From Haloferax marinisediminis (GTDB lineage Archaea > Halobacteriota > Halobacteria > Halobacteriales > Haloferacaceae), in the NCBI RefSeq assembly GCF_009674585.1, contig NZ_WKJP01000001.1, positions 2,480,001 to 2,544,000 of the forward strand: a stretch of DNA of 64,000 nucleotides. Reading direction: 5' to 3'. The notes beneath the pieces are model-generated. The model saw only the letters and a list, made by a program, of their open reading frames with translations, was not told the origin of the DNA and made no database searches. The position numbers and the translations under genes were made by a program. Shown one piece after another: positions 1-64,000 of this stretch; within the stretch, counting starts at the first letter, position 1, and the number at the start of each line of letters is the position of its first letter.

Positions 1-1
1 C

Positions 2-256
2 GCGAGCGACCTCGACCTCTCGGACGAGTCTGAACGACGCGCACGGCAGCTCTTGAAGACCGCCAAAAAGCAGGGCGTCCACTCAGGCAAGTCGCCGGTC
101 GGCCTCGCTGCCGCCGCCGTCTACGCCGCCTCGCTGCTCACCAACGACAAGGTGACGCAAAACGAGGTCTCCGACGTAGCGAACATCTCCGAAGTCACGA
201 TTCGGAACCGCTACCACGAACTGCTCGAAGCAGAAGAGCAGATTCAGATGCCCTGA
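2..256 (+). CDS. tfb: Transcription initiation factor TFB, C-terminal fragment
   Basis: The frame is open from the left edge, so this is the 3' end of a gene starting outside the window; about 84 residues are visible. The segment matches the last cyclin-like repeat of archaeal TFB (TFIIB homologue): a KSPVGLAAAAVYAA helix followed by VSDVANISEVTIRNRYHEL, the helix-turn-helix that reads the BRE element. TFB binds the TBP-TATA complex and recruits RNA polymerase. Haloarchaea carry many tfb paralogues, and the fragment does not say which one this is. The N-terminal zinc ribbon and B-finger are not visible. Confidence 0.93.
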   Translation, partial: ASDLDLSDESERRARQLLKTAKKQGVHSGKSPVGLAAAAVYAASLLTNDKVTQNEVSDVANISEVTIRNRYHELLEAEEQIQMP

Positions 257-328
257 CGGGGTCGGTCTTTTCGCACCACGAGACGTCTCTTTCGCAACAC
301 CGATACTCCCTCCCCCAGAGCGTTGGCT

Positions 329-802
329 ATGGAGACGACGCGACACTTCACGGCGACAGTCTACATCGTCAACGACGGTGCTGTGGCTCTCCACCGACAC
401 GAACGCCTCGGCATCCGTATCCCGCCGGGTGGCCACGTCGACCGCGACGAACTCCCGCACGAAGCGGGCCTCCGCGAAGTTCGTGAGGAGACAGGACTCG
501 ACCCGGAACTCGTCGACGACACCGACTCCGTTCCCGCACCAGCCGGCGAGGTGCTTCCCCAGCCCCGCCAGCAGATGCTCTACGACATCAACGTCCACGA
601 CGACGGCACGGTCGGCCACCAGCACATCGACCACATTTACTACGCACGCGTGGACTCCCGCGACATCGACCCGGCACCGGGCGAGGCCGACCCCGAAGTG
701 TGGGAGTGGTACGACCCAGCCGACCTGCGAGAGAGCGATATCGACCCCGATACGGTGCAGTTCTCACTGGAGGCTATCGAAGTCGTGAGCGACAGTAACT
801 GA
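329..802 (+). CDS. Nudix hydrolase
   Basis: A 157-residue protein with a complete Nudix box (G-x5-E-x7-REV-x-EE-x-G-L) at about residues 33-55, starting GGHVDRDE and ending REVREETGL. Nudix enzymes hydrolyse nucleoside diphosphates linked to another moiety, using the box glutamates to bind Mg2+. The substrate cannot be read from sequence. I took the ATG at 329; an in-frame TTG two codons upstream is less likely. It is a single gene just after tfb and convergent with the asparagine-synthase-like gene. Confidence 0.9.
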   Translation: METTRHFTATVYIVNDGAVALHRHERLGIRIPPGGHVDRDELPHEAGLREVREETGLDPELVDDTDSVPAPAGEVLPQPRQQMLYDINVHDDGTVGHQHIDHIYYARVDSRDIDPAPGEADPEVWEWYDPADLRESDIDPDTVQFSLEAIEVVSDSN

Positions 803-824
803 CACGAGAACGGCGTAGCAGACC

Positions 825-1934
825 TTACTCAAGCAACGACTCCACGTACTGCTGAACGTGGTTCTCCATCCGCCGTTTGAAGCCCGCTTGCCGGGCGAGG
901 CGGTCGAGTTCTCGGGACGCGTAGGTGCCGTACTGCACCGCTTTCTTGTCCGCCTCGGCGACGGACTCAGGAAGCACTTCTTTCGCGGCCGCTCGAAGCG
1001 CCACCTTCCGGCGGCCGTCGTCGACGAGTAACTCACCCGGAAGCGGGAGCGCCGCTTCGACCACCCGGTCGTGGAGAAGCGGTGCGACAGGTTCGACACC
1101 CGCCGCGCGGAGCGTGAGAACGTCCCGTTCGAGTTGGTCGGGAAGGGTACGCACCATCTCGCGGGCGGCCCCGCGAACCGTCTCGGCTTCCACCCGAGGG
1201 TCGTCGGGTGCTTTGGCGACTTTGGCGTACCCGCCGAACAGTTCGTCTGCGCCTTGTCCGACCGCGAGTCGGTCGTAACCGTCTTCGACCACCTGTTCGG
1301 CCAACAGGTAGAGTGGAAGGACGATTTGCACGTCCATCGGGTTCGTGCGACCGAGTGCGTCGACGATTTCGGGGACGGCGCGCTCGATGGCCTCGTGAGT
1401 CAGTTCGACCACGCGGAGGTCACGGCCCATCGCGTCGGCGGCGTCTCGTGCGGCGGCGATGTCGTGTGAGCCGTCGAATCCGGCGACGTAACACGGTGCA
1501 TTCGGGACGCCGGATGCGACGACTGCGGAGTCCACACCACCGGAGAACGCGACGGCGAGGCCGTCGGATTCGACCGACCGAACCGATTCGAAGACGGCGT
1601 CACGGACTCGCTCGAGTGCCTCGTCGGTGTCGGTCGTGGCGTCTGGGTCGGGGAGCGTCCAGACCTGCTCGTCGTCGGAGGGAGAACCGTTCGTCCGACG
1701 GGCGTGGCCCGGCGGGACAGCGACAGGGTCTGTCAGGTCGCGGTGGTCGAACGACCACGAAGAGGCGTCGTCGCGCTCCGAGAACAGTGGGTAGCGACCG
1801 AGCACGTCACGAACGAGATAGCCATCGACCTCGCCGGCGAATCCTGCAGTTCCGGGAAGTGGGTCACGGTCGGTGAGCGCGCGTCGGACGACTGATTCGG
1901 CCGCACCGTTAATCGGCGCGTCTCCACCGGTCAT
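825..1934 (-). CDS. Asparagine-synthase-like ATP-dependent ligase without glutaminase active site
   Basis: A 369-residue protein with the C-terminal synthetase fold of asparagine synthase B: the PP-loop SGGVDSAVVA near residue 130 binds ATP, and QGADELFGGY further on is the family's second conserved block. The first ~110 residues resemble the late part of the Ntn glutaminase domain (DVLGRYPLF), but the N-terminal catalytic Cys is absent, so glutamine hydrolysis is unlikely. It may use ammonia or adenylate another substrate. The ATG at 1934 overlaps the stop of the upstream PHP gene by one base (TGATG), so the two are probably translated together. The substrate is unknown. Confidence 0.82.
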   Translation of the reverse strand: MTGGDAPINGAAESVVRRALTDRDPLPGTAGFAGEVDGYLVRDVLGRYPLFSERDDASSWSFDHRDLTDPVAVPPGHARRTNGSPSDDEQVWTLPDPDATTDTDEALERVRDAVFESVRSVESDGLAVAFSGGVDSAVVASGVPNAPCYVAGFDGSHDIAAARDAADAMGRDLRVVELTHEAIERAVPEIVDALGRTNPMDVQIVLPLYLLAEQVVEDGYDRLAVGQGADELFGGYAKVAKAPDDPRVEAETVRGAAREMVRTLPDQLERDVLTLRAAGVEPVAPLLHDRVVEAALPLPGELLVDDGRRKVALRAAAKEVLPESVAEADKKAVQYGTYASRELDRLARQAGFKRRMENHVQQYVESLLE

Positions 1935-2617
1935 CAGAGAAAGTCGGTCAGCGCGTGTTTCACGCGGCGCTTCGCACCGCCGGCGGCCTGCTGGAACGAG
2001 ATGCGCCACGGGGTCTTGCTCCCGACGACACTAGTTCGGCCCTCAGTGATGGCTTCGAGGATGGCGTCGGGAGTCCGGATATCGGTGCCGACTTCGGTGA
2101 CCGCTTGTCCAACCATCTCGCTGATGTGCGCGTCGCTCCCGGCGGTCATCGGGAGTTCTCGACGTTTGGCAAACCGCTCGGCGCGTTGGTTGGCGATACC
2201 CGTCAGGAGGCGCGAATTGTAGACTTCGATGGCGTCCGCGGCGGCGAGTTGGGCACGCGAAATGTGCGGCGCAACGCCGTGGCGGGACTTCTGGAACGGG
2301 TGGGGGACGACTGCGATACCCCCGGCGTCGTGGATGCGGTCGAGCGTCTCGTCGTACGAGAGACCGGCGGGGATGAGTTCTCGAACACCGAGTGCGAGAA
2401 CGTGTCCTGCTGCGCAGGTGACTTCCATCCCGGGGATGCCGACGAGTCCGTAGTCAGGTGCGATGTCTGCTGCTTCGAGACTGGCGTCGATCTCGTCGTG
2501 GTCGGTCACCGCAAGCGCGTCTAAGCCGACGGCGGCCGCCTGTTCGAGGAGGTATTCGACCGGGTCTCGCCCGTCGTACGAGAGCGACGAGTGGGAGTGC
2601 AACTCGACCGATAACAC
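1934..2617 (-). CDS. PHP-domain metal-dependent phosphoesterase
   Basis: About 227 residues with the four metal-binding PHP motifs: HSHSSLSYDG near the N terminus, VTDHDE, VVPHPF and AGSDAH. Family members are phosphoesterases such as histidinol phosphatase and nucleoside-bisphosphate phosphatases; this small stand-alone type resembles the TrpH/YciV group. I chose GTG at 2617, which puts a TATA-like T-run about 26 nt upstream and gives a leaderless mRNA; in-frame GTG 2626 and TTG 2632 are alternatives. It is the first gene of a two-gene operon with the asparagine-synthase-like gene, suggesting linked steps that I cannot name. Confidence 0.85.
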   Translation of the reverse strand: MLSVELHSHSSLSYDGRDPVEYLLEQAAAVGLDALAVTDHDEIDASLEAADIAPDYGLVGIPGMEVTCAAGHVLALGVRELIPAGLSYDETLDRIHDAGGIAVVPHPFQKSRHGVAPHISRAQLAAADAIEVYNSRLLTGIANQRAERFAKRRELPMTAGSDAHISEMVGQAVTEVGTDIRTPDAILEAITEGRTSVVGSKTPWRISFQQAAGGAKRRVKHALTDFL

Positions 2618-2637
2618 GAGATACACTAACAAATCAG

Positions 2638-2648
2638 GCTAAAAAAGC
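2638..2648 (-). promoter_or_regulatory. TATA-like element for the PHP operon
   Basis: Read on the minus strand, this is a C-TTTTTT-AG run centred about 26 nt upstream of the chosen GTG start at 2617. That spacing is typical of leaderless haloarchaeal promoters, and it supports that start choice. Confidence 0.45.
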
Positions 2649-2774
2649 GCCCCGGTCCCGCTTCGATGCGTGTGTCTGTGTCGCACACGACTGCCGGGAG
2701 CGACGAGTGTCCCCGTGCCGAGACACTCCCTCAGCGGCGACATATCGACCGAATTGGACAAAGTGTTAGAATAC

Positions 2775-2787
2775 AGATATAATATCT
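2775..2787. repeat. Perfect AT-rich inverted repeat upstream of the CBS gene
   Basis: AGATAT-A-ATATCT, a perfect inverted repeat around a central A, lies about 70 nt before the CBS-protein ATG. It could be an operator, the TATA region itself, or both. A second TATA-like stretch (CTCTATACGG, about 2801-2810) lies between it and the gene. Confidence 0.45.
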
Positions 2788-2854
2788 CAGTCGACAATTA
2801 CTCTATACGGTGGGGGACGCCTGATGAGTGGTGGTTCCACCGGGGAGAAGAACG

Positions 2855-3289
2855 ATGACTGTAGGAGACATTGCGAGACCGAAAGACGACTTGGTAACTG
2901 CAACGGTAGACACACCAGTCAGTGAGCTGGCGAAGATGATGGACGACAGAAAGGTCGGTTCTGTGGTCGTCGCCGACGGCGACTCCATCGAGGGCATCGT
3001 CACAGACCGCGACATCGCGCTCAAATGCGTCGCGTCGGGTGGCGACCTGAAAGAGATGACCGCGAAGGACGTCATGACGGAGAAACCGTTCACCGTCGAC
3101 GCGGACACCGGTGTGTACGACCTGTTCCGCCAGATGCGTGAACACGGCGTTCGCCGGGCACCTATCGTGGACGGTGGGAAACTCAGCGGCATCGTCACTA
3201 TCGACGACCTGCTCGTGTTACTCGAAGACGAGATGCACGAACTGAGCGAAATCATCCGTGCCGAATCGCCGCCGTACACGCCCGCCTGA
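2855..3289 (+). CDS. CBS-domain pair protein
   Basis: A 144-residue protein consisting almost entirely of two CBS domains (about residues 8-62 and 73-130). Diagnostic pieces are VADGDSIEGIVTDRDI and VDGGKLSGIVTIDDLL. Paired CBS domains form a Bateman module that usually binds adenine nucleotides or SAM and regulates a partner, which is not fused here. The ATG at 2855 follows GGGGAG by about 8 nt, a plausible Shine-Dalgarno, and the upstream extension in this frame is not CBS-like. It sits alone between the PHP operon (divergent) and purL. Confidence 0.9.
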   Translation: MTVGDIARPKDDLVTATVDTPVSELAKMMDDRKVGSVVVADGDSIEGIVTDRDIALKCVASGGDLKEMTAKDVMTEKPFTVDADTGVYDLFRQMREHGVRRAPIVDGGKLSGIVTIDDLLVLLEDEMHELSEIIRAESPPYTPA

Positions 3290-3324
3290 CGTGGCGAACG
3301 AACCGTACCGACGACCGACACCGA

Positions 3325-3330
3325 TTTTTT
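3325..3330 (+). terminator. T-run terminator after the CBS gene
   Basis: Six consecutive T residues lie 36 nt after the CBS-gene stop. Oligo-T runs end transcription in archaea. No strong hairpin precedes it. Confidence 0.35.
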
Positions 3331-3352
3331 GAGCACGTTTGTGCACATAGAA

Positions 3353-3364
3353 AGGGTTTACAAT
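3353..3364 (+). promoter_or_regulatory. TATA box for purL
   Basis: AGGGTTTACAAT: the TTTACAA core is centred about 27 nt before the purL ATG at 3388, consistent with a leaderless transcript. Confidence 0.6.
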
Positions 3365-3387
3365 GTGCGTTCTGACCATACCAATGA

Positions 3388-5496
3388 ATGACGCTTCCCG
3401 ACGCGGACCGCGACCTCGTCGTCGCCGAACTCGGCCGAGACCCGACGCCGGCCGAGGAGATACTCTTCGAGAACCTGTGGAGTGAGCACTGCGCCTACCG
3501 GTCGTCTCGCCCTCTCCTGTCGGCGTTCGACTCGGACGGAGACCAGGTCGTCATCGGCCCCGGTGACGACGCCGCCGTCGTCTCACTGGACGACGACACG
3601 TACATCACCCTCGGCATCGAGAGCCACAACCACCCCTCGTACGTCGACCCCTACGACGGTGCGGCGACGGGTGTTGGCGGCATCGTCCGCGACACGCTCT
3701 CGATGGGTGCGTACCCAATCGCACTCGCCGACTGTCTCTACTTCGGCGACTTCGACCGCGAACACTCGCGGTACCTCCTCGACGGTGTCGTCGAGGGAAT
3801 CGCCGACTACGGCAACGCTATCGGCGTTCCGACGGTCGCAGGTGCAACGTCCTTCCACGAGAAGTACGAAGGCAACCCCCTCGTCAACGTCGCCTGTGTC
3901 GGTCTGCTCTCGGCCGACCGGCTCGTGACGGCTGTCGCCCAGAAGGCAGGCAACAAACTCGTTCTCGTCGGCAGTTCGACCGGTCGCGACGGCCTCGGTG
4001 GTGCATCCTTCGCGAGTGAGGACCTCGCCGAAGACGCCGAAACCGAAGACCGGCCGGCCGTGCAGGTCGGTGACCCGTACACGGAGAAACTGCTCATCGA
4101 GTGCAACGAGGCCCTCATCGACGAGGACCTCGTCGAATCTGCGCGTGACCTCGGTGCCGCCGGTCTCGGCGGTGCGTCGTCCGAACTCGTGGCCAAGGGT
4201 GGCTTCGGTGCCGAAATCGACCTCAACGCCGTCCACCAGCGCGAACCCAACATGAACGCCTTCGAGATTCTCCTCTCGGAGTCCCAAGAGCGCATGTGCT
4301 ACGAGGTGGCGCCGGAGAACGTCGAACGCGTCCAAGAACTCGCCGAGCGCTTCGACCTCGGAAGCGCCGTCATCGGCGACGTCGCCGAAGGCAACTACGT
4401 CTGTACGTTCGACGGCGAGACAGTGGTCGACGTGCCGCCGGAGTTCCTCGCCGAAGGTGCCCCGATGAACGACCTCGAGGCCGTCGAACCGGAAGTCGCC
4501 GAGCGAGACCTCCCCGAAGTCGCGCTCGCTGAAGCTCTCGAAGCAGTCTTGTCGGACCCCAACACCGCGTCCAAGGAATGGGTCTACCGCCAGTACGACC
4601 ACGAAGTCGGCCTCCGGACTGCCCGTCGTCCCGGCGACGACGCCGCACTCCTCGACATCCCGGAAGCCGAGACGAAACTCGCCTTCACGGCAGGCGCAGA
4701 CCCCAACTGGACCGACGCTGCCCCGTACGACGGTGCGCGCGCCGTCGCTTTCGAGAACGCGACCAACCTCGCCGCCAAGGGTGCGAAACCACTCGCAGCA
4801 GTGGACTGCCTGAACGGTGGTAACCCCGAGAAGCCAGACGTCTACGGCGGATTCAAGGGTATCGTCGACGGCCTCGCCGATATGTGCAGTGCCCTCTCGG
4901 TCCCTGTCGTCGGTGGGAACGTCTCACTCTACAACGACTCCGTCTCGGGCCCGATTCCACCGACGCCGACACTCGCGATGGTCGGCACCGCAGACAGGTC
5001 TTCGCCCGGCATGTCGCTTTCGGGAGAGGGTGACCTGTTCATCGTCGGCTATCCCGGCGACGCGCTCGGCGGTTCGGCCCTGCTGCAGCACGAAGGTGGG
5101 TCCGACGCCTTCCCGGCGCTCCCCGACGACGAAACCGCGGCCGCCGCACTCGAAGCGATTCGCGCCATCGCATCCGACAATTCGACGCTCGCCGTCCACG
5201 ACGTGAGCCACGGCGGTCTCGCAGTCACGCTCGCCGAGATGGTCACAGAAGACGTCGGCGCAGACATCGCCGTCGAGAACTTCGTCCAGCTCTTCGACGA
5301 GACGCCGGGTCGCGTCGTCGTCGAAAGCACGGACGTGGATGCACTCGTCTCCCTCGCCGGTGACGTGCCAATCTACGAACTCGGCACGACCACCGACGAC
5401 GACTATCTGGGTGTGACTGTCGACGGTGACTACGTTGCCTTCGACGCCGCGAAAATCGCCGACCTGCGCGGCGTGCTCACCCACGAACTGGACTAA
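3388..5496 (+). CDS. purL: Phosphoribosylformylglycinamidine synthase subunit PurL
   Basis: A 702-residue small-type PurL, the usual archaeal size, where PurS and PurQ are separate proteins. It converts FGAR, glutamine-derived ammonia and ATP to FGAM in purine biosynthesis. Two AIRS/PurM-like halves are visible: the N half has [24 protein letters not shown] and [23 protein letters not shown]; the C half has [21 protein letters not shown] and [15 protein letters not shown]. The start at 3388 fits the TATA spacing; an overlapping ATG at 3384 is out of frame. purS and purQ are not nearby. Confidence 0.97.
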
Positions 5497-5523
5497 GCCA
5501 AAAACGGAAGCGACACCCGTCGG

Positions 5524-6495
5524 TTACGGTTCGAGGACGACTTTTCCGCTGGACTTTCTGTCTTCGATGTACTGATGCGCGGCAGCGGCGTCTTCGAGCG
5601 GGAACGTCTCGCCGACGACGACGTCGAGGTCACCCGAGGCGAGGAGTTTCGACAGTTCGGGAACCGCACCGAGGACCGACGCAGGTCGCTTCTGCATCGC
5701 GTTTCCGAGGTGGAAGCCGATGACAGATTTGTTCTCGAAGAGGAGACGAGTCGTGTCGGCTTTCGCAATCTCGCCCGAGGCGGCGCCATACGTGACAACA
5801 CGACCGAAGTCGGAGAGCGCGTCGAGACTGCGCTGGAACGTCTCGCCACCGACGCCGTCTAAGACGAGGTCGACGCCTTCGCCGTCGGTTTCGTCGGCGA
5901 CGACGTACCGGAAGTCTTCTTCGGTGTACTGGATGGGGTGGTCGAGGCCGAGGTCTGTCGCAAGGTCGAGTTTCGCTTCGGTGCTGGCGGTACCGAACGT
6001 CTCGGCACCGGCGAGAGAAGCCAGTTGAACTGCAGCAGTGCCGACGCCACCGGCGGCCGCGTGAATCAGCACTCGCTCGCCTTCTTCGAGGCCACCCCAC
6101 TCGTGGAGACAGTTGTAGGCGGTGAGGAACTGGATGGGGAATCCTGCGGCCTCTGCGAAGGACATCGACTCGGGGACGTCGAACAGTCCGTCTGCGCGGG
6201 CCGTGACGTACTCGGCGTACGCCTTTCCACCGGTCATGGCGACGACGCGTTCGCCAACGTCGCGGTCGACACCATCGCCGACGGCGTCGATGGTCCCGGC
6301 CGCTTCCATTCCCGGCGTGTACGGCGGTTTCGGTCCGTTACGATAGTGTCCGCGTCGCTGCATGATGTCGGCGAAGTTGATACCGACTGCTTCGACAGCG
6401 AGCCGAACCTCACCGGGACCGGGCTCGGGCATCTCGGTCTCGGTCACGTCGAGTGTGTCGCTACTCCCGTACTCAGAGACGACGATAGATTTCAC
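5524..6495 (-). CDS. NADPH:quinone oxidoreductase, zinc-independent MDR family
   Basis: A 323-residue medium-chain dehydrogenase/reductase of the quinone-oxidoreductase type. The N-terminal GroES-like part contains VEAVGINFADIMQRRG and GMEAAGTIDAVG. The Rossmann part contains HAAAGGVGTAAVQLA, which binds NADPH. The structural-zinc cysteines of alcohol dehydrogenases are absent, as expected for this branch. It probably reduces quinones or enones by one- or two-electron transfer. It converges on purL, 27 nt away, and is a single gene. Confidence 0.92.
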   Translation of the reverse strand: MKSIVVSEYGSSDTLDVTETEMPEPGPGEVRLAVEAVGINFADIMQRRGHYRNGPKPPYTPGMEAAGTIDAVGDGVDRDVGERVVAMTGGKAYAEYVTARADGLFDVPESMSFAEAAGFPIQFLTAYNCLHEWGGLEEGERVLIHAAAGGVGTAAVQLASLAGAETFGTASTEAKLDLATDLGLDHPIQYTEEDFRYVVADETDGEGVDLVLDGVGGETFQRSLDALSDFGRVVTYGAASGEIAKADTTRLLFENKSVIGFHLGNAMQKRPASVLGAVPELSKLLASGDLDVVVGETFPLEDAAAAHQYIEDRKSSGKVVLEP

Positions 6496-6561
6496 GTCTC
6501 CACGTGGTCGCCGGAGGGGGAAAAACGGAGAGGAATCGGAAGTTCGTACAACTTGCCGGTT

Positions 6562-6729
6562 CTACCCGAGAAGCAGGGGGAGACCGAACGTGACCGCGAG
6601 GCCGACCGCGAGGACGAGAACGCCGGTCGTAACCTGTCCCATCGTGAACTCTTGCATCGGAGAGGTGACACGCCCTTCTTGTTCGCCTTCGTGGTGGTCG
6701 TGGTCACCTGCGTGGTGGTCGTCGCTCAT
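6562..6729 (-). CDS. Small His-rich single-pass membrane protein
   Basis: A 55-residue protein. The N terminus is rich in His, Asp and Glu (DDHHAGDHDHHEGEQEG), followed by one hydrophobic helix (about residues 31-53, VTTGVLVLAVGLAVTFGLPLL) reaching the C terminus. I chose ATG at 6729 because the upstream nine residues look unrelated. The His cluster could bind metal, but this is inference. I recognise it as a type of small protein conserved in haloarchaea but cannot assign a function. It lies between the quinone reductase and the divergent glucosidase gene. Confidence 0.7.
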   Translation of the reverse strand: MSDDHHAGDHDHHEGEQEGRVTSPMQEFTMGQVTTGVLVLAVGLAVTFGLPLLLG

Positions 6730-6839
6730 AGGCGACGCGACGGGTTCGCGGTACAAAAACGCACCTAACCGTCGCTCCGTGATTCGAGAAACGACCAGTC
6801 GCCCGACAACCTAAGTTCCACGCGTGGGACATCCCGAGT

Positions 6840-8606
6840 ATGACTTCGGTTCCCGTTGACGAAGAACGACGCTGGTGGAAGGAAGCGGTCGTCTACCAGA
6901 TTTACCCCCGGAGCTTCAACGACACCGACGGCGACGGAGTCGGCGACATTCTGGGCATCATCGAGAAGGTAGACTACCTCGACGACCTCGGCGTCGACTG
7001 TATCTGGCTCAACCCAGTGTACGAGTCGCCGAACGCAGACAACGGCTACGACATCTCCGACTACCGGGCCATCATGGACGAGTTCGGCACGATGAGTGAG
7101 TGGGAGGAACTCCGTGACGCCCTCCACGAGCGCGGAATCCGCCTCATCATGGACCTCGTGGTCAATCACACCTCCGACGAACACGCCTGGTTCGTCAACT
7201 CGCGAGCGTCCACAGACGCCGACAAACGAGACTACTACTGGTGGCGTGAAGGCCGCGACCCCGAGAAGACCGACCTCGACGCCGACGACTACGACACGCC
7301 CGACAACGTCGAGGAAGTTCCACCGAACAACTGGGAATCCTTCTTCGGTGGGCCTGCGTGGACCTACGACGACCAGACCGGTGAGTGGTACCTTCACCTC
7401 TTCGACCGCAAGCAACCGGACCTGAACTGGGAGAACGAAGCCGTTCGAAACGACGTGTTCGAGATGATGGAGTGGTGGCTCGACCACGGCATCGACGGCT
7501 TCCGGATGGACGTCATCAACCTCATCTCCAAACCTGACGGTCTCCCGGATGCAGACCCAGAGAACGATATCAAGACGATCGACCGAGCCGTGAACGGCCC
7601 GCAAATTCACGACTATCTCGGTGAGATGCGCGACCGAGTCCTCGACGCCGACCTGCTCACAGTCGGCGAGATGGTCGGTGACGAGATGCCGATGGAGACC
7701 GCGCGACAGTACGTGACGCCCGGCCCCGACGGCGATGGGCTCTCGATGATTTTCCACTTCGAACACATGCTCCTCGACCAGGGTGACGAAGTCTGGGAAC
7801 TCGTGGAGTGGGAACTTCCCGACCTCAAAGCAGTGATGGACCGATGGCAGGTCGGCCTCGGCGACGAAGGCTGGAACTCGCTATACCTCAACAACCACGA
7901 CCAGCCCCGACAGGTCTCGCGGTTCGGAAACGACGACGAGTACCGCCGTGAGTCGGCGAAACTCCTCGCGACGCTCCTCCACACACTTCGTGGGACGCCC
8001 TACATCTACCAAGGTGAGGAGTTGGGGATGACCAACTACCCCTTCGACTCCCTCGACGAGGTGCGCGACGTGGCGACCCGCAACCCGATTCGGAACGCCA
8101 TCGGTGCGGGGATTATCGACGGATTCGACGATGTGAAAGACATCGTGCGGGCGAAGAGTCGCGACAACGCTCGAACACCGATGCAGTGGGACGACTCCGA
8201 ACACGCCGGGTTCACCGACGGCAACCCGTGGATTGGCGTGAATCCCAACAACGACCGCATCAACGTCGAGGCCGAACGTGCCGACTCCGAGTCAGTCTGG
8301 CACTACTACCGCGACCTCACCTCACTCAGGAAGGACCGCGACGTAGTCGTCTACGGCGACTACGAACCACTCACGCCAGACCACGAGTCGCTGTGGGTCT
8401 ACACGCGAACCCTCGAAGCCGAGGACGAACACGACACACTGCTCGTCGTACTCAATTTCGACAGCGACGAGACGACGTTCGAACCACCTGCTGACATCGC
8501 TGGCGATTCTGCCGAGATACTCATCTCCAACTACGACGTCGAGGTCGATACCGTGGAATCCACCACACTCCAACCGTGGGAGGCCCGCGTCTACGACCTC
8601 ACCTGA
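6840..8606 (+). CDS. GH13 alpha-glucosidase (oligo-1,6-glucosidase type), copy 1
   Basis: A 588-residue cytoplasmic GH13 enzyme without signal peptide. It starts like oligo-1,6-glucosidase/trehalose-6-phosphate hydrolase (WWKEAVVYQIYPRSFNDTDGDG). The four GH13 regions are present: DLVVNHTS (I), GFRMDVIN with the nucleophile Asp (II), LTVGEM with the acid/base Glu (III), and NNHDQPR with the transition-state Asp (IV). The last ~90 residues form the C-terminal beta domain. It probably cleaves alpha-1,4 or alpha-1,6 glucosidic bonds in imported short oligosaccharides or disaccharides. A closely related copy follows 93 nt downstream; no transporter genes are adjacent. Confidence 0.93.
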   Translation: MTSVPVDEERRWWKEAVVYQIYPRSFNDTDGDGVGDILGIIEKVDYLDDLGVDCIWLNPVYESPNADNGYDISDYRAIMDEFGTMSEWEELRDALHERGIRLIMDLVVNHTSDEHAWFVNSRASTDADKRDYYWWREGRDPEKTDLDADDYDTPDNVEEVPPNNWESFFGGPAWTYDDQTGEWYLHLFDRKQPDLNWENEAVRNDVFEMMEWWLDHGIDGFRMDVINLISKPDGLPDADPENDIKTIDRAVNGPQIHDYLGEMRDRVLDADLLTVGEMVGDEMPMETARQYVTPGPDGDGLSMIFHFEHMLLDQGDEVWELVEWELPDLKAVMDRWQVGLGDEGWNSLYLNNHDQPRQVSRFGNDDEYRRESAKLLATLLHTLRGTPYIYQGEELGMTNYPFDSLDEVRDVATRNPIRNAIGAGIIDGFDDVKDIVRAKSRDNARTPMQWDDSEHAGFTDGNPWIGVNPNNDRINVEAERADSESVWHYYRDLTSLRKDRDVVVYGDYEPLTPDHESLWVYTRTLEAEDEHDTLLVVLNFDSDETTFEPPADIAGDSAEILISNYDVEVDTVESTTLQPWEARVYDLT

Positions 8607-8667
8607 ACCGGGCGTAGTCGCCCGACAACACGTTGGTTCACTGCTCGTGGCGGGGCGAACCGACGGA

Positions 8668-8676
8668 GTAAAAACA
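8668..8676 (+). promoter_or_regulatory. TATA-like element before the second glucosidase
   Basis: An A-rich stretch (GTAAAAACA) centred about 28 nt upstream of the ATG at 8700 suggests that the second glucosidase can be transcribed from its own leaderless promoter. Confidence 0.4.
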
Positions 8677-8699
8677 CGGAACCGAGTGAATCTCCAGTA

Positions 8700-10448
8700 A
8701 TGACCGACATCGACCGCGCGTGGTGGAAAGAAGCGGTCGTCTACCAGATTTACCCCCGGAGTTTCAACGACTCAGACGGCGATGGACTGGGCGATATCCC
8801 CGGTATCATCGAGAAGGTAGACTACCTCGCAGACCTCGGCGTCGACTGTATCTGGCTCAACCCGGTGTACGAATCACCCGGTGTCGACAACGGCTACGAC
8901 ATCTCTGACTACCGTGCCATCATGGACGAGTTCGGGTCGATGGCCGACTGGGAAGAACTCCGCGACGCCCTCCACGAGCGCGGAATCCGTCTCATCATGG
9001 ACCTCGTCGTCAACCACACCTCCGACGAGCACGCGTGGTTCGTCAACTCCCAGTCCGGGAAAGACGCCGAGTACCGCGACTACTACTGGTGGCGCGAGGG
9101 ACGCGACCCCGAGAAGACAGACCTCGACCCCGAGGACTACGACACGCCCGACGACGTCGAGGAGGTTCCACCGAACAACTGGGAATCCTTCTTCGGTGGG
9201 CCTGCGTGGGCCTACGACGACCAGACCGGTGAGTGGTACCTCCACCTCTTCGACGAGCGGATGCCCGACGTGAACTGGGAGACGCCGGCCCTCCGCGAAG
9301 AGTTGTTCGAGATGATGGAGTGGTGGCTCGACCACGGCATCGACGGCTTCCGGATGGACGTCATCAACCTCATCTCCAAACCCGACGGCCTCCCGGATGG
9401 TGAAGACCCGACGGTAATCGTCGAGGGTGTGGACAAGTTCGTCAACGGCCCGCGCGTCCACGAGTATCTCGGGGAACTCCACGACCGGGTGCTCGACGGC
9501 ACGGACTCGATGACCGTCGGAGAGATGGCCGACCTCTCCATCGAGGAGGCGAAACGCTACGTCGGCGAGGACGGCGACGGCATGAGCATGGTGTTCACGT
9601 TCGACCACATGCGCCTCGACATGACGGACGCTGGTCGCTGGTCGCACCGAGAATCGTCGCCCCGTGAACTCAAAGAGTCGATGACCCACTGGCAGGAGGG
9701 TCTCGCCGACGAAGGCTGGAACTCGCTGTTCCTCAACAACCACGACGAACCTCGGCAAGTCTCACGGTTCGGTGACGACGACGAGTACCGCCGTGAGTCC
9801 GCGAAGTTGCTCGCAACCTTACTCCACACACTGCGTGGCACGCCCTACATCTACCAAGGCGAGGAGTTGGGGATGACCAACTACCCCTTCGACTCCCTCG
9901 ACGAGGTGCGGGACGTGGACACGATAAAGAACGTCCGCGCCGCCCAGAAGTCGGGGCGACTCGACGAATCAGACGTGATGGACCTCGTCCGCTACCGCAC
10001 CCGCGACAACGCCCGAACACCGATGCAGTGGGACGACTCCGAACACGCCGGGTTCACCGACGACGAGCCGTGGATGCCGGTCAACTCGAACAACGACCAC
10101 ATCAACGCCGAAGACGCCCGCGACGACCCAGATTCGATTTGGCACTACTACCGCGACCTCATCTCGCTCAGGGAAGACCGCGACGTGGTCGTCTACGGTG
10201 ACTACGACCTCCGACTCCCCGACCACGAGTCGCTGTGGGTCTACACGCGAACCCTCGAAGCCGAGGGCGAAGACGACACTCTCCTCGTCGCGCTCAACTT
10301 CGGTGGAGACGAGACGACGTTCGAACCTCCTGCTGACCTCGCTGGCGACTCCGCCGAGATACTCATCTCCAACTACGACGTCAACGTCGATGCCGTCGAA
10401 TCCACCACACTCCAACCGTGGGAAGCCCGCGTCTACGACCTCGCCTGA
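8700..10448 (+). CDS. GH13 alpha-glucosidase (oligo-1,6-glucosidase type), copy 2
   Basis: A 582-residue paralogue of the preceding gene with the same architecture and complete catalytic set (DLVVNHTS, GFRMDVIN, MTVGEM, NNHDEPR). Differences cluster in the region after the nucleophile (about residues 235-330), where this copy has ISKPDGLPDGEDPTVIV and a longer helical insert; that region usually shapes the substrate pocket, so the two may differ in specificity. Long stretches are identical to copy 1 at the DNA level, including a 79-nt block over region II, pointing to a tandem duplication kept similar by gene conversion. Confidence 0.93.
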   Translation: MTDIDRAWWKEAVVYQIYPRSFNDSDGDGLGDIPGIIEKVDYLADLGVDCIWLNPVYESPGVDNGYDISDYRAIMDEFGSMADWEELRDALHERGIRLIMDLVVNHTSDEHAWFVNSQSGKDAEYRDYYWWREGRDPEKTDLDPEDYDTPDDVEEVPPNNWESFFGGPAWAYDDQTGEWYLHLFDERMPDVNWETPALREELFEMMEWWLDHGIDGFRMDVINLISKPDGLPDGEDPTVIVEGVDKFVNGPRVHEYLGELHDRVLDGTDSMTVGEMADLSIEEAKRYVGEDGDGMSMVFTFDHMRLDMTDAGRWSHRESSPRELKESMTHWQEGLADEGWNSLFLNNHDEPRQVSRFGDDDEYRRESAKLLATLLHTLRGTPYIYQGEELGMTNYPFDSLDEVRDVDTIKNVRAAQKSGRLDESDVMDLVRYRTRDNARTPMQWDDSEHAGFTDDEPWMPVNSNNDHINAEDARDDPDSIWHYYRDLISLREDRDVVVYGDYDLRLPDHESLWVYTRTLEAEGEDDTLLVALNFGGDETTFEPPADLAGDSAEILISNYDVNVDAVESTTLQPWEARVYDLA

Positions 10449-10495
10449 ACTCGAAAGAAGAGACGGCCAGCAATCGACACGTCCTCACCCTGTCT

Positions 10496-11107
10496 TCACG
10501 GACTCAACGAGTCCATTACGAATCGAGGGTTTTCGACACGCTCGCCATCGAGCAGTGCTTCCCTCACTGCGGGTGTCGGGCCTCGAACCGGTGTGATACG
10601 AAGGTTAGCAACGTTACCGAGGACCGCTCGGAGGCCACGGTCGATTTGCTCGCGCGCTTCGACCGGAACGGCGAGTGTGACATCCGTGAACTGGCAGTCG
10701 GTCGCTGGGCCGAGTTCGGCAATCACGTCGCTCTCGGCGGCCTGCAGTTCGACACGGAACCCCCACGGAGTGACGAGAAACGTCCGGCGGTCGTTTTCCG
10801 TCACCGTCCACTCGCGTTCTCTCGCCCGTTCGACGACGGTTGATACGTTTTCGACGACGACGCCGAAGTGGTCGAAGTCGAGTCTGGGAGCCGGTGTGAG
10901 CGTCACGTCTGCCATCCCGCCACGATTCGTCTGGAGCCTGCGTGAGAACTCGGGTGGGGCCGTCTCGTCGGGAGCGAATGACACCGATTCGCCGTCGAGC
11001 GAGCCAAACCGTCTCGACGGCACGATTCCGTGAGCGACGAGGACCGACGCCGCGTAGTCGACGTCGGGGACGTGGTAGTGGAGATGAAAGACGGAGGGTC
11101 GTTCCAT
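10496..11107 (-). CDS. VOC-superfamily (glyoxalase/dioxygenase-like) protein
   Basis: A 203-residue protein that opens with SVFHLHYHVPDVDYAASVLVAHG, the first strand-helix of a vicinal-oxygen-chelate module. A second module begins at DFDHFGVVVENV (about residue 77) and includes TPWGFRVELQ. His and Glu residues at the expected strand positions could bind a metal. VOC proteins include glyoxalase I, extradiol dioxygenases and antibiotic-binding proteins; the reaction here cannot be assigned. The C-terminal ~65 residues have no motif I recognise. It is convergent with the second glucosidase and divergent from hisF. Confidence 0.75.
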   Translation of the reverse strand: MERPSVFHLHYHVPDVDYAASVLVAHGIVPSRRFGSLDGESVSFAPDETAPPEFSRRLQTNRGGMADVTLTPAPRLDFDHFGVVVENVSTVVERAREREWTVTENDRRTFLVTPWGFRVELQAAESDVIAELGPATDCQFTDVTLAVPVEAREQIDRGLRAVLGNVANLRITPVRGPTPAVREALLDGERVENPRFVMDSLSP

Positions 11108-11234
11108 GTATCAGGTGATTCCACACGCTGCTATCAACGTAGCGACACCCGCGTGTCCGAACACACCCCATTGTGTCGTCCCCTGCCGTAGTCGAAACGG
11201 TGAAACGGCTCATTCGCCAACGAATCAGTAGCGA

Positions 11235-12047
11235 ATGCTCACGAAGCGCATCATCCCCTGTATCGACGTCGACCTCGACGAAGACGGGAACCCCGCCGTC
11301 TACACCGGTGTCAACTTCGAGGACCTGAAGTACACGGGCGACCCCGTCGAGATGGCCAAACTGTACAACGAGGCCGGCGCCGACGAGTTCGTCTTCCTCG
11401 ACATCACTGCCTCGGCCGACGGCCGCGAGACGATGCTCGACACCGTCTCGAAGGTCGCCGACGAGGTGTTTATCCCGCTGACAGTCGGTGGCGGCATCCG
11501 AACCCGCGACGACATCAAAGAGACGCTCCGTGCCGGCGCGGACAAGGTCTCTATCAACACCGCAGCGCTCCAGAACCCGACACTCATCGAAGACGGCGCA
11601 CGCTCGTTCGGGAGTCAGTGTATCGTCATTTCAGTCGACGCTCGCCGCCGCTACGACGAAGAAGGCGAGTACTACGCCGAAGTCGATGGCGAGTCCTGCT
11701 GGTTCGAGTGTACCGTCAAAGGCGGTCGCGAAGGCACCGGCGTGGACGTCGTCGAGTGGTCCCGCGAAGCTGAGTCCCGTGGCGCCGGCGAACTGTTCAT
11801 CAACTCCATCGACACCGACGGCACGAAAGACGGCTACGACATTCCACTGACGAAGGCCGTCTGCGACAACGTCTCGACGCCCGTCATCGCCTCCTCGGGA
11901 TGCGGCGGTCCCGAAGACATGTACGAAGTGTTCACCGAAGCGGGCGCTGACGCCGGTCTCGCAGCCTCTATCTTCCACTTCGACGAGTACTCCATCCGCG
12001 ACGTGAAGGAGTACCTCGACGAACACGGCGTTCCGGTCCGTCTGTAA
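11235..12047 (+). CDS. hisF: Imidazole glycerol phosphate synthase subunit HisF
   Basis: A 270-residue (beta/alpha)8 barrel. HisF joins PRFAR with ammonia from HisH to give IGP and AICAR, linking histidine and purine synthesis. Family signatures are RIIPCIDVD with the first catalytic Asp, [21 protein letters not shown] with the second Asp, [14 protein letters not shown], and VIASSGCGG for phosphate binding. Length is normal for haloarchaeal HisF. No other his gene is in the window, so the pathway is dispersed. Transcription is probably divergent from the VOC gene. Confidence 0.97.
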
Positions 12048-12133
12048 GCCCCCACAGACCCGTTTCTCGGTCGTGCACCGCCAGCGCAGTCGGAACCAAT
12101 CTTCACCATCCCTGCGGACGTATCTCTCGCCTG

Positions 12134-12727
12134 ATGACCGACGACTCCTGGCGCACAGAACTCCTCCAGCACCGCGAACAGAAAGATCGCTATTTCGCTC
12201 GGGACAGGCACTCGCCGATTCCACCCGACCAGCGCGGGTTGTTCGACGGCCTGTCGTACTTCGACCCGGACCCAGAGCTCCAGTTCGAACTCGAACTACA
12301 GGAGTACGACGACCCCGAGACGATTACCATCGGAACCTCGACAGACGGCGAACGCGACTATCTCGTCTGGGGGCACTTCGACTTCGAACTCGACGGGAAG
12401 ACGTACTCGCTCGACGCCTACCGGACGACTCCCGGCGAAGACCGACTCTGGGTTCCGTTCCGTGACGAGACGAACACGAAGGAGACGTACGGTGCCGGCA
12501 GATACCTCGACCTCGACGCGGGCGACCGAACCGACGACGGTCGGTGGAGTGTCGACTTCAACTACGCGTACAGTCCGTCCTGTGCGTACTCACCGCAGTT
12601 CGAATGTCCACTCGTCCCGATGGAGAACTGGCTGCAAGTCCGCATCGAGGCCGGTGAGAAAGACTACGACGGTCCCGCAGAGTCAGACAGTGGCCACGGC
12701 GCGCACGGGCACGGACACGCCGACTGA
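12134..12727 (+). CDS. DUF1684 family protein
   Basis: A 197-residue acidic soluble protein. The pattern of an N-terminal HREQKDRYFARDRHSPI, a middle DGKTYSLDAYR, then VPFRDETNTKETYGAGRYLDLD and FNYAYSPSCAYSPQFECPL is characteristic of DUF1684, a widespread family without firm function. Conserved Tyr, Asn and Cys residues cluster in the last part, as in a binding or catalytic site. The C-terminal tail is His/Gly-rich (GHGAHGHGHAD) and could bind metal. It converges on rpoL. Confidence 0.82.
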   Translation: MTDDSWRTELLQHREQKDRYFARDRHSPIPPDQRGLFDGLSYFDPDPELQFELELQEYDDPETITIGTSTDGERDYLVWGHFDFELDGKTYSLDAYRTTPGEDRLWVPFRDETNTKETYGAGRYLDLDAGDRTDDGRWSVDFNYAYSPSCAYSPQFECPLVPMENWLQVRIEAGEKDYDGPAESDSGHGAHGHGHAD

Positions 12728-12805
12728 GGGACCGGGTCGGGGTCTCACAGCCGGACAGCCAGCAGGCTCACAGCGCGCGAAAGCGAAGAAGAGAGAAACG
12801 CTAGA

Positions 12806-13096
12806 TTACGCGTCGATTCCGGCTTCGTAGGCTGCCGTGAAGTTGTCGGCAGTGTCCTGAACGCCGCGAGCGGCCTCGGCGAGTGCGTCGAGTGGGTCGA
12901 CGCCCGCTTTGGTCTTGATAGAGAGCACGGGGTCCGTCTGGCCACCGGACTGCTCGGGGTTCACGTCGTACGTCGCCGCAGTGATGCTCTCGGTCTGGAG
13001 GAGTTCACCCTTCAACACGTTCATGAAGGTGTGGTCCTCGCCGCCGATTTCGATGCGGAGTTCCTCGTCGGTCTTGTCGATGACCCGCAGTTCCAT
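12806..13096 (-). CDS. rpoL: DNA-directed RNA polymerase subunit L (Rpo11)
   Basis: A 96-residue protein matching archaeal Rpo11/RpoL, the counterpart of eukaryotic Rpb11, which pairs with subunit D in the alpha-like assembly platform of RNA polymerase. Diagnostic segments are LRIEIGGEDHTFMNVLKGELL and the C-terminal dimerisation helix with DPLDALAEAARGV. The start ATG at 13096 is the only sensible one. The MBL hydrolase lies 26 nt upstream on the same strand, so the two may share a transcript. Confidence 0.96.
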   Translation of the reverse strand: MELRVIDKTDEELRIEIGGEDHTFMNVLKGELLQTESITAATYDVNPEQSGGQTDPVLSIKTKAGVDPLDALAEAARGVQDTADNFTAAYEAGIDA

Positions 13097-13122
13097 GGCT
13101 CTTCGTTCCGTCCAGCGGCGTT

Positions 13123-14109
13123 TTAACGTTTCGTCTCGGGTACAGGGACGAGTTCGTCCACGTCGACATCGCCACCAGTCGTGGCGTACAGGTTCCCGTC
13201 CTGCTCGACGACGCCTTCGGCGACGAGGTGGTCGAGGTGCGCGAACGCCTCGCCGGGGCCGTGGAGGATGTGGATGGCAGAGAGGTCACCGAACAGGTGT
13301 GCACTCACCGTCCACGCGTCGGCCGGTCCGTGCTCGTCGAGAACCGAGAGGACGCGTTCGGTCCGTTCGCGGTGGTGCTCGGCGATGACGCGCGCACGAC
13401 CTGCAGGGTCGTCGATTGGGTCGCGGTGGCCCGGCCACACGCGAGCGAAGTCGAGGTCGGCGACTCGGGCGAGACTGTCGAGGTAGGTTTCGAGCGGGCG
13501 GTCGACACGGAGGTCCGCGCCGCCGACGTTCGGCGTGTACTTCGGCAGAATCACGTCGCCGACGAACGCTTCGCGGCCCTCGTCGCCGTCGAAGGCGAAC
13601 GCACTCAAGCCGGCGGCGTGGCCGGGGAGGTGGACGACTTCGAGTTCGCCGTCACCGGCGGCGATTCGGTCACCATCGTGAACGCGCGTCACGTCGACGT
13701 CCTCTCCCTGGAGGTCGACGTGGCGGTCGAGGAAGGAGGTCACTTCTTCGAGCGGTTCGTCCGGAATTCCCCACTCTTCGAACCGTCGTTCGCGGATATC
13801 GCGCTCGTCGGCGATGGCCGCGGGGTCGCCTGCGACGATGCCAGCGTCGTCTTCGTGGACGTACACTTCGGCGCCGCTCTCAGACTGGAGTTCACCTGCA
13901 AGTCCGGTGTGGTCGGCGTGCCAGTGGGTGAGTACGATGGCTTCGAGGTCGGACACGTCGTACCCGACGGTCGCGAGGCCATCGCTGAGGTCCTGACGGA
14001 CCGAATCTGTCGCCACACCGACGTCGACGAGCGTCGGTCGGTCACCCGGGATGAGATAGGCGTTGTTCAACCCTTCGAAGACGGTGTTGCCCAGCCGAAT
14101 TCGTTCCAT
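13123..14109 (-). CDS. Metallo-beta-lactamase fold hydrolase with C-terminal winged-helix region
   Basis: A 328-residue protein. The MBL metal site is complete: LTHWHADHTG (HxHxDH), LPGHAAG, VGDVILP and WPGHRDPI. The last ~80 residues (VLSVLDEHGPADAWTVSAHLFG) resemble the winged-helix tail of the LACTB2-like branch, whose members act on thioesters or RNA. The specific substrate is unknown. I used ATG at 14109; the reading frame extends 29 residues further upstream, but that segment is low in conserved features. It lies 26 nt upstream of rpoL on the same strand and diverges from the DnaJ gene. Confidence 0.88.
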   Translation of the reverse strand: MERIRLGNTVFEGLNNAYLIPGDRPTLVDVGVATDSVRQDLSDGLATVGYDVSDLEAIVLTHWHADHTGLAGELQSESGAEVYVHEDDAGIVAGDPAAIADERDIRERRFEEWGIPDEPLEEVTSFLDRHVDLQGEDVDVTRVHDGDRIAAGDGELEVVHLPGHAAGLSAFAFDGDEGREAFVGDVILPKYTPNVGGADLRVDRPLETYLDSLARVADLDFARVWPGHRDPIDDPAGRARVIAEHHRERTERVLSVLDEHGPADAWTVSAHLFGDLSAIHILHGPGEAFAHLDHLVAEGVVEQDGNLYATTGGDVDVDELVPVPETKR

Positions 14110-14226
14110 GTCGCCACCTGGCCGTCGAGGTTCATGATTATTCCGAAGGAACCCGGCGGCGGAGGCGGGGTCGTCCGACTCGCCCGGTACATTCAAAACC
14201 CATCCTCACATCGGTTCGCACGTCGA

Positions 14227-15426
14227 ATGCCGGTGGACTTCTACGAACTCCTCGGGGTCGAACGCGACGCCGAGAAGAGCGAGATCAAGCAGGCCTTCCG
14301 TCAGATGGCGCGGGAGTATCACCCCGACGTCAACGACGACGAACGAGCCACAGCACAGTTCACCGTCGTCAGGAAGGCCTACGAAGTTCTCACTGACAGC
14401 GCCGAGCGAGCAGACTACGACCGCTTGGGGCACCGGACCTACGTCGAAAAGCGCCTCGATGGCCTGAACAAGTTCAAGTTCCCCGGACAGGCCGGCAACG
14501 GGGGGACGTCGACAGAGTCCACGTCGTCGTCCTCGTCGTCTCGTTCTTCGACGGCTTCGTCGTCGCGCTCGACTCGCACGTCATCCTCCCGAACATCGTC
14601 CTCCCGAACGTCGTCCACTGGGTCTACGTCGTCGTCCACTCGGTCGTCGGGTGGCTCATCTTCGCGGCGAACCACGTCATCGCGGTCTACGTCCTCGAAT
14701 CGCTCGTCTTCCGGTTCCTCTACGCGCACGTCGAGTCGGACGAGTAGCTCCACACGGTCACGGTCGTCCGGGAGTTCCAGTCGGTCGAACACCACGACGA
14801 GTGGGTCGTCCCGTTCGTCGTCTCGAACGTCTCGGAACCGGACGTCGACTGGCCCGTCACGAACCGGCGGGTCGGGAACGACGAGTCGGTTCCAGCGGGA
14901 ACAACGACAGTCCGATACGACGACCCAAGAAGAGAGCGGACCACAGCCACTGTGGTACGGCTGGGGCGTCTCGCTCGTCGCCTTAGTCGCGTACTTCGGC
15001 GGCCTCGGGTGGTACCTTGCCACCGATGGATACGCCTTCGTGACAGCACTCGTCTCGATAGACACCGCTGCGCCCGTCCCGGCGCTCCTCGCGGCATCGC
15101 CCCTGTCGCTGCCGAGTCTGGCCGCACTGCAAGCAGCAGCCTCGTCGTCTGTATCCACCTTGCTCTTGCCGAGCGCCGGCCTCCTTCCGGGGGCCGCACT
15201 TCTCCTCGCGGTCACATTACTCGTCGTCGTCGCCCGATTCGGCCACTCGTGGACGACGTGGCTCTACGCGCTCGCGGCCACCGTTCCAGTGGTGATTCTC
15301 GCTGCAGGTGCAGTCGGTGTCCCCCGTCCGCTCGTGGTCGACCTCGTCGGCCTCGTCGCCGTCCCGCTCCTCGGTGCCGGTGGCTTCATCGTCGACGCCG
15401 GTCGGTACCTCTTCGCGACTCGGTGA
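14227..15426 (+). CDS. Membrane-anchored DnaJ-domain protein with Ser/Arg-rich linker
   Basis: A 399-residue protein in three parts. Residues 1-66 are a J-domain (DFYELLGV, YHPDVN with the HPD triad that stimulates DnaK, and AYEVLTD). Residues about 97-217 are extremely Ser/Arg/Thr-rich with many SR/RS/TSS repeats, unlike the acidic proteome around it. From about residue 244 to the end come several hydrophobic segments (WYGWGVSLVALVAYF, LLPGAALLLAVTLLVVV and others), suggesting 4-5 membrane helices. The Gly/Phe and zinc-finger regions of true DnaJ are missing. It probably recruits Hsp70 to the membrane; the role of the basic linker is unknown. Confidence 0.85.
   Translation: MPVDFYELLGVERDAEKSEIKQAFRQMAREYHPDVNDDERATAQFTVVRKAYEVLTDSAERADYDRLGHRTYVEKRLDGLNKFKFPGQAGNGGTSTESTSSSSSSRSSTASSSRSTRTSSSRTSSSRTSSTGSTSSSTRSSGGSSSRRTTSSRSTSSNRSSSGSSTRTSSRTSSSTRSRSSGSSSRSNTTTSGSSRSSSRTSRNRTSTGPSRTGGSGTTSRFQREQRQSDTTTQEESGPQPLWYGWGVSLVALVAYFGGLGWYLATDGYAFVTALVSIDTAAPVPALLAASPLSLPSLAALQAAASSSVSTLLLPSAGLLPGAALLLAVTLLVVVARFGHSWTTWLYALAATVPVVILAAGAVGVPRPLVVDLVGLVAVPLLGAGGFIVDAGRYLFATR
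14519..14880 (+). repeat. Low-complexity Ser/Arg/Thr coding repeat in the DnaJ-like gene
   Basis: About 360 bases built from TCG, TCC, ACG and CGG/CGA-type codons encode SR-like repeats. The opposite strand stays open in one frame and would encode an Asp/Arg/Glu-rich product; I treat that as a by-product of the composition. Confidence 0.8.
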
Positions 15427-15494
15427 GTTCGTCCGGGTCTCAGGTCGCTCGTCGAACTACCACGGTTTTTGTCGTCTGAGTGCGAGGTTCAGCT

Positions 15495-16169
15495 ATGAGT
15501 TCGCTCGGCGACAGCGTCAGGCGATTTCGTCTCCGTGGAGCAAACGCATATCTCGTCGTCGACGGGGACAGCACTGTACTCGTCGACGCCGGTACTCCGT
15601 GGGACCGCGGTAGACTCTTGGCTGGCCTCGCAGACTCGGGCCTCGACGCGGGTGATGTAGACCGCGTCCTCTTGACGCACTACGACCTCGACCACGTCGG
15701 GACACTCGCGACACTCGGCCTTCGAGAAGACGTGCCGATTCACGTCGCAGCGCCTGATGCGTCGTATCTGACCGGTCAGTCGAAGCCACCACTCCGGTCA
15801 CACAAAGGCGCACTCCAGCGCCTCAGTGCACCACTCCTCGACCGGCCGACGAACCCAGTCGAGGTCGTCTCTGACGGCGACGAAATCGGTGGGTTCACCG
15901 CGTACAGAACACCCGGGCATACGCCCGGTCACACCGCGTTCGTCCACAGACGACACGGTGTGGCCTTCGTCGGCGACATGATGCGCGAGCGTGACGGTAA
16001 ACTCGCCCCGATGCCGTGGGTGGTTGCCGCCGATGCGGCGGAGAACCGACGAAGTATCCGCGAGTTCGTCGCTCGCTGCCCTCCAGTCGACGTGGTGGCG
16101 ATGGGACACGGCGACCCGATACGTGAGTACGGGTACGGGTCGCTGAAGCGACTCGCCGACCGTGTTTGA
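15495..16169 (+). CDS. Metallo-beta-lactamase fold hydrolase
   Basis: A 224-residue MBL protein. The metal motif reads LTHYDLDHVG, where the second His of the usual HxHxDH is Asp, a variant that occurs in some MBL subfamilies. The later ligands are in TPGHTPGHTAF, VGDMM and MGHGDPI. The TPGHTPGH segment is typical of glyoxalase II and related thioesterase-like enzymes. I chose ATG at 15495 rather than an ATG-like start five codons upstream because SSLGDSVRRFRL begins the conserved part. It lies 68 nt after the DnaJ-like gene and could be co-transcribed. Confidence 0.88.
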   Translation: MSSLGDSVRRFRLRGANAYLVVDGDSTVLVDAGTPWDRGRLLAGLADSGLDAGDVDRVLLTHYDLDHVGTLATLGLREDVPIHVAAPDASYLTGQSKPPLRSHKGALQRLSAPLLDRPTNPVEVVSDGDEIGGFTAYRTPGHTPGHTAFVHRRHGVAFVGDMMRERDGKLAPMPWVVAADAAENRRSIREFVARCPPVDVVAMGHGDPIREYGYGSLKRLADRV

Positions 16170-16217
16170 AATCTCACTCAGCTAATACTTTTCTCCGCTG
16201 GTGGCGTCGATTCTAGT

Positions 16218-17030
16218 ATGAAGGACTCCTCCAGGCGGGCGTTTCTCAAAGGGGGCAGCGCTCTCGGTGTCGCAGTGCTTGCAGGGTGTGCTGCGCCCAC
16301 GATAGAGGCGCGAGAAGAAGAGACACGAGTCGTCTCACCGGCCGGATTCGACGCGTTGGAGATTCGCAACATCAACGGAAGCGTTACTGTCGAACCGTGG
16401 GCCGGAGACGATGTCGAGGTTCGTATCATCAAACAGGGGTTCTTCACCGAAGACCTCGACTCGGCAGAGGTCGACATCGGTGGGAGTGACACGCTCACCA
16501 TCGCCCGAATCGTCCGCGACGAAGAACCGGGCCTCGTCGTCGTCTCATTCGACGTCCGTGTCCCTGCTGCGTTTCCAGTTACCCACGCCTCTACGTCGAA
16601 TGGGTTCGTCGACATCAGAGGCACGGTCGGTGACCTCGAAGTTCGAGCGACGAACGGAAAAATCGACGTTCGGGACATCGACGGGTTCGTCTCGCTGGCG
16701 ACCAGCAACGGGAAGGTCACAGCGTTCGACATCGGTGGCATGGATGGTGCGCGCACGACGAATGGGGGTATTGAGGTAGACGTGCCCGCGATTCGCGGCG
16801 ACACAGCGATCGAATCATCGAACGGGGAGATTACCACCGCACTTGCAGGCGATTTGAATGCCGAACTCGTCGCACAGACATCGACTGGGTCGGTCGACGT
16901 GAGTCGTCTCTCACTTTCTGAAAGTACCGTCTCACGCACGCGGGTCACGGGGACACTCGGTACAGGAGGGCCGACGCTCACCGTGTCGACGACTAACGGA
17001 AATATCGAGCTATCGCTCTTGTCGGAGTAA
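16218..17030 (+). CDS. DUF4097-type Tat-exported lipoprotein
   Basis: A 270-residue surface protein. The N terminus has a twin-arginine motif (SSRRAFLKG), a hydrophobic core and a lipobox ending in LAGC, so it should be exported folded by Tat and lipid-anchored. The mature part is a chain of short repeats of the type TSNGFVDIRG, ATNGKIDVRD, TSNGKVTAFD, TTNGGIEVDV, SSNGEITTAL and TTNGNIELSL, the N-G-x-[VI] pattern of DUF4097 beta-helix proteins. The function of this family is unknown. A TATA-like TAATACTTTT about 30 nt upstream supports its own promoter. Confidence 0.87.
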   Translation: MKDSSRRAFLKGGSALGVAVLAGCAAPTIEAREEETRVVSPAGFDALEIRNINGSVTVEPWAGDDVEVRIIKQGFFTEDLDSAEVDIGGSDTLTIARIVRDEEPGLVVVSFDVRVPAAFPVTHASTSNGFVDIRGTVGDLEVRATNGKIDVRDIDGFVSLATSNGKVTAFDIGGMDGARTTNGGIEVDVPAIRGDTAIESSNGEITTALAGDLNAELVAQTSTGSVDVSRLSLSESTVSRTRVTGTLGTGGPTLTVSTTNGNIELSLLSE

Positions 17031-17362
17031 AGAGCGGGGACCGCGGCCGAGCGCGAATCCCCGGACTGACCAAGCCACTGCGAGGAGCACCAATCTCACA
17101 GTTGCCTGACGCGCCCGGCGGAAATGAATCGAACCACGCGCGTCAACACCACGTATGGTGCTTGTTGTAAAAAGTCCTTGGTTATCGCCAATTAGAACCA
17201 CGCCCTCCAGAACGACTGGATAAATATGCTCTTATGTGAGTCATTTCACCAATAGAAGTGAACGTTTCAAAACCTTCATGGTTGTTACTGGACGAACGAA
17301 CGGCAGAATCGTGAAGAATTCAGAGAATCGAACGACGGAAGTCGAGAGTATAAAATTCCAGA
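17031..17362. other. Gap without gene, AT-rich in its right half
   Basis: This 332-base gap separates the DUF4097 lipoprotein from the convergent glycosylase gene. The right half (about 17160-17350) is more AT-rich than the surroundings and holds a TATA-like GGATAAATATG (about 17219-17229) and a weak 5-bp inverted repeat, TTCAC...GTGAA. I see no convincing protein or structured RNA. It may hold a small transcript, but nothing supports one directly. Confidence 0.4.
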
Positions 17363-17989
17363 CTACCTGACGAGATACGGGTCGTCGCCAGGAATGAACC
17401 GACCGAGGTCGGATTCGCGGCGGAAGTCTGTCGACTGGAGGGTCATGAGGCCGGCAACGAGTTCGTCGTGGTCGTCGTCGTCCCACTCGAGTGGGTCTTT
17501 GATGGGGACTACGAGAAATCCACTGCCACGAATCTCTTGTCCGTGGAGCGATTCCATGTCGATATCTGTCTTCCACCCGACTGAGGTGTAGTTGTTCAAG
17601 ACGTGTTCTGTCGCAACTGCGCCGACGGGGAGGAGAACGTGGGCGGCAATTGCTCGGAGTTCGGCGTCGAAGAACCGCTCCATGTCAGTGTAGTCGTGCG
17701 CGGTCGGCGCCCCATCTGGGACACACATGTGCAGATACGACATGAACGTCTTGTCCACTACTGGTTCGTCGCCCGTCGTCTCCAAGAGCCCCGAATCTTC
17801 GAGCGCTGCTTGGAGTTGCTTGCCTGCGTCGTTCGTAAACGGCGTCCCGGCGTCGACGCCACCGTGGACGCCGGGGTGGTCACCGATGACGTGAAAGTCA
17901 GCGTTGGCGTCGCCGTAGCCGGGGACGAACCGGTCACACGACGGGCGCATGTCGAACGGATTGCTCGTGCGGTCGGTTACGTTCCTCAC
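17363..17989 (-). CDS. Uracil-DNA glycosylase superfamily protein
   Basis: A 208-residue protein. The segment CDRFVPGYGDANADFHVIGDHPGVHGG matches the family-4/5 UDG start, with GDHPG in place of the usual GE[AS]PG active-site motif. A central region (FMSYLHMCVPDG) corresponds to the N/D-containing second strand. The final HPS-like motif is not clear, and the Fe-S cysteine set of family 4 is incomplete, so enzymatic activity is uncertain. I chose GTG at 17989; the frame extends upstream into unrelated sequence. It follows the DUF5793-like gene on the same strand. Confidence 0.75.
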   Translation of the reverse strand: MRNVTDRTSNPFDMRPSCDRFVPGYGDANADFHVIGDHPGVHGGVDAGTPFTNDAGKQLQAALEDSGLLETTGDEPVVDKTFMSYLHMCVPDGAPTAHDYTDMERFFDAELRAIAAHVLLPVGAVATEHVLNNYTSVGWKTDIDMESLHGQEIRGSGFLVVPIKDPLEWDDDDHDELVAGLMTLQSTDFRRESDLGRFIPGDDPYLVR

Positions 17990-18077
17990 GATAGGTTCTG
18001 AGGCGTCGGTCGATAAAGAAGACGTGGTTCGCTCCGAAATTGGACACGAACGAGCGTGAGCAACCCGCTCGCGTCCG

Positions 18078-18551
18078 TCAGAGTTCGACGCCAGAGGGGA
18101 TGAGACTCCGGCCACGAAGCAGTCCGCCGTCTGCATCGTAGACGAGGAACATCGACTTCTCGAACGTCGCGAAGTGCTCGCCTTCGATGGCCACGTCGAC
18201 GCGGTAGTGTCCGTCCTCGTCGTCTGAGTGTCGGCCGTACTCGCGGGCTGCGCCGATGAACGTCAGTACGTCGACCGCGTCGGCGTTGAGTTCGAGGACG
18301 TAGTCACCGGTCAATCGGTCTGTTACACTCACGACGCCTCGTGTTTCGGGGTCGTTGATTGGCCCTTGGAGACGCAAAGCTACGTCTAAGTCCTCGGCAG
18401 CGAGGACGTCGCCACCAGGAGCGGAGAATCGTTCTCGGAGGTCCTCGGGTGGGCCATAAAAGTCGATAGAAACCGTCGGTTGGCGAGGAGGCTCGTCCTC
18501 CTCGTACCAATCGACGTCGCGAACGTCGAGTTCAAAGTAGTCACGCCGCAT
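18078..18551 (-). CDS. Conserved haloarchaeal protein (DUF5793-like)
   Basis: A 157-residue acidic soluble protein beginning MRRDYFELDVRDVDW, which I recognise as the start of a haloarchaeal family annotated DUF5793. It contains alternating strands such as DVALRLQGPINDPETRGVVSVTDRLTGDYVLELNAD and ends SLIPSGVEL. There is no signal peptide, membrane helix or catalytic motif, and no function is known. It lies 88 nt upstream of the glycosylase-like gene on the same strand and diverges from the membrane protein gene at 18692. Confidence 0.75.
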   Translation of the reverse strand: MRRDYFELDVRDVDWYEEDEPPRQPTVSIDFYGPPEDLRERFSAPGGDVLAAEDLDVALRLQGPINDPETRGVVSVTDRLTGDYVLELNADAVDVLTFIGAAREYGRHSDDEDGHYRVDVAIEGEHFATFEKSMFLVYDADGGLLRGRSLIPSGVEL

Positions 18552-18656
18552 TCCGTACGCGTACTACTATTGCGCGGCCTATTAACGTGACGCCCACACA
18601 CAGACACGTGTCAGACACAGTGACCTCGGCCGCGGTGTCCAGTGGCTAGCAGGTCG

Positions 18657-18668
18657 GTAGTTTTTACC
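18657..18668 (+). promoter_or_regulatory. TATA-like element for the membrane protein gene at 18692
   Basis: GTAGTTTTTACC, centred about 29 nt before the ATG, fits a leaderless promoter. Confidence 0.45.
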
Positions 18669-18691
18669 TGTCGCACTGTGCCGGTTGTCGC

Positions 18692-19189
18692 ATGGTCTGG
18701 GTCCGGTCTGAGCACGCAGGTGCATTGGCAGTCGTCTCGACGTGGCTCTGCGCACTTCTCCCGTGGAACATCACCTACTCGTCGAGTATCGCTGGCATCA
18801 GTCTCTTGTTCGTCAGGTTTCCGTTCGTCGAGATTCAGTACGCGTGGGGGCTCTCTCAACGTGTCGCCGTCCGCGACCCACTGTCGGCGATGACGCTTCA
18901 GGCTGGACAGTCCGTCGCAGTCGCCTATCAGACGTGGCTTCTCGGTGCGGCCGCGATGGCGCTCGCACTCCTGTTTTCGTTCGGCTACTACCTTCGCGAG
19001 GATAGTCTCGAAGCGGGACCAGTCGACCCAGTTCGACTCCTCGGGGGACTCCTCGGCGTCGTCGGCGTCGTTCTCGCTGCGTCTTCGTATCTACTGGCGA
19101 CGCGAGGGATTCCGGGCCTCCCGCTTCCCGTCGGCGTCGTTATCGCGTTCGTCTTTGCCGGTATCCTGCTGACGGTCGAACGTTCCTGA
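18692..19189 (+). CDS. Conserved multi-pass membrane protein
   Basis: A 165-residue protein with four likely membrane helices: about residues 9-25 (ALAVVSTWLCALLPW), 76-98 (VAYQTWLLGAAAMALALLFSF), 114-134 (LLGGLLGVVGVVLAASSYLLA) and 142-161. A soluble loop, FRFPFVEIQYAWGLSQRV in part, lies after the first helix. I know similar proteins only as uncharacterised haloarchaeal membrane proteins. It is followed by the pilB gene 65 nt downstream, but a separate promoter there suggests independent transcription. Confidence 0.78.
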   Translation: MVWVRSEHAGALAVVSTWLCALLPWNITYSSSIAGISLLFVRFPFVEIQYAWGLSQRVAVRDPLSAMTLQAGQSVAVAYQTWLLGAAAMALALLFSFGYYLREDSLEAGPVDPVRLLGGLLGVVGVVLAASSYLLATRGIPGLPLPVGVVIAFVFAGILLTVERS

Positions 19190-19254
19190 CTGGAACGCGC
19201 GGACCATTTAAGTAGTGACCTCTCATACCACCCGACCAACCGATTCGGGTGACG

Positions 19255-20949
19255 ATGCCACGAGATACCACGAGAGACACGAAACCGACTAGCGATACTG
19301 CGGCCGACCGTGGGGTGTTCCGACTCCTCCAAGATGGCGACTTCGACGTCGCCGCCGCCGAGACCAGACGAATCCTCCGGCGGACCGCAGAGATGCTCCG
19401 TGGGTCGAACCTGAACGTCCGCCCGCTCACACCGGGCGACACCCCGTTGGGAACGTTCGACGTTCCACCGGGGCACGAAGAGAGAGAACGCTACTGGGTG
19501 AACGCGCCGTTCGCGTACGTCGTCGTCACGTTCGATACGAACGCGACTGCGCATCACTACCACGTCGTCGAACCGGACCTCGACGAGTTCGAAGCGTCGT
19601 TACTCGAACGTGTCCGCACGGACATCCGTGACCCGCTGTTGTACAAACGGGACGTCGACCCGACGAGCGAGGAAACGCTCACGAACGAACTCGCGTCACT
19701 CCTCGAACAGTACGGCCTCGACTTCGGGATGAACTCGTTTCACACCCTGTTGTACTATCTCAGGCGGGATTTCCACGGGTACGGCCCCCTCGACCCGTTG
19801 ATGCACGACCCGAACATCGAGGACATCTCCTGTGATGGCTACAACCTCCCGCTGTTCGTCTATCACGACGACTACACCGACATCGTGACGAACGTCTCCT
19901 TCGAGAGCGAGGAACTCGACAACTTCGTCATCCGCCTCGCACAGCGGTCTGGCCAGCACATCAGCGTCGGCGACCCGGTGCTCGGGACGACGCTCCCCAA
20001 CGGCGCCCGTGCGGAACTCGCACTGGGTGAAGAGGTGACGCCGCGCGGGTCGGCGTTCACCGTCCGAATGTACGCAGAAGAGCCGTTCACACCCATCGAC
20101 CTCGTCGAGTACGGAACGTTCTCTATCGAACAGATGGCGTATCTGTGGCTCTGTATCGAACACAACAAGAGCCTCATCTTCGCGGGCGGGACTGCGTCGG
20201 GGAAGACCACCTCGATGAACGCCGTCTCGATGTTCGTTCCGCCCCGGTCGAAGGTGCTGTCTATCGAGGACACTCGCGAACTCGCGTTGTACCACGACAA
20301 CTGGCTGTCGTCGGTCACCCGGGAGCGCATCCACGAGGGGACGGATATCACGATGTACGACCTCTTGCGGTCTGCACTCCGCCACCGACCGGAGTACATC
20401 ATCGTCGGCGAAGTCCGCGGTGAGGAAGCAGTGACGCTCTTCCAGGCGATGAACACGGGTCACACGACGTTCTCGACGATGCACGCCGACAGCATCGAGA
20501 CGGTCATCAACAGACTGGAGAACGAACCCATCAACGTCCCTCGGGCGATGGTCCAGTCGCTCGACCTCCTGTGTGTGCAGACACTCACGCGCCACGACGG
20601 CGAACGCGTCCGCCGGTCACAGACGATTGGCGAGATTGGGGATATCGACCAGCGAACCGGCGAACTCGACTACTCCGCCGCGTTCTCGTGGGACCCGATG
20701 GACGACACGTTCACCCAGAGCGACAGTTCGTTGCTCGACGAGATTCAGCGTGAAAACGGATGGTCCCGGACAGAGGTTCGCCGTGAACTCCGCCAGCGTG
20801 AACAGTTCCTCCGCTACCTCCTCGACAAAGGTGTCTCCGACTTCCGGCGGTTCACTGCACTCATCAACGAGTACTACGCCGACGCCGACGACGTAATGGC
20901 TCGCGTCGAGGCCGACGAGAACCTCGCCGACGTTGGTGTGGGTAACTAA
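19255..20949 (+). CDS. pilB: Type IV pilus assembly ATPase PilB (secretion ATPase)
   Basis: A 564-residue type II/IV secretion ATPase. It contains Walker A in AGGTASGKTTSMNA (about residue 307), an Asp box near RSKVLSIEDTRELAL, and Walker B in YIIVGEVRGEEA, followed by the His box TGHTTFSTMHAD. The ~200 N-terminal residues form the archaeal-type N domain. ATP hydrolysis powers pilin polymerisation through the PilC platform. The next gene, pilC, starts one base after this stop (TAA-C-ATG), so they form an operon. A TATA-like CATTTAAGT lies near 19205-19213, giving a short leader. Haloarchaea have several pilB-pilC pairs; the paralogue number is not clear. Confidence 0.92.
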   Translation: MPRDTTRDTKPTSDTAADRGVFRLLQDGDFDVAAAETRRILRRTAEMLRGSNLNVRPLTPGDTPLGTFDVPPGHEERERYWVNAPFAYVVVTFDTNATAHHYHVVEPDLDEFEASLLERVRTDIRDPLLYKRDVDPTSEETLTNELASLLEQYGLDFGMNSFHTLLYYLRRDFHGYGPLDPLMHDPNIEDISCDGYNLPLFVYHDDYTDIVTNVSFESEELDNFVIRLAQRSGQHISVGDPVLGTTLPNGARAELALGEEVTPRGSAFTVRMYAEEPFTPIDLVEYGTFSIEQMAYLWLCIEHNKSLIFAGGTASGKTTSMNAVSMFVPPRSKVLSIEDTRELALYHDNWLSSVTRERIHEGTDITMYDLLRSALRHRPEYIIVGEVRGEEAVTLFQAMNTGHTTFSTMHADSIETVINRLENEPINVPRAMVQSLDLLCVQTLTRHDGERVRRSQTIGEIGDIDQRTGELDYSAAFSWDPMDDTFTQSDSSLLDEIQRENGWSRTEVRRELRQREQFLRYLLDKGVSDFRRFTALINEYYADADDVMARVEADENLADVGVGN

Positions 20950-20950
20950 C

Positions 20951-23137
20951 ATGGAGTTCGGCCTGTATCTGTTGCCACTCCTCGCCGCGATTGCACTCGT
21001 GCTTCCTGTGGTGCTGTCCCCAGTGAGCAAGCGCGCCGACTTGATCGTCTCGCAGGTCGCACTCCCCATCTTTGGCTTCTACGTCGCCAACGAGAACCCA
21101 CGGCGCCGCGAGCAGCGACAGCGACTCCGCGCGGCACACATCGGCGTCACACACCGCGTGTACGCCTCACGGACCCTGCTCATGGCGGGTGTCTTCGGTG
21201 TCGCAGGGAGTATCGTCGGCGTCTACATCGCCGCCGGTGTGCTGGAGTCGCTCGCCGTCTCGTCCGAGTCGGTTCAGTCGACGCTTCCCGTCGCACTCCA
21301 GTTCCTCGGCGGGCTCACGAGCATTTCTCAACTCTCACTGAGTGAACTCTTCGTCATCCTGTTGTTCTTCAGCGCGACCATCGGAACGACGCTCGCCGGT
21401 GGCATCTATTGGATTCGCTGGTACTACCTCGTCGAACGGGCAGAGACTCGGGCGACGGAGATAGAAGCGACGCTCCCGCGGACGGTCGCGTTCACGTTCG
21501 CACTCTCTCGGTCGGGGATGTCGTTTCCGAAGGTCCTCGAAACGCTCGCTCGAAACGAAGCGGTCTACGGTGAAGCGGCCCGCGAAGTGAGTATCGCTGT
21601 CCGCGACATGGACGCGTTCGGGACGGACGTGCTCACCGCACTCCAATCGATGGCCTTGCGGACCCCGAGTCCGAACCTCGAAGAGTTCGCCGCGAACCTC
21701 GCGAGCGTCCTCAGCAGTGGGCGAAACCTCTCGTCGTTCCTCCGCGAGCAGTACGAGCGGTTTCAGGCAGAGGCGGAGGCCCAACAACAACAGTATCTCG
21801 AACTCCTCGCGACGCTCGCCGAGGTGTACGTCACCGTCCTCGTCGCGGGACCGTTGTTCTTCATCACCGTCCTCGTCGTCATCGGTCTCGTCCTCGCCGA
21901 CACGCTGACCATCATCAGATTCATCGGCTACGTCGCGATTCCGTTGGCCAGTTTCGCGTTCATCAACTACATCGACGGGATTACGCGGTCGCTCCGAGGC
22001 GCCGTCGTCGTCGACGACGACATCGAGACGGCGAGCGACTCGATTCGGTCTATCGAGAATCGGAACACCGTGGGTTCACGGCCCGCCACGGACGGTGGTG
22101 AGACTGTCGACCGATGGCGAGTGAACCGTGAACGACTCGCTGCGTACGACCGGTTCAGTTGGCTTCGAAAGTGGGTCAACCGCCCGCTCGACAGCCTCAG
22201 TAACCATCCGTTTGCGACGCTCGGCATCACCATCCCACTCGGGGTTCTCTGGGTCGCAGTTCAGTCGTCGCTGCCGTCCGTTCCGTCGATTGGACTCCCA
22301 TCGTCGCTGCCGACCACCCCGGCCGTTGCACTCTCGCCGACGTCGACCACGACCCAAGCGATTTTCGAGGCGGTCGACGCTGTCGACCAGCACGTCGTCG
22401 AGGCACTCATCGTCGCACTGGTCGCCATCGCGCTCGTCCACGAGGTTCGGAAGCGACGGGTCCGTGCCATCGAACAGAGCATGCCCGACTTCCTCGACCG
22501 ACTCGCGAGCGTCAACGAGGCCGGCCTCACTGTCGTCCAGAGTCTTCGGCGTGTGTCGTCGTCAGACCTCGGCCCGCTCGGTGAGGAGGTCGAACGCACC
22601 TGCCGCGACATCGACTGGGGAGCGGACGCACAGACCGCACTTCGTCGCATGGACCGTCGGACGGCGAGTCCCATGGTCTCGCGGTCGGTCACGCTCATCA
22701 CCAACGCGATGAGTGCCAGTGGTGACCTCGCACCGGTCCTCAGAATCGCCGCCAACGAGGCACAGGACAGTCGGCGACTGGCCCGCGAACGGACCCAGGA
22801 GATGCTGACCTACCTCATCGTTATCTACATCTCGTTTTTCGTCTTCCTCGGCATCGTCGTGGCCCTGACCGTCTCGTTCATCCCCGCGGTCGAACAGGCG
22901 ACTGCGCAGGCGACGGTTGGGGCCGGCGGGATTGGCGGTGTCACCTCGGGCGCGTTCTCCGGTCTGCGTGACGTCGACACCAGAGCCTATTCGGTGCTGT
23001 TCTACCACCTCTCGGTGATACAGGGCGTCTGTTCGGGCCTCATCGCTGGACAGTTGGGCGAGGGCGAAATTGCCGACGGCATCAAGCACGCCGCCGTGCT
23101 CTTGACCATCACGTACGCACTGTTCCTGTTCATCTGA
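20951..23137 (+). CDS. pilC: Type IV pilus membrane platform protein PilC
   Basis: A 728-residue membrane protein with two T2SSF (TadC-like) domains, one around residues 160-330 (ATLPRTVAFTFALSRSGMSFPKVL) and one around 510-660 (SMPDFLDRLASVNEAGLTVVQSL). About nine hydrophobic helices are visible, including LLPLLAAIALVLPVVL at the N terminus, VTVLVAGPLFFITVLVVIGLVLA in the middle and LTYLIVIYISFFVFLGIVVAL near the end. It anchors the pilus base and partners with PilB. No prepilin with a class III signal peptide is adjacent; pilins are probably encoded elsewhere. Confidence 0.92.
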   Translation: MEFGLYLLPLLAAIALVLPVVLSPVSKRADLIVSQVALPIFGFYVANENPRRREQRQRLRAAHIGVTHRVYASRTLLMAGVFGVAGSIVGVYIAAGVLESLAVSSESVQSTLPVALQFLGGLTSISQLSLSELFVILLFFSATIGTTLAGGIYWIRWYYLVERAETRATEIEATLPRTVAFTFALSRSGMSFPKVLETLARNEAVYGEAAREVSIAVRDMDAFGTDVLTALQSMALRTPSPNLEEFAANLASVLSSGRNLSSFLREQYERFQAEAEAQQQQYLELLATLAEVYVTVLVAGPLFFITVLVVIGLVLADTLTIIRFIGYVAIPLASFAFINYIDGITRSLRGAVVVDDDIETASDSIRSIENRNTVGSRPATDGGETVDRWRVNRERLAAYDRFSWLRKWVNRPLDSLSNHPFATLGITIPLGVLWVAVQSSLPSVPSIGLPSSLPTTPAVALSPTSTTTQAIFEAVDAVDQHVVEALIVALVAIALVHEVRKRRVRAIEQSMPDFLDRLASVNEAGLTVVQSLRRVSSSDLGPLGEEVERTCRDIDWGADAQTALRRMDRRTASPMVSRSVTLITNAMSASGDLAPVLRIAANEAQDSRRLARERTQEMLTYLIVIYISFFVFLGIVVALTVSFIPAVEQATAQATVGAGGIGGVTSGAFSGLRDVDTRAYSVLFYHLSVIQGVCSGLIAGQLGEGEIADGIKHAAVLLTITYALFLFI

Positions 23138-23218
23138 GGCGAGGGAAGGGGTCGACCGCCGACCCGTCTTACCGCCGCGACCCGTGTACTCTTTGTCGCA
23201 GCACCGCCACCGGCCGGC

Positions 23219-23866
23219 ATGGACGAACCTCGAACGGCGGTCCGCGAGACGTACGACCGCATCGCGTCGCACTTCGCGTCCACACGCGAGTATCCGTGGC
23301 CAGAAGTCGAATCGTTCGTCACGGACGCGACGGCCGGCGGACCGGCCACGCGCGCACTCGACCTCGGGTGCGGGAACGGCCGCCACGTCGAACTGCTCTC
23401 TGGGCACGCCGACGACGTGGTCGGACTAGACGTGAGTCGCGGCCTCTTGGACGAGGCGACGACGAGAGCAACAGCGCGCGGGTTCGACGCCGGACTCGTT
23501 CAGGGAGATGCGTCGAGACTCCCGTTCGTCGACGACACGTTCGACCTCGCCGTCTACGTCGCGACGCTTCACCACCTCGCTCCCCGCGAGGCCCGAGTCG
23601 AGAGTCTGAACGAACTCGCTCGCGTCCTCACCTCGGATGGTCGCGCCCTCGTCAGTGCGTGGAGTACGGCACACGACACGTTCGACCGGGACGAGGGGTT
23701 CGATACGACGGTCGATTGGACGCTCCCCGGTGGCGAGACAGTTCCCCGGTACTACCACATCTATTCGCCCGACGAGTTCGACGCCGACCTCGACGCGAGT
23801 TCGCTCACGGTCGTCGAATCGGAGATTTCGAGCGGGAACTGTTACGCTGTCGTCACCGGCGTGTGA
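23219..23866 (+). CDS. Class I SAM methyltransferase, Trm9-like
   Basis: A 215-residue Rossmann methyltransferase: LDLGCGNGRHVE is motif I binding SAM, followed by VVGLDVS and GDASRLPFVDDTFDLAVYVATLHHL. The C-terminal part (PRYYHIYSPDEF, then SGNCYAVV) resembles Trm9/ABH8 methyltransferases, which methylate carboxymethyl-type modifications on tRNA wobble uridine. The tRNA role is inference from that similarity; general methyltransferases of small molecules share the core. It is a single gene between pilC and the flavoprotein gene. Confidence 0.85.
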   Translation: MDEPRTAVRETYDRIASHFASTREYPWPEVESFVTDATAGGPATRALDLGCGNGRHVELLSGHADDVVGLDVSRGLLDEATTRATARGFDAGLVQGDASRLPFVDDTFDLAVYVATLHHLAPREARVESLNELARVLTSDGRALVSAWSTAHDTFDRDEGFDTTVDWTLPGGETVPRYYHIYSPDEFDADLDASSLTVVESEISSGNCYAVVTGV

Positions 23867-23946
23867 GACACTGTCACATTTCGCGGCTGGATAGCATCCT
23901 CGCACAGGTGATGTGGGCTTAAGGCCGACCGGACGAATCGACGTAT

Positions 23947-24975
23947 ATGACCAAGACCGACGAACGGCAGGAGTACGAGGTGGTCGTCGTAGGTGGCGGC
24001 CCAGCAGGGTTGCAGACCGCACTCTACACGACACGACTGGGGCACGATACCGCCCTCGTCGACCGTGGTGGTGGCCGCGCAGCGATGATGCTCGACACGC
24101 ACAACGTCATCGGCGTCACCGAAGACCAGTCAGGGAACGAGTTCCTCGGCACCGCTCGGAAGCAACTCGAAAACTACGGCACCGACATCTACCGTGACCT
24201 CGTGACCGACGTCGAACAACTCGACGACGGTCGGTTCCGTCTCGTCGCCAACGACGGCGAGTTCATCGCCGAGCGCGTCGTCCTCGGCGTCGGGTTCAAC
24301 GACAAACGTCCAGAGCCACCGCTTCCCCGTACCGGGAAAGGACTCCATTACTGCCTCCACTGTGACGCCTACATGTTCGTCGACGAGTCAGTCTACGTCA
24401 TGGGCCACTCCGATTCTGCGGCGTACGTCGCGATGATTATGCTCAACTTCACCGACGACGTCGACATCCTCCTCCGTGGTGCGGAACCCTCGTGGTCCGA
24501 CGAGACGGACGAACTCGTCCGTGCGCACCCGGTCGATATCGTCGAAGAAGAGATTTCGGGGATGAACAAGCGCGACGACGGCTGGTTAGAGAGCTTCGAG
24601 TTCCAGGACGGGACCGTCCGTGAGTACAAAGGTGGCTTCGCGATGTACGGCTCTGAGTACAACACGACGCTCTTCGAAGGCCTCGGTGTCGAACTCAACG
24701 ACGACGGAACCGTCCCGGTCGACGACCACGGCCGGACGAACGTCGAGGGCGTCTTCGCAGTCGGAGACATCACCCCCGGCCACAACCAGATTCCCGTCGC
24801 CATGGGGAAAGGCGCGAAAGCCGGCATCGCCATCCACATGGAACTCCGAGAGTTCCCGAAGAGCCTCGAACAGATTCGCGCCGAGGGCGCAGTCGAACCC
24901 GACGAAGTCCCCGGTATCTCACCCACCCTCCTCGACAAGGCCAAGCAGTTCAACGAGTCCCACGCGGACGACTGA
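23947..24975 (+). CDS. Thioredoxin-reductase-like FAD/NAD(P)-dependent oxidoreductase
   Basis: A 342-residue flavoprotein. FAD binding is at VVVVGGGPAGLQTAL (about residues 11-25) and VFAVGDITPGHNQ near the end. A redox-active CxxC is present as HYCLHCDAY in the place where thioredoxin reductases have CATC, so disulfide chemistry is likely. The NADPH-binding glycine motif is changed to VYVMGHSDSAAYVA, which may alter the electron donor. It may reduce a thioredoxin-like partner or a low-molecular-weight thiol; no partner gene is adjacent. The last ~40 residues are an acidic extension with DKAKQFNESHADD. Confidence 0.88.
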   Translation: MTKTDERQEYEVVVVGGGPAGLQTALYTTRLGHDTALVDRGGGRAAMMLDTHNVIGVTEDQSGNEFLGTARKQLENYGTDIYRDLVTDVEQLDDGRFRLVANDGEFIAERVVLGVGFNDKRPEPPLPRTGKGLHYCLHCDAYMFVDESVYVMGHSDSAAYVAMIMLNFTDDVDILLRGAEPSWSDETDELVRAHPVDIVEEEISGMNKRDDGWLESFEFQDGTVREYKGGFAMYGSEYNTTLFEGLGVELNDDGTVPVDDHGRTNVEGVFAVGDITPGHNQIPVAMGKGAKAGIAIHMELREFPKSLEQIRAEGAVEPDEVPGISPTLLDKAKQFNESHADD

Positions 24976-25059
24976 CCGCGAAATTCGGGGAAAATCGGAG
25001 TAAATCGGGGGTGAGTAAACACCCACCTCAAGTTCTTCCGGACAGTATAGTCTCCAACG

Positions 25060-26367
25060 ATGAAACGTACTGGAATCACGACTGTCATGGTTGCGCTCCT
25101 CGTCGTCCTCGCGGGGTGCGCTGGCGGTGCAGGAACACTCACTGAAAGTCCGCAGTCCACGAGCGAAGCGACCGCAGAGACGACTGATGCATCCTCGACC
25201 GGCGGTTCCGACGCCGGTGAGTCTGGCACGGTGAACTTCTACGTCAGTGACGAAGAGAACGCCATCGGCGACTTCGAACACCTCAACGTCACCATCGAAC
25301 GCGTGACGTTCGTGCGCGCGGATGGCGGTGCTGACGACAGTTCGGACGTCGACGCCGAATCCAGCGAGGAGTCGACCGAAAACGAGTCAGACGACGAGAC
25401 GGCGACCGCTGAGCCGACGGTGAACGAGTCGAACACCACGGTCGAATCCAACGCGACGGCCGAGGTTAATGCAACGGCAAACGCGACGGTCGAGGCCGAC
25501 GCTGAAAACGAGTCCGAGGTCGAAGCGGAAAGTGAGGCCGAAGTCGAGGCTGAAGCTGAAGCCGAGTCCGACGACGGCGGGAAAGTGACCTACGAAGTGG
25601 AGAACGTCACCGTCGACCTGACGGAGCTGAAGGGCGACAACGCGACGCTCGTCGGCGCGTACGACCTCGAAAAGGGGAACTACAACGCAGTACACGTCCA
25701 CGTGACCGACGTCAACGGGACGCTCAAGACGGGCGAGAAAGTGAACATCAAACTCCCGAGTAACAAACTCAAACTCAACTCCGACTTCGTCGTCGAACAA
25801 GGTGGGTCCGTGGACTTCGTCTTCGACATCACCGCGTTCGAGGCCGGAGGAAGTGGAAAGTACATCCTCAAGCCCGTCATCAGCGAGTCCGGCACTGACG
25901 TTCCGATAACGAACGTCGACGAGGACGAAGCCGACGAGGCTGAAGAGGACGTCGAGGACGAAGACGAGAACGAAGCGACGGAAGCGAAGGGAGAATCCAA
26001 AGAGAAACGTGACAAAGACGAATCAGCAGCCGAAGGCGACGCAGAAGCCGAGGCAGACGCCGAACTGAACGTCACGTTCGATGGGAACGTGACGGCCGGT
26101 GAGAACGCGACGCTCGTCGTCACCCAGAACGGGACGGTAGTCGAGAACGCCTCGGTCATGGTGAACGACGAAGTCGCCGGGTCGACTGACGCCAACGGAA
26201 CACTCGTCGTCGAGATCCCCGCGACGAGTGAAGTGACGGTGAAAGTCACACACGACGACGCCGAGGCTGAAGTCGAGTTCGAGTTCGAGGATGTGACGGG
26301 CGAAATCACCGAAGACGACTCGCAGAAGGCCGACAACCCCGGAAAATCGGACAACAGTAACGCCTGA
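25060..26367 (+). CDS. DUF4382-type acidic lipoprotein
   Basis: A 435-residue exported protein with a Sec-like signal and lipobox (VVLAGCAGG), without twin arginine. A DUF4382 core is split: NFYVSDEENAIGDFEHLNVTIERVTF near residues 59-85, then after a long acidic insert EVENVTVDLTELKGDNATLVG and NAVHVHVTDVNG up to KYILKPVISES. The insert (about residues 90-175) and a second low-complexity block (about 290-335) are full of Glu, Ala and Asn-x-Ser/Thr sequons, so heavy N-glycosylation is possible. The C-terminal ~90 residues look like an Ig-like or carboxypeptidase-regulatory-like fold (NGTVVENASVMVNDEVAGSTDANG). Function is unknown; probably a cell-surface protein. Confidence 0.85.
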   Translation: MKRTGITTVMVALLVVLAGCAGGAGTLTESPQSTSEATAETTDASSTGGSDAGESGTVNFYVSDEENAIGDFEHLNVTIERVTFVRADGGADDSSDVDAESSEESTENESDDETATAEPTVNESNTTVESNATAEVNATANATVEADAENESEVEAESEAEVEAEAEAESDDGGKVTYEVENVTVDLTELKGDNATLVGAYDLEKGNYNAVHVHVTDVNGTLKTGEKVNIKLPSNKLKLNSDFVVEQGGSVDFVFDITAFEAGGSGKYILKPVISESGTDVPITNVDEDEADEAEEDVEDEDENEATEAKGESKEKRDKDESAAEGDAEAEADAELNVTFDGNVTAGENATLVVTQNGTVVENASVMVNDEVAGSTDANGTLVVEIPATSEVTVKVTHDDAEAEVEFEFEDVTGEITEDDSQKADNPGKSDNSNA

Positions 26368-26427
26368 CCGAAAAGGTAACATCCTTATTGTGGCGTCGAG
26401 AATGAGCAGATAGACGCTGGCTACGAG

Positions 26428-26497
26428 CGCACCGGTGTCTCGGCCAAACGAAGTGAGGCCGAGGCTCGGTGCGAACGAGTGCAGCGAGTTCGCACCG
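26428..26497. repeat. Direct and inverted repeats abutting tRNA-Gly
   Basis: CGCACCGGTG at 26428-26437 is repeated at 26491-26500, where it is the start of the tRNA. Between the copies are a hairpin with 7-bp arms CTCGGCC/GGCCGAG (26439-26463) and a 10-bp perfect inverted repeat CGGTGCGAAC/GTTCGCACCG (26467-26476 and 26488-26497). The right arm of the latter overlaps the tRNA acceptor strand. See findings. Confidence 0.8.
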
Positions 26498-26562
26498 GTG
26501 GTCTAATGGTAAGACATTGGCCTTCCAAGCCAATTATCTGGGTTCGATTCCCAGCCGGTGCA
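26492..26562 (+). tRNA. tRNA-Gly (anticodon UCC)
   Basis: A 71-nt cloverleaf. The acceptor stem GCACCGG (26492-26498) pairs with CCGGTGC (26555-26561), with discriminator A at 26562. The D arm is 26501-26515. The anticodon stem TTGGC/GCCAA encloses the loop CTTCCAA, giving anticodon UCC that reads GGA and GGG. The T stem CTGGG/CCCAG encloses TTCGATT. No intron is present, and the 3' CCA is not encoded, as is usual in haloarchaea. Confidence 0.97.
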
Positions 26563-26768
26563 TCTTCTGAACTGACCGACACGACGAGTCGCCAGTCTCT
26601 CGTGTATTCAGTGAACTTCAGCAGGAATATTCCACTCTGACGAAGGTTCGGCTCTCTCGTCGCGGGTGTGTTCTCGACGGAGAGCAGCTGAGACGTACGG
26701 AGTGAAAACTATAATTAACTTTCGTGTGTCATTTTATGTGCCTGCCAGTGGTACAACAGCCCGTACAA

Positions 26769-28292
26769 ATGTCAAAGTTTGACTACATCGTGGTGGGTGC
26801 TGGGTCAGCAGGCTGCGCAGTTGCAAACAGGCTATCGGAAGATTCGGAAACCGAGGTCCTCCTGCTCGAAGCGGGCTCTCCCGACGAAGACCACCGAGAG
26901 TCGATATACACTCCGGTGATGTTCCCGACGCTGTTCAAATCTGAAGCCGACTGGGAGTACTACACGGAGCCACAGGCAGAAATGAACGACCGGAGACTCT
27001 ACCACCCACGAGGCAAGACCCTCGGTGGCACGAGTTCGATGAACGCCCAGATATACAACCGGGGGAACCCGTGGGATTACGAAAACTGGGCTGACCTCGG
27101 AAACGAAGGCTGGTCGTTCGACGAGATGCTCGACGTGTTCAAACGAGCCGAGCAGTTCGAAGGAACCGGTCAAGACGAGTTCCACGGGACGGACGGTCTG
27201 CTCAGCGTCGCCGACCTCGTAGACCCACATCCATCTTCTGAGCTGTTCATCGAAGCGGCAGAAGAGTGTGGACTCGAACACAACCCCGACTTCAACGGCG
27301 AGACACAGGTTGGCGCCGGACTGTACCACGTTACGCAACGTGATGGTGAACGCTGCAGTAGTGCGGCGGCGTACATCAAACCGGTTCTCGGGCGCGAAAA
27401 CCTCACTGTCGAAACCAACGCACTGGTGACGAAGATTCACTTCGACGGCACTCGCGCTGTTGGCGTCAGCTACACACGAGACGGAGACGAACACACTGCA
27501 GACGCGACCGAAGAAATCGTCATCTCTGGTGGTGCGTACAACTCCCCACAGCTACTGATGCTCTCCGGTATTGGTCCTGCAGAACACCTCGAAGAACACG
27601 GTATCGACGTCGTTGTCGACCTCCCTGGTGTCGGGCAGAATCTCCAAGACCACCTGTTCACCTTCGTCGTCTACGACCGAACCGACGACCAACCACCGGC
27701 CCCGACGTCGAACATCGGCGAGGCGGGCGGCTATCTCTACGTCGACGACGACGAACCGGCCCCGGACCTCCAGTTCCACTACTGCCCAGTGTACTACATG
27801 AACCACGGATTTTCGAATCCAGAGGGGTTGGGCTACTCGATTGGGTCGACACAGGTTAGACCGGAAAGCGTTGGTTTCGTCGAACTCGCGTCTGCCGACC
27901 CGACTGACCCACCGGTCATCGACCCACAGTACCTCACTGCAGAACCAGACCTCGCTGTTCTCAGGGAAGGAATAAAGCGTGCTCGTGAAATCGCACAGGC
28001 AGACGCGTTCGCAGATATTCGGGGCGACGAACAATGGCCTGGCGAAGACGTCCAAACCGATGCGGAGATCGAGGAACACATTCGGGAGACAGCTCACACC
28101 ATCTATCACCCCGCAGGAACGTGCAAGATGGGAACTGACGAAATGGCTGTCGTCGACCCACAACTCCGAGTTCGAGGCGTCGATGGACTGCGCGTCGCGG
28201 ACGCCTCGATTATGCCGAAGATTACGAGCGGGAACACCAACGCACCGTCGATTGCAATCGGCGAGAAGGCCGCAGAACTGATTCGAGGGTAA
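26769..28292 (+). CDS. GMC-family FAD oxidoreductase (choline dehydrogenase-like)
   Basis: A 507-residue glucose-methanol-choline oxidoreductase. The FAD dinucleotide fold is YIVVGAGSAGCAVANRL at the N terminus, followed by GGTSSMNAQIYNRG, the GMC signature 1, and later GAYNSPQLLMLSGIGP, signature 2. The catalytic His lies in IYHPAGTCKMG, and the C-terminal PKITSGNTNAPSIAIGEKAA completes the active site. It oxidises an alcohol or aldehyde; the substrate is unknown. I took ATG at 26769 because MSKFDYIVVG is the normal family start; upstream in-frame starts add an unrelated tail. A TATA-like CTATAATTAAC is near 26708-26718. Confidence 0.93.
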   Translation: MSKFDYIVVGAGSAGCAVANRLSEDSETEVLLLEAGSPDEDHRESIYTPVMFPTLFKSEADWEYYTEPQAEMNDRRLYHPRGKTLGGTSSMNAQIYNRGNPWDYENWADLGNEGWSFDEMLDVFKRAEQFEGTGQDEFHGTDGLLSVADLVDPHPSSELFIEAAEECGLEHNPDFNGETQVGAGLYHVTQRDGERCSSAAAYIKPVLGRENLTVETNALVTKIHFDGTRAVGVSYTRDGDEHTADATEEIVISGGAYNSPQLLMLSGIGPAEHLEEHGIDVVVDLPGVGQNLQDHLFTFVVYDRTDDQPPAPTSNIGEAGGYLYVDDDEPAPDLQFHYCPVYYMNHGFSNPEGLGYSIGSTQVRPESVGFVELASADPTDPPVIDPQYLTAEPDLAVLREGIKRAREIAQADAFADIRGDEQWPGEDVQTDAEIEEHIRETAHTIYHPAGTCKMGTDEMAVVDPQLRVRGVDGLRVADASIMPKITSGNTNAPSIAIGEKAAELIRG

Positions 28293-28389
28293 CAGACGGA
28301 CGGAAACGGTACTCCACATCAGGACACCTTCCGGAAATTTCTCACCTATCGGAGTAACGACTATGTAGAATCGTGACACATACAACACC

Positions 28390-28545
28390 ATGGCAAGCAG
28401 TTCATCGCAACCGACCTCACGGTGTCTGCGCTGTGGGTTCACAGCCGTATCGGGTGGTGACGAGTGGACGACGGTGGAAGCGTCGCTCGGGACGATGACA
28501 CAGTGTCCCGAGTGTGGGAGCACGAACGTGATGACTGGTCGCTGA
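28390..28545 (+). CDS. 51-residue zinc-ribbon microprotein
   Basis: A short ORF (ATG 28390, TGA 28543-28545) of 51 residues with two CxxC pairs, RCLRCGF at residues 11-17 and TQCPECGST at about 37-45. That spacing makes a single treble-clef-like zinc ribbon. Acidic residues and codon use match the neighbours. Similar one-domain zinc-ribbon proteins are common in haloarchaea and mostly uncharacterised; roles in RNA polymerase, ribosome or regulatory complexes are possible but unproven. It lies between the GMC oxidoreductase and the SDR, same strand, with gaps of about 100 nt. Confidence 0.8.
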   Translation: MASSSSQPTSRCLRCGFTAVSGGDEWTTVEASLGTMTQCPECGSTNVMTGR

Positions 28546-28656
28546 CCGCAGCGCTGCTGTCGTCCGTACTGACGCTGTTTTCTCGGTATCGTGGGTGTTC
28601 GACGGCCAACTACAGTTAACCTGATTGACACCAATTAACACTGTGGTGAAATACAG

Positions 28657-29424
28657 ATGACACTACTCGAAGGCCGTGTCGCGGTCGTCACTGGTGGAAG
28701 TTCGGGAATCGGACGCGGCATCTCGCTCGCGTTCGCAGAACAGGGCGCAGACGTGGTGGTCTGCGACGTCCGCGAAGACCCGAAAGAGGGTGGGCTGCCG
28801 ACCCACGAGAAGATCGAATCGGACACAGACGCGTCGGCGACGTACGTCGAACTCGACGTGACAGACCCCAGCGCGTTCGAGAACGCCATGGACGCGGCGG
28901 AGGCGTTCGGCGGCGTCGACATCATGGTCAACAACGCAGGCGTCTGGTGGCCGGAAGACTTCCTCACCGTCACCGAAGACGAGTTCCAGCGAATGATGGA
29001 CATCAACGTGAAGGGTGTCTACTTCGGTGCACAAGCAGCCGCGGGGCGAATGTCCCAGGGCGGCGGGGGGAGCATCATCAACATCTCCAGCGTCAATGGA
29101 ATCTACGGAAACGGTGGCTACCCGACCTACACGGCGACGAAGGGTGCTGTGCGGACGCTCACGTACTCACTGGCACACGGCCTCGGTGAGCGGGACATCC
29201 GCGTCAACGCCATCCATCCCGGTGCCATCAACACGAAGATTGGGCCGGAAGACATGGAGACGAGCGAAGAGCAGATGGCACAGCTAGAGGCGATGATTCC
29301 ACTCGGCCGGCGGGGCGAACCAGACGACGTTGCTGGCGTCGCCGTCTTCCTCGCCAGTGACCTCGCGAAGTACGTCACCGGTGAGTCCATCGTCGTCGAC
29401 GGTGGGTGGACGAGTTGGCGCTGA
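28657..29424 (+). CDS. Short-chain dehydrogenase/reductase (SDR)
   Basis: A 255-residue classical SDR. The cofactor motif is VTGGSSGIGRGIS; an acidic residue after the second strand (VVVCDVRED) suggests NAD preference. NNAGVWW is the structural motif, NISSVNG carries the catalytic Ser, and YTATKGA gives the YxxxK pair. The C-terminal VTGESIVVDGGWTSWR is typical of the glucose/3-oxoacyl-ACP reductase-like group. The substrate is not known; a sugar or alcohol is likely. It follows the GMC oxidoreductase and zinc ribbon, all on the plus strand. Confidence 0.92.
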   Translation: MTLLEGRVAVVTGGSSGIGRGISLAFAEQGADVVVCDVREDPKEGGLPTHEKIESDTDASATYVELDVTDPSAFENAMDAAEAFGGVDIMVNNAGVWWPEDFLTVTEDEFQRMMDINVKGVYFGAQAAAGRMSQGGGGSIINISSVNGIYGNGGYPTYTATKGAVRTLTYSLAHGLGERDIRVNAIHPGAINTKIGPEDMETSEEQMAQLEAMIPLGRRGEPDDVAGVAVFLASDLAKYVTGESIVVDGGWTSWR

Positions 29425-29741
29425 AGGCAGTTACCACCGCGGATGTCGCACTCGAGAGGTTCTATCCGGGGTTCGTACCTGTTCTTACTCAGTGTGTCGA
29501 CGGTATCCGACCTGTTCATTCAGCGTGAGCTTCGCTGCAGCGTGACCACAGAAGTCGCGCGTACACTTTCACAGTGATTTGGTGGCACGAGAGTCGTCCC
29601 GAATCACCAACTGAACACACACCCGTCTACTGGTCGCCAAACCACCCTTTCCTCGACATAAATGTTTCTCTCGATGAACGTTTCACTCAATCGAAACTCG
29701 GACCGTCTCTCTTATCTTCCCCCCGAACGTAAGCGAACGTA
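29425..29741. other. Gap before tatA, promoter region only
   Basis: This 317-base gap holds no gene that I can support. A TATA-like CTCTTATC about 28 nt before the tatA start (around 29711-29718) is the only clear element; the rest has several stops in all frames and no strong repeat. Confidence 0.4.
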
Positions 29742-30026
29742 ATGCTAAACTCTATTCCACTGTTCCCCGGTCTCCCGGGGGGCCCAGAACTGCTCATCGT
29801 CCTGCTCATCGTCGTCCTCCTGTTCGGGGCGAACAAACTTCCCCAGCTCGCTCGCTCGTCCGGGCAAGCGATGGGTGAGTTCCGACGCGGACGCCAAGAG
29901 ATCGAAGAGGAACTGAAGAAGGGCGTCGAAGACACCGACGAAGACGAGGCGGCGGCAGACGAAGAGGAAGCAGAGACGGAGTCTGTCGAGACGGAAGCAG
30001 AGACGGAAGCAGAGAAAGAAAACTAA
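29742..30026 (+). CDS. tatA: Sec-independent translocase subunit TatA
   Basis: A 94-residue protein with the TatA/E layout: a short N-terminal segment with PGGPELLIVLLIVVLLFGANKLPQLARS giving one membrane helix and the Phe-Gly hinge, an amphipathic helix (GQAMGEFRRGRQEIEEELKKG), then a 40-residue Glu/Ala/Thr-rich tail. TatA multimers form the conduit for folded twin-arginine proteins; several such substrates are in this window. No tatC is adjacent. The acidic tail consists of glutamate-X pairs (TESVETEAETEAEKEN), a halophilic trait. Confidence 0.94.
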   Translation: MLNSIPLFPGLPGGPELLIVLLIVVLLFGANKLPQLARSSGQAMGEFRRGRQEIEEELKKGVEDTDEDEAAADEEEAETESVETEAETEAEKEN

Positions 30027-30204
30027 CGACGATTGGGGCAGTCCCCGCCCCGACTGATTCTCACACGCTGAGTGGCAACTGTCGCAGTTCGTCGTCGGCC
30101 GAACGCTATCGGAGCGTGACGAGATTGTTGTGGGGAGAGACGTCTGCACGGGCCTCTCTCAGTATGTGAACCCGAGAAGCATCGCTCGACGCGTTGAATG
30201 AAGT

Positions 30205-30528
30205 ATGAATGGGTGGACAGCGAGGTTGCCCGGCGTTCCGACGAGGGGAATCTCGGTTGCCTCCTCCACCCCGCGATCCCTCGAGCGACGCACGTCCGAT
30301 GGTCCGCTGCTCGCTCCCGCGCCTGGCGGGGTACCACCGATGAACCGCGCGAACCCTTCCCTGCGGAAGGGGTACACGGAACCGCTGTCCCCGAGGGACG
30401 AGGTTTCTACGTTGGCTTCCGAGGCCCGCGCCGGTCTGACCGGACGCGCCCGTTTTTGGTCCCCGCTAAAGACCTATTTCGCGGGTAGAGAGCAGGGCCT
30501 AACTGCCCGACCTAGTCCACTCATTCAT
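30205..30528 (-). ncRNA. ffs: Signal recognition particle 7S RNA
   Basis: A structured RNA gene on the minus strand. The ends pair to form helix 1: ATGAATG (30522-30528) with CATTCAT (30205-30211), extended by GTGGAC/GTCCAC (30515-30520 with 30213-30218). Near the 5' end GGACTAGGTCGGGC and CTACCCGCGAAA look like the archaeal Alu domain. Helix 6 (30353-30373) is closed by a GNAR tetraloop, GCAG, the SRP19 site. Helix 8 (30304-30327) contains CCAGGC-GCGGGAGC-GAGCAGC, matching the SRP54-binding CAGG...GCAGC asymmetric loop with a GNRA-type GGGA cap. Helix 5 pairs are TCCCTCG/CGAGGGA and CTCGG-AA-GCC/GGC-AA-CCGAG. Length, about 324 nt, fits archaeal 7S RNA. A TATA-like CTTAA lies just upstream near 30543-30547. 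Confidence 0.9.
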
Positions 30529-30634
30529 AATCCACGGACTGTTAAGGGCCTTTCGACTCGCGAAGCGAGAAATCGGCGGACACCGTCGGGGTGATTCGAG
30601 CAGTCGTTCAGCGTCGTGTACGTCTCGGTTCGGG

Positions 30635-31048
30635 TTATACGACGTTTCGGGCGTACATTGCTGCGCCCGCGAACGTGACTAGGGAAGCGCCCACGACCGC
30701 CCAGCGGTGATTACTCAGCCACGCGTACTGCTCGGGGAAACTGAACAAGACGGTCGGGTCGATAGTGAGCGACCAGAGGACCGAGAGGCCAACCATCGCG
30801 ACCGACATGACGAGCGCGAGCCCGGCGGCGACCGCAGGGTCTGTACGCTCTTGCCGTCCGGAGAGAAAGACGATGACGACGAGGAGTGCGAGCATCCCGA
30901 CGATGGCGATTCCGAACGGTCCAGAGGCGTAGTACGTCGCCATCTCACCAGCACCGGGTTCGACGGCGACGGCAGGAACCGCGATGACGATAGCGAGGAG
31001 AAGTGCACCGACGAGACCGACCGTCGAAGCGAGGCGTTCGGTGTCCAT
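30635..31048 (-). CDS. Four-helix membrane protein, unknown function
   Basis: A 137-residue hydrophobic protein with four predicted membrane segments: about 8-28 (VGLVGALLLAIVIAVPAVAV), 44-63 (FGIAIVGMLALLVVIVFLS), 73-95 (AAGLALVMSVAMVGLSVLW) and 116-135. Short charged loops such as RQERTD connect them. I do not recognise the family; similar small membrane proteins are common in haloarchaea. ATG at 31048 was chosen; upstream residues in frame are Pro/Arg-rich and unlikely to be translated. It is divergent from the thiolase gene. Confidence 0.72.
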   Translation of the reverse strand: MDTERLASTVGLVGALLLAIVIAVPAVAVEPGAGEMATYYASGPFGIAIVGMLALLVVIVFLSGRQERTDPAVAAGLALVMSVAMVGLSVLWSLTIDPTVLFSFPEQYAWLSNHRWAVVGASLVTFAGAAMYARNVV

Positions 31049-31141
31049 GGACGGTGGTTCGGGTGTCCGATTGATAAACGGTTTGAGACGTGGCCACGAA
31101 GGAGTGCCCGGTTTTAAATCGCGTTGCAACCACGTTCACGT

Positions 31142-32293
31142 ATGGACCGCGTAGCGATCATCGGTGCATCGATGACCCAGTTCGGGAAGCGCGATGCGTG
31201 GATTCGCGAGTTGCTCGCCGAAGCAGGGCAGAGCGCACTCGCGGATGCCGGCGTCTCGCCCGACGAAATCGAGCACCTCTACGTCTCGAATATGGCGAGT
31301 GGCGAGTTCGAGGGACAGACAGGTGTCCCGAACGCCCTCGCACACGACCTCGCGGCGATGCCTGCATACACCGCCCGTATCGACCAAACGTCCTCGTCCG
31401 GTGGCGCCGGCGTCTACGCAGCGTGGCAGTCGGTTGCCTCCGGTGCGTCCGACATGACCATGCTCGTCGGCGGCGAGAAGATGACCCATCGGTCGACCGC
31501 GGAAGCGACCGACGTCATCGCCTCGCTGACCCACCCGGTCGAGTACAAACACGGCGTGACACTCCCGTCGTTTGCGGGACTCACTGCTCGACTCTACCTC
31601 GACACGTACGACGCCCCGCGCGAGTCGCTCGGGAAGGTCGCCGTCAAGAACCACAAAAACGGTCTCGACAACCCACACGCCCAGTTCCGCAAAGAAGTCG
31701 ACCTCGAAACGGTTCTGGACTCGCCAATCGTCGCCGACCCGCTTCGCCTCTACGACTTCTGCCCCATCACCGATGGCTCTGCAGCGCTCGTCTTCTGTCC
31801 CGAATCGGTCGCCCGCGAGTACACCGACGACTACGCCGTCATCTCCGGTATCGGCGGCGCGACGGACACCCACGTCGTCCACGAGCGTGCCGACCCGACC
31901 ACGATGGGCGGCGTCGTCAACTCATCGGAGATTGCGTACGAGATGGCCGACCTCGAACCCGAAGACATCGACGTGGCGGAACTCCACGACATGTTCACCA
32001 TTCTCGAATTCCTGCAGTCCGAGGACCTCGGGTTCTTCGAGAAGGGAGAAGGCTGGAAGGCAGTCGAAGAGGGCGTCACGGACCGCGACGGCGAACTGCC
32101 CATCAACACCTCCGGCGGCCTGAAGTCCAAGGGTCACCCCCTCGGCGCGTCCGGCGTCGCACAGGTGTACGAGATTTACAAGCAACTCATCGGTGACGCA
32201 GGCAAGCGACAGGTCGACGCCGACATCGGTCTCGCGTGCAACGTCGGCGGCTTCGGCAACTGCGTCATCACGACCATCATGGAGTCCCGATAA
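31142..32293 (+). CDS. Two-subunit haloarchaeal beta-ketothiolase, alpha (catalytic-like) subunit
   Basis: A 383-residue thiolase-fold protein. The C-terminal half has LPINTSGGLKSKGHPLGASGVAQ with the catalytic His, and ends with ACNVGGFGNCVITTIM. The usual nucleophile Cys (CASGG) is replaced by Ser in IDQTSSSGGAGV (residues 84-86). A Ser-His-His triad is reported for the Haloferax BktB alpha subunit, whose partner is an OB-fold protein encoded beside it, as here. It probably condenses or cleaves acyl-CoA in acetoacetyl-CoA or PHA-precursor metabolism. Its stop overlaps the ATG of the OB-fold gene by one base (TAATG). Confidence 0.88.
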   Translation: MDRVAIIGASMTQFGKRDAWIRELLAEAGQSALADAGVSPDEIEHLYVSNMASGEFEGQTGVPNALAHDLAAMPAYTARIDQTSSSGGAGVYAAWQSVASGASDMTMLVGGEKMTHRSTAEATDVIASLTHPVEYKHGVTLPSFAGLTARLYLDTYDAPRESLGKVAVKNHKNGLDNPHAQFRKEVDLETVLDSPIVADPLRLYDFCPITDGSAALVFCPESVAREYTDDYAVISGIGGATDTHVVHERADPTTMGGVVNSSEIAYEMADLEPEDIDVAELHDMFTILEFLQSEDLGFFEKGEGWKAVEEGVTDRDGELPINTSGGLKSKGHPLGASGVAQVYEIYKQLIGDAGKRQVDADIGLACNVGGFGNCVITTIMESR

Positions 32294-32670
32294 TGTCCGA
32301 CGACAACCCCCCGATGGAAGCGTACCGCTACCCCGATGGGAGCATCACCTACCCCGGTCACCCCGTCGGCCCCGACGGCGAGGAACCGGTCGGCACCGTC
32401 GACCTGAGCGAATACACGGCGACGGTCCTGACGTGGACCACGTCGACGGCGACGCCGCCCGGCGTCCGCGCACCCAACACGCTCGCAATCGTCGAGTTCG
32501 ACGTAGAGGGCGAACCTGTGCGCGCCATCGGACAGGTCACCGACGAGGACGACGTCGAAATCGGCGATGAAGTCGAACCCGTCTACTGCGAGGAACTCCG
32601 CGAACCCGGTGCTGGCATCCGCGAACCGGCGAGTCAGGACTGGGACGGGTATCAGTTTAGACCGGTCTGA
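32293..32670 (+). CDS. OB-fold (DUF35-like) partner subunit of the thiolase
   Basis: A 125-residue protein with the DUF35-type OB fold: LSEYTATVLTWTTSTATPPGVRAPNTLAIVEFDVEGEPVRAIGQV followed by IGDEVEPVYCEEL. Most DUF35 proteins have an N-terminal CxxC zinc ribbon; here that region reads EAYRYPDGSITYPGHPVGPDG, with no cysteine pair. In Haloferax BktB and in archaeal thiolase/HMG-CoA synthase complexes the OB protein stabilises the complex and shapes the CoA site. The start overlaps the thiolase stop, so translation is probably coupled. Confidence 0.86.
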   Translation: MSDDNPPMEAYRYPDGSITYPGHPVGPDGEEPVGTVDLSEYTATVLTWTTSTATPPGVRAPNTLAIVEFDVEGEPVRAIGQVTDEDDVEIGDEVEPVYCEELREPGAGIREPASQDWDGYQFRPV

Positions 32671-32708
32671 CCGGTTACCGACAGCACTCTTCGGCAGTTC
32701 TCTTCTCG

Positions 32709-32732
32709 ACATTCTCCACATGGGGAGAATGT
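32709..32732. promoter_or_regulatory. 9-bp inverted repeat just upstream of a TATA box
   Basis: ACATTCTCC (32709-32717) and GGAGAATGT (32724-32732) form perfect arms around a 6-base spacer. The TATA-like GATATATC follows at 32734-32741, about 23 nt before the ATG at 32761. Placement beside the BRE/TATA suggests an operator for the membrane protein gene; a terminator hairpin for the thiolase operon is the alternative, but no T-run follows. Confidence 0.6.
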
Positions 32733-32760
32733 TGATATATCTACACGTTCTACGTCTCGT

Positions 32761-33228
32761 ATGAGTCGAGCCCCGCGCGTCACCTTCGTTCGTGACGCTG
32801 TCGTCGCCATACTGGTACTCGTTGGTCTGTACGCCCTCTCCTTCGGCGTTCAGTTTCCACCCGTCCAGATACCGGGGTATCTGCTCATCGTCGGGTTCGA
32901 CCTGTTAGAAGTCGCGTTTGGCTCCGCAGGGGTCAATTTCAACCTCCTGTTCGCCGCGTACATCGTGGGCCTCGGACTCGTCGGCGCGGCGGTTGCACAC
33001 TTCCTCCGTCTGGGTGGGCGTGCGACCGACCTCCCGCAGTGGCGACTCGGCGTTGCTGGGGCACTGGCTATCGTCGGAACCATCTCACTCCTCTTCGGAC
33101 TCAGAGTGTTTCTCGTGAGCACCGAGCGGACGCCCGTGTTGGTGACTGGTGCCGCAGGAATCGTGCTGTTAGCGCTCGCAGGGTGGTTCTCTGGTCTCTA
33201 TAGAATCGAGTTCGGACCGACCCAGTAG
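32761..33228 (+). CDS. Four-helix membrane protein, unknown function
   Basis: A 155-residue hydrophobic protein with about four membrane segments: 11-30 (DAVVAILVLVGLYALSFGV), 62-84 (LLFAAYIVGLGLVGAAVAHF), 96-116 (LGVAGALAIVGTISLLFGL) and 127-146. Loops are short, and the N terminus is basic (SRAPRVTF). I do not recognise a family. The strong inverted repeat at its promoter suggests specific regulation. It is convergent with the coiled-coil-like gene, with stops only 5 bases apart. Confidence 0.75.
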   Translation: MSRAPRVTFVRDAVVAILVLVGLYALSFGVQFPPVQIPGYLLIVGFDLLEVAFGSAGVNFNLLFAAYIVGLGLVGAAVAHFLRLGGRATDLPQWRLGVAGALAIVGTISLLFGLRVFLVSTERTPVLVTGAAGIVLLALAGWFSGLYRIEFGPTQ

Positions 33229-33233
33229 TCGTT

Positions 33234-33959
33234 CTACTCGTCCTCGTCGTCTTCGTCGTCCCCTCTGACCTCTCGTTTTATCGACTCTAACTCGGCGTCG
33301 ACGTCCACCTGTGGACTGTCGTCGCTCGCGTCGTCGTCACCGGCGTGGTCGATTCCTTCTTCTGTTACGTCGATTCTGACGGGGCCAGAATTACGACTCC
33401 GAGACTGCTCGTTCCGTCTGCGCCAACTCGACTCGAAACTGCGTTCCTCGTCGCGCCAGCGACGGTCACGCGAGGTTCGTTCTCGCTCTGCGGCCGTGAT
33501 TCGCTCGTCGAGTTCGTCCGCGAGTGAGCGGGCGTGTTCCATGATATCTCGCGCGTCGGAGTTCGACGGAAGGTCGGCTTCCGAGAGCGCCTTCCGGAGT
33601 TCGTCGAGGGCGCGCTCGACGCCGTACACGGCAGTACGGGGCACCTCGCGCAACCGCTCGTCTATCTCCGTTTCGGCTCTCCGGTCTTCCATCACACGCC
33701 CGGGGTCTGAAAGTCGAATGAGGCGGCGGAGGAGTTCGAGCGAGGCGATGGTCGCTTCGAGGACGGCGATGATGGTCGGGAGGGTGTACGACTCGGTAAA
33801 GCGCATGACTTCACCGAACGTCGGTGGACGGGGGTTCCGGAACCGGTCGCGCACCTCGCGGTCACGCTCTTCGCGGAGTTCCGAACCGAGTTCGTCCAGT
33901 GTGTCCCCGAGTTCGTCGAGGACGTCGAGAATGTCGTCGTCCCGTCGTCGGTCGCTCAT
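33234..33959 (-). CDS. Charged helical protein, unknown function
   Basis: A 241-residue protein, very rich in Asp, Glu and Arg. Residues 1-40 (DDDILDVLDELGDTLDELGSELREERDREV) and 70-170 look fully helical, possibly coiled-coil. One moderately hydrophobic stretch (TESYTLPTIIAVLEATIASLELLRRLIRL, about residues 56-84) could be amphipathic. The C-terminal tail is acidic. No catalytic motif is visible. I do not recognise a function; its composition resembles structural or scaffold proteins. ATG at 33959 matches the compact start MSDRRRDDD. Confidence 0.72.
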   Translation of the reverse strand: MSDRRRDDDILDVLDELGDTLDELGSELREERDREVRDRFRNPRPPTFGEVMRFTESYTLPTIIAVLEATIASLELLRRLIRLSDPGRVMEDRRAETEIDERLREVPRTAVYGVERALDELRKALSEADLPSNSDARDIMEHARSLADELDERITAAERERTSRDRRWRDEERSFESSWRRRNEQSRSRNSGPVRIDVTEEGIDHAGDDDASDDSPQVDVDAELESIKREVRGDDEDDEDE

Positions 33960-34010
33960 ACGACACAATTGGGCCGCATCGGGCATAAGCCTTCGAGGGG
34001 GGCGGGTATC

Positions 34011-35099
34011 CTACCGACGCGGCACGGCGCGCTGGTACTGTGGGGGCCACGCTGCGTCGACTCCGAGGTCTCCCGCGGCGTGGAGGGCGAAGTAGGGGTC
34101 ACGAAGGTGTTCACGGCCCACGATGGCGAGGTCTGCGCGTCCGTTGCGAACGATTTCGTCGGCGTGGCGGGCCGTCCGGATGCCACCGACAGCGCCGACA
34201 CGAACGCCAGTCTCTTCGCGGATGAGTTCGGCGTAGGGAACCTGATAGCCGGGGCCAGTGCTCGGAATCTCCTGGTCGGGGTGGAGACCGCCCGCGCTCA
34301 CGTCGACGAGGTCGACGCCGAGGTCGGCGAGGTCAGCGGAGAGTTGGACAGACTGTTCGAGGTCCCACGAGTCGCGGTCGTCCAGCCAATCAGTCGCCGA
34401 AATGCGGACGAACACGGGCTTGTCGTCGGGCCACACCTCGCGGACCGCCTCGGTGACCTCGCGGACGATTCGCGTCCGGTTTTCGAACGACCCTCCGTAC
34501 TCGTCGTCACGGTGGTTCGTCACGGGAGAGAGGAACTCGTGGAGGAGATAGCCGTGGGCGGCGTGGACCTCTGCGATTTCGAAGCCAGCGTCGAGTGCGC
34601 GCTCGGCGGCGGCGCGGAAGTCGTCGACGACGTCACCGACTTCCTCGGTCGTCAGTTCGTGGAGTTCGGGCGCATCGCTCTCGTAGGGCCACGGCACGTC
34701 GCTCGGTGCGATAGGGTTCCACCCACCGTCTTCGGGGAACACGGGGTCGCTCCCGTCCCATGGGCGCGACTTGCTTCCCTTCCGCCCCGCGTGTGCGAGT
34801 TGAATCGCAGGAATGCTGTCCATCGACTTCACGAACGACGTGATGCGTTCGAGCGCGTCGGCGTGTTCGTCGCTCCAGATACCGAGGTCGTTCGGAGAGA
34901 TGCGTCCTTCTGGCGAGACGGCCGTCGCCTCGGTCATCACGATTCCAGCACCGCCGACCGCCCGACTCCCGAGGTGGACGAGATGCCAGTCGTTGGCGAA
35001 GCCATCGGTCGAAGAGTACTGGCACATCGGCGAGACCATGATGCGGTTCGAGACTTCCGTCTCTCGAAGCGAGAGCGGACTAAAGAGCGAGTCAGTCAT
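34011..35099 (-). CDS. NADH:flavin oxidoreductase, Old Yellow Enzyme (YqjM) class
   Basis: A 362-residue FMN (beta/alpha)8 barrel. The start MTDSLFSPLSLRETEVSNRI and SPMCQYSS contain the YqjM-class Cys that tunes the flavin. LAHAGRKG and EVHAAHGYLLHEFLSPVTN with DEYGGSFENR are classic OYE signatures; VGAVGGIRT and RADLAIVGREHLRDPYFAL bind the FMN phosphate. It reduces activated C=C bonds with NAD(P)H. The physiological substrate is unknown. I chose ATG 35099; longer upstream extensions in frame lack similarity. It lies 64 nt downstream of the nitrilase-family gene on the same strand. Confidence 0.94.
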   Translation of the reverse strand: MTDSLFSPLSLRETEVSNRIMVSPMCQYSSTDGFANDWHLVHLGSRAVGGAGIVMTEATAVSPEGRISPNDLGIWSDEHADALERITSFVKSMDSIPAIQLAHAGRKGSKSRPWDGSDPVFPEDGGWNPIAPSDVPWPYESDAPELHELTTEEVGDVVDDFRAAAERALDAGFEIAEVHAAHGYLLHEFLSPVTNHRDDEYGGSFENRTRIVREVTEAVREVWPDDKPVFVRISATDWLDDRDSWDLEQSVQLSADLADLGVDLVDVSAGGLHPDQEIPSTGPGYQVPYAELIREETGVRVGAVGGIRTARHADEIVRNGRADLAIVGREHLRDPYFALHAAGDLGVDAAWPPQYQRAVPRR

Positions 35100-35163
35100 T
35101 ACCCCTGGTTCGTCACCGTCGGCAAAACCCCACTCGATTCCGGTGATGCAGACCGGTTTTCGG

Positions 35164-35925
35164 TCAGTCGACCGAACCGACGAACGCTCGTTGCTCGTCG
35201 AGGACGTCTCGGTCGAGCGACCACACGAGGTCACGTTCGTCGCGGTTCAACGACGCTGCAACGACCCCATCGGGCCTGACGACGAGCGAGCGTCCGGCGA
35301 ATTCGGTCTCTGCACCGGGAGTCGTACCGCGTCCGGTTCGTCCCGCACCGACGAGCCATCGAACACCGTCGAGCGCGCGGGCGCGACAGAGCAACCGCCA
35401 GTTCTCCGACTGCGCGGCGGGCCACGCACCGAGGACGAAGAGGGCATCGACGCGTTCGTCGGTCAGTGCCGCGCTGTCGTCGACGAAGTTCAGGTCGTAA
35501 CAGGTCAGGAGGCCGGTCTTTCCTGCAGGCGTGTCGACGACGACGAGTTCGTCACCGGGCGTGACGACCGACGCCTCGTCGCCCCAGAGGTGTCGCTTTC
35601 GGTAGACTGCCGCCGTTCCGTCGGGGCGAACGTACGCCGCCGCGTTGTACAGCGTGTCGCCATCTCGTTCGAGGAACCCTGCCAAGACGTCGAACTCGTG
35701 TTCTGCGGCGACGGACGTGAGAAACTCTGTCGCGTACTCGCGCGTAACCGCACCACTGAACGCGCGGCTGTCGGCGACGAACCCCGTTAGTGCGTACTCG
35801 GGGAACAACGCGATATCGACGTTTTCAGGTAGTTCAGCCGCTCGCGTTCGGATTGCGGCTTCGTTTTCGTCACTATCGAGGTCGGAGAGAGACAGTTGCG
35901 GGATGGCGACGATAGGACCAGTCAC
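35164..35925 (-). CDS. Nitrilase-superfamily carbon-nitrogen hydrolase
   Basis: A 253-residue hydrolase with the Glu-Lys-Cys triad: Glu in ALFPEYALTGF, Lys in YRKRHLWGDE and Cys in LLTCYDLNFVDD. Members hydrolyse amides or nitriles or transfer acyl groups. This size fits omega-amidase or deaminated glutathione amidase-like proteins, but no specific assignment is possible. The start GTG at 35925 (VTGPIVAIPQLSL) is chosen because a TATA-like run lies about 28 nt upstream (35948-35957). The frame continues much further upstream only because it runs antisense to the HEAT-repeat gene. Confidence 0.9.
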   Translation of the reverse strand: MTGPIVAIPQLSLSDLDSDENEAAIRTRAAELPENVDIALFPEYALTGFVADSRAFSGAVTREYATEFLTSVAAEHEFDVLAGFLERDGDTLYNAAAYVRPDGTAAVYRKRHLWGDEASVVTPGDELVVVDTPAGKTGLLTCYDLNFVDDSAALTDERVDALFVLGAWPAAQSENWRLLCRARALDGVRWLVGAGRTGRGTTPGAETEFAGRSLVVRPDGVVAASLNRDERDLVWSLDRDVLDEQRAFVGSVD

Positions 35926-35947
35926 GACCCAAGAGAGGATGCCGTAG

Positions 35948-35957
35948 TGAAAAAATA
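35948..35957 (-). promoter_or_regulatory. TATA box for the nitrilase-family gene
   Basis: Read on the minus strand as GTATTTTTTC, centred about 28 nt before GTG 35925; it supports a leaderless start there. Confidence 0.55.
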
Positions 35958-36020
35958 CCTCGGCATCGAGGCAATCTTGTGTGTCGCACCCCCCACCGCC
36001 GGGCGAAGCGAAGGGAAACG

Positions 36021-36030
36021 CTCTTTTTAC
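36021..36030 (+). promoter_or_regulatory. TATA-like element for the HEAT-repeat gene
   Basis: CTCTTTTTAC, centred about 26 nt before the ATG at 36052, consistent with a leaderless transcript. Confidence 0.5.
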
Positions 36031-36051
36031 AGACGAACGGACTTCCGGCAT

Positions 36052-37311
36052 ATGAGTGACGGGGACGACGATACGACGGAACTCTCGCCCGAGAGCCTCG
36101 ACGAACGCCTGAACGAGGCACAAGAGGCCCTCGAAGCGGCTGAAACCGAAGCCGACCTCGACGACGTCGAGGCGACGCTCGACGAGATAGAAGCGGATAT
36201 CGAGGCCGCGGACCTGCCGGAGGCCGACGACGAAGACGAAGACGACCCTGCCGAGGAACTCACTTCGCAGCTGTCCGACCTCCGCGACGACCTCGAATCC
36301 CAGCGTGGCCCCTACGCCGACGACGCAATCGAGACGCTCGAAGAAGCGAAGTCGACCATCACGGACACGCGCTGGACCGAACAGGGCGAAGGCGAAGTCG
36401 TCGCTGCGGTCGAAGCGTTCGCAGACGACTTCGGCGGCGTGCTCGACGCCAGCGTCTCGGTCGACGGCGACGACGAGTCCGCGCTCACGGCCGCCATCGA
36501 CGACGCAATCTCGGCTATCGACGCCGCCGGTCTCGACGCCGACGACGACGCAGAGACCATCGCCGACCTCATCGAGGTTGCCGACGGCCTGACCGACGGC
36601 CTCGACGACGCCCAGGAGTGGGACGACCTCGAAACGCGCGAGAAGCTGCAGGCACAGGGCTTCTACGACGTGCTCGGCCACTACAAGGACTACCCGCCGG
36701 AGCTTTCGGCGCTCAAGGAACACGAGAAGCGCGGCAACATCGACATGATCGCGCTCGCGTTCGAGAGCTTCCAGTCCGGCTTCATGGAAGAGTACTGTAT
36801 CGAGGCGTTCACGCGCATGAACGACCCCGCTGCGTACGACGCGGTCGAACCACAGGCCAAGCGCCGGAACAAGGGCGCTATCAAGGCCATCGGCAAGATG
36901 GGTGCCGAAGAGGGTGTCGAGATGCTCATCGACTACTCCGACACCGACAGCGACCCGGCGCTCCAGAAGGTCGTGTTCAAGGCACTCGGCGAAATCGGCT
37001 CGGAAGAGGCGACCCAACCGCTCGCGAACAAACTCGTGACCGAAAACGAGAACGTTCGCTCCGCCGCCGCACGCGCACTCGGTATCCTCGGCGACACGCG
37101 CGCAATCGAGCCGCTCGCCGACGTCATCGCGGACGACGACGTGGACTCCGTGCGCGCCAGCGCGGCGTGGGCGCTCCGCCAGATAGGGACCAAGACGGCC
37201 CTCGAAGCGGCAGCAGAGTACGCTGACGACCGTTCGTACCTCGTCCAGCGTGAGGCCGAACTCGCCGCCGAGTTCCTCGGCGACGACGTCGAGCCTGAAG
37301 CGACAGTCTGA
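36052..37311 (+). CDS. HEAT-repeat domain protein
   Basis: A 419-residue very acidic protein. The first ~215 residues are helical and Asp/Glu/Ala-rich (SLDERLNEAQEALEAAETEADLDD). The last ~200 residues contain HEAT/PBS-lyase-type repeats, for example GAIKAIGKMGAEEGVEMLID, KVVFKALGEIGSEEATQPLA, SAAARALGILGDTRAIEPLA and ASAAWALRQIGTKTALEAAA. Such repeats are protein-protein scaffolds; no catalytic motif is seen. It is divergent from the nitrilase-family gene, and the two may be expressed from one control region. Confidence 0.88.
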   Translation: MSDGDDDTTELSPESLDERLNEAQEALEAAETEADLDDVEATLDEIEADIEAADLPEADDEDEDDPAEELTSQLSDLRDDLESQRGPYADDAIETLEEAKSTITDTRWTEQGEGEVVAAVEAFADDFGGVLDASVSVDGDDESALTAAIDDAISAIDAAGLDADDDAETIADLIEVADGLTDGLDDAQEWDDLETREKLQAQGFYDVLGHYKDYPPELSALKEHEKRGNIDMIALAFESFQSGFMEEYCIEAFTRMNDPAAYDAVEPQAKRRNKGAIKAIGKMGAEEGVEMLIDYSDTDSDPALQKVVFKALGEIGSEEATQPLANKLVTENENVRSAAARALGILGDTRAIEPLADVIADDDVDSVRASAAWALRQIGTKTALEAAAEYADDRSYLVQREAELAAEFLGDDVEPEATV

Positions 37312-37615
37312 ACGCGGAGTCGTCACTCCCGCGCACTGCTGTTCGACTGTATCGACTACCGACATTTCTCCCGGCCGGATGTGCGATTAATACCGGCATA
37401 ACACCCATACGGGCTGTCTCTGTGTTCTTCTGTTGACAGTAAGGATTAACATATTGCTAAGAAAAATATCAACATGTTGACTTTAACACCGGACCAGTGG
37501 GTCTGTCTTATCACAGATATAACAAATCGGCGAGGAACTGTAGGGCTCCTTAACACCCCTCGGAGCGTGACGTAGCGATTCCGAGAGTGGTGGACACATG
37601 ATGGTGTTAACAGAC
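37312..37615. other. AT-rich control region of the first propeller gene
   Basis: About 300 bases without a gene. The centre (37440-37530) is AT-rich and includes TATA-like stretches (AACATATTG, CAGATATAACAAAT) and the perfect palindrome listed below. The last ~25 bases (CACATGATGGTG onward) align with the leader of the second propeller gene. Confidence 0.5.
37469..37480. promoter_or_regulatory. Perfect 12-bp palindrome TCAACATGTTGA
   Basis: A perfect palindrome in the AT-rich upstream region of the first beta-propeller gene, about 135 nt before its start, near TATA-like sequence. It is a candidate binding site for a dimeric regulator; no identical copy was seen before the second propeller gene. 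Confidence 0.45.
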
Positions 37616-39058
37616 ATGGAAACCCAGATTTCGCGGAGAGCGGCACTGAAGGCGCTCGGCGTGAGCGGAGTGGTACTCGCTGGTGGAGCGACAGCGATAT
37701 CGGCACAGTCGGACGACGCGTCGAGCGACGTCGGCGAACTGGAACTCATCTACGAGTTCGAACCGCCGGAAGGCTCACCGCAGGAACCTCCGTTCGGCCA
37801 ACTCCCGGAGAACGTCGCAACCGACCCGTATGGAAACAAGTTCGTGAGCGTCCCATCGCAGTCACAAATCTGGAAGTTCGGAGCGGACGACGAACCGGTC
37901 GACCCCCCGTTCCTCCAGTTCGAATCGACAGAAGAGTTCCTCGTCGGGCCGACTGGCGTCGAATACGACCCGAATGGAAGGCTCTACTCGGCGTTCGTGA
38001 GTGACCTGTCGAGCTCGGAAGACGCCGAAACGAACGGTGTGTACGAAATCGACGACGACGGGACGTACGAACTCTACGCAGAGATTTCGAACGACATCGA
38101 AGACTTCCCGTCGTTCCCCAACGACATCACGCTGCTCGAAAACTCATTGCTCGTCACCGACAGCTTCAGCGGCGTTATCTGGGAAGTCAAACGGGGTCGG
38201 ACGGAAGTGTGGGCCGGTGAGTTGTGGGACGGTGAGGACGACTTCCCGACCGGTCCGCTCGCCCCACCGGCACCGGTCGACGGGGCACCCCAATTCGGCC
38301 CGAACGGTCTCCAGTTCACGGAGGACAGAGACGCCCTCTACGTGGCGAACACTGGGAAAGGGACGATCGTCAAGATTCCACTCGATTCGTTCGGGAACCC
38401 AGACGACCCCGAAGTGTTCGTCGAGGGGCTCGTCGCCCCGGACGGCCTCGCGATGGACGTCGACGAGAACCTCTACGTCGCCGACAATGGCGCGAATCAA
38501 ATCCTTCGCATCACGCCCGACGGAGACGTCGAAGTACTCGCCGAGAACGAGGTGATGGCCGAGACGGACAGTGAAACGGAGACGACCACGGCTGACGCGG
38601 AGACAACGACAGAGGAAGGGACGACCACACCTGAAGCAGAGACGACTACAGCAGACGGAGCGGAGACGACGACTTCCGAAGAAGAGACCACCACCGAGGA
38701 GGAAACGACGACCGAGGCGGCGACTGACACAACAGACGAGGAAACGACCACAGCAGGTGGAGAAGAGACGACGGACACTGACACTCCCACACCTGAAGCG
38801 GAGACAACCACGTCGGAAGAAGAGACGACGACTTCCGAAGAGGAGACCACCACCGACACGGAAACGACCACGGACGAACCCGAGACCGACAGCGTCCCCG
38901 TTCTCGACCAGCCAGCGGACGTGACGTTCGGAGCCACAGAGGACCAACGCGAGACGCTGTTCATCGTCAATCTTGCACTGACGTCCCAGTTCGAAGCGCC
39001 CAAACCGAGCTTCATGAAGCTCGACGTCGGTATCGAGGGGCTTCCAATCGAACGCTGA
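37616..39058 (+). CDS. Tat-exported beta-propeller protein with Thr/Glu-rich insert, paralogue 1
   Basis: A 480-residue exported protein. The signal METQISRRAALKALG has the twin arginine, followed by a hydrophobic core and AISAQ. The body is an SMP-30/NHL-like beta-propeller: ATDPYGNKFVSVPSQSQIWKFG, LVGPTGVEYDPNGRLYSAF, FPNDITLLENSLLVTDSFSGVIW, PDGLAMDVDENLYVADNGANQI. Between the fifth and last blade, residues about 315-425 are a TTT/EEE-rich low-complexity insert. The ATG at 37616 was preferred over 37598 and 37601 because the preceding 20 bases align with the noncoding leader of the paralogue. It may bind sugars, lactones or a surface ligand; function is unknown. Confidence 0.85.
   Translation: METQISRRAALKALGVSGVVLAGGATAISAQSDDASSDVGELELIYEFEPPEGSPQEPPFGQLPENVATDPYGNKFVSVPSQSQIWKFGADDEPVDPPFLQFESTEEFLVGPTGVEYDPNGRLYSAFVSDLSSSEDAETNGVYEIDDDGTYELYAEISNDIEDFPSFPNDITLLENSLLVTDSFSGVIWEVKRGRTEVWAGELWDGEDDFPTGPLAPPAPVDGAPQFGPNGLQFTEDRDALYVANTGKGTIVKIPLDSFGNPDDPEVFVEGLVAPDGLAMDVDENLYVADNGANQILRITPDGDVEVLAENEVMAETDSETETTTADAETTTEEGTTTPEAETTTADGAETTTSEEETTTEEETTTEAATDTTDEETTTAGGEETTDTDTPTPEAETTTSEEETTTSEEETTTDTETTTDEPETDSVPVLDQPADVTFGATEDQRETLFIVNLALTSQFEAPKPSFMKLDVGIEGLPIER
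38558..38890 (+). repeat. Thr/Glu-rich coding repeat in propeller 1
   Basis: About 330 bases coding for TTT, EE and TSEEE runs, mainly ACG/ACC/ACA and GAG/GAA codons. The insert sits in the same place as the Asp-rich insert in the paralogue at 39322 and is probably an extended, glycosylatable linker. Confidence 0.75.
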
Positions 39059-39321
39059 GCGCCCGTACCCAGTTGAGAGTCTCAGTACGAACGGCGGCAT
39101 TTTTTCGGGGACGGTCGGATACGAATCGCTGATCCGTGAGTCTGCAGAACATGACATTTAAACAGCTTATTGGTTCGTATAACGTCACTCCACAACTGTA
39201 TGACATATTTTGCAGAAATATAACAATCAGCCAACAAACTCTACTTTCTACTGAACGCCCGACTGACCCTCGGTGACAGTGAGACTTCTGTAATCGGGCG
39301 GCACATGGTGGTGAGCAAACG

Positions 39322-40554
39322 ATGACACTATTCACATCACGGAGAACGATGTTGAAGGCACTCGGGGTAGGCGGGATGACGCTTGCCGCCGGCTGTCTGG
39401 CTGCGAGCGAACCGACGACTGCGGCGACGCAGGTGCAATCGGATGATACTGCTGTAGGACAGCTAGAACTCCTGTACGAGTTCGCTCGTCCGACCCCACA
39501 GATGACGTTCCCCGGTGAACTTCCGGAGAACGTCGCAATCGACGCGAGCGGAAACAAGTACGTGAGCATCGCGTCGCTCGGGCACGTCTGGAAGTTCGGC
39601 CCCGACAACGAGCTCGAACAACCGAACGCCGCCGAGGGTGTTCCACCCTTCGCGGTGTTCCCCGTCAGTGGAACCTTCCTCGTCGGGACCATCGGGCTCG
39701 AAGTCGACGCCGACGGGACTGTGTACGTCTGTTTCGCGAGCGACTTCGACAAACTCGAAGAAGACCCAGGCGAATCTGCGACGAACGGTATCTGGACGGT
39801 GAAGGAAGGAGAAGCGCCCGAACTGTTCGCAGAGATTACGCCGCTCGCAGCGGGTGCGCTCACGTTCCCCAACGACCTCGTACTCTTCGACGATTCCCTC
39901 CTCGTCACGGATAGCCTCAGCGGCGTGGTCTGGCAGGTTCGAAAAGACGAGGCAACAGTGTGGTCCGACAGCCCACTTCTCGCCGGGGGCGAAGACTTTG
40001 GTGCCGACGGGATTCAGGTCTCGAGAGACGGAGCGACCGTCTACGTGACCAACATCGCTCGCGGCTCTATCGTCGCGATTCCAGTCAACGAAGATGGGAC
40101 CGCAGGAGAAGCGTCTGTGTTCGTCGATGGACTGGCGGGTCCAGACGGTCTGGCGATGGACGTCGACGGAAACCTCTACGTCGCTGACAACAGAGGCAAC
40201 CAAATCGTCCGTGTCTCGCCTGACGCAAACGTCGAGGTACTCGCGCAGAACGACGGACAGGACGACGAAGATACTGACGACGACGGAGAGCAAGAGCAGA
40301 ACGGAGACCAAGACCAGGATAGAGACCGGGACGGAGACCAAGACGGTGAGCAGGACCAAGACAGAGACAGAGACCAAGACTGCGTGACTGAAGACGGGGC
40401 CCCCGTTCTCGACAGCCCTGCAGACGTGACGTTTGGAACTACCGAGGGTGAAGAGACGTCCGTCTTCATCGTCAACCTCGCGTTCTCGGCCGACCCGAAA
40501 CCGAGTCTGATGAAACTCGACGTCGGAATCCAAGGATTCCCTGCCACCGAATAA
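39322..40554 (+). CDS. Tat-exported beta-propeller lipoprotein with Asp/Gln/Arg-rich insert, paralogue 2
   Basis: A 410-residue paralogue of the preceding gene, about 260 nt downstream. The signal has twin arginine (FTSRRTMLKALG) and, unlike paralogue 1, a lipobox (LAAGCLAAS), so it should be lipid-anchored. Propeller blades match one to one: AIDASGNKYVSIASLGHVWKFG, LVGTIGLEVDADGTVYVCF, FPNDLVLFDDSLLVTDSLSGVVW, PDGLAMDVDGNLYVADNRGNQI, and the end KPSLMKLDVGIQGF. Residues 310-354 form a DQDRDRDGDQ-type insert in place of the TTE insert. The pair arose by duplication; each copy gained its own insert. Confidence 0.85.
   Translation: MTLFTSRRTMLKALGVGGMTLAAGCLAASEPTTAATQVQSDDTAVGQLELLYEFARPTPQMTFPGELPENVAIDASGNKYVSIASLGHVWKFGPDNELEQPNAAEGVPPFAVFPVSGTFLVGTIGLEVDADGTVYVCFASDFDKLEEDPGESATNGIWTVKEGEAPELFAEITPLAAGALTFPNDLVLFDDSLLVTDSLSGVVWQVRKDEATVWSDSPLLAGGEDFGADGIQVSRDGATVYVTNIARGSIVAIPVNEDGTAGEASVFVDGLAGPDGLAMDVDGNLYVADNRGNQIVRVSPDANVEVLAQNDGQDDEDTDDDGEQEQNGDQDQDRDRDGDQDGEQDQDRDRDQDCVTEDGAPVLDSPADVTFGTTEGEETSVFIVNLAFSADPKPSLMKLDVGIQGFPATE
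40252..40383 (+). repeat. Hexanucleotide-period Asp-X coding repeat in propeller 2
   Basis: GAC-NNN repeats encode Asp alternating with Gln, Arg and Gly. Similar hexamers (GACGGGGATAGAGAC-like) occur in the noncoding gap near 55760-55800. Confidence 0.7.
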
Positions 40555-40627
40555 CCCAGCGAGCAGCGTCGGGAGAACACCGCTCCGCGACGAACCTTTT
40601 TGAACCATTACGGCCCCACCGCGGGGT

Positions 40628-42211
40628 GTGTTCCACCGGGTCGCCCTCGTCGTCATCGTACTCGCCGCCGTCGCCCCCACACCGATTGCGGCCACCACCG
40701 GTCCACCCAGTACACCCACGACCGACCCACCTGAGGCCCACATCGTCGCCGCGCTCCCCGACCCGGCAACTCCCGACGACCGTGGGGAGTTCGTCGTCGT
40801 CACCGCGCCTGAGGGGGCCAACCTCACCCTCGACGACGGCGAACAGCGAACGTCCTTCGTCGCCCCCGGTGGAGCAGTCGCCGTCACAACGGACTCCAGA
40901 GCAACGGCGGACCTCACGAACCACCCCGTCGTCTCTCCCGGTCTCGACCTCGCGAACAGCGGCGAAACGGTCACGCTCAGCGTGGACGGCCACGTCGTCG
41001 ACCGACTCGTCTACGACAGGAGCCGAGAGGGGGCACTGCTCGAACGCCGCGATGGAGTGTGGCAGTGGTGGCCGCGAACGCTTCCGAGGCGACCCGTCTC
41101 GACACACGGTTCGGCCGAGGCGACACTCTTCGTCCTCCCTGACTCGCCCACGGTTCCACTGACGACGCTCCGAACTGCCGACGAACGTATCCTCCTCGCC
41201 GGCTACGTGGTCTCGTCGCCACGCGTTGCTGACGCACTCGTGGCCGCCCACGAGCGAGGAGTTCACGTCGAAGTGCTCGTAGATGACGCCCCCGTTGGCG
41301 GGTTCCCCGAAGCGTCGGCCCGCGTCCTCGACAGACTCGCCGCGTCGGGAGTCACGGTGCGCGTCGTCGGTGACCCGCACTCGTTTCACCACGCGAAGTA
41401 CGCCGTCGTCGACGACGAGGCACTCATCACCACGGAGAACTGGAAACCCGCCGGGACGGGCGGGTCGAAGAGTCGTGGATGGGGTGTCGTCGTCGATTCA
41501 CCGAGCGTCGCAACCGACCTCGCATCGACGTTCGCGGACGATGCCGCTCTGCCCGCGACTCGCCGCTGGGAACTGTTTCGAACAGGCCGCCAGTTCGTCG
41601 TCACCGACGTGGCGAACGGGTCGTTCCCCGCTCGCGTGGCCCCGAAAACAGTTCGGGTCGACAGTATCGCCGTCATCCTCGCGCCGGACAACGCCGAACA
41701 GGCGGTCGTCGACCGACTGGACGGCGCAGACCGCCGAATCGACGTGATACAACCAAGTGTCGAAGGTGACGGTCCGTTCGTCGTCGCGTTGAAGCGAGCG
41801 GCGAAACGAGGCGTCCGCGTCCGGTTGTTGCTCGGAAGTGCGTGGTACGTCGACGACGACAACCGCGAACTCGCCGACCGGTTGAACCGATGGGCCGACC
41901 GAACTGGGAATCCACTCTCGGTTCGCCTCGCTCGCCCTGCGGGGCGCTACGGCGCGGTCCACGCAAAAGGCGTCGTCGCCGACGATACCGTCGTCGTCGG
42001 CAGTCTCAACTGGAATCGGCATTCTGCCCGCAAGAACCGGGAGGTAGCTGTTGCTCTCGTGGACCCCGCAGCGGCGACGTATTATCGTGAGGTGTTCGAC
42101 GCCGACTGGAACGCGAGCGAGCGAGGAGGACGACCATCACTCGTCGTCGCGGCCGTTGCGGCCGTCCTCGTCGGACTGGCGGCGCTCAGGAGGGTCGAGT
42201 TCGAAGGATGA
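40628..42211 (+). CDS. Exported phospholipase-D-family protein with lamin-tail-like domain
   Basis: A 527-residue protein starting at GTG 40628. A signal peptide (ALVVIVLAAVAPTPIAA) comes first, then a ~120-residue beta domain (HIVAALPDPATPDDRGEFVVV... LANSGETVTLSVDG) resembling the lamin-tail domain of surface nucleases. Two PLD domains follow: HHAKYAVVDDEALITTENW (about residue 258) and VHAKGVVADDTVVVGSLNW (about 440), each with HxKx4D-type catalytic residues. A C-terminal hydrophobic helix (VVAAVAAVLVGLAAL) anchors it. It probably cleaves phosphodiesters, DNA or phospholipid, outside the cell. Start and signal fit a Sec-exported, membrane-anchored product. Confidence 0.87.
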   Translation: MFHRVALVVIVLAAVAPTPIAATTGPPSTPTTDPPEAHIVAALPDPATPDDRGEFVVVTAPEGANLTLDDGEQRTSFVAPGGAVAVTTDSRATADLTNHPVVSPGLDLANSGETVTLSVDGHVVDRLVYDRSREGALLERRDGVWQWWPRTLPRRPVSTHGSAEATLFVLPDSPTVPLTTLRTADERILLAGYVVSSPRVADALVAAHERGVHVEVLVDDAPVGGFPEASARVLDRLAASGVTVRVVGDPHSFHHAKYAVVDDEALITTENWKPAGTGGSKSRGWGVVVDSPSVATDLASTFADDAALPATRRWELFRTGRQFVVTDVANGSFPARVAPKTVRVDSIAVILAPDNAEQAVVDRLDGADRRIDVIQPSVEGDGPFVVALKRAAKRGVRVRLLLGSAWYVDDDNRELADRLNRWADRTGNPLSVRLARPAGRYGAVHAKGVVADDTVVVGSLNWNRHSARKNREVAVALVDPAAATYYREVFDADWNASERGGRPSLVVAAVAAVLVGLAALRRVEFEG

Positions 42212-42247
42212 GGGTCGTCTGTGCGTGTGTCGAACGCGGACGTCGGC

Positions 42248-44149
42248 TTACGCCGTCGTCGAGAGTTCTTCGTCGATATCTGCTTCGGCCATCTTCTCGA
42301 CGAGTGTGTCGATAACTTCCTCGCGCATGCCGCTGACGAACTTAATCGAACCGACGACGAGGTGGCCGCCACCGGAGACGCCGCCGCCGACGACTTCCTC
42401 GTTCAGTTCGGCGACCATCCGCGGGATGTCGAGGCGGACGCCGTCGGACCGGAGGACGGCGAAGTCGGGGCCGTAGCCGATAGTGATGACCGGCTCGCCC
42501 GTCTCGCGAACCTTCTGGTCGTGGAGTTTGCCCGTGGTCTTCCCCGGTGCAGGGTAGGTAAACCGGTGGGCCCACTTGTCGAGGTCGATGCGGTAGAGGT
42601 TCGCACCACTGTCGAGCCGTTCGTGTTCGAGGTGGGGTTCGGCCGCTTCGAGCTGCCGTTCGACGTCGCGCTCGGCGCGAGACGAGAGGAACTCGACGAG
42701 TTCGCGGTGGCGCGTCTCGTCGTCGCACCCGACGTTGAGCACGTCGTTGACGATGGATGCGCCGTCGTTGTAGCGAAGCCAGTGTGCGGCGTAGTCGAGT
42801 GCCTCACCCACGTCGAGGAGTTCTTCACGGTCGTAGCCTTCCGCTTCGGCCAGCGCGATGTAGTCGTCCATGACCTCGGCCTTCGAGCGGTCCGAGAGAC
42901 CGGCGACAGCGGGCACGTGACGCAGTTCGTCGGTCACGTCGGAGTGAATCATCCGCGCGAGTTCGACGCACATCATGCCCGTCGTGATGCGGTAGTCCTC
43001 GTCGTGGAGGTACGGATTGACGTGGGCGTCGAGGAGCGGGTTGACCGCGTCGGGGTCGGGGTGGTGGTGGTCGACGACGGCGATGGGAACGTCGTAGTGG
43101 GCGAGGTTCTCGTAGGCGGGGACGTCCTCTTCGGTCGACCCGTTGTCGAGCATGAGGAGGAACGGAAGTCGCTGGCCGTGGCGGGCGCGGCCTTCCAGCG
43201 CGAAGTTCAGGTCGCGCGTGACGTCTTCCATCTCGTAGAATGGTGCCTTACTGGGCAAGCGCTTGAACAGGTGCCGCGAGGCGTCTGGGTCGTCGTGGAC
43301 CTCGGTGATGAGTCGTTCGAGGGCCAGTTGAACCGGAACAGACGCACACATGCCGTCACCGTCGGCGTGGTGACGGACGCGGATTGGGCGCCCTTCGAGG
43401 ACCGTCCGGCGCAGGAGTCGGGCGACATCTTCGAGGTCGTCACGGAGTTTTTCGAACGCTGGCCACTCCACGAGGGGTTCGACGGCCTCGGGTTCGGCGC
43501 GCTCGTCGAGTGCAGCGTCGATTCGCTCGCGTGCTTCCTCGCCCGCCTCGTCTTCGAGGACAGACAGGTTGTCGACTTCGAGTTGTCGCGTTCCTTCGTG
43601 GTCTTCGACGGTCCCGCTCATGCGGATGACGTCGTCTAAGTCGACCTGTGGGAACGCACGGACGCCGGCCTCTTCGAAGGCGGCGGCAGCGACGATACCC
43701 GAGTCGTCGGCGATGCGGAACACAGTCGGGCCGCCAGTCTGCTTGATTTGGGCGACGATACCCTCGATGGTGACCGTCTCACCGACCGCGAGGTCGGAGA
43801 TGGGCGTGATGGTCGGTTCGTGTTCGACAATCAGCGTCCGGTAGTTGTCGGGCGTCTCCTCGGCGAACGCGATGTCGCCGTTCTCTCGGACTTCTTCCAG
43901 ACGGACGACGAGGCGGTCGCCAACCTCGTAGTCTGTCGAGAGGTTCGACTCGTGGATGAGTCCAGAGACCGAATCAGAGATGTCGACGAAGATGCCGTAC
44001 TCGACGACGCCGTTAACCACGGCGTGGTAGTACGCGTCGATTTCGGTGTCTTCTACGGTACAGTTCGGTGCAAGATCGTAGACGATAGGTCGTGAGTCCG
44101 AATTCGGACCCGAGTCGGCGCCGGAATCCCCGGCGTGCTCGTCGCTCAT
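42248..44149 (-). CDS. RecJ-like DHH phosphoesterase with S1 and OB domains
   Basis: A 633-residue protein. The N terminus carries an S1 RNA-binding domain (YYHAVVNGVVEYGIFVDISDSVSGLIHESNL), then a second OB-fold (GETVTIEGIVAQIKQTGGPTVFRIADDSG). The catalytic part has RHHADGDGMCA, FLLMLDNGS, VVDHHHPDPD with the DHH motif, and the DHHA1 tail GGGVSGGGHLVVGSIKF. It should be an Mn/Mg-dependent nuclease or oligonucleotide hydrolase; archaeal RecJ relatives work in replication/repair or RNA turnover. The chosen ATG (44149) gives the acidic N terminus MSDEHAGDSG. It is convergent with the PLD gene. Confidence 0.9.
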   Translation of the reverse strand: MSDEHAGDSGADSGPNSDSRPIVYDLAPNCTVEDTEIDAYYHAVVNGVVEYGIFVDISDSVSGLIHESNLSTDYEVGDRLVVRLEEVRENGDIAFAEETPDNYRTLIVEHEPTITPISDLAVGETVTIEGIVAQIKQTGGPTVFRIADDSGIVAAAAFEEAGVRAFPQVDLDDVIRMSGTVEDHEGTRQLEVDNLSVLEDEAGEEARERIDAALDERAEPEAVEPLVEWPAFEKLRDDLEDVARLLRRTVLEGRPIRVRHHADGDGMCASVPVQLALERLITEVHDDPDASRHLFKRLPSKAPFYEMEDVTRDLNFALEGRARHGQRLPFLLMLDNGSTEEDVPAYENLAHYDVPIAVVDHHHPDPDAVNPLLDAHVNPYLHDEDYRITTGMMCVELARMIHSDVTDELRHVPAVAGLSDRSKAEVMDDYIALAEAEGYDREELLDVGEALDYAAHWLRYNDGASIVNDVLNVGCDDETRHRELVEFLSSRAERDVERQLEAAEPHLEHERLDSGANLYRIDLDKWAHRFTYPAPGKTTGKLHDQKVRETGEPVITIGYGPDFAVLRSDGVRLDIPRMVAELNEEVVGGGVSGGGHLVVGSIKFVSGMREEVIDTLVEKMAEADIDEELSTTA

Positions 44150-44230
44150 AGTCTGGCTAGGTTCGGGGGTGGTGTTAAGCTTTACAAAAGCATCTCGTGA
44201 GCGATATCGCCCAGACGAGGAGTACACGGC

Positions 44231-45085
44231 TCAGTAGCCAAGTTCGTCCAGCACGTCTCGAACTGCCGGGACGTACTCCGACCCGAACACGCGGACGTGT
44301 TCGAGAAGCGGGAAGAGTGCGTAGACGGGGGCGCGCTCCTCGAAGAACCCGGGGTCGAGAGGTCGCCGTTCGTCGTAGGCGTCGAAGAAGGCGTCACCGG
44401 CCCCATCGACCCAGTCGATGTACGCGAGTTCGACTTCTGGATGTGCGTAGTAACACGCTGGGTCGAGAAACGCGACGACTCGGCCGTCTCGGACGCGAAG
44501 GTTGGCTGGCCACACGTCGCCGTGGACGAGTCGCGGTGCCGATGGCTCCGTAAGGAGGAAATCGAGGTCCGAGGCGACGGCGTCGATTCGGTCGGCAGTC
44601 GACGTCGGAAGCCCTGCTGACATCGCTGCTTCGCACCACGGGAGGAGTCGCTGGTCACGGAAGAACTCGACCCACGAGTCGGTCCACGGGTTCGGTTGTC
44701 GATACGGCCCAGAGAGCGTGTCGAACGGAAATCCGAACGCCGGAGCGGTCGTTTCGTGAAGTGCGGCGAGCTGAGCGGCGAGGTCACGTTGGGCCCGTTC
44801 GTCGAGTGTCGACGTTCCCTCAACGTACTCGAGGACGAGGAAGTCGGAGTCGGCCACGTACACCTGTGGAACCGGGAGGCCGGCCCGAGAGAGGGAATCG
44901 AGCATCGCGGCTTCGACATCGAGTGGTGTCTCTCCGACTTTGACGACGACCGGGTTCCGCTCCGCGAAGTCGAGTCGGTAGACTCGTCCGACGTGGCCCC
45001 CGTCGAGTTCTGTCGTCGACACGGCAGTCGCGTCGCGTCCGAGCGCACGCGTCACGCGGTCGATGATGTCCCGTGAGAGCGTCAC
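44231..45085 (-). CDS. Fructosamine kinase-family protein
   Basis: A 284-residue kinase-like protein of the fructosamine-3-kinase/aminoglycoside phosphotransferase fold. Motifs are VVVKVGETPLDVEAAML (ATP-binding Lys), LVHGDVWPANLRV (catalytic Asp), and FLDPACYYAHPEVELAYID (metal-binding Asp). Family members phosphorylate ketoamine-glycated amines to promote deglycation. GTG at 45085 (VTLSRDIIDRV) is the natural start. It is the divergent neighbour of the JAMM-ribL operon, 104 nt away start to start. Confidence 0.9.
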   Translation of the reverse strand: MTLSRDIIDRVTRALGRDATAVSTTELDGGHVGRVYRLDFAERNPVVVKVGETPLDVEAAMLDSLSRAGLPVPQVYVADSDFLVLEYVEGTSTLDERAQRDLAAQLAALHETTAPAFGFPFDTLSGPYRQPNPWTDSWVEFFRDQRLLPWCEAAMSAGLPTSTADRIDAVASDLDFLLTEPSAPRLVHGDVWPANLRVRDGRVVAFLDPACYYAHPEVELAYIDWVDGAGDAFFDAYDERRPLDPGFFEERAPVYALFPLLEHVRVFGSEYVPAVRDVLDELGY

Positions 45086-45189
45086 AAGGGGAGACTGTAC
45101 GGCCCGTCGACCTCAGTATGACGGTTTGCCCACCCTCGGCCACCGACTGTTCCGGAACCCTTAGATGGAGCGCCCGCGGACGAATCGGT

Positions 45190-45675
45190 ATGCGACTCTT
45201 CCGGTCGCGAGAGGTCATCGGAATCGCCGCCGAGACCCTCGACTTCGCGCTCGAGGCCGCTGCGGAGACACATCCGAACGAGTACATGGGACTCCTCCGT
45301 GGCGAGGATGCGACCCGACTCGGCCTCGACCGCGACGGCCTCGTCGTGACAGACGTACTGGTCATTCCGGGGACCGTCTCGGACCCCTACAGTGCGACCG
45401 TCAGGAACGACCTCGTCCCGAACGACTTCCGGGCCGTCGGGTCGATTCACTCGCACCCGAACGGTGTCCTCCGCCCGAGCGACGCGGACCTCGACACCTT
45501 CGGAAGCGGGACCGCGCACATCATCATGGGTCACCCGTACGGACCGAACGACTGGGAGACGTTCGACCAGTCTGGCGACCCACGTGACCTCCCGGTCATC
45601 GACGTCGACCTCCCGGACCCAGAATCGTTCTTCGACTTCACACAGGAAGATATCGACGCTGAGTTAGACCGATGA
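45190..45675 (+). CDS. JAMM/MPN metalloprotease (HvJAMM2-type)
   Basis: A 161-residue JAB1/MPN domain protein. The zinc site is complete: NEYMGLL carries the upstream Glu, and [20 protein letters not shown] matches HxHx7SxxD. In Haloferax volcanii, JAMM proteases cleave ubiquitin-like SAMPs from proteins; two copies exist there and this one resembles the copy beside ribL. Specific substrate is inferred. The start ATG at 45190 follows a clean gap; the stop overlaps the ribL start by four bases (ATGA), so translation is coupled. Confidence 0.92.
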
Positions 45676-46100
45676 GACGAGTTATCGCACAGGGAACGTT
45701 CGACATCCTCCACCCGGGCCACGTCCACTACCTGTCGGACGCGAAAGCGATGGGCGACGAACTGCACGTCATCATCGCGCGCAGAGAGAACGTGACACAC
45801 AAGCCGAAACCGATACTCGACGACCGACAGCGACGCGACATGGTCGCTGCCCTCGACGTCGTCGACGAAGCACACCTCGGCCATCCCGAGGATATCTTCG
45901 TCCCTATCGAGGAGATTGACCCCAGCGTCATCGTCCTCGGCTACGACCAACACCACGACGAGGCGGCACTCAAGGACGCACTCACCGAGCGTGGCATCGA
46001 CTGCGAAGTCGCTCGGGCGACTCCACGCGACAAGACCTACGACGACGAACTCCTCTCGACAGGGCGCATCATCGACCGTATCATCGACCGTCGGTGCTGA
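45672..46100 (+). CDS. ribL: Archaeal FAD synthase RibL
   Basis: A 142-residue nucleotidyltransferase of the cytidylyltransferase-like fold. [16 protein letters not shown] contains the HxGH motif, and the second motif [10 protein letters not shown] marks the archaeal RibL. It adenylates FMN to FAD with ATP; the archaeal enzyme is air-sensitive and stand-alone, unlike bacterial RibF. The ATGA overlap with the JAMM gene makes an operon. A conserved Cys at the C-terminal end (DRRC) fits known RibL features. Confidence 0.94.
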
Positions 46101-46216
46101 CACGAGTGGCAGTTCGACGCCCACCGTCGATTCTCACGTACCATCGAACTGAAGACAATCGTTTCGAGTGACGGCGTCGTCACTCAGTAGGGAGAGAAAG
46201 TGGAAAAGCCAGACGC

Positions 46217-46927
46217 TTACTCGCTGGACTGCTGCTCGTCGAGCCAGTTCTGGTACTCTTCTTCGGAGACGACTTCGACGGTGAAGTACATCTGCGAGTG
46301 TGCGACACCACAGTACTCAGTACAGTAGCCCTGGTAGGTGCCTTCTTCAGTGGCGACAGTCCGGATGGTGTTCATCTTGCCGGGCATCGCGTCCTGCTTG
46401 AGGCCGAGTTCAGGGACGGCGAACCCGTGTATCACGTCTTGTGAGGTCACCTGGAAGTACACCGGACGGTCTTTCGGGATGACGATTTCGGAGCCCGAGG
46501 TGAAGTTACCCTCTTCGGGGTAGTACATGTTCCAACCCCACTGGTACGCCTCTGCCGTGACGACGACCGGGTCGTTGTCCGCATCGATGTCGTTACCCTG
46601 GTAGGTGACGTCCTCGTTGGCCAGCACGCCGTAGGAGGCGACGCCGACGAACAGCAGGATGATGGCGGTGGCGATGGTCCACGTGATTTCGAGTCGGCGG
46701 TTCTCCCTGGTCGGCAGTGCGCGCTCGCTGTTGCGGAATTTGATTACCGTGTAGAGGAGGATGGCCTCGACCATCACGGTAATCGGGATAGCGACGTACA
46801 GAAGCTTCCCGTTCAACTGGTTGATAAGCTCAACCGTAGTGGACGCCTGCGCGGCGGCGGGGGTGGCGACGAGTGCCATCACGACCGCTGCAAACAGGGA
46901 CGCGAGCGCGAAGCGCGTCTTTCTCAT
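46217..46927 (-). CDS. coxB: Cytochrome c oxidase subunit II
   Basis: A 236-residue protein. A signal-like first helix (FALASLFAAVVMALVATPAAA) precedes two membrane helices (VAIPITVMVEAILLYTVI and ITWTIATAIILLFVGVASYGVL). The exported cupredoxin part has the CuA centre: HGFAVPELGL and YQGYCTEYCGVAHSQM supply His, Cys, Glu, Cys, His and Met. It receives electrons from a blue copper protein or cytochrome c. coxA is not in the window. A TATA-like GCATTTATGCG on the minus strand lies around 46949-46960. It is divergent from the ctaB fusion gene, which makes heme O for the oxidase. Confidence 0.96.
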   Translation of the reverse strand: MRKTRFALASLFAAVVMALVATPAAAQASTTVELINQLNGKLLYVAIPITVMVEAILLYTVIKFRNSERALPTRENRRLEITWTIATAIILLFVGVASYGVLANEDVTYQGNDIDADNDPVVVTAEAYQWGWNMYYPEEGNFTSGSEIVIPKDRPVYFQVTSQDVIHGFAVPELGLKQDAMPGKMNTIRTVATEEGTYQGYCTEYCGVAHSQMYFTVEVVSEEEYQNWLDEQQSSE

Positions 46928-47050
46928 GCTGAACGGGAGTTAGGAACAACCGCATAAATGCGTACCGACTCTCACGCCGTCATTTATCAACGACTCCCCC
47001 GCATATGATGGGGGGCTACGGCACGTGTTCTGGCACAAAAAGCGGGGCTC

Positions 47051-47070
47051 CTAAATACAGGCTAGCCTAA
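47051..47070 (+). promoter_or_regulatory. TATA box and overlapping palindromic operator before ctaB
   Basis: CTAAATACA (about 47051-47059) is the TATA box. It overlaps the perfect palindrome AGGCTAGCCT (47059-47068), which continues as CCTAA. The arrangement ACAGG-CTAG-CCTAA resembles the TTAGG-N4-CCTAA type half-sites of DtxR-family metal regulators. With the TATA here, transcription should start near GTG 47082, so a bound repressor would cover the promoter. Confidence 0.5.
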
Positions 47071-47081
47071 ACCCTCCGTAG

Positions 47082-48497
47082 GTGAATATAGTGGCCACGA
47101 CGCGCGCTTCCAACACGTTCCATGGCCTACTCGCTGCGACGGCGATGGGAGTCTACGTCTTACTCCTCGTCGGCGCGACGACGGCGCTCACCGATGCGAC
47201 TGCTGCGTGTGCCGCGTGGCCCGCGTGCGGCGACGGATTCACACTCCCGTCGACGCTCGACGGCTGGGTCGCGTTCGGTCACCGCATCGCCGCCGTTCTC
47301 GTCGGTCTCTTGGCACTCGTGACGCTCGTCTCCGTCTGGCGCTCGGATGCGTCCCGGCGAGTCAAAGCCACAGTGACCGTCTCGGCGGCGCTCTACCCGG
47401 CGCAGGCCGGACTGGGCGCAGTCGTCGCAACCGTTGGCGCCAGTGCACTGCTCTCGACACTCCACCTCGTGGTGGGGATGGCAATCTTCGGCGGCCTCCT
47501 CGTCGCGCTCGCGTGGACACTCGAAGAAGTAACCGGAGACCCCTCCGACAAACCCGTCGGGTCGCCCTCGATGGCGCCGCCGACGGACGACGGAGAACGC
47601 CCACCGATACCCACAGACCCAGTCGCACGAGCGAAGGCGACGGCGTGGGCGTACTTCCGCCTGATGAAACCGCGGTTGATGTGGCTCCTGTGTCTCGTCG
47701 CGTCGGCGGCGATGACGCTCGCGGGCACGGTCTCGCCCGGGCTCACGCCACAGGTCATCGCGGCGACGCTCGGCGGTGGCGTCCTCTCTATCGGCGCGTC
47801 GGGGACGTTCAACCACGTCCTCGAACGTGACATCGACCGCCGGATGCAACGGACGAGCGACCGACCACTGGCAGTGGACCTCGTCCCCGTCCGCAACGCG
47901 GTCGCGTTCGGCGTGCTGTTGGCAGTGGCGTCGGTGGCGCTCTTTGCGTCCGTCAACTGGCTCGCGGCCGTCCTCGGACTCGTCGCAATCGCGTTCTACA
48001 GCGTCGTCTACACGCTCATCTTGAAGCCAAACACCGTGCAGAACACGGTCATCGGCGGCGCGGCGGGCGCGCTTCCGGCACTCATCGGATGGGTCGCGGT
48101 CACCGGGGAGATCGGCCTCGGCGGCCTCGTCCTCGCTACCGTCATCTTCCTGTGGACGCCGGCGCACTTCTACAACCTCGCGCTGGCGTACAAGGACGAC
48201 TACGCTCGCGGTGGCTTCCCGATGATGCCCGTCGTTCGCGGTGAGACCGAGACACGAAAGCACATCGTCTGGTGGCTCGGCGCAACCCTCATCGCCGCCG
48301 CCGGGCTCGCCGTCATGGACGCACTCGGTGTCGTCTACTTCCTGACGAGCGTCATCTTCGGCGGCGCGTTCCTCTACTTCGTGGTGCGTCTGCACTACGA
48401 ACGCGACGACACCGCAGCGTTCCGCGCATTCCACGCCTCGAACGCGTACCTCGGGATGTTGCTCCTCGCCATCGTCGTCGACACCCTCGCCCTCTGA
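47082..48497 (+). CDS. ctaB: Heme O synthase (CtaB) fused to an N-terminal CtaA/COX15-like domain
   Basis: A 471-residue polytopic protein. The first ~155 residues have four helices of the CtaA/COX15 heme A synthase type (SNTFHGLLAATAMGVYVLLLVGATTALTDATAACAAWPACGDG). A charged linker follows, then a UbiA-type prenyltransferase: NHVLERDIDRRMQRTSDRPL is the first Asp-rich motif, and LAYKDDYARGGFPMMPVV the second region. It farnesylates or geranylgeranylates protoheme to heme O. GTG at 47082 suits the TATA spacing; GTG 47091 is an alternative. Its product serves the terminal oxidase encoded by the divergent coxB. Confidence 0.92.
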   Translation: MNIVATTRASNTFHGLLAATAMGVYVLLLVGATTALTDATAACAAWPACGDGFTLPSTLDGWVAFGHRIAAVLVGLLALVTLVSVWRSDASRRVKATVTVSAALYPAQAGLGAVVATVGASALLSTLHLVVGMAIFGGLLVALAWTLEEVTGDPSDKPVGSPSMAPPTDDGERPPIPTDPVARAKATAWAYFRLMKPRLMWLLCLVASAAMTLAGTVSPGLTPQVIAATLGGGVLSIGASGTFNHVLERDIDRRMQRTSDRPLAVDLVPVRNAVAFGVLLAVASVALFASVNWLAAVLGLVAIAFYSVVYTLILKPNTVQNTVIGGAAGALPALIGWVAVTGEIGLGGLVLATVIFLWTPAHFYNLALAYKDDYARGGFPMMPVVRGETETRKHIVWWLGATLIAAAGLAVMDALGVVYFLTSVIFGGAFLYFVVRLHYERDDTAAFRAFHASNAYLGMLLLAIVVDTLAL

Positions 48498-48499
48498 AT

Positions 48500-49156
48500 A
48501 TGGCAACTGCAACCGCACTCCCCCGCCCGTCGCGGTCCAGCCTCCTCCGTGCAGCGTTCGCCGTGAACACGACGCTCATTCTAGCGTTCGTCTACCTGCT
48601 GTTCACAGACGCGAGCGTCGGCGCGCCCCGATACGCCATCTACGGCGTCACGTGGGTCGTCGTCGGCCTCTGGGTCCTGTTCGACACGCGAGTGCCGACC
48701 GCGTCGACCGAAACGAAACGACGTGCGGCCGCGATTGCACTCGGATACTTCGCACTCTTGGCGGTCGCCGGCGGTCTCGTCACCGCACCGGTTCCGGGTG
48801 GTACAGAGGGCCTCCGCGTCGCGTTCCTCCCGCCGGGATGGGGACCAGCACTCGTCTACGGTGGTGACCTGTTCAACCTCATCCTCATGCCGGCGCGCGT
48901 CATCGGCTACGCCGCCCTCGCCTTCCTCGTCTACGACACCGTCGTCGAAGCGGCGGGCGCGGCAGTCTCGGGTCTCGTCGGCCTCTTCTCGTGCGTCTCG
49001 TGTTCGTGGCCGATTCTCACGTCGCTCGCGACGAGCGTCTTCGGTAGTGGGACGGCGCTGGCGCTGACGGTGACGACGTTCTCGTACGACCTCTCGACGC
49101 TCGTCTTCCTCGTCACCGTTGTCTTGCTCCGGTGGCGACCCGGATTTGGCAAGTAG
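48500..49156 (+). CDS. Membrane protein with CxxC motif next to ctaB
   Basis: A 218-residue protein starting three bases after the ctaB stop, so certainly in the same operon. About six hydrophobic segments are visible, such as AAFAVNTTLILAFVYLLF, AIYGVTWVVVGLWVLF and AAAIALGYFALLAVAGGLV. A motif LFSCVSCSWPIL lies in a membrane region near residue 163; the cysteine pair could bind copper or heme, or be redox-active. Context suggests oxidase assembly or heme handling, but that is inference; the family is uncharacterised as far as I can tell. Confidence 0.78.
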   Translation: MATATALPRPSRSSLLRAAFAVNTTLILAFVYLLFTDASVGAPRYAIYGVTWVVVGLWVLFDTRVPTASTETKRRAAAIALGYFALLAVAGGLVTAPVPGGTEGLRVAFLPPGWGPALVYGGDLFNLILMPARVIGYAALAFLVYDTVVEAAGAAVSGLVGLFSCVSCSWPILTSLATSVFGSGTALALTVTTFSYDLSTLVFLVTVVLLRWRPGFGK

Positions 49157-49222
49157 AGATTCAGCGGATTCCTTTCGTTCTGCGCCGCCTCGTTTTTACT
49201 CGTCCGTCGTGTAGCACGGGGT

Positions 49223-49459
49223 ATGACCGACGTCGAAATCGAGTACTGCGTCCCCTGTGGCTTCCTCGGCCGCGCCGAAGAGATACAACATCACCTCCTC
49301 CAGCAGTTCGGCCAACGACTGGACCGCGTCGCACTCGTGACGGGCGACCACGGCGTCCTCACCGTCTCCGTCGACGGCGAACGCATCTGGGACAAATCCG
49401 AAGACGAGTACGACCCAGACCTGATTCTCCGGCGGGTTCGTCCGCACGTCGGCACGTGA
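49223..49459 (+). CDS. Rdx/SelT-W-H-type thioredoxin-fold protein
   Basis: A 78-residue protein with the Rdx-family start MTDVEIEYCVPCGFLGRAEEI, where the CxxC aligns with the Cys-x-x-Sec of selenoprotein W. The rest of the fold (LTVSVDGERIWDKSEDEYDPDLILRRVRP) matches that family. It probably takes part in thiol redox reactions, but partners are unknown. It lies between the oxidase-associated membrane protein and a membrane-hydrolase-like gene, all on the plus strand. Confidence 0.9.
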   Translation: MTDVEIEYCVPCGFLGRAEEIQHHLLQQFGQRLDRVALVTGDHGVLTVSVDGERIWDKSEDEYDPDLILRRVRPHVGT

Positions 49460-49472
49460 GCCCGCTCGAATC

Positions 49473-49877
49473 GTGAAGTCACTCGAACACGCGGCCGTCG
49501 GACTCGTCGTCGGGACAGTCGCAGCGCTGGCGTTGGGGCCACCCGGAGGGCTGCCGCTCCTCGTCACTCTCTCCGTGTTGGTGAGCGTCTTCATCGACCT
49601 CGACCACTTCGTCATCGCCCGCGTCGAGCGCGGAGACTGGCAGAACCTCAGACTCGCCGTGACGAACCCGCGAGTCGGCATCGTCGAACAGGAGAAGATA
49701 TTCGTCGGCATGGAGGGCGACTTCAACCGCAAGCGACTCCTGAGCCACCATCTCATCGGAGGCGTCGTCGTGGGTGGACTCGCGCTGTCGGGTGCCACGT
49801 TACTCGCCGCGTTCGTCGCTGTCGTCCTCTACGCACACGTCGTCTGCGACTTCCTCAGAGACCTCGGAATCGCGTGA
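49473..49877 (+). CDS. Membrane metal-dependent hydrolase-like protein (YdjM/DUF457 type)
   Basis: A 134-residue membrane protein starting at GTG 49473, 13 nt after the Rdx gene. Helices are 7-25 (AAVGLVVGTVAALALG), 28-48 and 100-125. His/Asp-rich positions SVFIDLDHFVI, LLSHHLIGG and YAHVVCDFLRD match the metal-ligand pattern of the YdjM/DUF457 family, membrane-bound phosphatase-like hydrolases. Substrate is unknown. Short spacing suggests transcription with the Rdx gene. Confidence 0.75.
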   Translation: MKSLEHAAVGLVVGTVAALALGPPGGLPLLVTLSVLVSVFIDLDHFVIARVERGDWQNLRLAVTNPRVGIVEQEKIFVGMEGDFNRKRLLSHHLIGGVVVGGLALSGATLLAAFVAVVLYAHVVCDFLRDLGIA

Positions 49878-49901
49878 AAATCGCGGTTGGAAGGTGGCCG
49901 C

Positions 49902-50924
49902 TCAGTGACCCCAGCGCCGACCTTCCTCGTCGTAGCGGGCGTTCATGATGCGCTCCCACTGGTCCGTCGAGAGGTCGACGTCGGCCGCACCGACGTTCTC
50001 ACGAAGTTGCTCGGTCGTCCGTGCGCCGACGATTGGCACGACAGTCGCCTCTGGGTAGTCCATGAGCCATCGGAGCGCGACCTGTGCAGGACTGGCGTCG
50101 ACTTCGTCCGCGACGGCGCGAACTTCGTCGAGGACGTGCCACCCGCGCTCGGAGAGGTAGAACTTCTCGAATCGCTCGTCGAACGAACCACGTGAGCCGT
50201 CGGGAGCGACGTACGCGGAGGGGTCGTCCGGGTCGGCGCGTTCGTACTTTCCGGTGAGGAACCCACCCGCGAGCGGCGAGTACGGACAGACGGCAATCTC
50301 TTGGTCGCCACAGACGTCGAGGTAGTCTTTGACGTCCTCGTAGTAGCCGGCGTGGAACAGCGGTTGGGTCACGTCGAAGCGGGCGTAGTCGTTCACGTCG
50401 GACTTCCAGAGCGCCTTCGTGAGTTGCCACGCCGCCATCGTGGAAGCACCGAGGTAGTTCACCTTGCCCTCTTCGACGAGTGCGTTCAGCGTCTGGAGCG
50501 TCTCTTCGATGGGCGTCTCGTCGTCCCAGCGGTGGATGTAGTAGAGGTCGAGGTAGTCAGTTCCGAGGCGGTCGAGCGTCCCCTCGATTTGGTTGCGGAT
50601 GTGGGTTCGGGAGAGACCGCGACTGTTCGGGTTGTCCTCGTCGAAGGGGAAGTACACCTTCGAGGCGACGACGTAGTCCTCGCGGTCACGCTCGGCGAGC
50701 CAGTTCCCGATGTACTCCTCTGACGTGCCGTTGGGGTCGCCGTAGACGTTGGCGGTATCGATGAAGTTGCCACCGAGTTCCTCGTAGGTGTCGAGGAGTT
50801 CGTGCGCGTCCTCCTCGTCCGTCTCTAAGACGCCGCCAGTTCGTCGACCGAAGCGCCACGTCCCGAAACACAGTTCGGAGACGCGGGTTCCTGTCGAACC
50901 GAGTCGTCGATAGTCGAGGCTCAT
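49902..50924 (-). CDS. Aldo/keto reductase
   Basis: A 340-residue AKR of the YajO/Kv-beta-like group. Catalytic Asp-Tyr-Lys-His are in FIDTANVYGDPNG (Asp and Tyr), VVASKVYF (Lys) and LYYIHRWDDETP (His). The C-terminal NADP site is VVPIVGARTTEQL. It reduces aldehydes or ketones with NADPH; the substrate is unknown. The start MSLDYRRLGSTGTRVSEL is standard. It is divergent from the Gfo/Idh/MocA gene. Confidence 0.94.
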   Translation of the reverse strand: MSLDYRRLGSTGTRVSELCFGTWRFGRRTGGVLETDEEDAHELLDTYEELGGNFIDTANVYGDPNGTSEEYIGNWLAERDREDYVVASKVYFPFDEDNPNSRGLSRTHIRNQIEGTLDRLGTDYLDLYYIHRWDDETPIEETLQTLNALVEEGKVNYLGASTMAAWQLTKALWKSDVNDYARFDVTQPLFHAGYYEDVKDYLDVCGDQEIAVCPYSPLAGGFLTGKYERADPDDPSAYVAPDGSRGSFDERFEKFYLSERGWHVLDEVRAVADEVDASPAQVALRWLMDYPEATVVPIVGARTTEQLRENVGAADVDLSTDQWERIMNARYDEEGRRWGH

Positions 50925-51073
50925 ACTCGATGACAGGACTGCCGGCGACTAAAGAGTGAGAGTTGCGGCGAGACGTTCACCCTCGGTCTTCGAAGTCGCG
51001 GCGTTCGGAGAGGTGTGGTTCGAGACGGTCGTACGCCCGCACGCTTTTGCCGCCCGCCCACGACATGTAATCT

Positions 51074-52072
51074 ATGTTTAGAGTCGCCGGAGTTGGTCTT
51101 GGAAACCTCGGTGTGATGGAGTGCCGCCTCTTCGATGAGATGGACGGCGTGAGTATCGTCGCCGGCGTCGACCCCGTCGAGGACGCCCGGGAACGCTTCG
51201 CCGACGAGTTCGGCGTTCCGACGTACGAGTCAGTAGACGAACTCCTCGAAGGCGAGTTCCTCGACGCCGTGACCATCGCGTCGCCGCACACGAAACACTT
51301 CGACCAGGCACTCGCCGCACTCGACGCAGGACTCCACGTCCACCTCGAAAAGCCGATGGTGACCGACCTCGGCGGCGCACGAGTGCTCATCGACCGCGCA
51401 GACGAACTCGGACTCACGCTCGCCGTCGGCTATCAACGACACTTCGACCCGCGATTTCACGAACTGCGCCGCATCGTCGATTCGGGACGCATCGGCGACC
51501 CGCACATGGTGGTCTGCCACCTCGAACAGGAGTGGATAAAGTGGACGAAAGACGAGTGGCGCGGCGACCCGGCGCTCTCCGGCGGCGGCCAACTGTACGA
51601 CTCGGGGTCGCACCTCCTCGACGCGATGCTCTGGGTCACGCGCTCGAAACCCGTCACCGTCGCCGCGGCCGTCGACCACCGGGGCTACGACGTGGACGTG
51701 AACTCTGCACTGGCCGTCGTCCTCGACAGAGACGGTGAGCGACTCACGGCCAGCGTCGCCGTCTCGGGTGACGGGCCGAGCATCCCTGACCCGGGTGAGT
51801 CCCTGCGTATCATCGGCACCGAAGGGATGCTCTATTTCGATGGGGAGAGCATCGAGGTGACCGAAGCGGGGACGACGTACCGCGCGACTCCCAGCGAACC
51901 CGACTTCGAGACGCTGACCGAGAAGAAACTCCGAAACTTCGTCGACGCCGCCCGCGACGAAGCCGACCTCGCAATCCCCGCTGAAGACGCACTTCGGGTC
52001 ACGGCACTCACCGAGGCCGCGTACGAGTCGGCGACGACTGGCCGACGAGTCAACGTCGGCGGCGACGACTGA
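51074..52072 (+). CDS. Gfo/Idh/MocA-family dehydrogenase
   Basis: A 332-residue NAD(P)-dependent sugar or inositol dehydrogenase-like protein. The N-terminal Rossmann fold has VAGVGLGNLGVMECR, then VTIASPHTKHF and VHLEKPMVTDL, where EKP holds the catalytic Lys. The C-terminal domain has LSGGGQLYDSGSHLLDAML, with the Asp/His pair. The substrate is a cyclic polyol or sugar acid but cannot be specified. It is the divergent partner of the aldo/keto reductase and is followed by the sugar dehydrogenase on the opposite strand. Confidence 0.92.
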   Translation: MFRVAGVGLGNLGVMECRLFDEMDGVSIVAGVDPVEDARERFADEFGVPTYESVDELLEGEFLDAVTIASPHTKHFDQALAALDAGLHVHLEKPMVTDLGGARVLIDRADELGLTLAVGYQRHFDPRFHELRRIVDSGRIGDPHMVVCHLEQEWIKWTKDEWRGDPALSGGGQLYDSGSHLLDAMLWVTRSKPVTVAAAVDHRGYDVDVNSALAVVLDRDGERLTASVAVSGDGPSIPDPGESLRIIGTEGMLYFDGESIEVTEAGTTYRATPSEPDFETLTEKKLRNFVDAARDEADLAIPAEDALRVTALTEAAYESATTGRRVNVGGDD

Positions 52073-52090
52073 CTCGACAACCCGGTTTGC

Positions 52091-53488
52091 TCAGGCGACT
52101 CGCAGGCGATTCAGCGTCCCGGTCGTTCTGCTGGCTCGCGTGCTGTCGTTCGTACAGACGTAGAGTTCGCCAGCCGGGTCGCGGCCGAACGCGAGGACGT
52201 TCTCACCGCCGCCGTCACGGTCGGTGATGGGAATCTCGACGATATCCCACGGCCGCGACTCCTGCGGGCGGGCGGCGAACAGACGACCACCTGACCGCCA
52301 GTCGGCGAAGACGTACACGCCCGAGAGCGCCGGAATCTCCTCGCCACGGTAGACGTAGCCACCGATGACGGCGATACCAGAGGGGCCGCTTCCAGAGTGC
52401 GGGTACTCCAACACGGGGTCGATGAGCGGGTCACCGTCCGGTGTCTCAGTCGGACAGTCGCCTGCACGGAAGCAGTGTGCGCCTTCGCGGACGTTCCATC
52501 CGTAGTTGCCGCCGTTCTCGACCAGATTCACTTCTTCCCACATCCCCTGTCCCACGTCGGCGACGTAGAAGTCCTCGCCGTCGAAGGAGAGTCGCCACGG
52601 ATTCCGAAGTCCCCACGCGTACTGTTCGTCGAATCCGTCGCGGCCGACGAGTGGGTTGTCCTCCGGGATTCCGTAGGGTTTGTCGTCGTCGCCAGAGACA
52701 CCACCGTCCGTATCCACGTCGATTCGGAGGATGCTGCCGAGGAGGTTCTGCGTCACGTCCTGCCCGTTTCCGCCGCTCACTGCGCTGTACCAGTCGTCGA
52801 CGTGGCCGCGTCCCTCGTCGTTGCCTGCGCCGCCATCGCCGACGGCGACGTACAGGTAGCCGTCGGGGCCGAACGCGAGTGCACCCGCGTTGTGGTTGGC
52901 CTGCGGTTGCGGGATTTCGAGGAGCGTTCGCTCGGAGTCGGCCGAGATAGTCGTCGCCTCGGGGTCTACGGTCAGTTCGCTGAGGACGAACGTGTGACTG
53001 TAGTTCGACGGCGTACCACCCCGTCGCGGGGCGCTGTAGCGGAGAAAGAGCCGGCCGTTGTCGGCGAAGTTCGGATGGAACGCGAGGCCGAGGAATCCGC
53101 GTTCGTCGTAGCCCGCGAGGTCGACGACGCGGTCCGTAATGTCGAGGTATGGCTCCGACTGGAGTCCAGCGTCGTCGTGAAGCCACAACAGGCCCGGTTG
53201 GTCGACGACGAAGCGCCGCGTACCGTCGAACGCGTCGGGGATGGCGACATCGACGGGGGACGTGAATCCGCTGGCGAGCGTCTCGTATCTGAGTTCGAGG
53301 GAAGAGAGGTCTCCAGTCTCACCACCGTTCCCGCTTCCTCCGCCACCGGCGTCGGTCGTCGCTCCGTCGGGTGATTGGGCTGTCGTTCCGCCGGTTTGAC
53401 CACTGGTCGGGGCGCCCGTACACCCTGCGAGACCGCCGAGGAGGACCGTTCCAGTCGCCGTGAGGAACTCGCGCCGAGAACCGTTCAT
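52091..53488 (-). CDS. PQQ-dependent sugar dehydrogenase-like Tat lipoprotein
   Basis: A 465-residue exported protein. The signal has twin arginine (GSRREFLTATG) and a lipobox (GLAGCTGA); a Gly/Thr-rich linker follows. The mature body is the soluble glucose/sorbosone dehydrogenase propeller: DERGFLGLAFHPNFADNGRLFLRYS, PQANHNAGALAFGPDGYLYVAVGDGG, YGIPEDNPLVG, AWGLRNPWRLSFDG, ADVGQGMWEEVNLVENGGNYGW and IGGYVYRG. Such proteins use PQQ, though archaeal members may bind other cofactors. It oxidises an aldose at the cell surface. The ATG at 53488 is the only start giving a proper Tat signal. Confidence 0.92.
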   Translation of the reverse strand: MNGSRREFLTATGTVLLGGLAGCTGAPTSGQTGGTTAQSPDGATTDAGGGGSGNGGETGDLSSLELRYETLASGFTSPVDVAIPDAFDGTRRFVVDQPGLLWLHDDAGLQSEPYLDITDRVVDLAGYDERGFLGLAFHPNFADNGRLFLRYSAPRRGGTPSNYSHTFVLSELTVDPEATTISADSERTLLEIPQPQANHNAGALAFGPDGYLYVAVGDGGAGNDEGRGHVDDWYSAVSGGNGQDVTQNLLGSILRIDVDTDGGVSGDDDKPYGIPEDNPLVGRDGFDEQYAWGLRNPWRLSFDGEDFYVADVGQGMWEEVNLVENGGNYGWNVREGAHCFRAGDCPTETPDGDPLIDPVLEYPHSGSGPSGIAVIGGYVYRGEEIPALSGVYVFADWRSGGRLFAARPQESRPWDIVEIPITDRDGGGENVLAFGRDPAGELYVCTNDSTRASRTTGTLNRLRVA

Positions 53489-53607
53489 GTCACCGTGAAG
53501 GGGCGCACCGAGAGTAAGACTTCCTCCGGGGAACCTGTACCCGACGACCGTCGAACCCAACGCCGATTCCGAATCCCTTACCACCCGACCGGTCCGTCGG
53601 GTACGAC

Positions 53608-54549
53608 ATGGACGAGGTACTCGTCGCCGACGACCTCACGAAGTCCTACGGCGACGTGGAGGCGCTGTCTGGTGTCTCCGTGTCGGTCGCCGAGGGAGAG
53701 GTCTTCGGCCTCATCGGTCCGAACGGCGCGGGGAAGACGACGTTGATTCGCGCCCTGACGGGCACGACCACGCCGGACGGAGGTGTTGTGTCCGTTCTCG
53801 GCGACCACCCCACAGCGGTCGACCGCCAGCGACTCGCCCTCTTGCCGCAGGACTTCCGACCGGCAGGACGGTTGACCGCCCGCGAACTCGTCGCGTACTA
53901 CGCCGGCCTCTACGACGGTGCCCGCGACCCGGACGTCGTCCTCGACGAAGTCGGACTCGCCGACGCGGGTGATACGTGGTACGAGAACCTCTCGGGCGGC
54001 CAACAGCGGCGTGCCTGTATCGCACTGACGCTCGTGAACGACCCAGACGTCCTCTTTCTGGACGAACCCACGACCGGTATCGACCCGGCGGGTCGCCGGG
54101 CGCTCTGGACACTCATCGACCGTCTCGCCGAGCGTGGGACGACGGTGTTCCTCACCAGTCACTCGATGGAAGAGGTCGAACGTCTCGCCGACCGCGTCGG
54201 GTTGCTCAACGACGGGAAACTCGTCACCGTCGGACGACCGGACCAACTCGTCGCCGAATACGGCGGTGAGAGCAGACTCGTCGTCAGAACTGCTGGCGAC
54301 GCCGACCTCGATTCGGTTTCGCTGCCCGACTCACTCACAGGCGACGTGACCGACGACGGACTCACCGTCTACGGCGTCGGCCCGCGCCAGATAAGCGACG
54401 CAGTCGATGCCCTCGACGATGCCGGTATCGTCTACGAGTCACTCGTGTGGAAACAGCCCGGACTCGAAGAGGTCTATCTCTCGCTCACGGGCGAGCAGTT
54501 CGAAGCGGCACGACCTGCTGCCGCCGCCGCAATCGGAGGTGACCGATGA
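53608..54549 (+). CDS. ABC transporter ATP-binding subunit (ABC-2 exporter type)
   Basis: A 313-residue ABC ATPase: Walker A IGPNGAGKTTLI, Q-loop ALLPQDFRPAG, signature ENLSGGQQRRACIA, Walker B DVLFLDEPTTGIDP and H-loop FLTSHSMEE. The C-terminal ~90 residues are the DUF4162-like extension (LVVRTAGDADLDSVSLPD... EEVYLSLTG) of drug/lipid exporters. It pairs with the permease that starts inside its stop codon (ATGA overlap). The exported substrate cannot be told from the sequence. Confidence 0.94.
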   Translation: MDEVLVADDLTKSYGDVEALSGVSVSVAEGEVFGLIGPNGAGKTTLIRALTGTTTPDGGVVSVLGDHPTAVDRQRLALLPQDFRPAGRLTARELVAYYAGLYDGARDPDVVLDEVGLADAGDTWYENLSGGQQRRACIALTLVNDPDVLFLDEPTTGIDPAGRRALWTLIDRLAERGTTVFLTSHSMEEVERLADRVGLLNDGKLVTVGRPDQLVAEYGGESRLVVRTAGDADLDSVSLPDSLTGDVTDDGLTVYGVGPRQISDAVDALDDAGIVYESLVWKQPGLEEVYLSLTGEQFEAARPAAAAAIGGDR

Positions 54550-55301
54550 GCGGTCTCGAACGCGTCCAGTCGGAGTTCGTCGCCTCGTGGCACTCGTTCC
54601 TCCGCCGACGGACGGCAGTCTTCTTCACGTTCTTCTTCCCGGCCATCATCGTCGTCATCTTCGGTGCGCTCGTACAGACCCAACCCACCGGCGGCGGCCT
54701 GTTCGCCGAACCAAAGGAGTACTACATCGCCGGCTATCTCGCCGTCGTCGTGCTCTTTACGCCGCTGTCTCGGGTCGGGAGCACCATCGCACGGCACCGC
54801 GAGGGAAACCGGTTCGAGAAGTTGGCGACGACACCGCTGACGCGTAGGGAGTGGCTTCTCGCGCACGCGCTCGTCAACGTCGTCGTCATCGGCCTCGCAG
54901 CACTGTTGCTCCTCGTGCTCTCGCTTCTCGTGACCGGCGCGTCGATTCCACTATCGGCGGCGACGCTCGCGCTCGTCCCGTTCATCGCACTCGGTGTGAC
55001 GCTCTTCTGCGGCCTCGGGGCCATCATCGGGAGCGTCGCCGACTCACAAGACGGTGTCATCGCAGCCAGCAACGCTATCGCACTCCCGCTGTTGTTCCTC
55101 TCGGAGACGTTCGTGACGCCCGACTTACTCCCGGCGTGGTTCCAACCAGCGTTGAACGTCTCGCCGTTGACGTACTTCGCTCGCGGTGTCCGGGCGCTCA
55201 CCTACACGGGTGGCGATTGGGTGGGTAACCTCGCCATCCTCGCCGTCCTCGCCGTCGCGTTCTTCGTCGTGGGGACGATGGCGATTCCACAGACTGACTG
55301 A
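54546..55301 (+). CDS. ABC-2 family transporter permease
   Basis: A 251-residue permease with six membrane helices: about 23-43 (RRTAVFFTFFFPAIIVVIFG), 61-79, 104-129 (ALVNVVVIGLAALLLLVLSLLV), 136-157, 166-187 and 225-247. The conserved ABC-2 segment PLTRREWLLAHALV lies before the third helix. Overlap with the ATPase gene implies coupled translation. It would export a lipid, drug or polysaccharide precursor; no neighbouring biosynthetic gene gives a clue. Confidence 0.92.
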   Translation: MSGLERVQSEFVASWHSFLRRRTAVFFTFFFPAIIVVIFGALVQTQPTGGGLFAEPKEYYIAGYLAVVVLFTPLSRVGSTIARHREGNRFEKLATTPLTRREWLLAHALVNVVVIGLAALLLLVLSLLVTGASIPLSAATLALVPFIALGVTLFCGLGAIIGSVADSQDGVIAASNAIALPLLFLSETFVTPDLLPAWFQPALNVSPLTYFARGVRALTYTGGDWVGNLAILAVLAVAFFVVGTMAIPQTD

Positions 55302-55404
55302 GTGCCACCGAGGTCGCGCCGACCGCCCCAAACACCCCACCGGAATGGCGTCCTCGACGCCCGTAAACTCAAGCCTTAACCCGCGCCCGGTCTCACGTGA
55401 GTGC

Positions 55405-55689
55405 ATGGTCGAAACTGAGACGTACACCATCGAAGGACCGAACGGTGACTCCGAAGATATCGAACTCCCTGCAGGCCTCGTCGATATCTTCGCAGAGCAG
55501 GGCGAAGAACCGACGAGCGTCGTCGGCGACGTCGTCGTCCAGGCGTTCGCACAGCAGGCACACGTCGTCGCACACCACAGCGAGGGTGGCGCACCGGCTG
55601 ACATCGCCGAAATCAACGAGAAGATGGAAGACCTGTTCGAAGACCGCTTCGGCGTCGCACTCTCCGACGCACTCGGTCACTCGCACTAA
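55405..55689 (+). CDS. Small conserved haloarchaeal protein
   Basis: A 94-residue soluble acidic protein with a beta-rich N terminus (TETYTIEGPNGDSEDIELPAGLVDIFAEQG) and a helical C terminus (AFAQQAHVVAHHSEGGAPADIAEINEKMEDLFEDRFG). His residues cluster in the second half (HHSEGG, GHSH). I have no function for it; such proteins are known only as haloarchaeal conserved proteins. ATG at 55405 gives the compact start MVETETYTIEGP. It follows the ABC operon by about 100 nt. Confidence 0.78.
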   Translation: MVETETYTIEGPNGDSEDIELPAGLVDIFAEQGEEPTSVVGDVVVQAFAQQAHVVAHHSEGGAPADIAEINEKMEDLFEDRFGVALSDALGHSH

Positions 55690-55757
55690 GCGAACGTCGA
55701 CACCGAACGGCAACCGATCTTTTTCGCACAGTGGGTATCGTGCTGGGAGCAACAGCA

Positions 55758-55865
55758 CTGGGACGGGGATAGAGACGCGCAGGGACAGGGATAAAGACAG
55801 GAATCGGAGCCGGAGGCAGAGATAGAGTCGGAGTCGGAGACAGAGACAGAAGAGAGAGCAGTCGA
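55758..55865. repeat. Purine-rich hexanucleotide-period tract
   Basis: About 110 bases almost free of pyrimidine runs, built from GGGAC, GGATA, GACAG and later GAG-NNN hexamers (GAGTCGGAGTCGGAGACAGAG). The second half would read as alternating Glu-X in one frame, but there is no start codon and a TAA lies just upstream, so no protein is claimed. It borders the 3' end of the ZIP gene. Confidence 0.7.
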
Positions 55866-55884
55866 AGACGAACGCGAGCGAGAG

Positions 55885-56682
55885 TTAGATGAACGCCAGC
55901 GGAATCATGATGGCGAATCCGGCGGAGAGTCCGGCGAGTAACTCTACTTTGCCACCGCGTGGGAGACGCTTACCGAGTTCGAGTGCTTCGGGAATGAACT
56001 CCGTCACGACGAGGAACACCATCGCACCCGCTGCGAACCCGAACCCGAACGGGAGGAACTCGCGGGCGATGCGTACGAAGTAGAACGCGATGACGGCCCC
56101 AATCGGTTGGGGCAGGCTCGAGAAGATGGCCCACCAGACGAGTTTCCAGTTGGAGACGTTCATCGTGCGAAGTGGGATAGAGATTGCGAGTCCTTCGGGG
56201 ATGTTGTGAATCGAGATCGCGATGGTCATGAACACGGCGAGCAGTGGAACGGCGAATCCGAACAGTTCCACGCCGCCACCGAGTCCAAGGTCGGCGAAGG
56301 AGACGCCGACGGCGACACCCTCAGGAAAACTGTGGACGGTGAGGATACCGAGAATCAACAGCAGTTTCCGGAAGTCTGCCTCCTCGTACTTTTTCGGGTT
56401 GACCTCGGCACCCTCGATGATGTAGTGTGCGACGACGACGAGGGCGACACCAGCCAAAAGGCCGACACCCAGTTGCAACGGCGTCCCGTTGGCGAGGCCT
56501 TCGAGAACGAGGCCAAACAGCGACGCGGAGACCATGATACCCGAGGCGATGCCCCAGAGCGCCACGTTCCAGCGGTCGCTCACGTCGGAGACGAAGAAGA
56601 ACGGAAGCGCGCCGATACCGGTCGCGATTGCCGTGATAAGCCCCGCGATAAAGACGAATGCGAGGGCAGCGAATTGGTCCAT
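55885..56682 (-). CDS. ZIP-family metal transporter
   Basis: A 265-residue transporter with eight predicted membrane helices. The metal motifs are VHSFPEGVAVG in helix 4 and SIHNIPEGLAIS in helix 5, typical of GufA/ZupT-type ZIP proteins that import Zn, Fe or Mn. A short cytosolic loop (GAEVNPKKYEEADF) lies before the fourth helix. ATG at 56682 was chosen; the frame upstream includes unlikely basic residues. Two tandem DtxR-like operators lie 52-80 bases upstream, suggesting metal-dependent control. Confidence 0.93.
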   Translation of the reverse strand: MDQFAALAFVFIAGLITAIATGIGALPFFFVSDVSDRWNVALWGIASGIMVSASLFGLVLEGLANGTPLQLGVGLLAGVALVVVAHYIIEGAEVNPKKYEEADFRKLLLILGILTVHSFPEGVAVGVSFADLGLGGGVELFGFAVPLLAVFMTIAISIHNIPEGLAISIPLRTMNVSNWKLVWWAIFSSLPQPIGAVIAFYFVRIAREFLPFGFGFAAGAMVFLVVTEFIPEALELGKRLPRGGKVELLAGLSAGFAIMIPLAFI

Positions 56683-56733
56683 ACGAGGAGTAGCTGTTCG
56701 AAGCCGATAAGTATTATCATATTTTAGATAGAA

Positions 56734-56762
56734 TTCGGCCCACCTAAATTCGGATGGCCTAA
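56734..56762. promoter_or_regulatory. Two tandem DtxR-like operators (TTCGG-N4-CCTAA) upstream of the ZIP gene
   Basis: Two 14-base sites, TTCGGCCCACCTAA at 56734-56747 and TTCGGATGGCCTAA at 56749-56762, occur in direct orientation one base apart. Each has imperfect dyad symmetry (TTcGG...CCtAA; reversed TTAGG...CCGAA), resembling DtxR/IdeR/MntR boxes. AT-rich TATA candidates lie at about 56711-56730 between these sites and the ZIP start. Confidence 0.68.
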
Positions 56763-56939
56763 AATTTGGGCACGAGAGGTTTCGTCGAACCAAAAACTAG
56801 AATCAGCTATTATTTATAGAAATTGGTAAATCTGACTTTCCCAACGACGAGAGAGGCAAGTTGACTGGTGGGACTGCGGCTACTCGAACGCAATTGCGCC
56901 CACCAAAGAAACGAGAGAAAGGGAACGTGTTCGAAGTGG

Positions 56940-57692
56940 TCAGTCGTCGGCGGGCGACGCACCCTCGGACATGTCCGAATCGCTTCCCATCGGGGAGACG
57001 GGGGACGCCGCGACAGAGCGGGCCGAGCCCATCCAGCGTTCGACGTTGGCGGAGACGTAGTCGCGAGCACCGAAGGCGACTGCGCCACCGACGCCGATTG
57101 CGATGGCGGCTGCCAGACCCCACGCGAACGCCTGTGCGATGGTGAAGAGGATAGCCACGTCGATACCCATCGTGCTCAGACCGATGACGACTGCGGTGAA
57201 GTACAGGAAGACGCGAGTCCCGACGGCGAAGAGGTTCGTGTACGACGTCTCGGTGGCCGCGCGAGTGCCCTTGATGGCGTCACCGATGAAGTCGGCGACG
57301 ACGAACCCGAGGACGATGACGAGTAGACCGGCAACGAACGCCGGAGCGTACGAGACGGCCGTCGACACCCACTCGGAGAACAGTGGTACCGAGAGGACGT
57401 CGGCGGCTGCGACGATGGTGACTGCGTAGACGAACCATCTCGTGAGCGTCCCGAACGCACCGGATACTGCTGCTTCTGTTCCGCCAAGGATGTCTCCAAT
57501 CGGCGTCGTGAGTACTGCCTTGTCGAGTTCGACTCGGTCTGCGAGGCCGGCGACGATTCGACCGACGAATCGTCCAACGAGCCAACCGATGACAAGGACG
57601 ACGATGGCACCGACGAGGTTCGGAAGGAACGCGATTACTTCGCTCGTCAACTGTGCGAGTGAGTCTGTTAGTGTGACTTGTAACGGGTACAT
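56940..57692 (-). CDS. MscS/CmpX-like membrane protein (TM-helix repeat family)
   Basis: A 250-residue membrane protein. The beginning LTSEVIAFLPNLVGAIVVLVIGWLVGRFVGRIVAGL is the TM-helix repeat found in CmpX-type mechanosensitive proteins. A second copy appears at VSYAPAFVAGLLVIVLGFVVADFIGDAIKG, and a third hydrophobic pair ends in GLAAAIAIGVGGAVAFGARDYV. It has 5 or 6 helices but lacks the soluble MscS beta domain, so channel activity is not certain. The C-terminal tail is Ser/Asp-rich. I chose ATG 57692; the frame continues upstream without a signal. Confidence 0.85.
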   Translation of the reverse strand: MYPLQVTLTDSLAQLTSEVIAFLPNLVGAIVVLVIGWLVGRFVGRIVAGLADRVELDKAVLTTPIGDILGGTEAAVSGAFGTLTRWFVYAVTIVAAADVLSVPLFSEWVSTAVSYAPAFVAGLLVIVLGFVVADFIGDAIKGTRAATETSYTNLFAVGTRVFLYFTAVVIGLSTMGIDVAILFTIAQAFAWGLAAAIAIGVGGAVAFGARDYVSANVERWMGSARSVAASPVSPMGSDSDMSEGASPADD

Positions 57693-57938
57693 TACGTAGA
57701 TAACATAGCACTCTCCATAGTTAGTTAAGGAGCACTGAAGCGTGTACAAAACCCTCAGATAATCGATACGCTCCGTTTTCCTCGACAATCGGCGAAAACG
57801 GACGAATCGGCCGGGACAGCGGTGAGCATGCGTCTCTGCGAAGATTTCCACCCTGAGCAGACAGTCTATGGTTCAGAACGGACGGAGTCGGATTAATCTG
57901 GCCCTCACCAATGCGAGAGTTCACTCGTCAGGAGCGTT

Positions 57939-58199
57939 CTATTCCCTGTTTTTGGCAGAATTTCGGTCTTCAGATTCGGCGTCGGCGAGTCGGCCGAGGT
58001 GTCTCGCAATCTGCTCCATGGCGACGACGAGACGGGCAGCGAACCACAGTGAGACTGCGCCCACGACGAGGAACACCCACAGGAGAATTTGCTGGGCGAT
58101 GAGAAGGGAGTACGCGAGTGTCACGAGGAGAACGACCACCACCGCAATTCGAACACCGGTCGTCTCGTGGAGGGGCGTCTTGTCAGCAGGGTACGACAT
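57939..58199 (-). CDS. Small two-helix membrane protein
   Basis: An 86-residue protein with two adjacent hydrophobic helices, about 17-37 (IAVVVVLLVTLAYSLLIA) and 39-59 (ILLWVFLVVGAVSLWFAARLV), then a helical cytosolic tail (EQIARHLGRLADAESEDRN). I do not know the family. It is one of many small haloarchaeal membrane proteins. It is divergent from acd. Confidence 0.7.
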   Translation of the reverse strand: MSYPADKTPLHETTGVRIAVVVVLLVTLAYSLLIAQQILLWVFLVVGAVSLWFAARLVVAMEQIARHLGRLADAESEDRNSAKNRE

Positions 58200-58375
58200 A
58201 GCCCGTGGTTTTCTGGGTGTTCCTATAGGTGTTTGGGGAGCGAATACGGGCCCTCGTTCAGAGCTCGCACGACAGCTATTTGAGTCGAGATTTCGGTGAA
58301 TAAATCACGAACCATCCTAATTAATTGCGCTACTGTAGCGTGCCACCAAAGGCCGTGAGAGCGGTCACACCCCCG

Positions 58376-58384
58376 AATTTATCA
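58376..58384 (+). promoter_or_regulatory. TATA box for acd
   Basis: AATTTATCA, centred about 28 nt before the acd ATG, supports a leaderless start. Confidence 0.5.
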
Positions 58385-58408
58385 GTCGTCTCTGGGTATC
58401 ACCAGATG

Positions 58409-60502
58409 ATGGGAGAGTTATCCGAGTTGTTCGCGCCGAACCGAATCGCAGTGGTCGGCGCGACCGAGCGCGAAGGGGCCATTGGCCGGGCCATCATGGA
58501 CAACCTCATCGAGGAGTTCGACGGTGAGGTCGTCCCGGTCAACCCCAAGTACGACGAACTGTTCGGCCTGCAGTGCTACAGTGACGTTGGGGAGACGGGC
58601 GCTGACCTCGCGGTCATCGTCGTCCCTCCGAAGGTGGTGCTTCCTGCGATGAAGTCCGCCGGTGAGGCAGGCATCGAGAACGCGGTGGTCATCACGGCCG
58701 GCTTCGGCGAGACGGGCAGTGAAGGTGCAGCCCGCGAGCAGGAGCTTCGTGAGATTGCCGAGAGCTACGACATGAACGTCGTCGGCCCGAACAGTCTGGG
58801 CATCATGAACACGGACGTCGGCATGAACGCGACGTTCGGCCCCGACATGGCCCTCGACGGCAACATGTCCTTCATGAGCCAGTCGGGTGCGTTCATCACG
58901 GCAGTCATCGACTGGGCCAACGACGAAGACATCGGCTTCAAGGACATCGTCTCGCTGGGTAACAAGGCGGTCCTCGACGAAGCCGACTTCATCGAGGCGT
59001 GGAACGACGACCCCGACACCGAGGTCATCATCGGCTACCTCGAAGGCATCAGCGCGGGTCGCGAGTTCATCGACTCCGCCCGCGACGTGACGAAGGACAC
59101 GCCAATCGTCCTCGTGAAGTCCGGAAAGACCGACGCCGGTGCGCAGGCCGCATCGTCGCACACCGGAACGATTGCTGGCTCGGACGCCGCCTACGAGGCG
59201 GGTCTCGAACAGGCCGGCGTCATCCGCGCCGACTCCGTCCAGCACCTCTTCGACACTGCGCGCGTGCTGGGTGACCAGCCACTGCCCGAAAACAAAGACG
59301 TCGCCGTCATCACGAACGCCGGTGGTCCCGGTGTGATGACGACCGACGCCATCGGTGAATCCGACCTCGAGATGGCGAGTTTCACCGACGAGACGCTGTC
59401 GAACTTCTCCGAGACGCTTCCGCCGGAAGGGAACATCTACAACCCGGTCGACATCGTCGGCGACGCCGACAACGAGCGCTTCAAGAACGCCCTCGACGTG
59501 GCTCTCGCCGACGAGAACGTCGGCAGCGCCATCGTCCTCACGGCACCCACGGCCGTTCTCGACTACAACCAACTCGCCGAGGACACGGTCGAACTCCAGC
59601 AGAAACACGACAAGCCGATTGCGGCCTGTTTCATGGGTGGCGAACGCGTCAACGCCGCGTCCGACCTGATGAAAGACGCCGGCATCCCGAACTACTTCGA
59701 CCCTTCGCGTGCCGTCGACGGCCTCGAAGCCCTCGCGAAGTACGCCGACATCCGCCAGCGCGAGTACGACGCACCCACCGAGTTCGACGTGGACCGCGAG
59801 CGTGCCCGTGAGATTCTCGAAACCGTCAAAGCACGCGACGAGACGCGCCTCGGTGTCGAGGCCATGGAACTGCTCGACGCCTACGGTATCGAGACGCCGA
59901 AAGGCGACATCGTCGACGACCCGGCCGACGCCCTCGACGTCGCCGAGCAAATCGACGGCAATGTCGTCATGAAGATCGTCAGTCCGGACATCCTCCACAA
60001 GTCCGACATCGGCGGCGTCAAAGTCGGTGTCGAGAACGAGGACGTCTACGACGCCTACGAGGACCTCATCACCCGCGCGAAGAACTACCAGCCAGACGCC
60101 AACATCCTCGGCGTGCAGGTTCAAGAGATGGTCAACCTCGACGACGGCGTCGAGACCATCGTCGGTATGAACCGTGACCCGCAGTTCGGTCCGCTCATGA
60201 TGTTCGGCCTCGGTGGCATCTTCGTCGAGATTCTCGAAGACACGACGTTCCGCGTCGCACCCGTCGCCGAGTCAGAAGCAGAAGAGATGACCAAGGAAAT
60301 CGACGCAGCACCGATGCTCCGCGGTGCCCGTGGGAACGACCCCGTCGATATCGGTGGCATCACCGAGACCATCCAGCGTCTCTCACAACTCGTCACGGAC
60401 TTCCCGGCTATCCTCGAACTCGACATCAACCCGCTCGTCGCACTCCCCGACGGCGTCAAGGCAGTCGACGTTCGCCTGACCGTGGACCCGGACGAACTTT
60501 AA
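58409..60502 (+). CDS. acd: Acetate-CoA ligase (ADP-forming), fused alpha-beta
   Basis: A 697-residue ADP-forming acyl-CoA synthetase: acetyl-CoA + ADP + Pi to acetate + ATP + CoA. The N half (alpha) has the CoA-binding Rossmann fold (AVVGATEREGAIGRAIM), MSQSGAFITAVIDWA and the phospho-His region SSHTGTIAGSD. The C half (beta) is ATP-grasp (VMKIVSPDILHKSDIGGVKVGV, MMFGLGGIFVEIL, ELDINPLVALPDG). In Haloferax this enzyme conserves energy when excess glucose or pyruvate becomes acetate. ATG at 58409 gives MGELSELFAP; ATG 58406 is equivalent. The Pta-like gene follows 26 bases on. Confidence 0.95.
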   Translation: MGELSELFAPNRIAVVGATEREGAIGRAIMDNLIEEFDGEVVPVNPKYDELFGLQCYSDVGETGADLAVIVVPPKVVLPAMKSAGEAGIENAVVITAGFGETGSEGAAREQELREIAESYDMNVVGPNSLGIMNTDVGMNATFGPDMALDGNMSFMSQSGAFITAVIDWANDEDIGFKDIVSLGNKAVLDEADFIEAWNDDPDTEVIIGYLEGISAGREFIDSARDVTKDTPIVLVKSGKTDAGAQAASSHTGTIAGSDAAYEAGLEQAGVIRADSVQHLFDTARVLGDQPLPENKDVAVITNAGGPGVMTTDAIGESDLEMASFTDETLSNFSETLPPEGNIYNPVDIVGDADNERFKNALDVALADENVGSAIVLTAPTAVLDYNQLAEDTVELQQKHDKPIAACFMGGERVNAASDLMKDAGIPNYFDPSRAVDGLEALAKYADIRQREYDAPTEFDVDRERAREILETVKARDETRLGVEAMELLDAYGIETPKGDIVDDPADALDVAEQIDGNVVMKIVSPDILHKSDIGGVKVGVENEDVYDAYEDLITRAKNYQPDANILGVQVQEMVNLDDGVETIVGMNRDPQFGPLMMFGLGGIFVEILEDTTFRVAPVAESEAEEMTKEIDAAPMLRGARGNDPVDIGGITETIQRLSQLVTDFPAILELDINPLVALPDGVKAVDVRLTVDPDEL

Positions 60503-60505
60503 ACA
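60497..60505 (+). promoter_or_regulatory. TATA-like element overlapping the acd stop
   Basis: ACTTTAAAC, spanning the acd stop, is centred about 28 nt before the ATG of the Pta-like gene, so that gene may also have its own leaderless promoter. Confidence 0.5.
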
Positions 60506-60528
60506 CCTCAACAACCAATCATTCAACA

Positions 60529-61626
60529 ATGAACACGGTACTCGTCACCTCGACCGGAGAAAGCACCGGGAAGACCGCCATCACACTCGCACTCGGCCTC
60601 CTCGCCAAAGAACGCGGACTGGACGTCGGCTACATGAAGCCGAAGGGGACGCGCCTGCAGTCCAGCGTCGGCAAGACGCTCGACGAAGACCCGATGCTCG
60701 CTCGGGAACTCCTCGACATCGACGCCGAGATGCACCAGCTCGAACCCGTCGTCTACTCGCCCACCTTCATCCAGGGTGCGATTCGCGGAAAGGAAAACAA
60801 CGAAGAACTCTCCGAAGTCATCTCGCACCACTTCGAGGACATCTCGGCCGGTAAAGACCTGATGTTCATCGAAGGCGGTGGGTCCTACCGGACCGGCGGC
60901 ATCGTCGACCTCACGGACGCCGACATCGCCGAACTCCTCGACGCAGAAGTCGTCCTCGTCGCCGACTACAAACAGCCGAGCGACCTCGACGACGTGGTCG
61001 CGGCCATCGAAGACATCGGGAGCGACCGACTCACCGGCGTCGTCTTCAACCGCGTGAGCGACGCCGTCTACGACGAACTGGAGACGGAAGTCGCGCCGTT
61101 CCTCGAAGCACGCGGTGTCCCCGTCCTCGGCGTCGTCCCGACCGAGAAGGACCTCGCCGGCGTCACGGTGCAGGAACTCGCAGACGAACTCGGTGCAGAG
61201 TTCGCCACCGACGCCCCGACCGACGCGTTCGTCGAACGCTTCCTCGTCGGCGCGATGGGCGGCGACGCGGCACTTCGCTACTTCCGCCGCACCAAGAACG
61301 CCGCCGTCATCACCGGTGGTGACCGCGCGAACATCCAGCGTGCCGCCCTCGAAGCACCGGGCGTCAAGTGTATCATCCTCACTGGCGGCCACCGACCCGT
61401 CGGTGCCGTCATCGGCAAGGCCGAACAGAAGGGCGTCCCTGTCATGCTGGTCAACGGCGACACGCTCTCTGTGACCGACCGCGCCGAAGATATCGTCAGC
61501 ACGGGGCGCACCCGCGACGAGCGCACCGTCGAGCGCATGCGCACCCTGCTCTACGAACACGCTGACACCGACGCAATCATCGGCGGCATCGCGCCCTCGG
61601 GCGACGCCGACGAAGACGACGAATAA
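60529..61626 (+). CDS. Phosphotransacetylase-like regulatory protein (AAA_26 plus DRTGG)
   Basis: A 365-residue protein that resembles the N-terminal part of long phosphotransacetylases but lacks the catalytic PTA domain. It has a dethiobiotin-synthetase-like P-loop (TSTGESTGKTAITLAL, VGYMKPKGT) and a DRTGG domain (NAAVITGGDRANIQRAALEA... LTGGHRP). The name Pta-like is from domain similarity only. In haloarchaea it commonly follows acd; here a 26-nt gap and a possible internal promoter link them. It may sense nucleotide or acetyl-CoA status, but no function is established. Confidence 0.88.
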   Translation: MNTVLVTSTGESTGKTAITLALGLLAKERGLDVGYMKPKGTRLQSSVGKTLDEDPMLARELLDIDAEMHQLEPVVYSPTFIQGAIRGKENNEELSEVISHHFEDISAGKDLMFIEGGGSYRTGGIVDLTDADIAELLDAEVVLVADYKQPSDLDDVVAAIEDIGSDRLTGVVFNRVSDAVYDELETEVAPFLEARGVPVLGVVPTEKDLAGVTVQELADELGAEFATDAPTDAFVERFLVGAMGGDAALRYFRRTKNAAVITGGDRANIQRAALEAPGVKCIILTGGHRPVGAVIGKAEQKGVPVMLVNGDTLSVTDRAEDIVSTGRTRDERTVERMRTLLYEHADTDAIIGGIAPSGDADEDDE

Positions 61627-61761
61627 GCACCGCCTACGCGGTTTGCAGACGAATCCCTCCTTTTGTCTGAGTTTTGTCAGAACGTCCAATTATCCGCGTC
61701 TATTTTTCTGATTTGATAATCTACCGAAGCAGTAATGCACTCATAGTCAAAGATTCAACCG

Positions 61762-63459
61762 ATGAACGGTGGGCTTTCCGCACCCATAGTGCTTCTCGTC
61801 GGCGTCTCTCTGGCCGCGTTTGTCGTCGCCACCACGTTCGTTCGGCGCCGGCGTGACAGACCGGGAGCGAAAGAACTCGGAGGCCTACTCGTCGCCGTCG
61901 GCACGTGGTGTGGACTTTACGCTGCCCAACTCACCGTCAGTTCGAAGGCGGATATGGTATTTATATACCAGCTGATATATTTCTGCATTGTTCCGATTCC
62001 AGTGCTGTGGTTCACGTTCGTCACGTCGTACACAGGGAGTCGACCGATGCCATTAGGTGTGTGGGCGGTGGGACTCATCGTCTCGACAGGCTACGTTATG
62101 GGTGCGCTGTTGTGGCCCGAGACGACACTGGTCTGGACGGACGTCACCGTCGTCCCACTCGGCGAAATGGAGACGTTATCTCTCGAAAAGGGACCGGTGT
62201 TTTACATATTCTTCGCGTATAGCTACCTCCTCTTCGTCTGGGGGCTCGTCAGACTCAGTCGAAGCGGCATCACGAATCGGGGGACGCTCCGTAACCAACA
62301 CCGTGCCATTGGACTCGCACTCTTCGTCGTTCTGGTCCCGAACGTGGCGTACAACGTCGGACTCGCGCCCTTCGAGTTCGACCCGACCCCGTTCGCGTTC
62401 ACGGTTGCAATGCTCCTGTTCGTCGTTGCAGACTCGCAGTACGGGTTGTTCAGGGCCCATCCTCTGGCCCGTGATATCGCCCGTGAACACGTTATCGAGG
62501 AGATGGTTGACGGCGTCTTCGTCATCGACAGGTCGAACGTCGTCACCGACATCAACCCCGCGGCAGCAGAGGCGCTCGGGGTGTCTTCACAGCAGATCGT
62601 GGGCCGCCAACTCGACGACGTGCTGCCCGACCTCGCTGTCCCAACCGGGGCGACACAGATGGAACAACCGACCAGCTACCGCGCACCAGACGACCAGAGA
62701 TACGACGTGAGGGTGTCGCCGCTTTCAGACTCCAGAAACGGGATTCAAGGGTCAATCGTCACGCTCCACAACGTCACCGACGCGCGGCAACGAGAGGAAC
62801 GCCTCGCCGTACTCAACCGAATCCTCCGACACGACATCCGAAATGGCCTCAACGTCGTTGGAGGATACGCAGAACTCATGACCGAACCGGACGCCGACGA
62901 AGAGACGAAGGAGATGGCGGGAACTCGTGTCAAGAACCGCACCAACGAACTACTGGAACTGGCCGAGAAGATTCGCGCAATCGAGAAGGGACTCGACCGA
63001 CACGCAGAGCGGCAGACCGTCGAGTTGATGCATATCTTGCGAACAGTCGTCGACAGGGTCGCCCGTGACTGGCCCGACGCCTCGCTCTCGCTGTCCGGTC
63101 CCGACGAAGTTGCTGTCGTCGCCACGCCCATCGTGGAAGTGCTCTTCGACAACCTCGTCGAAAACGCGGCAGAACATTGTGGGGCGGCACCGAACATCGA
63201 CGTGCAGGTGACGGCCGCCGACGAGTGGGTCATCATTGATATCGCCGACGATGGCCCCGGTGTCCCCCCCGAAGAGCTATCAGTCATCGAAGCGGGCGAG
63301 ACACAACTCCACCACACAAGCGGAATCGGACTGTGGTTGGTTACGTGGCTCGTCAGGCAGTCGAACGGGTCTATCGACTTCGACGTGACCGACGCCGGAA
63401 CGACCGTCAATGTTCGTCTGAAGCCTGCTAGTGAAGACGCTGTGGTGGTTCCCGCGTAG
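61762..63459 (+). CDS. Membrane sensor histidine kinase (7TM-PAS-HisKA-HATPase)
   Basis: A 565-residue kinase. The first ~225 residues contain seven helices of the histidine-kinase 7TM type (VSLAAFVVATTFV, YQLIYFCIVPIPVLWFTFV, WAVGLIVSTGYVMGALLW and more). A PAS domain follows (MVDGVFVIDRSNVVTDINPAAAEALG). HisKA carries the phospho-His in LRHDIRNGLNVVGGYAEL. The ATPase has the N box LFDNLVENAAEHC, G1 DIADDGPGVPPEEL and GIGLWLVTWLV. No response regulator is adjacent. The signal is unknown; its place beside acd is suggestive but unproven. Confidence 0.92.
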   Translation: MNGGLSAPIVLLVGVSLAAFVVATTFVRRRRDRPGAKELGGLLVAVGTWCGLYAAQLTVSSKADMVFIYQLIYFCIVPIPVLWFTFVTSYTGSRPMPLGVWAVGLIVSTGYVMGALLWPETTLVWTDVTVVPLGEMETLSLEKGPVFYIFFAYSYLLFVWGLVRLSRSGITNRGTLRNQHRAIGLALFVVLVPNVAYNVGLAPFEFDPTPFAFTVAMLLFVVADSQYGLFRAHPLARDIAREHVIEEMVDGVFVIDRSNVVTDINPAAAEALGVSSQQIVGRQLDDVLPDLAVPTGATQMEQPTSYRAPDDQRYDVRVSPLSDSRNGIQGSIVTLHNVTDARQREERLAVLNRILRHDIRNGLNVVGGYAELMTEPDADEETKEMAGTRVKNRTNELLELAEKIRAIEKGLDRHAERQTVELMHILRTVVDRVARDWPDASLSLSGPDEVAVVATPIVEVLFDNLVENAAEHCGAAPNIDVQVTAADEWVIIDIADDGPGVPPEELSVIEAGETQLHHTSGIGLWLVTWLVRQSNGSIDFDVTDAGTTVNVRLKPASEDAVVVPA

Positions 63460-63490
63460 CGCTGGCGGAGGACCGACCACCAGCGGCCGT

Positions 63491-64000
63491 TCAAATCTGC
63501 CAGTGCCGGTCGGTGTCGTTCAACAGCTCCGCGCCGTCTTCGGTGACCACCACGAGGTCCTCGATTCGAACACCAAACTCGTCGGGAAGGTAGACACCGG
63601 GCTCGATGCTGAAGACGTTTCCAACGTCGAGTTCACGGTCGCTTCCGGCGACGATGTACGGTTCTTCGTGGACATCGAGGCCGACCCCGTGGCCGGTTCG
63701 GTGGATGAATCGGTCGCCGTAGCCGGCGTCTTCGATGACCTCGCGGGCCGCCCAGTCGATTTCGCCCGCGGTGACACCAGGTTCGACGGCCTCGAACGCG
63801 GCCGTTCGGGCCGCTTGGACGACTTCGTGAACGCGCTCGAACTCGACGGGTGGGTCGCCGCCGAAGACGACTGTTCTCGTCTGGTCGCTCGGATAGTGGT
63901 CTACTCGGGTCCCGAAGTCGAGGACGACAGGGTCACCGGATTCGATGATTCGGTCGCCGTAGGTGTGGTGCGGCATCGCCCCGTTCGGTCCCGACCCGAC
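63491..64000 (-). CDS. M24 family (Xaa-Pro aminopeptidase-like) metallopeptidase, C-terminal part
   Basis: The frame is open to the right edge of the window, so only the last ~169 residues are visible; the gene starts beyond 64000. The pita-bread metal ligands are present: VVLDFGTRVD and YPSDQTRTV (two Asp), GHGVGLDVHEEP (His), VFSIEPGVY (Glu) and VRIEDLVVV (Glu). It should be a Xaa-Pro peptidase or related enzyme, releasing N-terminal residues before proline. An N-terminal creatinase domain is expected beyond the window. Confidence 0.92.
   Translation of the reverse strand, partial: VGSGPNGAMPHHTYGDRIIESGDPVVLDFGTRVDHYPSDQTRTVVFGGDPPVEFERVHEVVQAARTAAFEAVEPGVTAGEIDWAAREVIEDAGYGDRFIHRTGHGVGLDVHEEPYIVAGSDRELDVGNVFSIEPGVYLPDEFGVRIEDLVVVTEDGAELLNDTDRHWQI

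Follow-up and report, generated by a model that had tools for sequence, protein, structure and literature searches.

Two tandem genes of Haloferax marinisediminis encode paralogous six-bladed beta-propellers, predicted to be exported, that carry two different low-complexity inserts at the same connection, between blades 5 and 6. The inserts were most likely gained separately in the two genes, at a position that tolerates such sequence and needs none. Both genes lie in the 64,000-nucleotide stretch of DNA analysed here, which we call the window (contig NZ_WKJP01000001.1, positions 2,480,001 to 2,544,000 of the forward strand). Taken as a whole, we are fairly confident that the best explanation is a pair of exported, putative lactonase-like propellers with separately gained, optional loops. 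The finding is real but largely ordinary; what makes it useful is that the insert states form a natural series.

Two propeller paralogues with Tat signals

Propeller A (37616..39058, + strand, 480 aa) and propeller C (39322..40554, + strand, 410 aa) are tandem genes with intact open reading frames. An in-frame ATG at 37598 (MMVLTDMETQ) lies upstream of the start of A, and since its MMVL is kept in H. profundi and in another Haloferax genome, G006, A may begin there, 6 residues earlier. The two proteins are 44% identical over 330 aa (pairwise comparison, E 2e-82), with a second, separate match at the shared C-terminus (PADVTFG...KLDVGI). Against the Pfam SGL model (PF08450, cut-off 26.3 bits) A scores 53.6, C 58.6 and the single protein of H. 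marinum 62.7 bits, the strongest stretch being the second half. The ScyD/ScyE family (NCBIfam NF033206) was considered and rejected, as its scores of 43.1 and 37.6 bits fall below the cut-off of 80. A and C are additions to the family of SGL propellers, and the enzyme family itself is ordinary.

The AlphaFold2 (AF2) models of A and C, built on a small alignment, are six-bladed propellers. In A the strands are at residues 66-101, 112-156, 168-201, 229-269, 275-310 and 433-470, the last of these being blade 6 (38912..39025, + strand), which follows the insert. An N-terminal strand of A at residues 42-47 (37739..37756, + strand) is most simply read in the model as the velcro closure of blade 6. 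Mean pLDDT is 63 for A and 66 for C, low because the signal and the insert fall below 50; the blades mostly lie at 70-95, with blade 6 weaker. The closest solved structure to A in the PDB is 2p4o (Z 34.8, rmsd 2.6, 294 residues aligned), which a sequence profile also matches over nearly the whole length (E 6e-37).

Both proteins start with a twin-Arg signal. Haloarchaeal Tat lipoproteins have a lipobox ending in G-C, with 12-21 residues between the second Arg and the Cys (PMC2945643). C conforms to this pattern, with RR at residues 7-8 and the lipobox LAAGC (39382..39396, + strand) placing Cys25 16 residues after the second Arg. The signal of A (SRRAALKALG..., 37616..37708, + strand) has no lipobox despite its twin Arg, and the entire protein contains zero cysteines, so A cannot be lipid-anchored. 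Judged from their sequences, C would be anchored through its lipidated cysteine, and A would be released or held via non-lipid contacts; the contrast between a free and an anchored copy is thus well based. A second cysteine of C, Cys354 (codon 40381-40383), stands at the end of its insert and is conserved in the C protein of H. profundi (DQDC); it perhaps serves in a disulfide or as a second attachment. A preliminary description of this DNA had proposed exported propeller paralogues with a common C-terminal end, one released and one anchored, and the Tat signals, SGL scores and pairwise matches agree with it on each point.

Different inserts at one connection

The insert of A occupies residues 313-425 (38552..38890, + strand), between strand D of blade 5 and strand A of blade 6, with ~111 Thr/Glu-rich residues (48 T, 31 E, net charge -41). 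That of C spans residues 313-361 (40258..40404, + strand) and comprises about 41-55 Asp-X residues (18 D, 9 Q, 4 R, net charge -18). Both are predicted to be disordered (pLDDT <50 in AF2), in line with the earlier suggestion of different low-complexity inserts forming a flexible surface loop at one inter-blade position. They have no alignable sequence in common (20% identity over 50 aligned residues). The pattern TTTxxxxTTTxxxxTTT, of which A holds one of only two matches in the entire 3.49-Mb genome, is far beyond chance.

Counted from strand three of blade 5 up to the PADV motif, this segment is 63-134 residues long in A and C and 17-21 in insert-free homologues, which confirms that the position tolerates inserts, as had been supposed. 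No insert is present in B of H. profundi, in the one propeller of H. marinum (an orthologue of A) or in about 30 haloarchaeal homologues. Given an insert-free orthologue, an insert-free paralogue and these homologues, we conclude that the connection needs no insert; the same genes, together with 2p4o, contradict the idea that an extended linker may be required here. The preliminary description had also named what would speak against its reading, namely orthologues with neither insert nor surface location. Insert-free orthologues do exist, but they are still Tat-exported.

A sample of 392 genomes from the order contained homologues in 46. Among the about 37 distinct genes measured, a long segment occurs only in A and C of Haloferax and in a pair of genes from one further genus; in one homologue (L139) the absence of an insert was judged from its sequence, the pattern anchor being misplaced there. 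The two genes of the other genus (g40; L033 and L038) have a Ser/Glu-rich insert of ~75-85 residues ahead of the final strand of blade 5, plus a low-complexity C-terminal tail. We rejected this insert as the same event as those of A and C, since it lies before, not after, that strand.

How the insert of A arose can be read from its relatives. In H. profundi it is an in-frame 21-bp array of 13.2 copies with the unit TTTAEEG, in G006 it has 11.9 copies of a 21-bp repeat, and in the window genome the array has decayed to 3.2 clear copies (38787..38853, + strand). These arrays identify the insert as a minisatellite expansion, and the loop of A would have grown through in-frame expansion of a 21-bp (7-residue) unit, that of C through Asp-X codon repeats. 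The propeller core is under strong purifying selection, with dN/dS of about 0.14 and 83-93% identity between species. Inserts of orthologues are 50-81% identical (50-57% when that of the window genome is compared with its relatives), with composition and frame kept. The loop is likely to be solvent-exposed and to leave the fold undisturbed, and its sequence drifts fast.

Alternatively, the Thr/Glu insert of A could form a mucin-like stalk with O-linked sugars, resembling the Thr-rich region found in S-layer glycoproteins of haloarchaea. The composition fits, with 48 Thr in 111 residues; in Hfx. volcanii and Hbt. salinarum, Glc-Gal disaccharides decorate the Thr-rich region of the S-layer glycoprotein (PMC2913515), and O-glycopeptides are present in the Hfx. 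volcanii proteome (PMC8241124). We nevertheless consider such a stalk somewhat doubtful, as the insert sits inside the propeller rather than before a membrane anchor and the C insert is almost without Ser or Thr. In our preferred reading the loop is a dispensable surface feature under weak selection, which may contribute charge and hydration at high salinity and might in A also offer Thr residues for O-glycosylation.

Elsewhere in the window, a lipoprotein at 25060-26367 (+ strand) matches DUF4382 in two stretches around a long acidic low-complexity sequence rich in N-x-S/T sequons. It parallels the propeller inserts, so acidic low-complexity insertion in exported haloarchaeal domains is not limited to SGL propellers. 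Our search of the literature on haloarchaeal low-complexity insertions found nothing direct.

History of the locus and of the inserts

The two genes sit between a HEAT-repeat protein gene (36046..37311, + strand) and a PLD-like protein gene (40628..42211, + strand), a flanking pair that is conserved in Haloferax. Propeller genes occur in 4 of 15 Haloferax genomes, always between these two neighbours; in the other 11 the HEAT and PLD genes are about 95-130 bp apart and the junction is empty. Copy number at the junction (37312-40627 here) is therefore 0, 1, 2 or 3 among Haloferax species, with two copies in the window genome (A, C), three in H. profundi (A, B, C), one in G006 (A) and one in H. 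marinum. The Thr/Glu insert is found in all three A orthologues (window, H. profundi, G006) and the Asp/Gln/Arg insert in both C orthologues.

In the gene tree, B falls outside (C,(marinum,A)), with supports of 95/98 and 100/100, and the flanking genes of the carriers give (marinum,(window,(G006,profundi))), where the node joining H. marinum is weak (61). Taken together, the two trees indicate that three paralogues were probably present in the common ancestor and that losses followed, the H. marinum gene being an insert-free orthologue of A. At least three tandem paralogues (A, B and C) would thus have existed in the ancestor of the four species and are now differently retained.

The preliminary description held that the inserts had replaced each other while the fold stayed. 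This does not fit the tree, in which each type is constant within its own orthologous group and genes without an insert (B of H. profundi, and that of H. marinum) lie around them. A related possibility is that one old insert, present in the ancestor of A and C, was rewritten into the two types and lost in H. marinum. Both inserts occupy the same connection, and by presence/absence parsimony one gain in the ancestor of C, H. marinum and A plus the H. marinum loss takes as many steps as two gains. A single gain would also require a complete rewrite, and so makes more assumptions than two gains; the two types share no alignable sequence, each being constant within its group, B and all outgroups are insert-free, and the insert of A has a clear origin in repeat expansion. 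For these reasons we regard a single old insert as possible but decidedly improbable, and separate gains in A and C as the most likely history.

Upstream regions

The preliminary description also found the leaders of the two genes alike. This was correct for an element about 100 bp upstream and for the stretch just before the start codons; the remainder is near random identity. The element, GATATAACAAA (37516..37526, + strand), lies about 100 bp before A, and the same element recurs as AAATATAACAAT (39216..39227, + strand) about 105 bp before C. As the 11-mer RATATAACAAW it has only two copies in the 3.49-Mb genome, these two. All seven Haloferax copies have a match at this position, and three homologues belonging to another family have one that reads ATAACAAT, so that ten related genes in two families have it at equal distance. 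A private regulatory element was considered and rejected, because its 9-mer core occurs 30 times, about as often as in the reversed control, and only its position is conserved. Since this core is common and several of its occurrences lie 34-40 nt before the start codons of other genes, we read the element as a promoter core, probably an ordinary one, which would leave a leader of roughly 70 nt.

Putative metal site and role of the loops

A candidate metal site in A consists, as residues only, of Glu65, Asn169, Asn230 and Asp276. The four positions read E/N/N-or-D/D in 32 of 32 homologues, with E, the second-position N and D invariant; at the third, C and some other homologues have Asp instead of Asn. 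The propeller lactonase DrSOD binds Ca2+ via Glu200, Asn290, Asn339 and Asp381 (PMC12362111), and the residues of A appear to correspond to these ligands in order and kind, a match based on order and motif. The likeliest reading is that A and C are Tat-exported SMP-30/gluconolactonase-type propellers that would act outside the membrane as putative calcium-dependent lactonase-like hydrolases. Gene context gives no pointer to the substrate, as the genes around the homologues, compared in five other genomes, are unrelated and show no common pathway; an operon or pathway context was ruled out on this ground.

The propellers could instead be non-enzymatic scaffolds at the cell surface that bind ligands or proteins in the manner of NHL domains. 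Blade 5 matches NHL repeats above the cut-off, and NHL domains, Diels-Alderases and designed Pizza propellers are among the fold matches. With an invariant E-N-(N/D)-D site in 32 homologues and a putative lactonase as the best match, we think a scaffold unlikely. The variation at the third ligand, together with the many NHL and Diels-Alderase relatives, leaves room for a binding or other role.

The metal site also bears on whether the inserts are functional. They could act as long acidic bristles around the opening of the active-site tunnel, where they would control substrate entry, retain ions or keep the propeller at a distance from the S-layer; their gain in both genes would then be convergence favoured by a benefit of this position. 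By topology, strand A of blade 6 is modelled to start on the face of the four putative ligands, which lie at the strand A starts of blades 1, 3, 4 and 5, so the loop would be on the same face as the site. Two paralogues gained inserts at one connection, with frame kept in three and two species respectively and composition maintained while the sequence drifts. We nonetheless judge functional inserts to be rather improbable, because the H. marinum orthologue of A, B and about 30 homologues lack them, their sequence is not conserved, and another genus enlarged a different loop. In the least probable of the readings considered, the minisatellite of A and the Asp-X repeat of C would have converged on disordered, acidic bristles around the tunnel opening of a secreted propeller enzyme that uses calcium, and these would adjust the entry of substrates or the capture of ions at salt saturation.

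Returning to the preferred reading, A and C are probably lactonase-like hydrolases, held at the surface or released, whose halophilic loops are free to grow. They and their relatives provide a natural series at a single connection (no insert, Asp-X insert, Thr/Glu minisatellite insert), with the fold under similar selection throughout. This makes a clean natural experiment on how a long disordered loop enters a folded domain, in a genetically tractable genus, and it can help to ask whether the acidic low-complexity loops of haloarchaeal exported proteins are adaptive or just tolerated.

Comparison with known systems

The structure most similar to A, 2p4o, is a structural genomics target from Nostoc punctiforme (NPUN_F0524) described as a putative SMP-30/gluconolactonase/LRE-like lactonase. 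We know of no assay of its function, and our literature search on it found nothing direct. It has the six-bladed fold in common with A over nearly the full length, as well as the ligand positions (LENLA / FLNGI / AANGL / DDFAF) and a similar C-terminal end (VAFG...VRLEVGKPGYP), but it is cyanobacterial and has no insert between blades 5 and 6. More distant are SMP-30/regucalcin, the XC5397 gluconolactonase, DrP35 and squid DFPase, which share the fold (Z about 27) and the type of metal site but differ in identity (13-21%) and in being cytosolic or otherwise located, and have no insert.

The closest parallel for the metal site is the beta-propeller domain of DrSOD (9m58/9m59), a Ca-dependent 2-coumaranone lactonase of the SGL six-bladed type that binds Ca2+ by Glu, Asn, Asn and Asp in the same order (PMC12362111). 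In contrast to the haloarchaeal propellers, it is fused to a Cu/Zn-SOD domain, has no low-complexity loop and shares 22% identity. For the insert itself, the nearest likeness is the Thr-rich region of haloarchaeal S-layer glycoproteins, which is Thr-rich, acidic and extracytoplasmic and can be O-glycosylated (PMC2913515). The insert of A is likewise Thr-rich and acidic, would be extracytoplasmic and may be glycosylated. The S-layer region precedes a membrane anchor, whereas the insert of A sits between two blades of a propeller.
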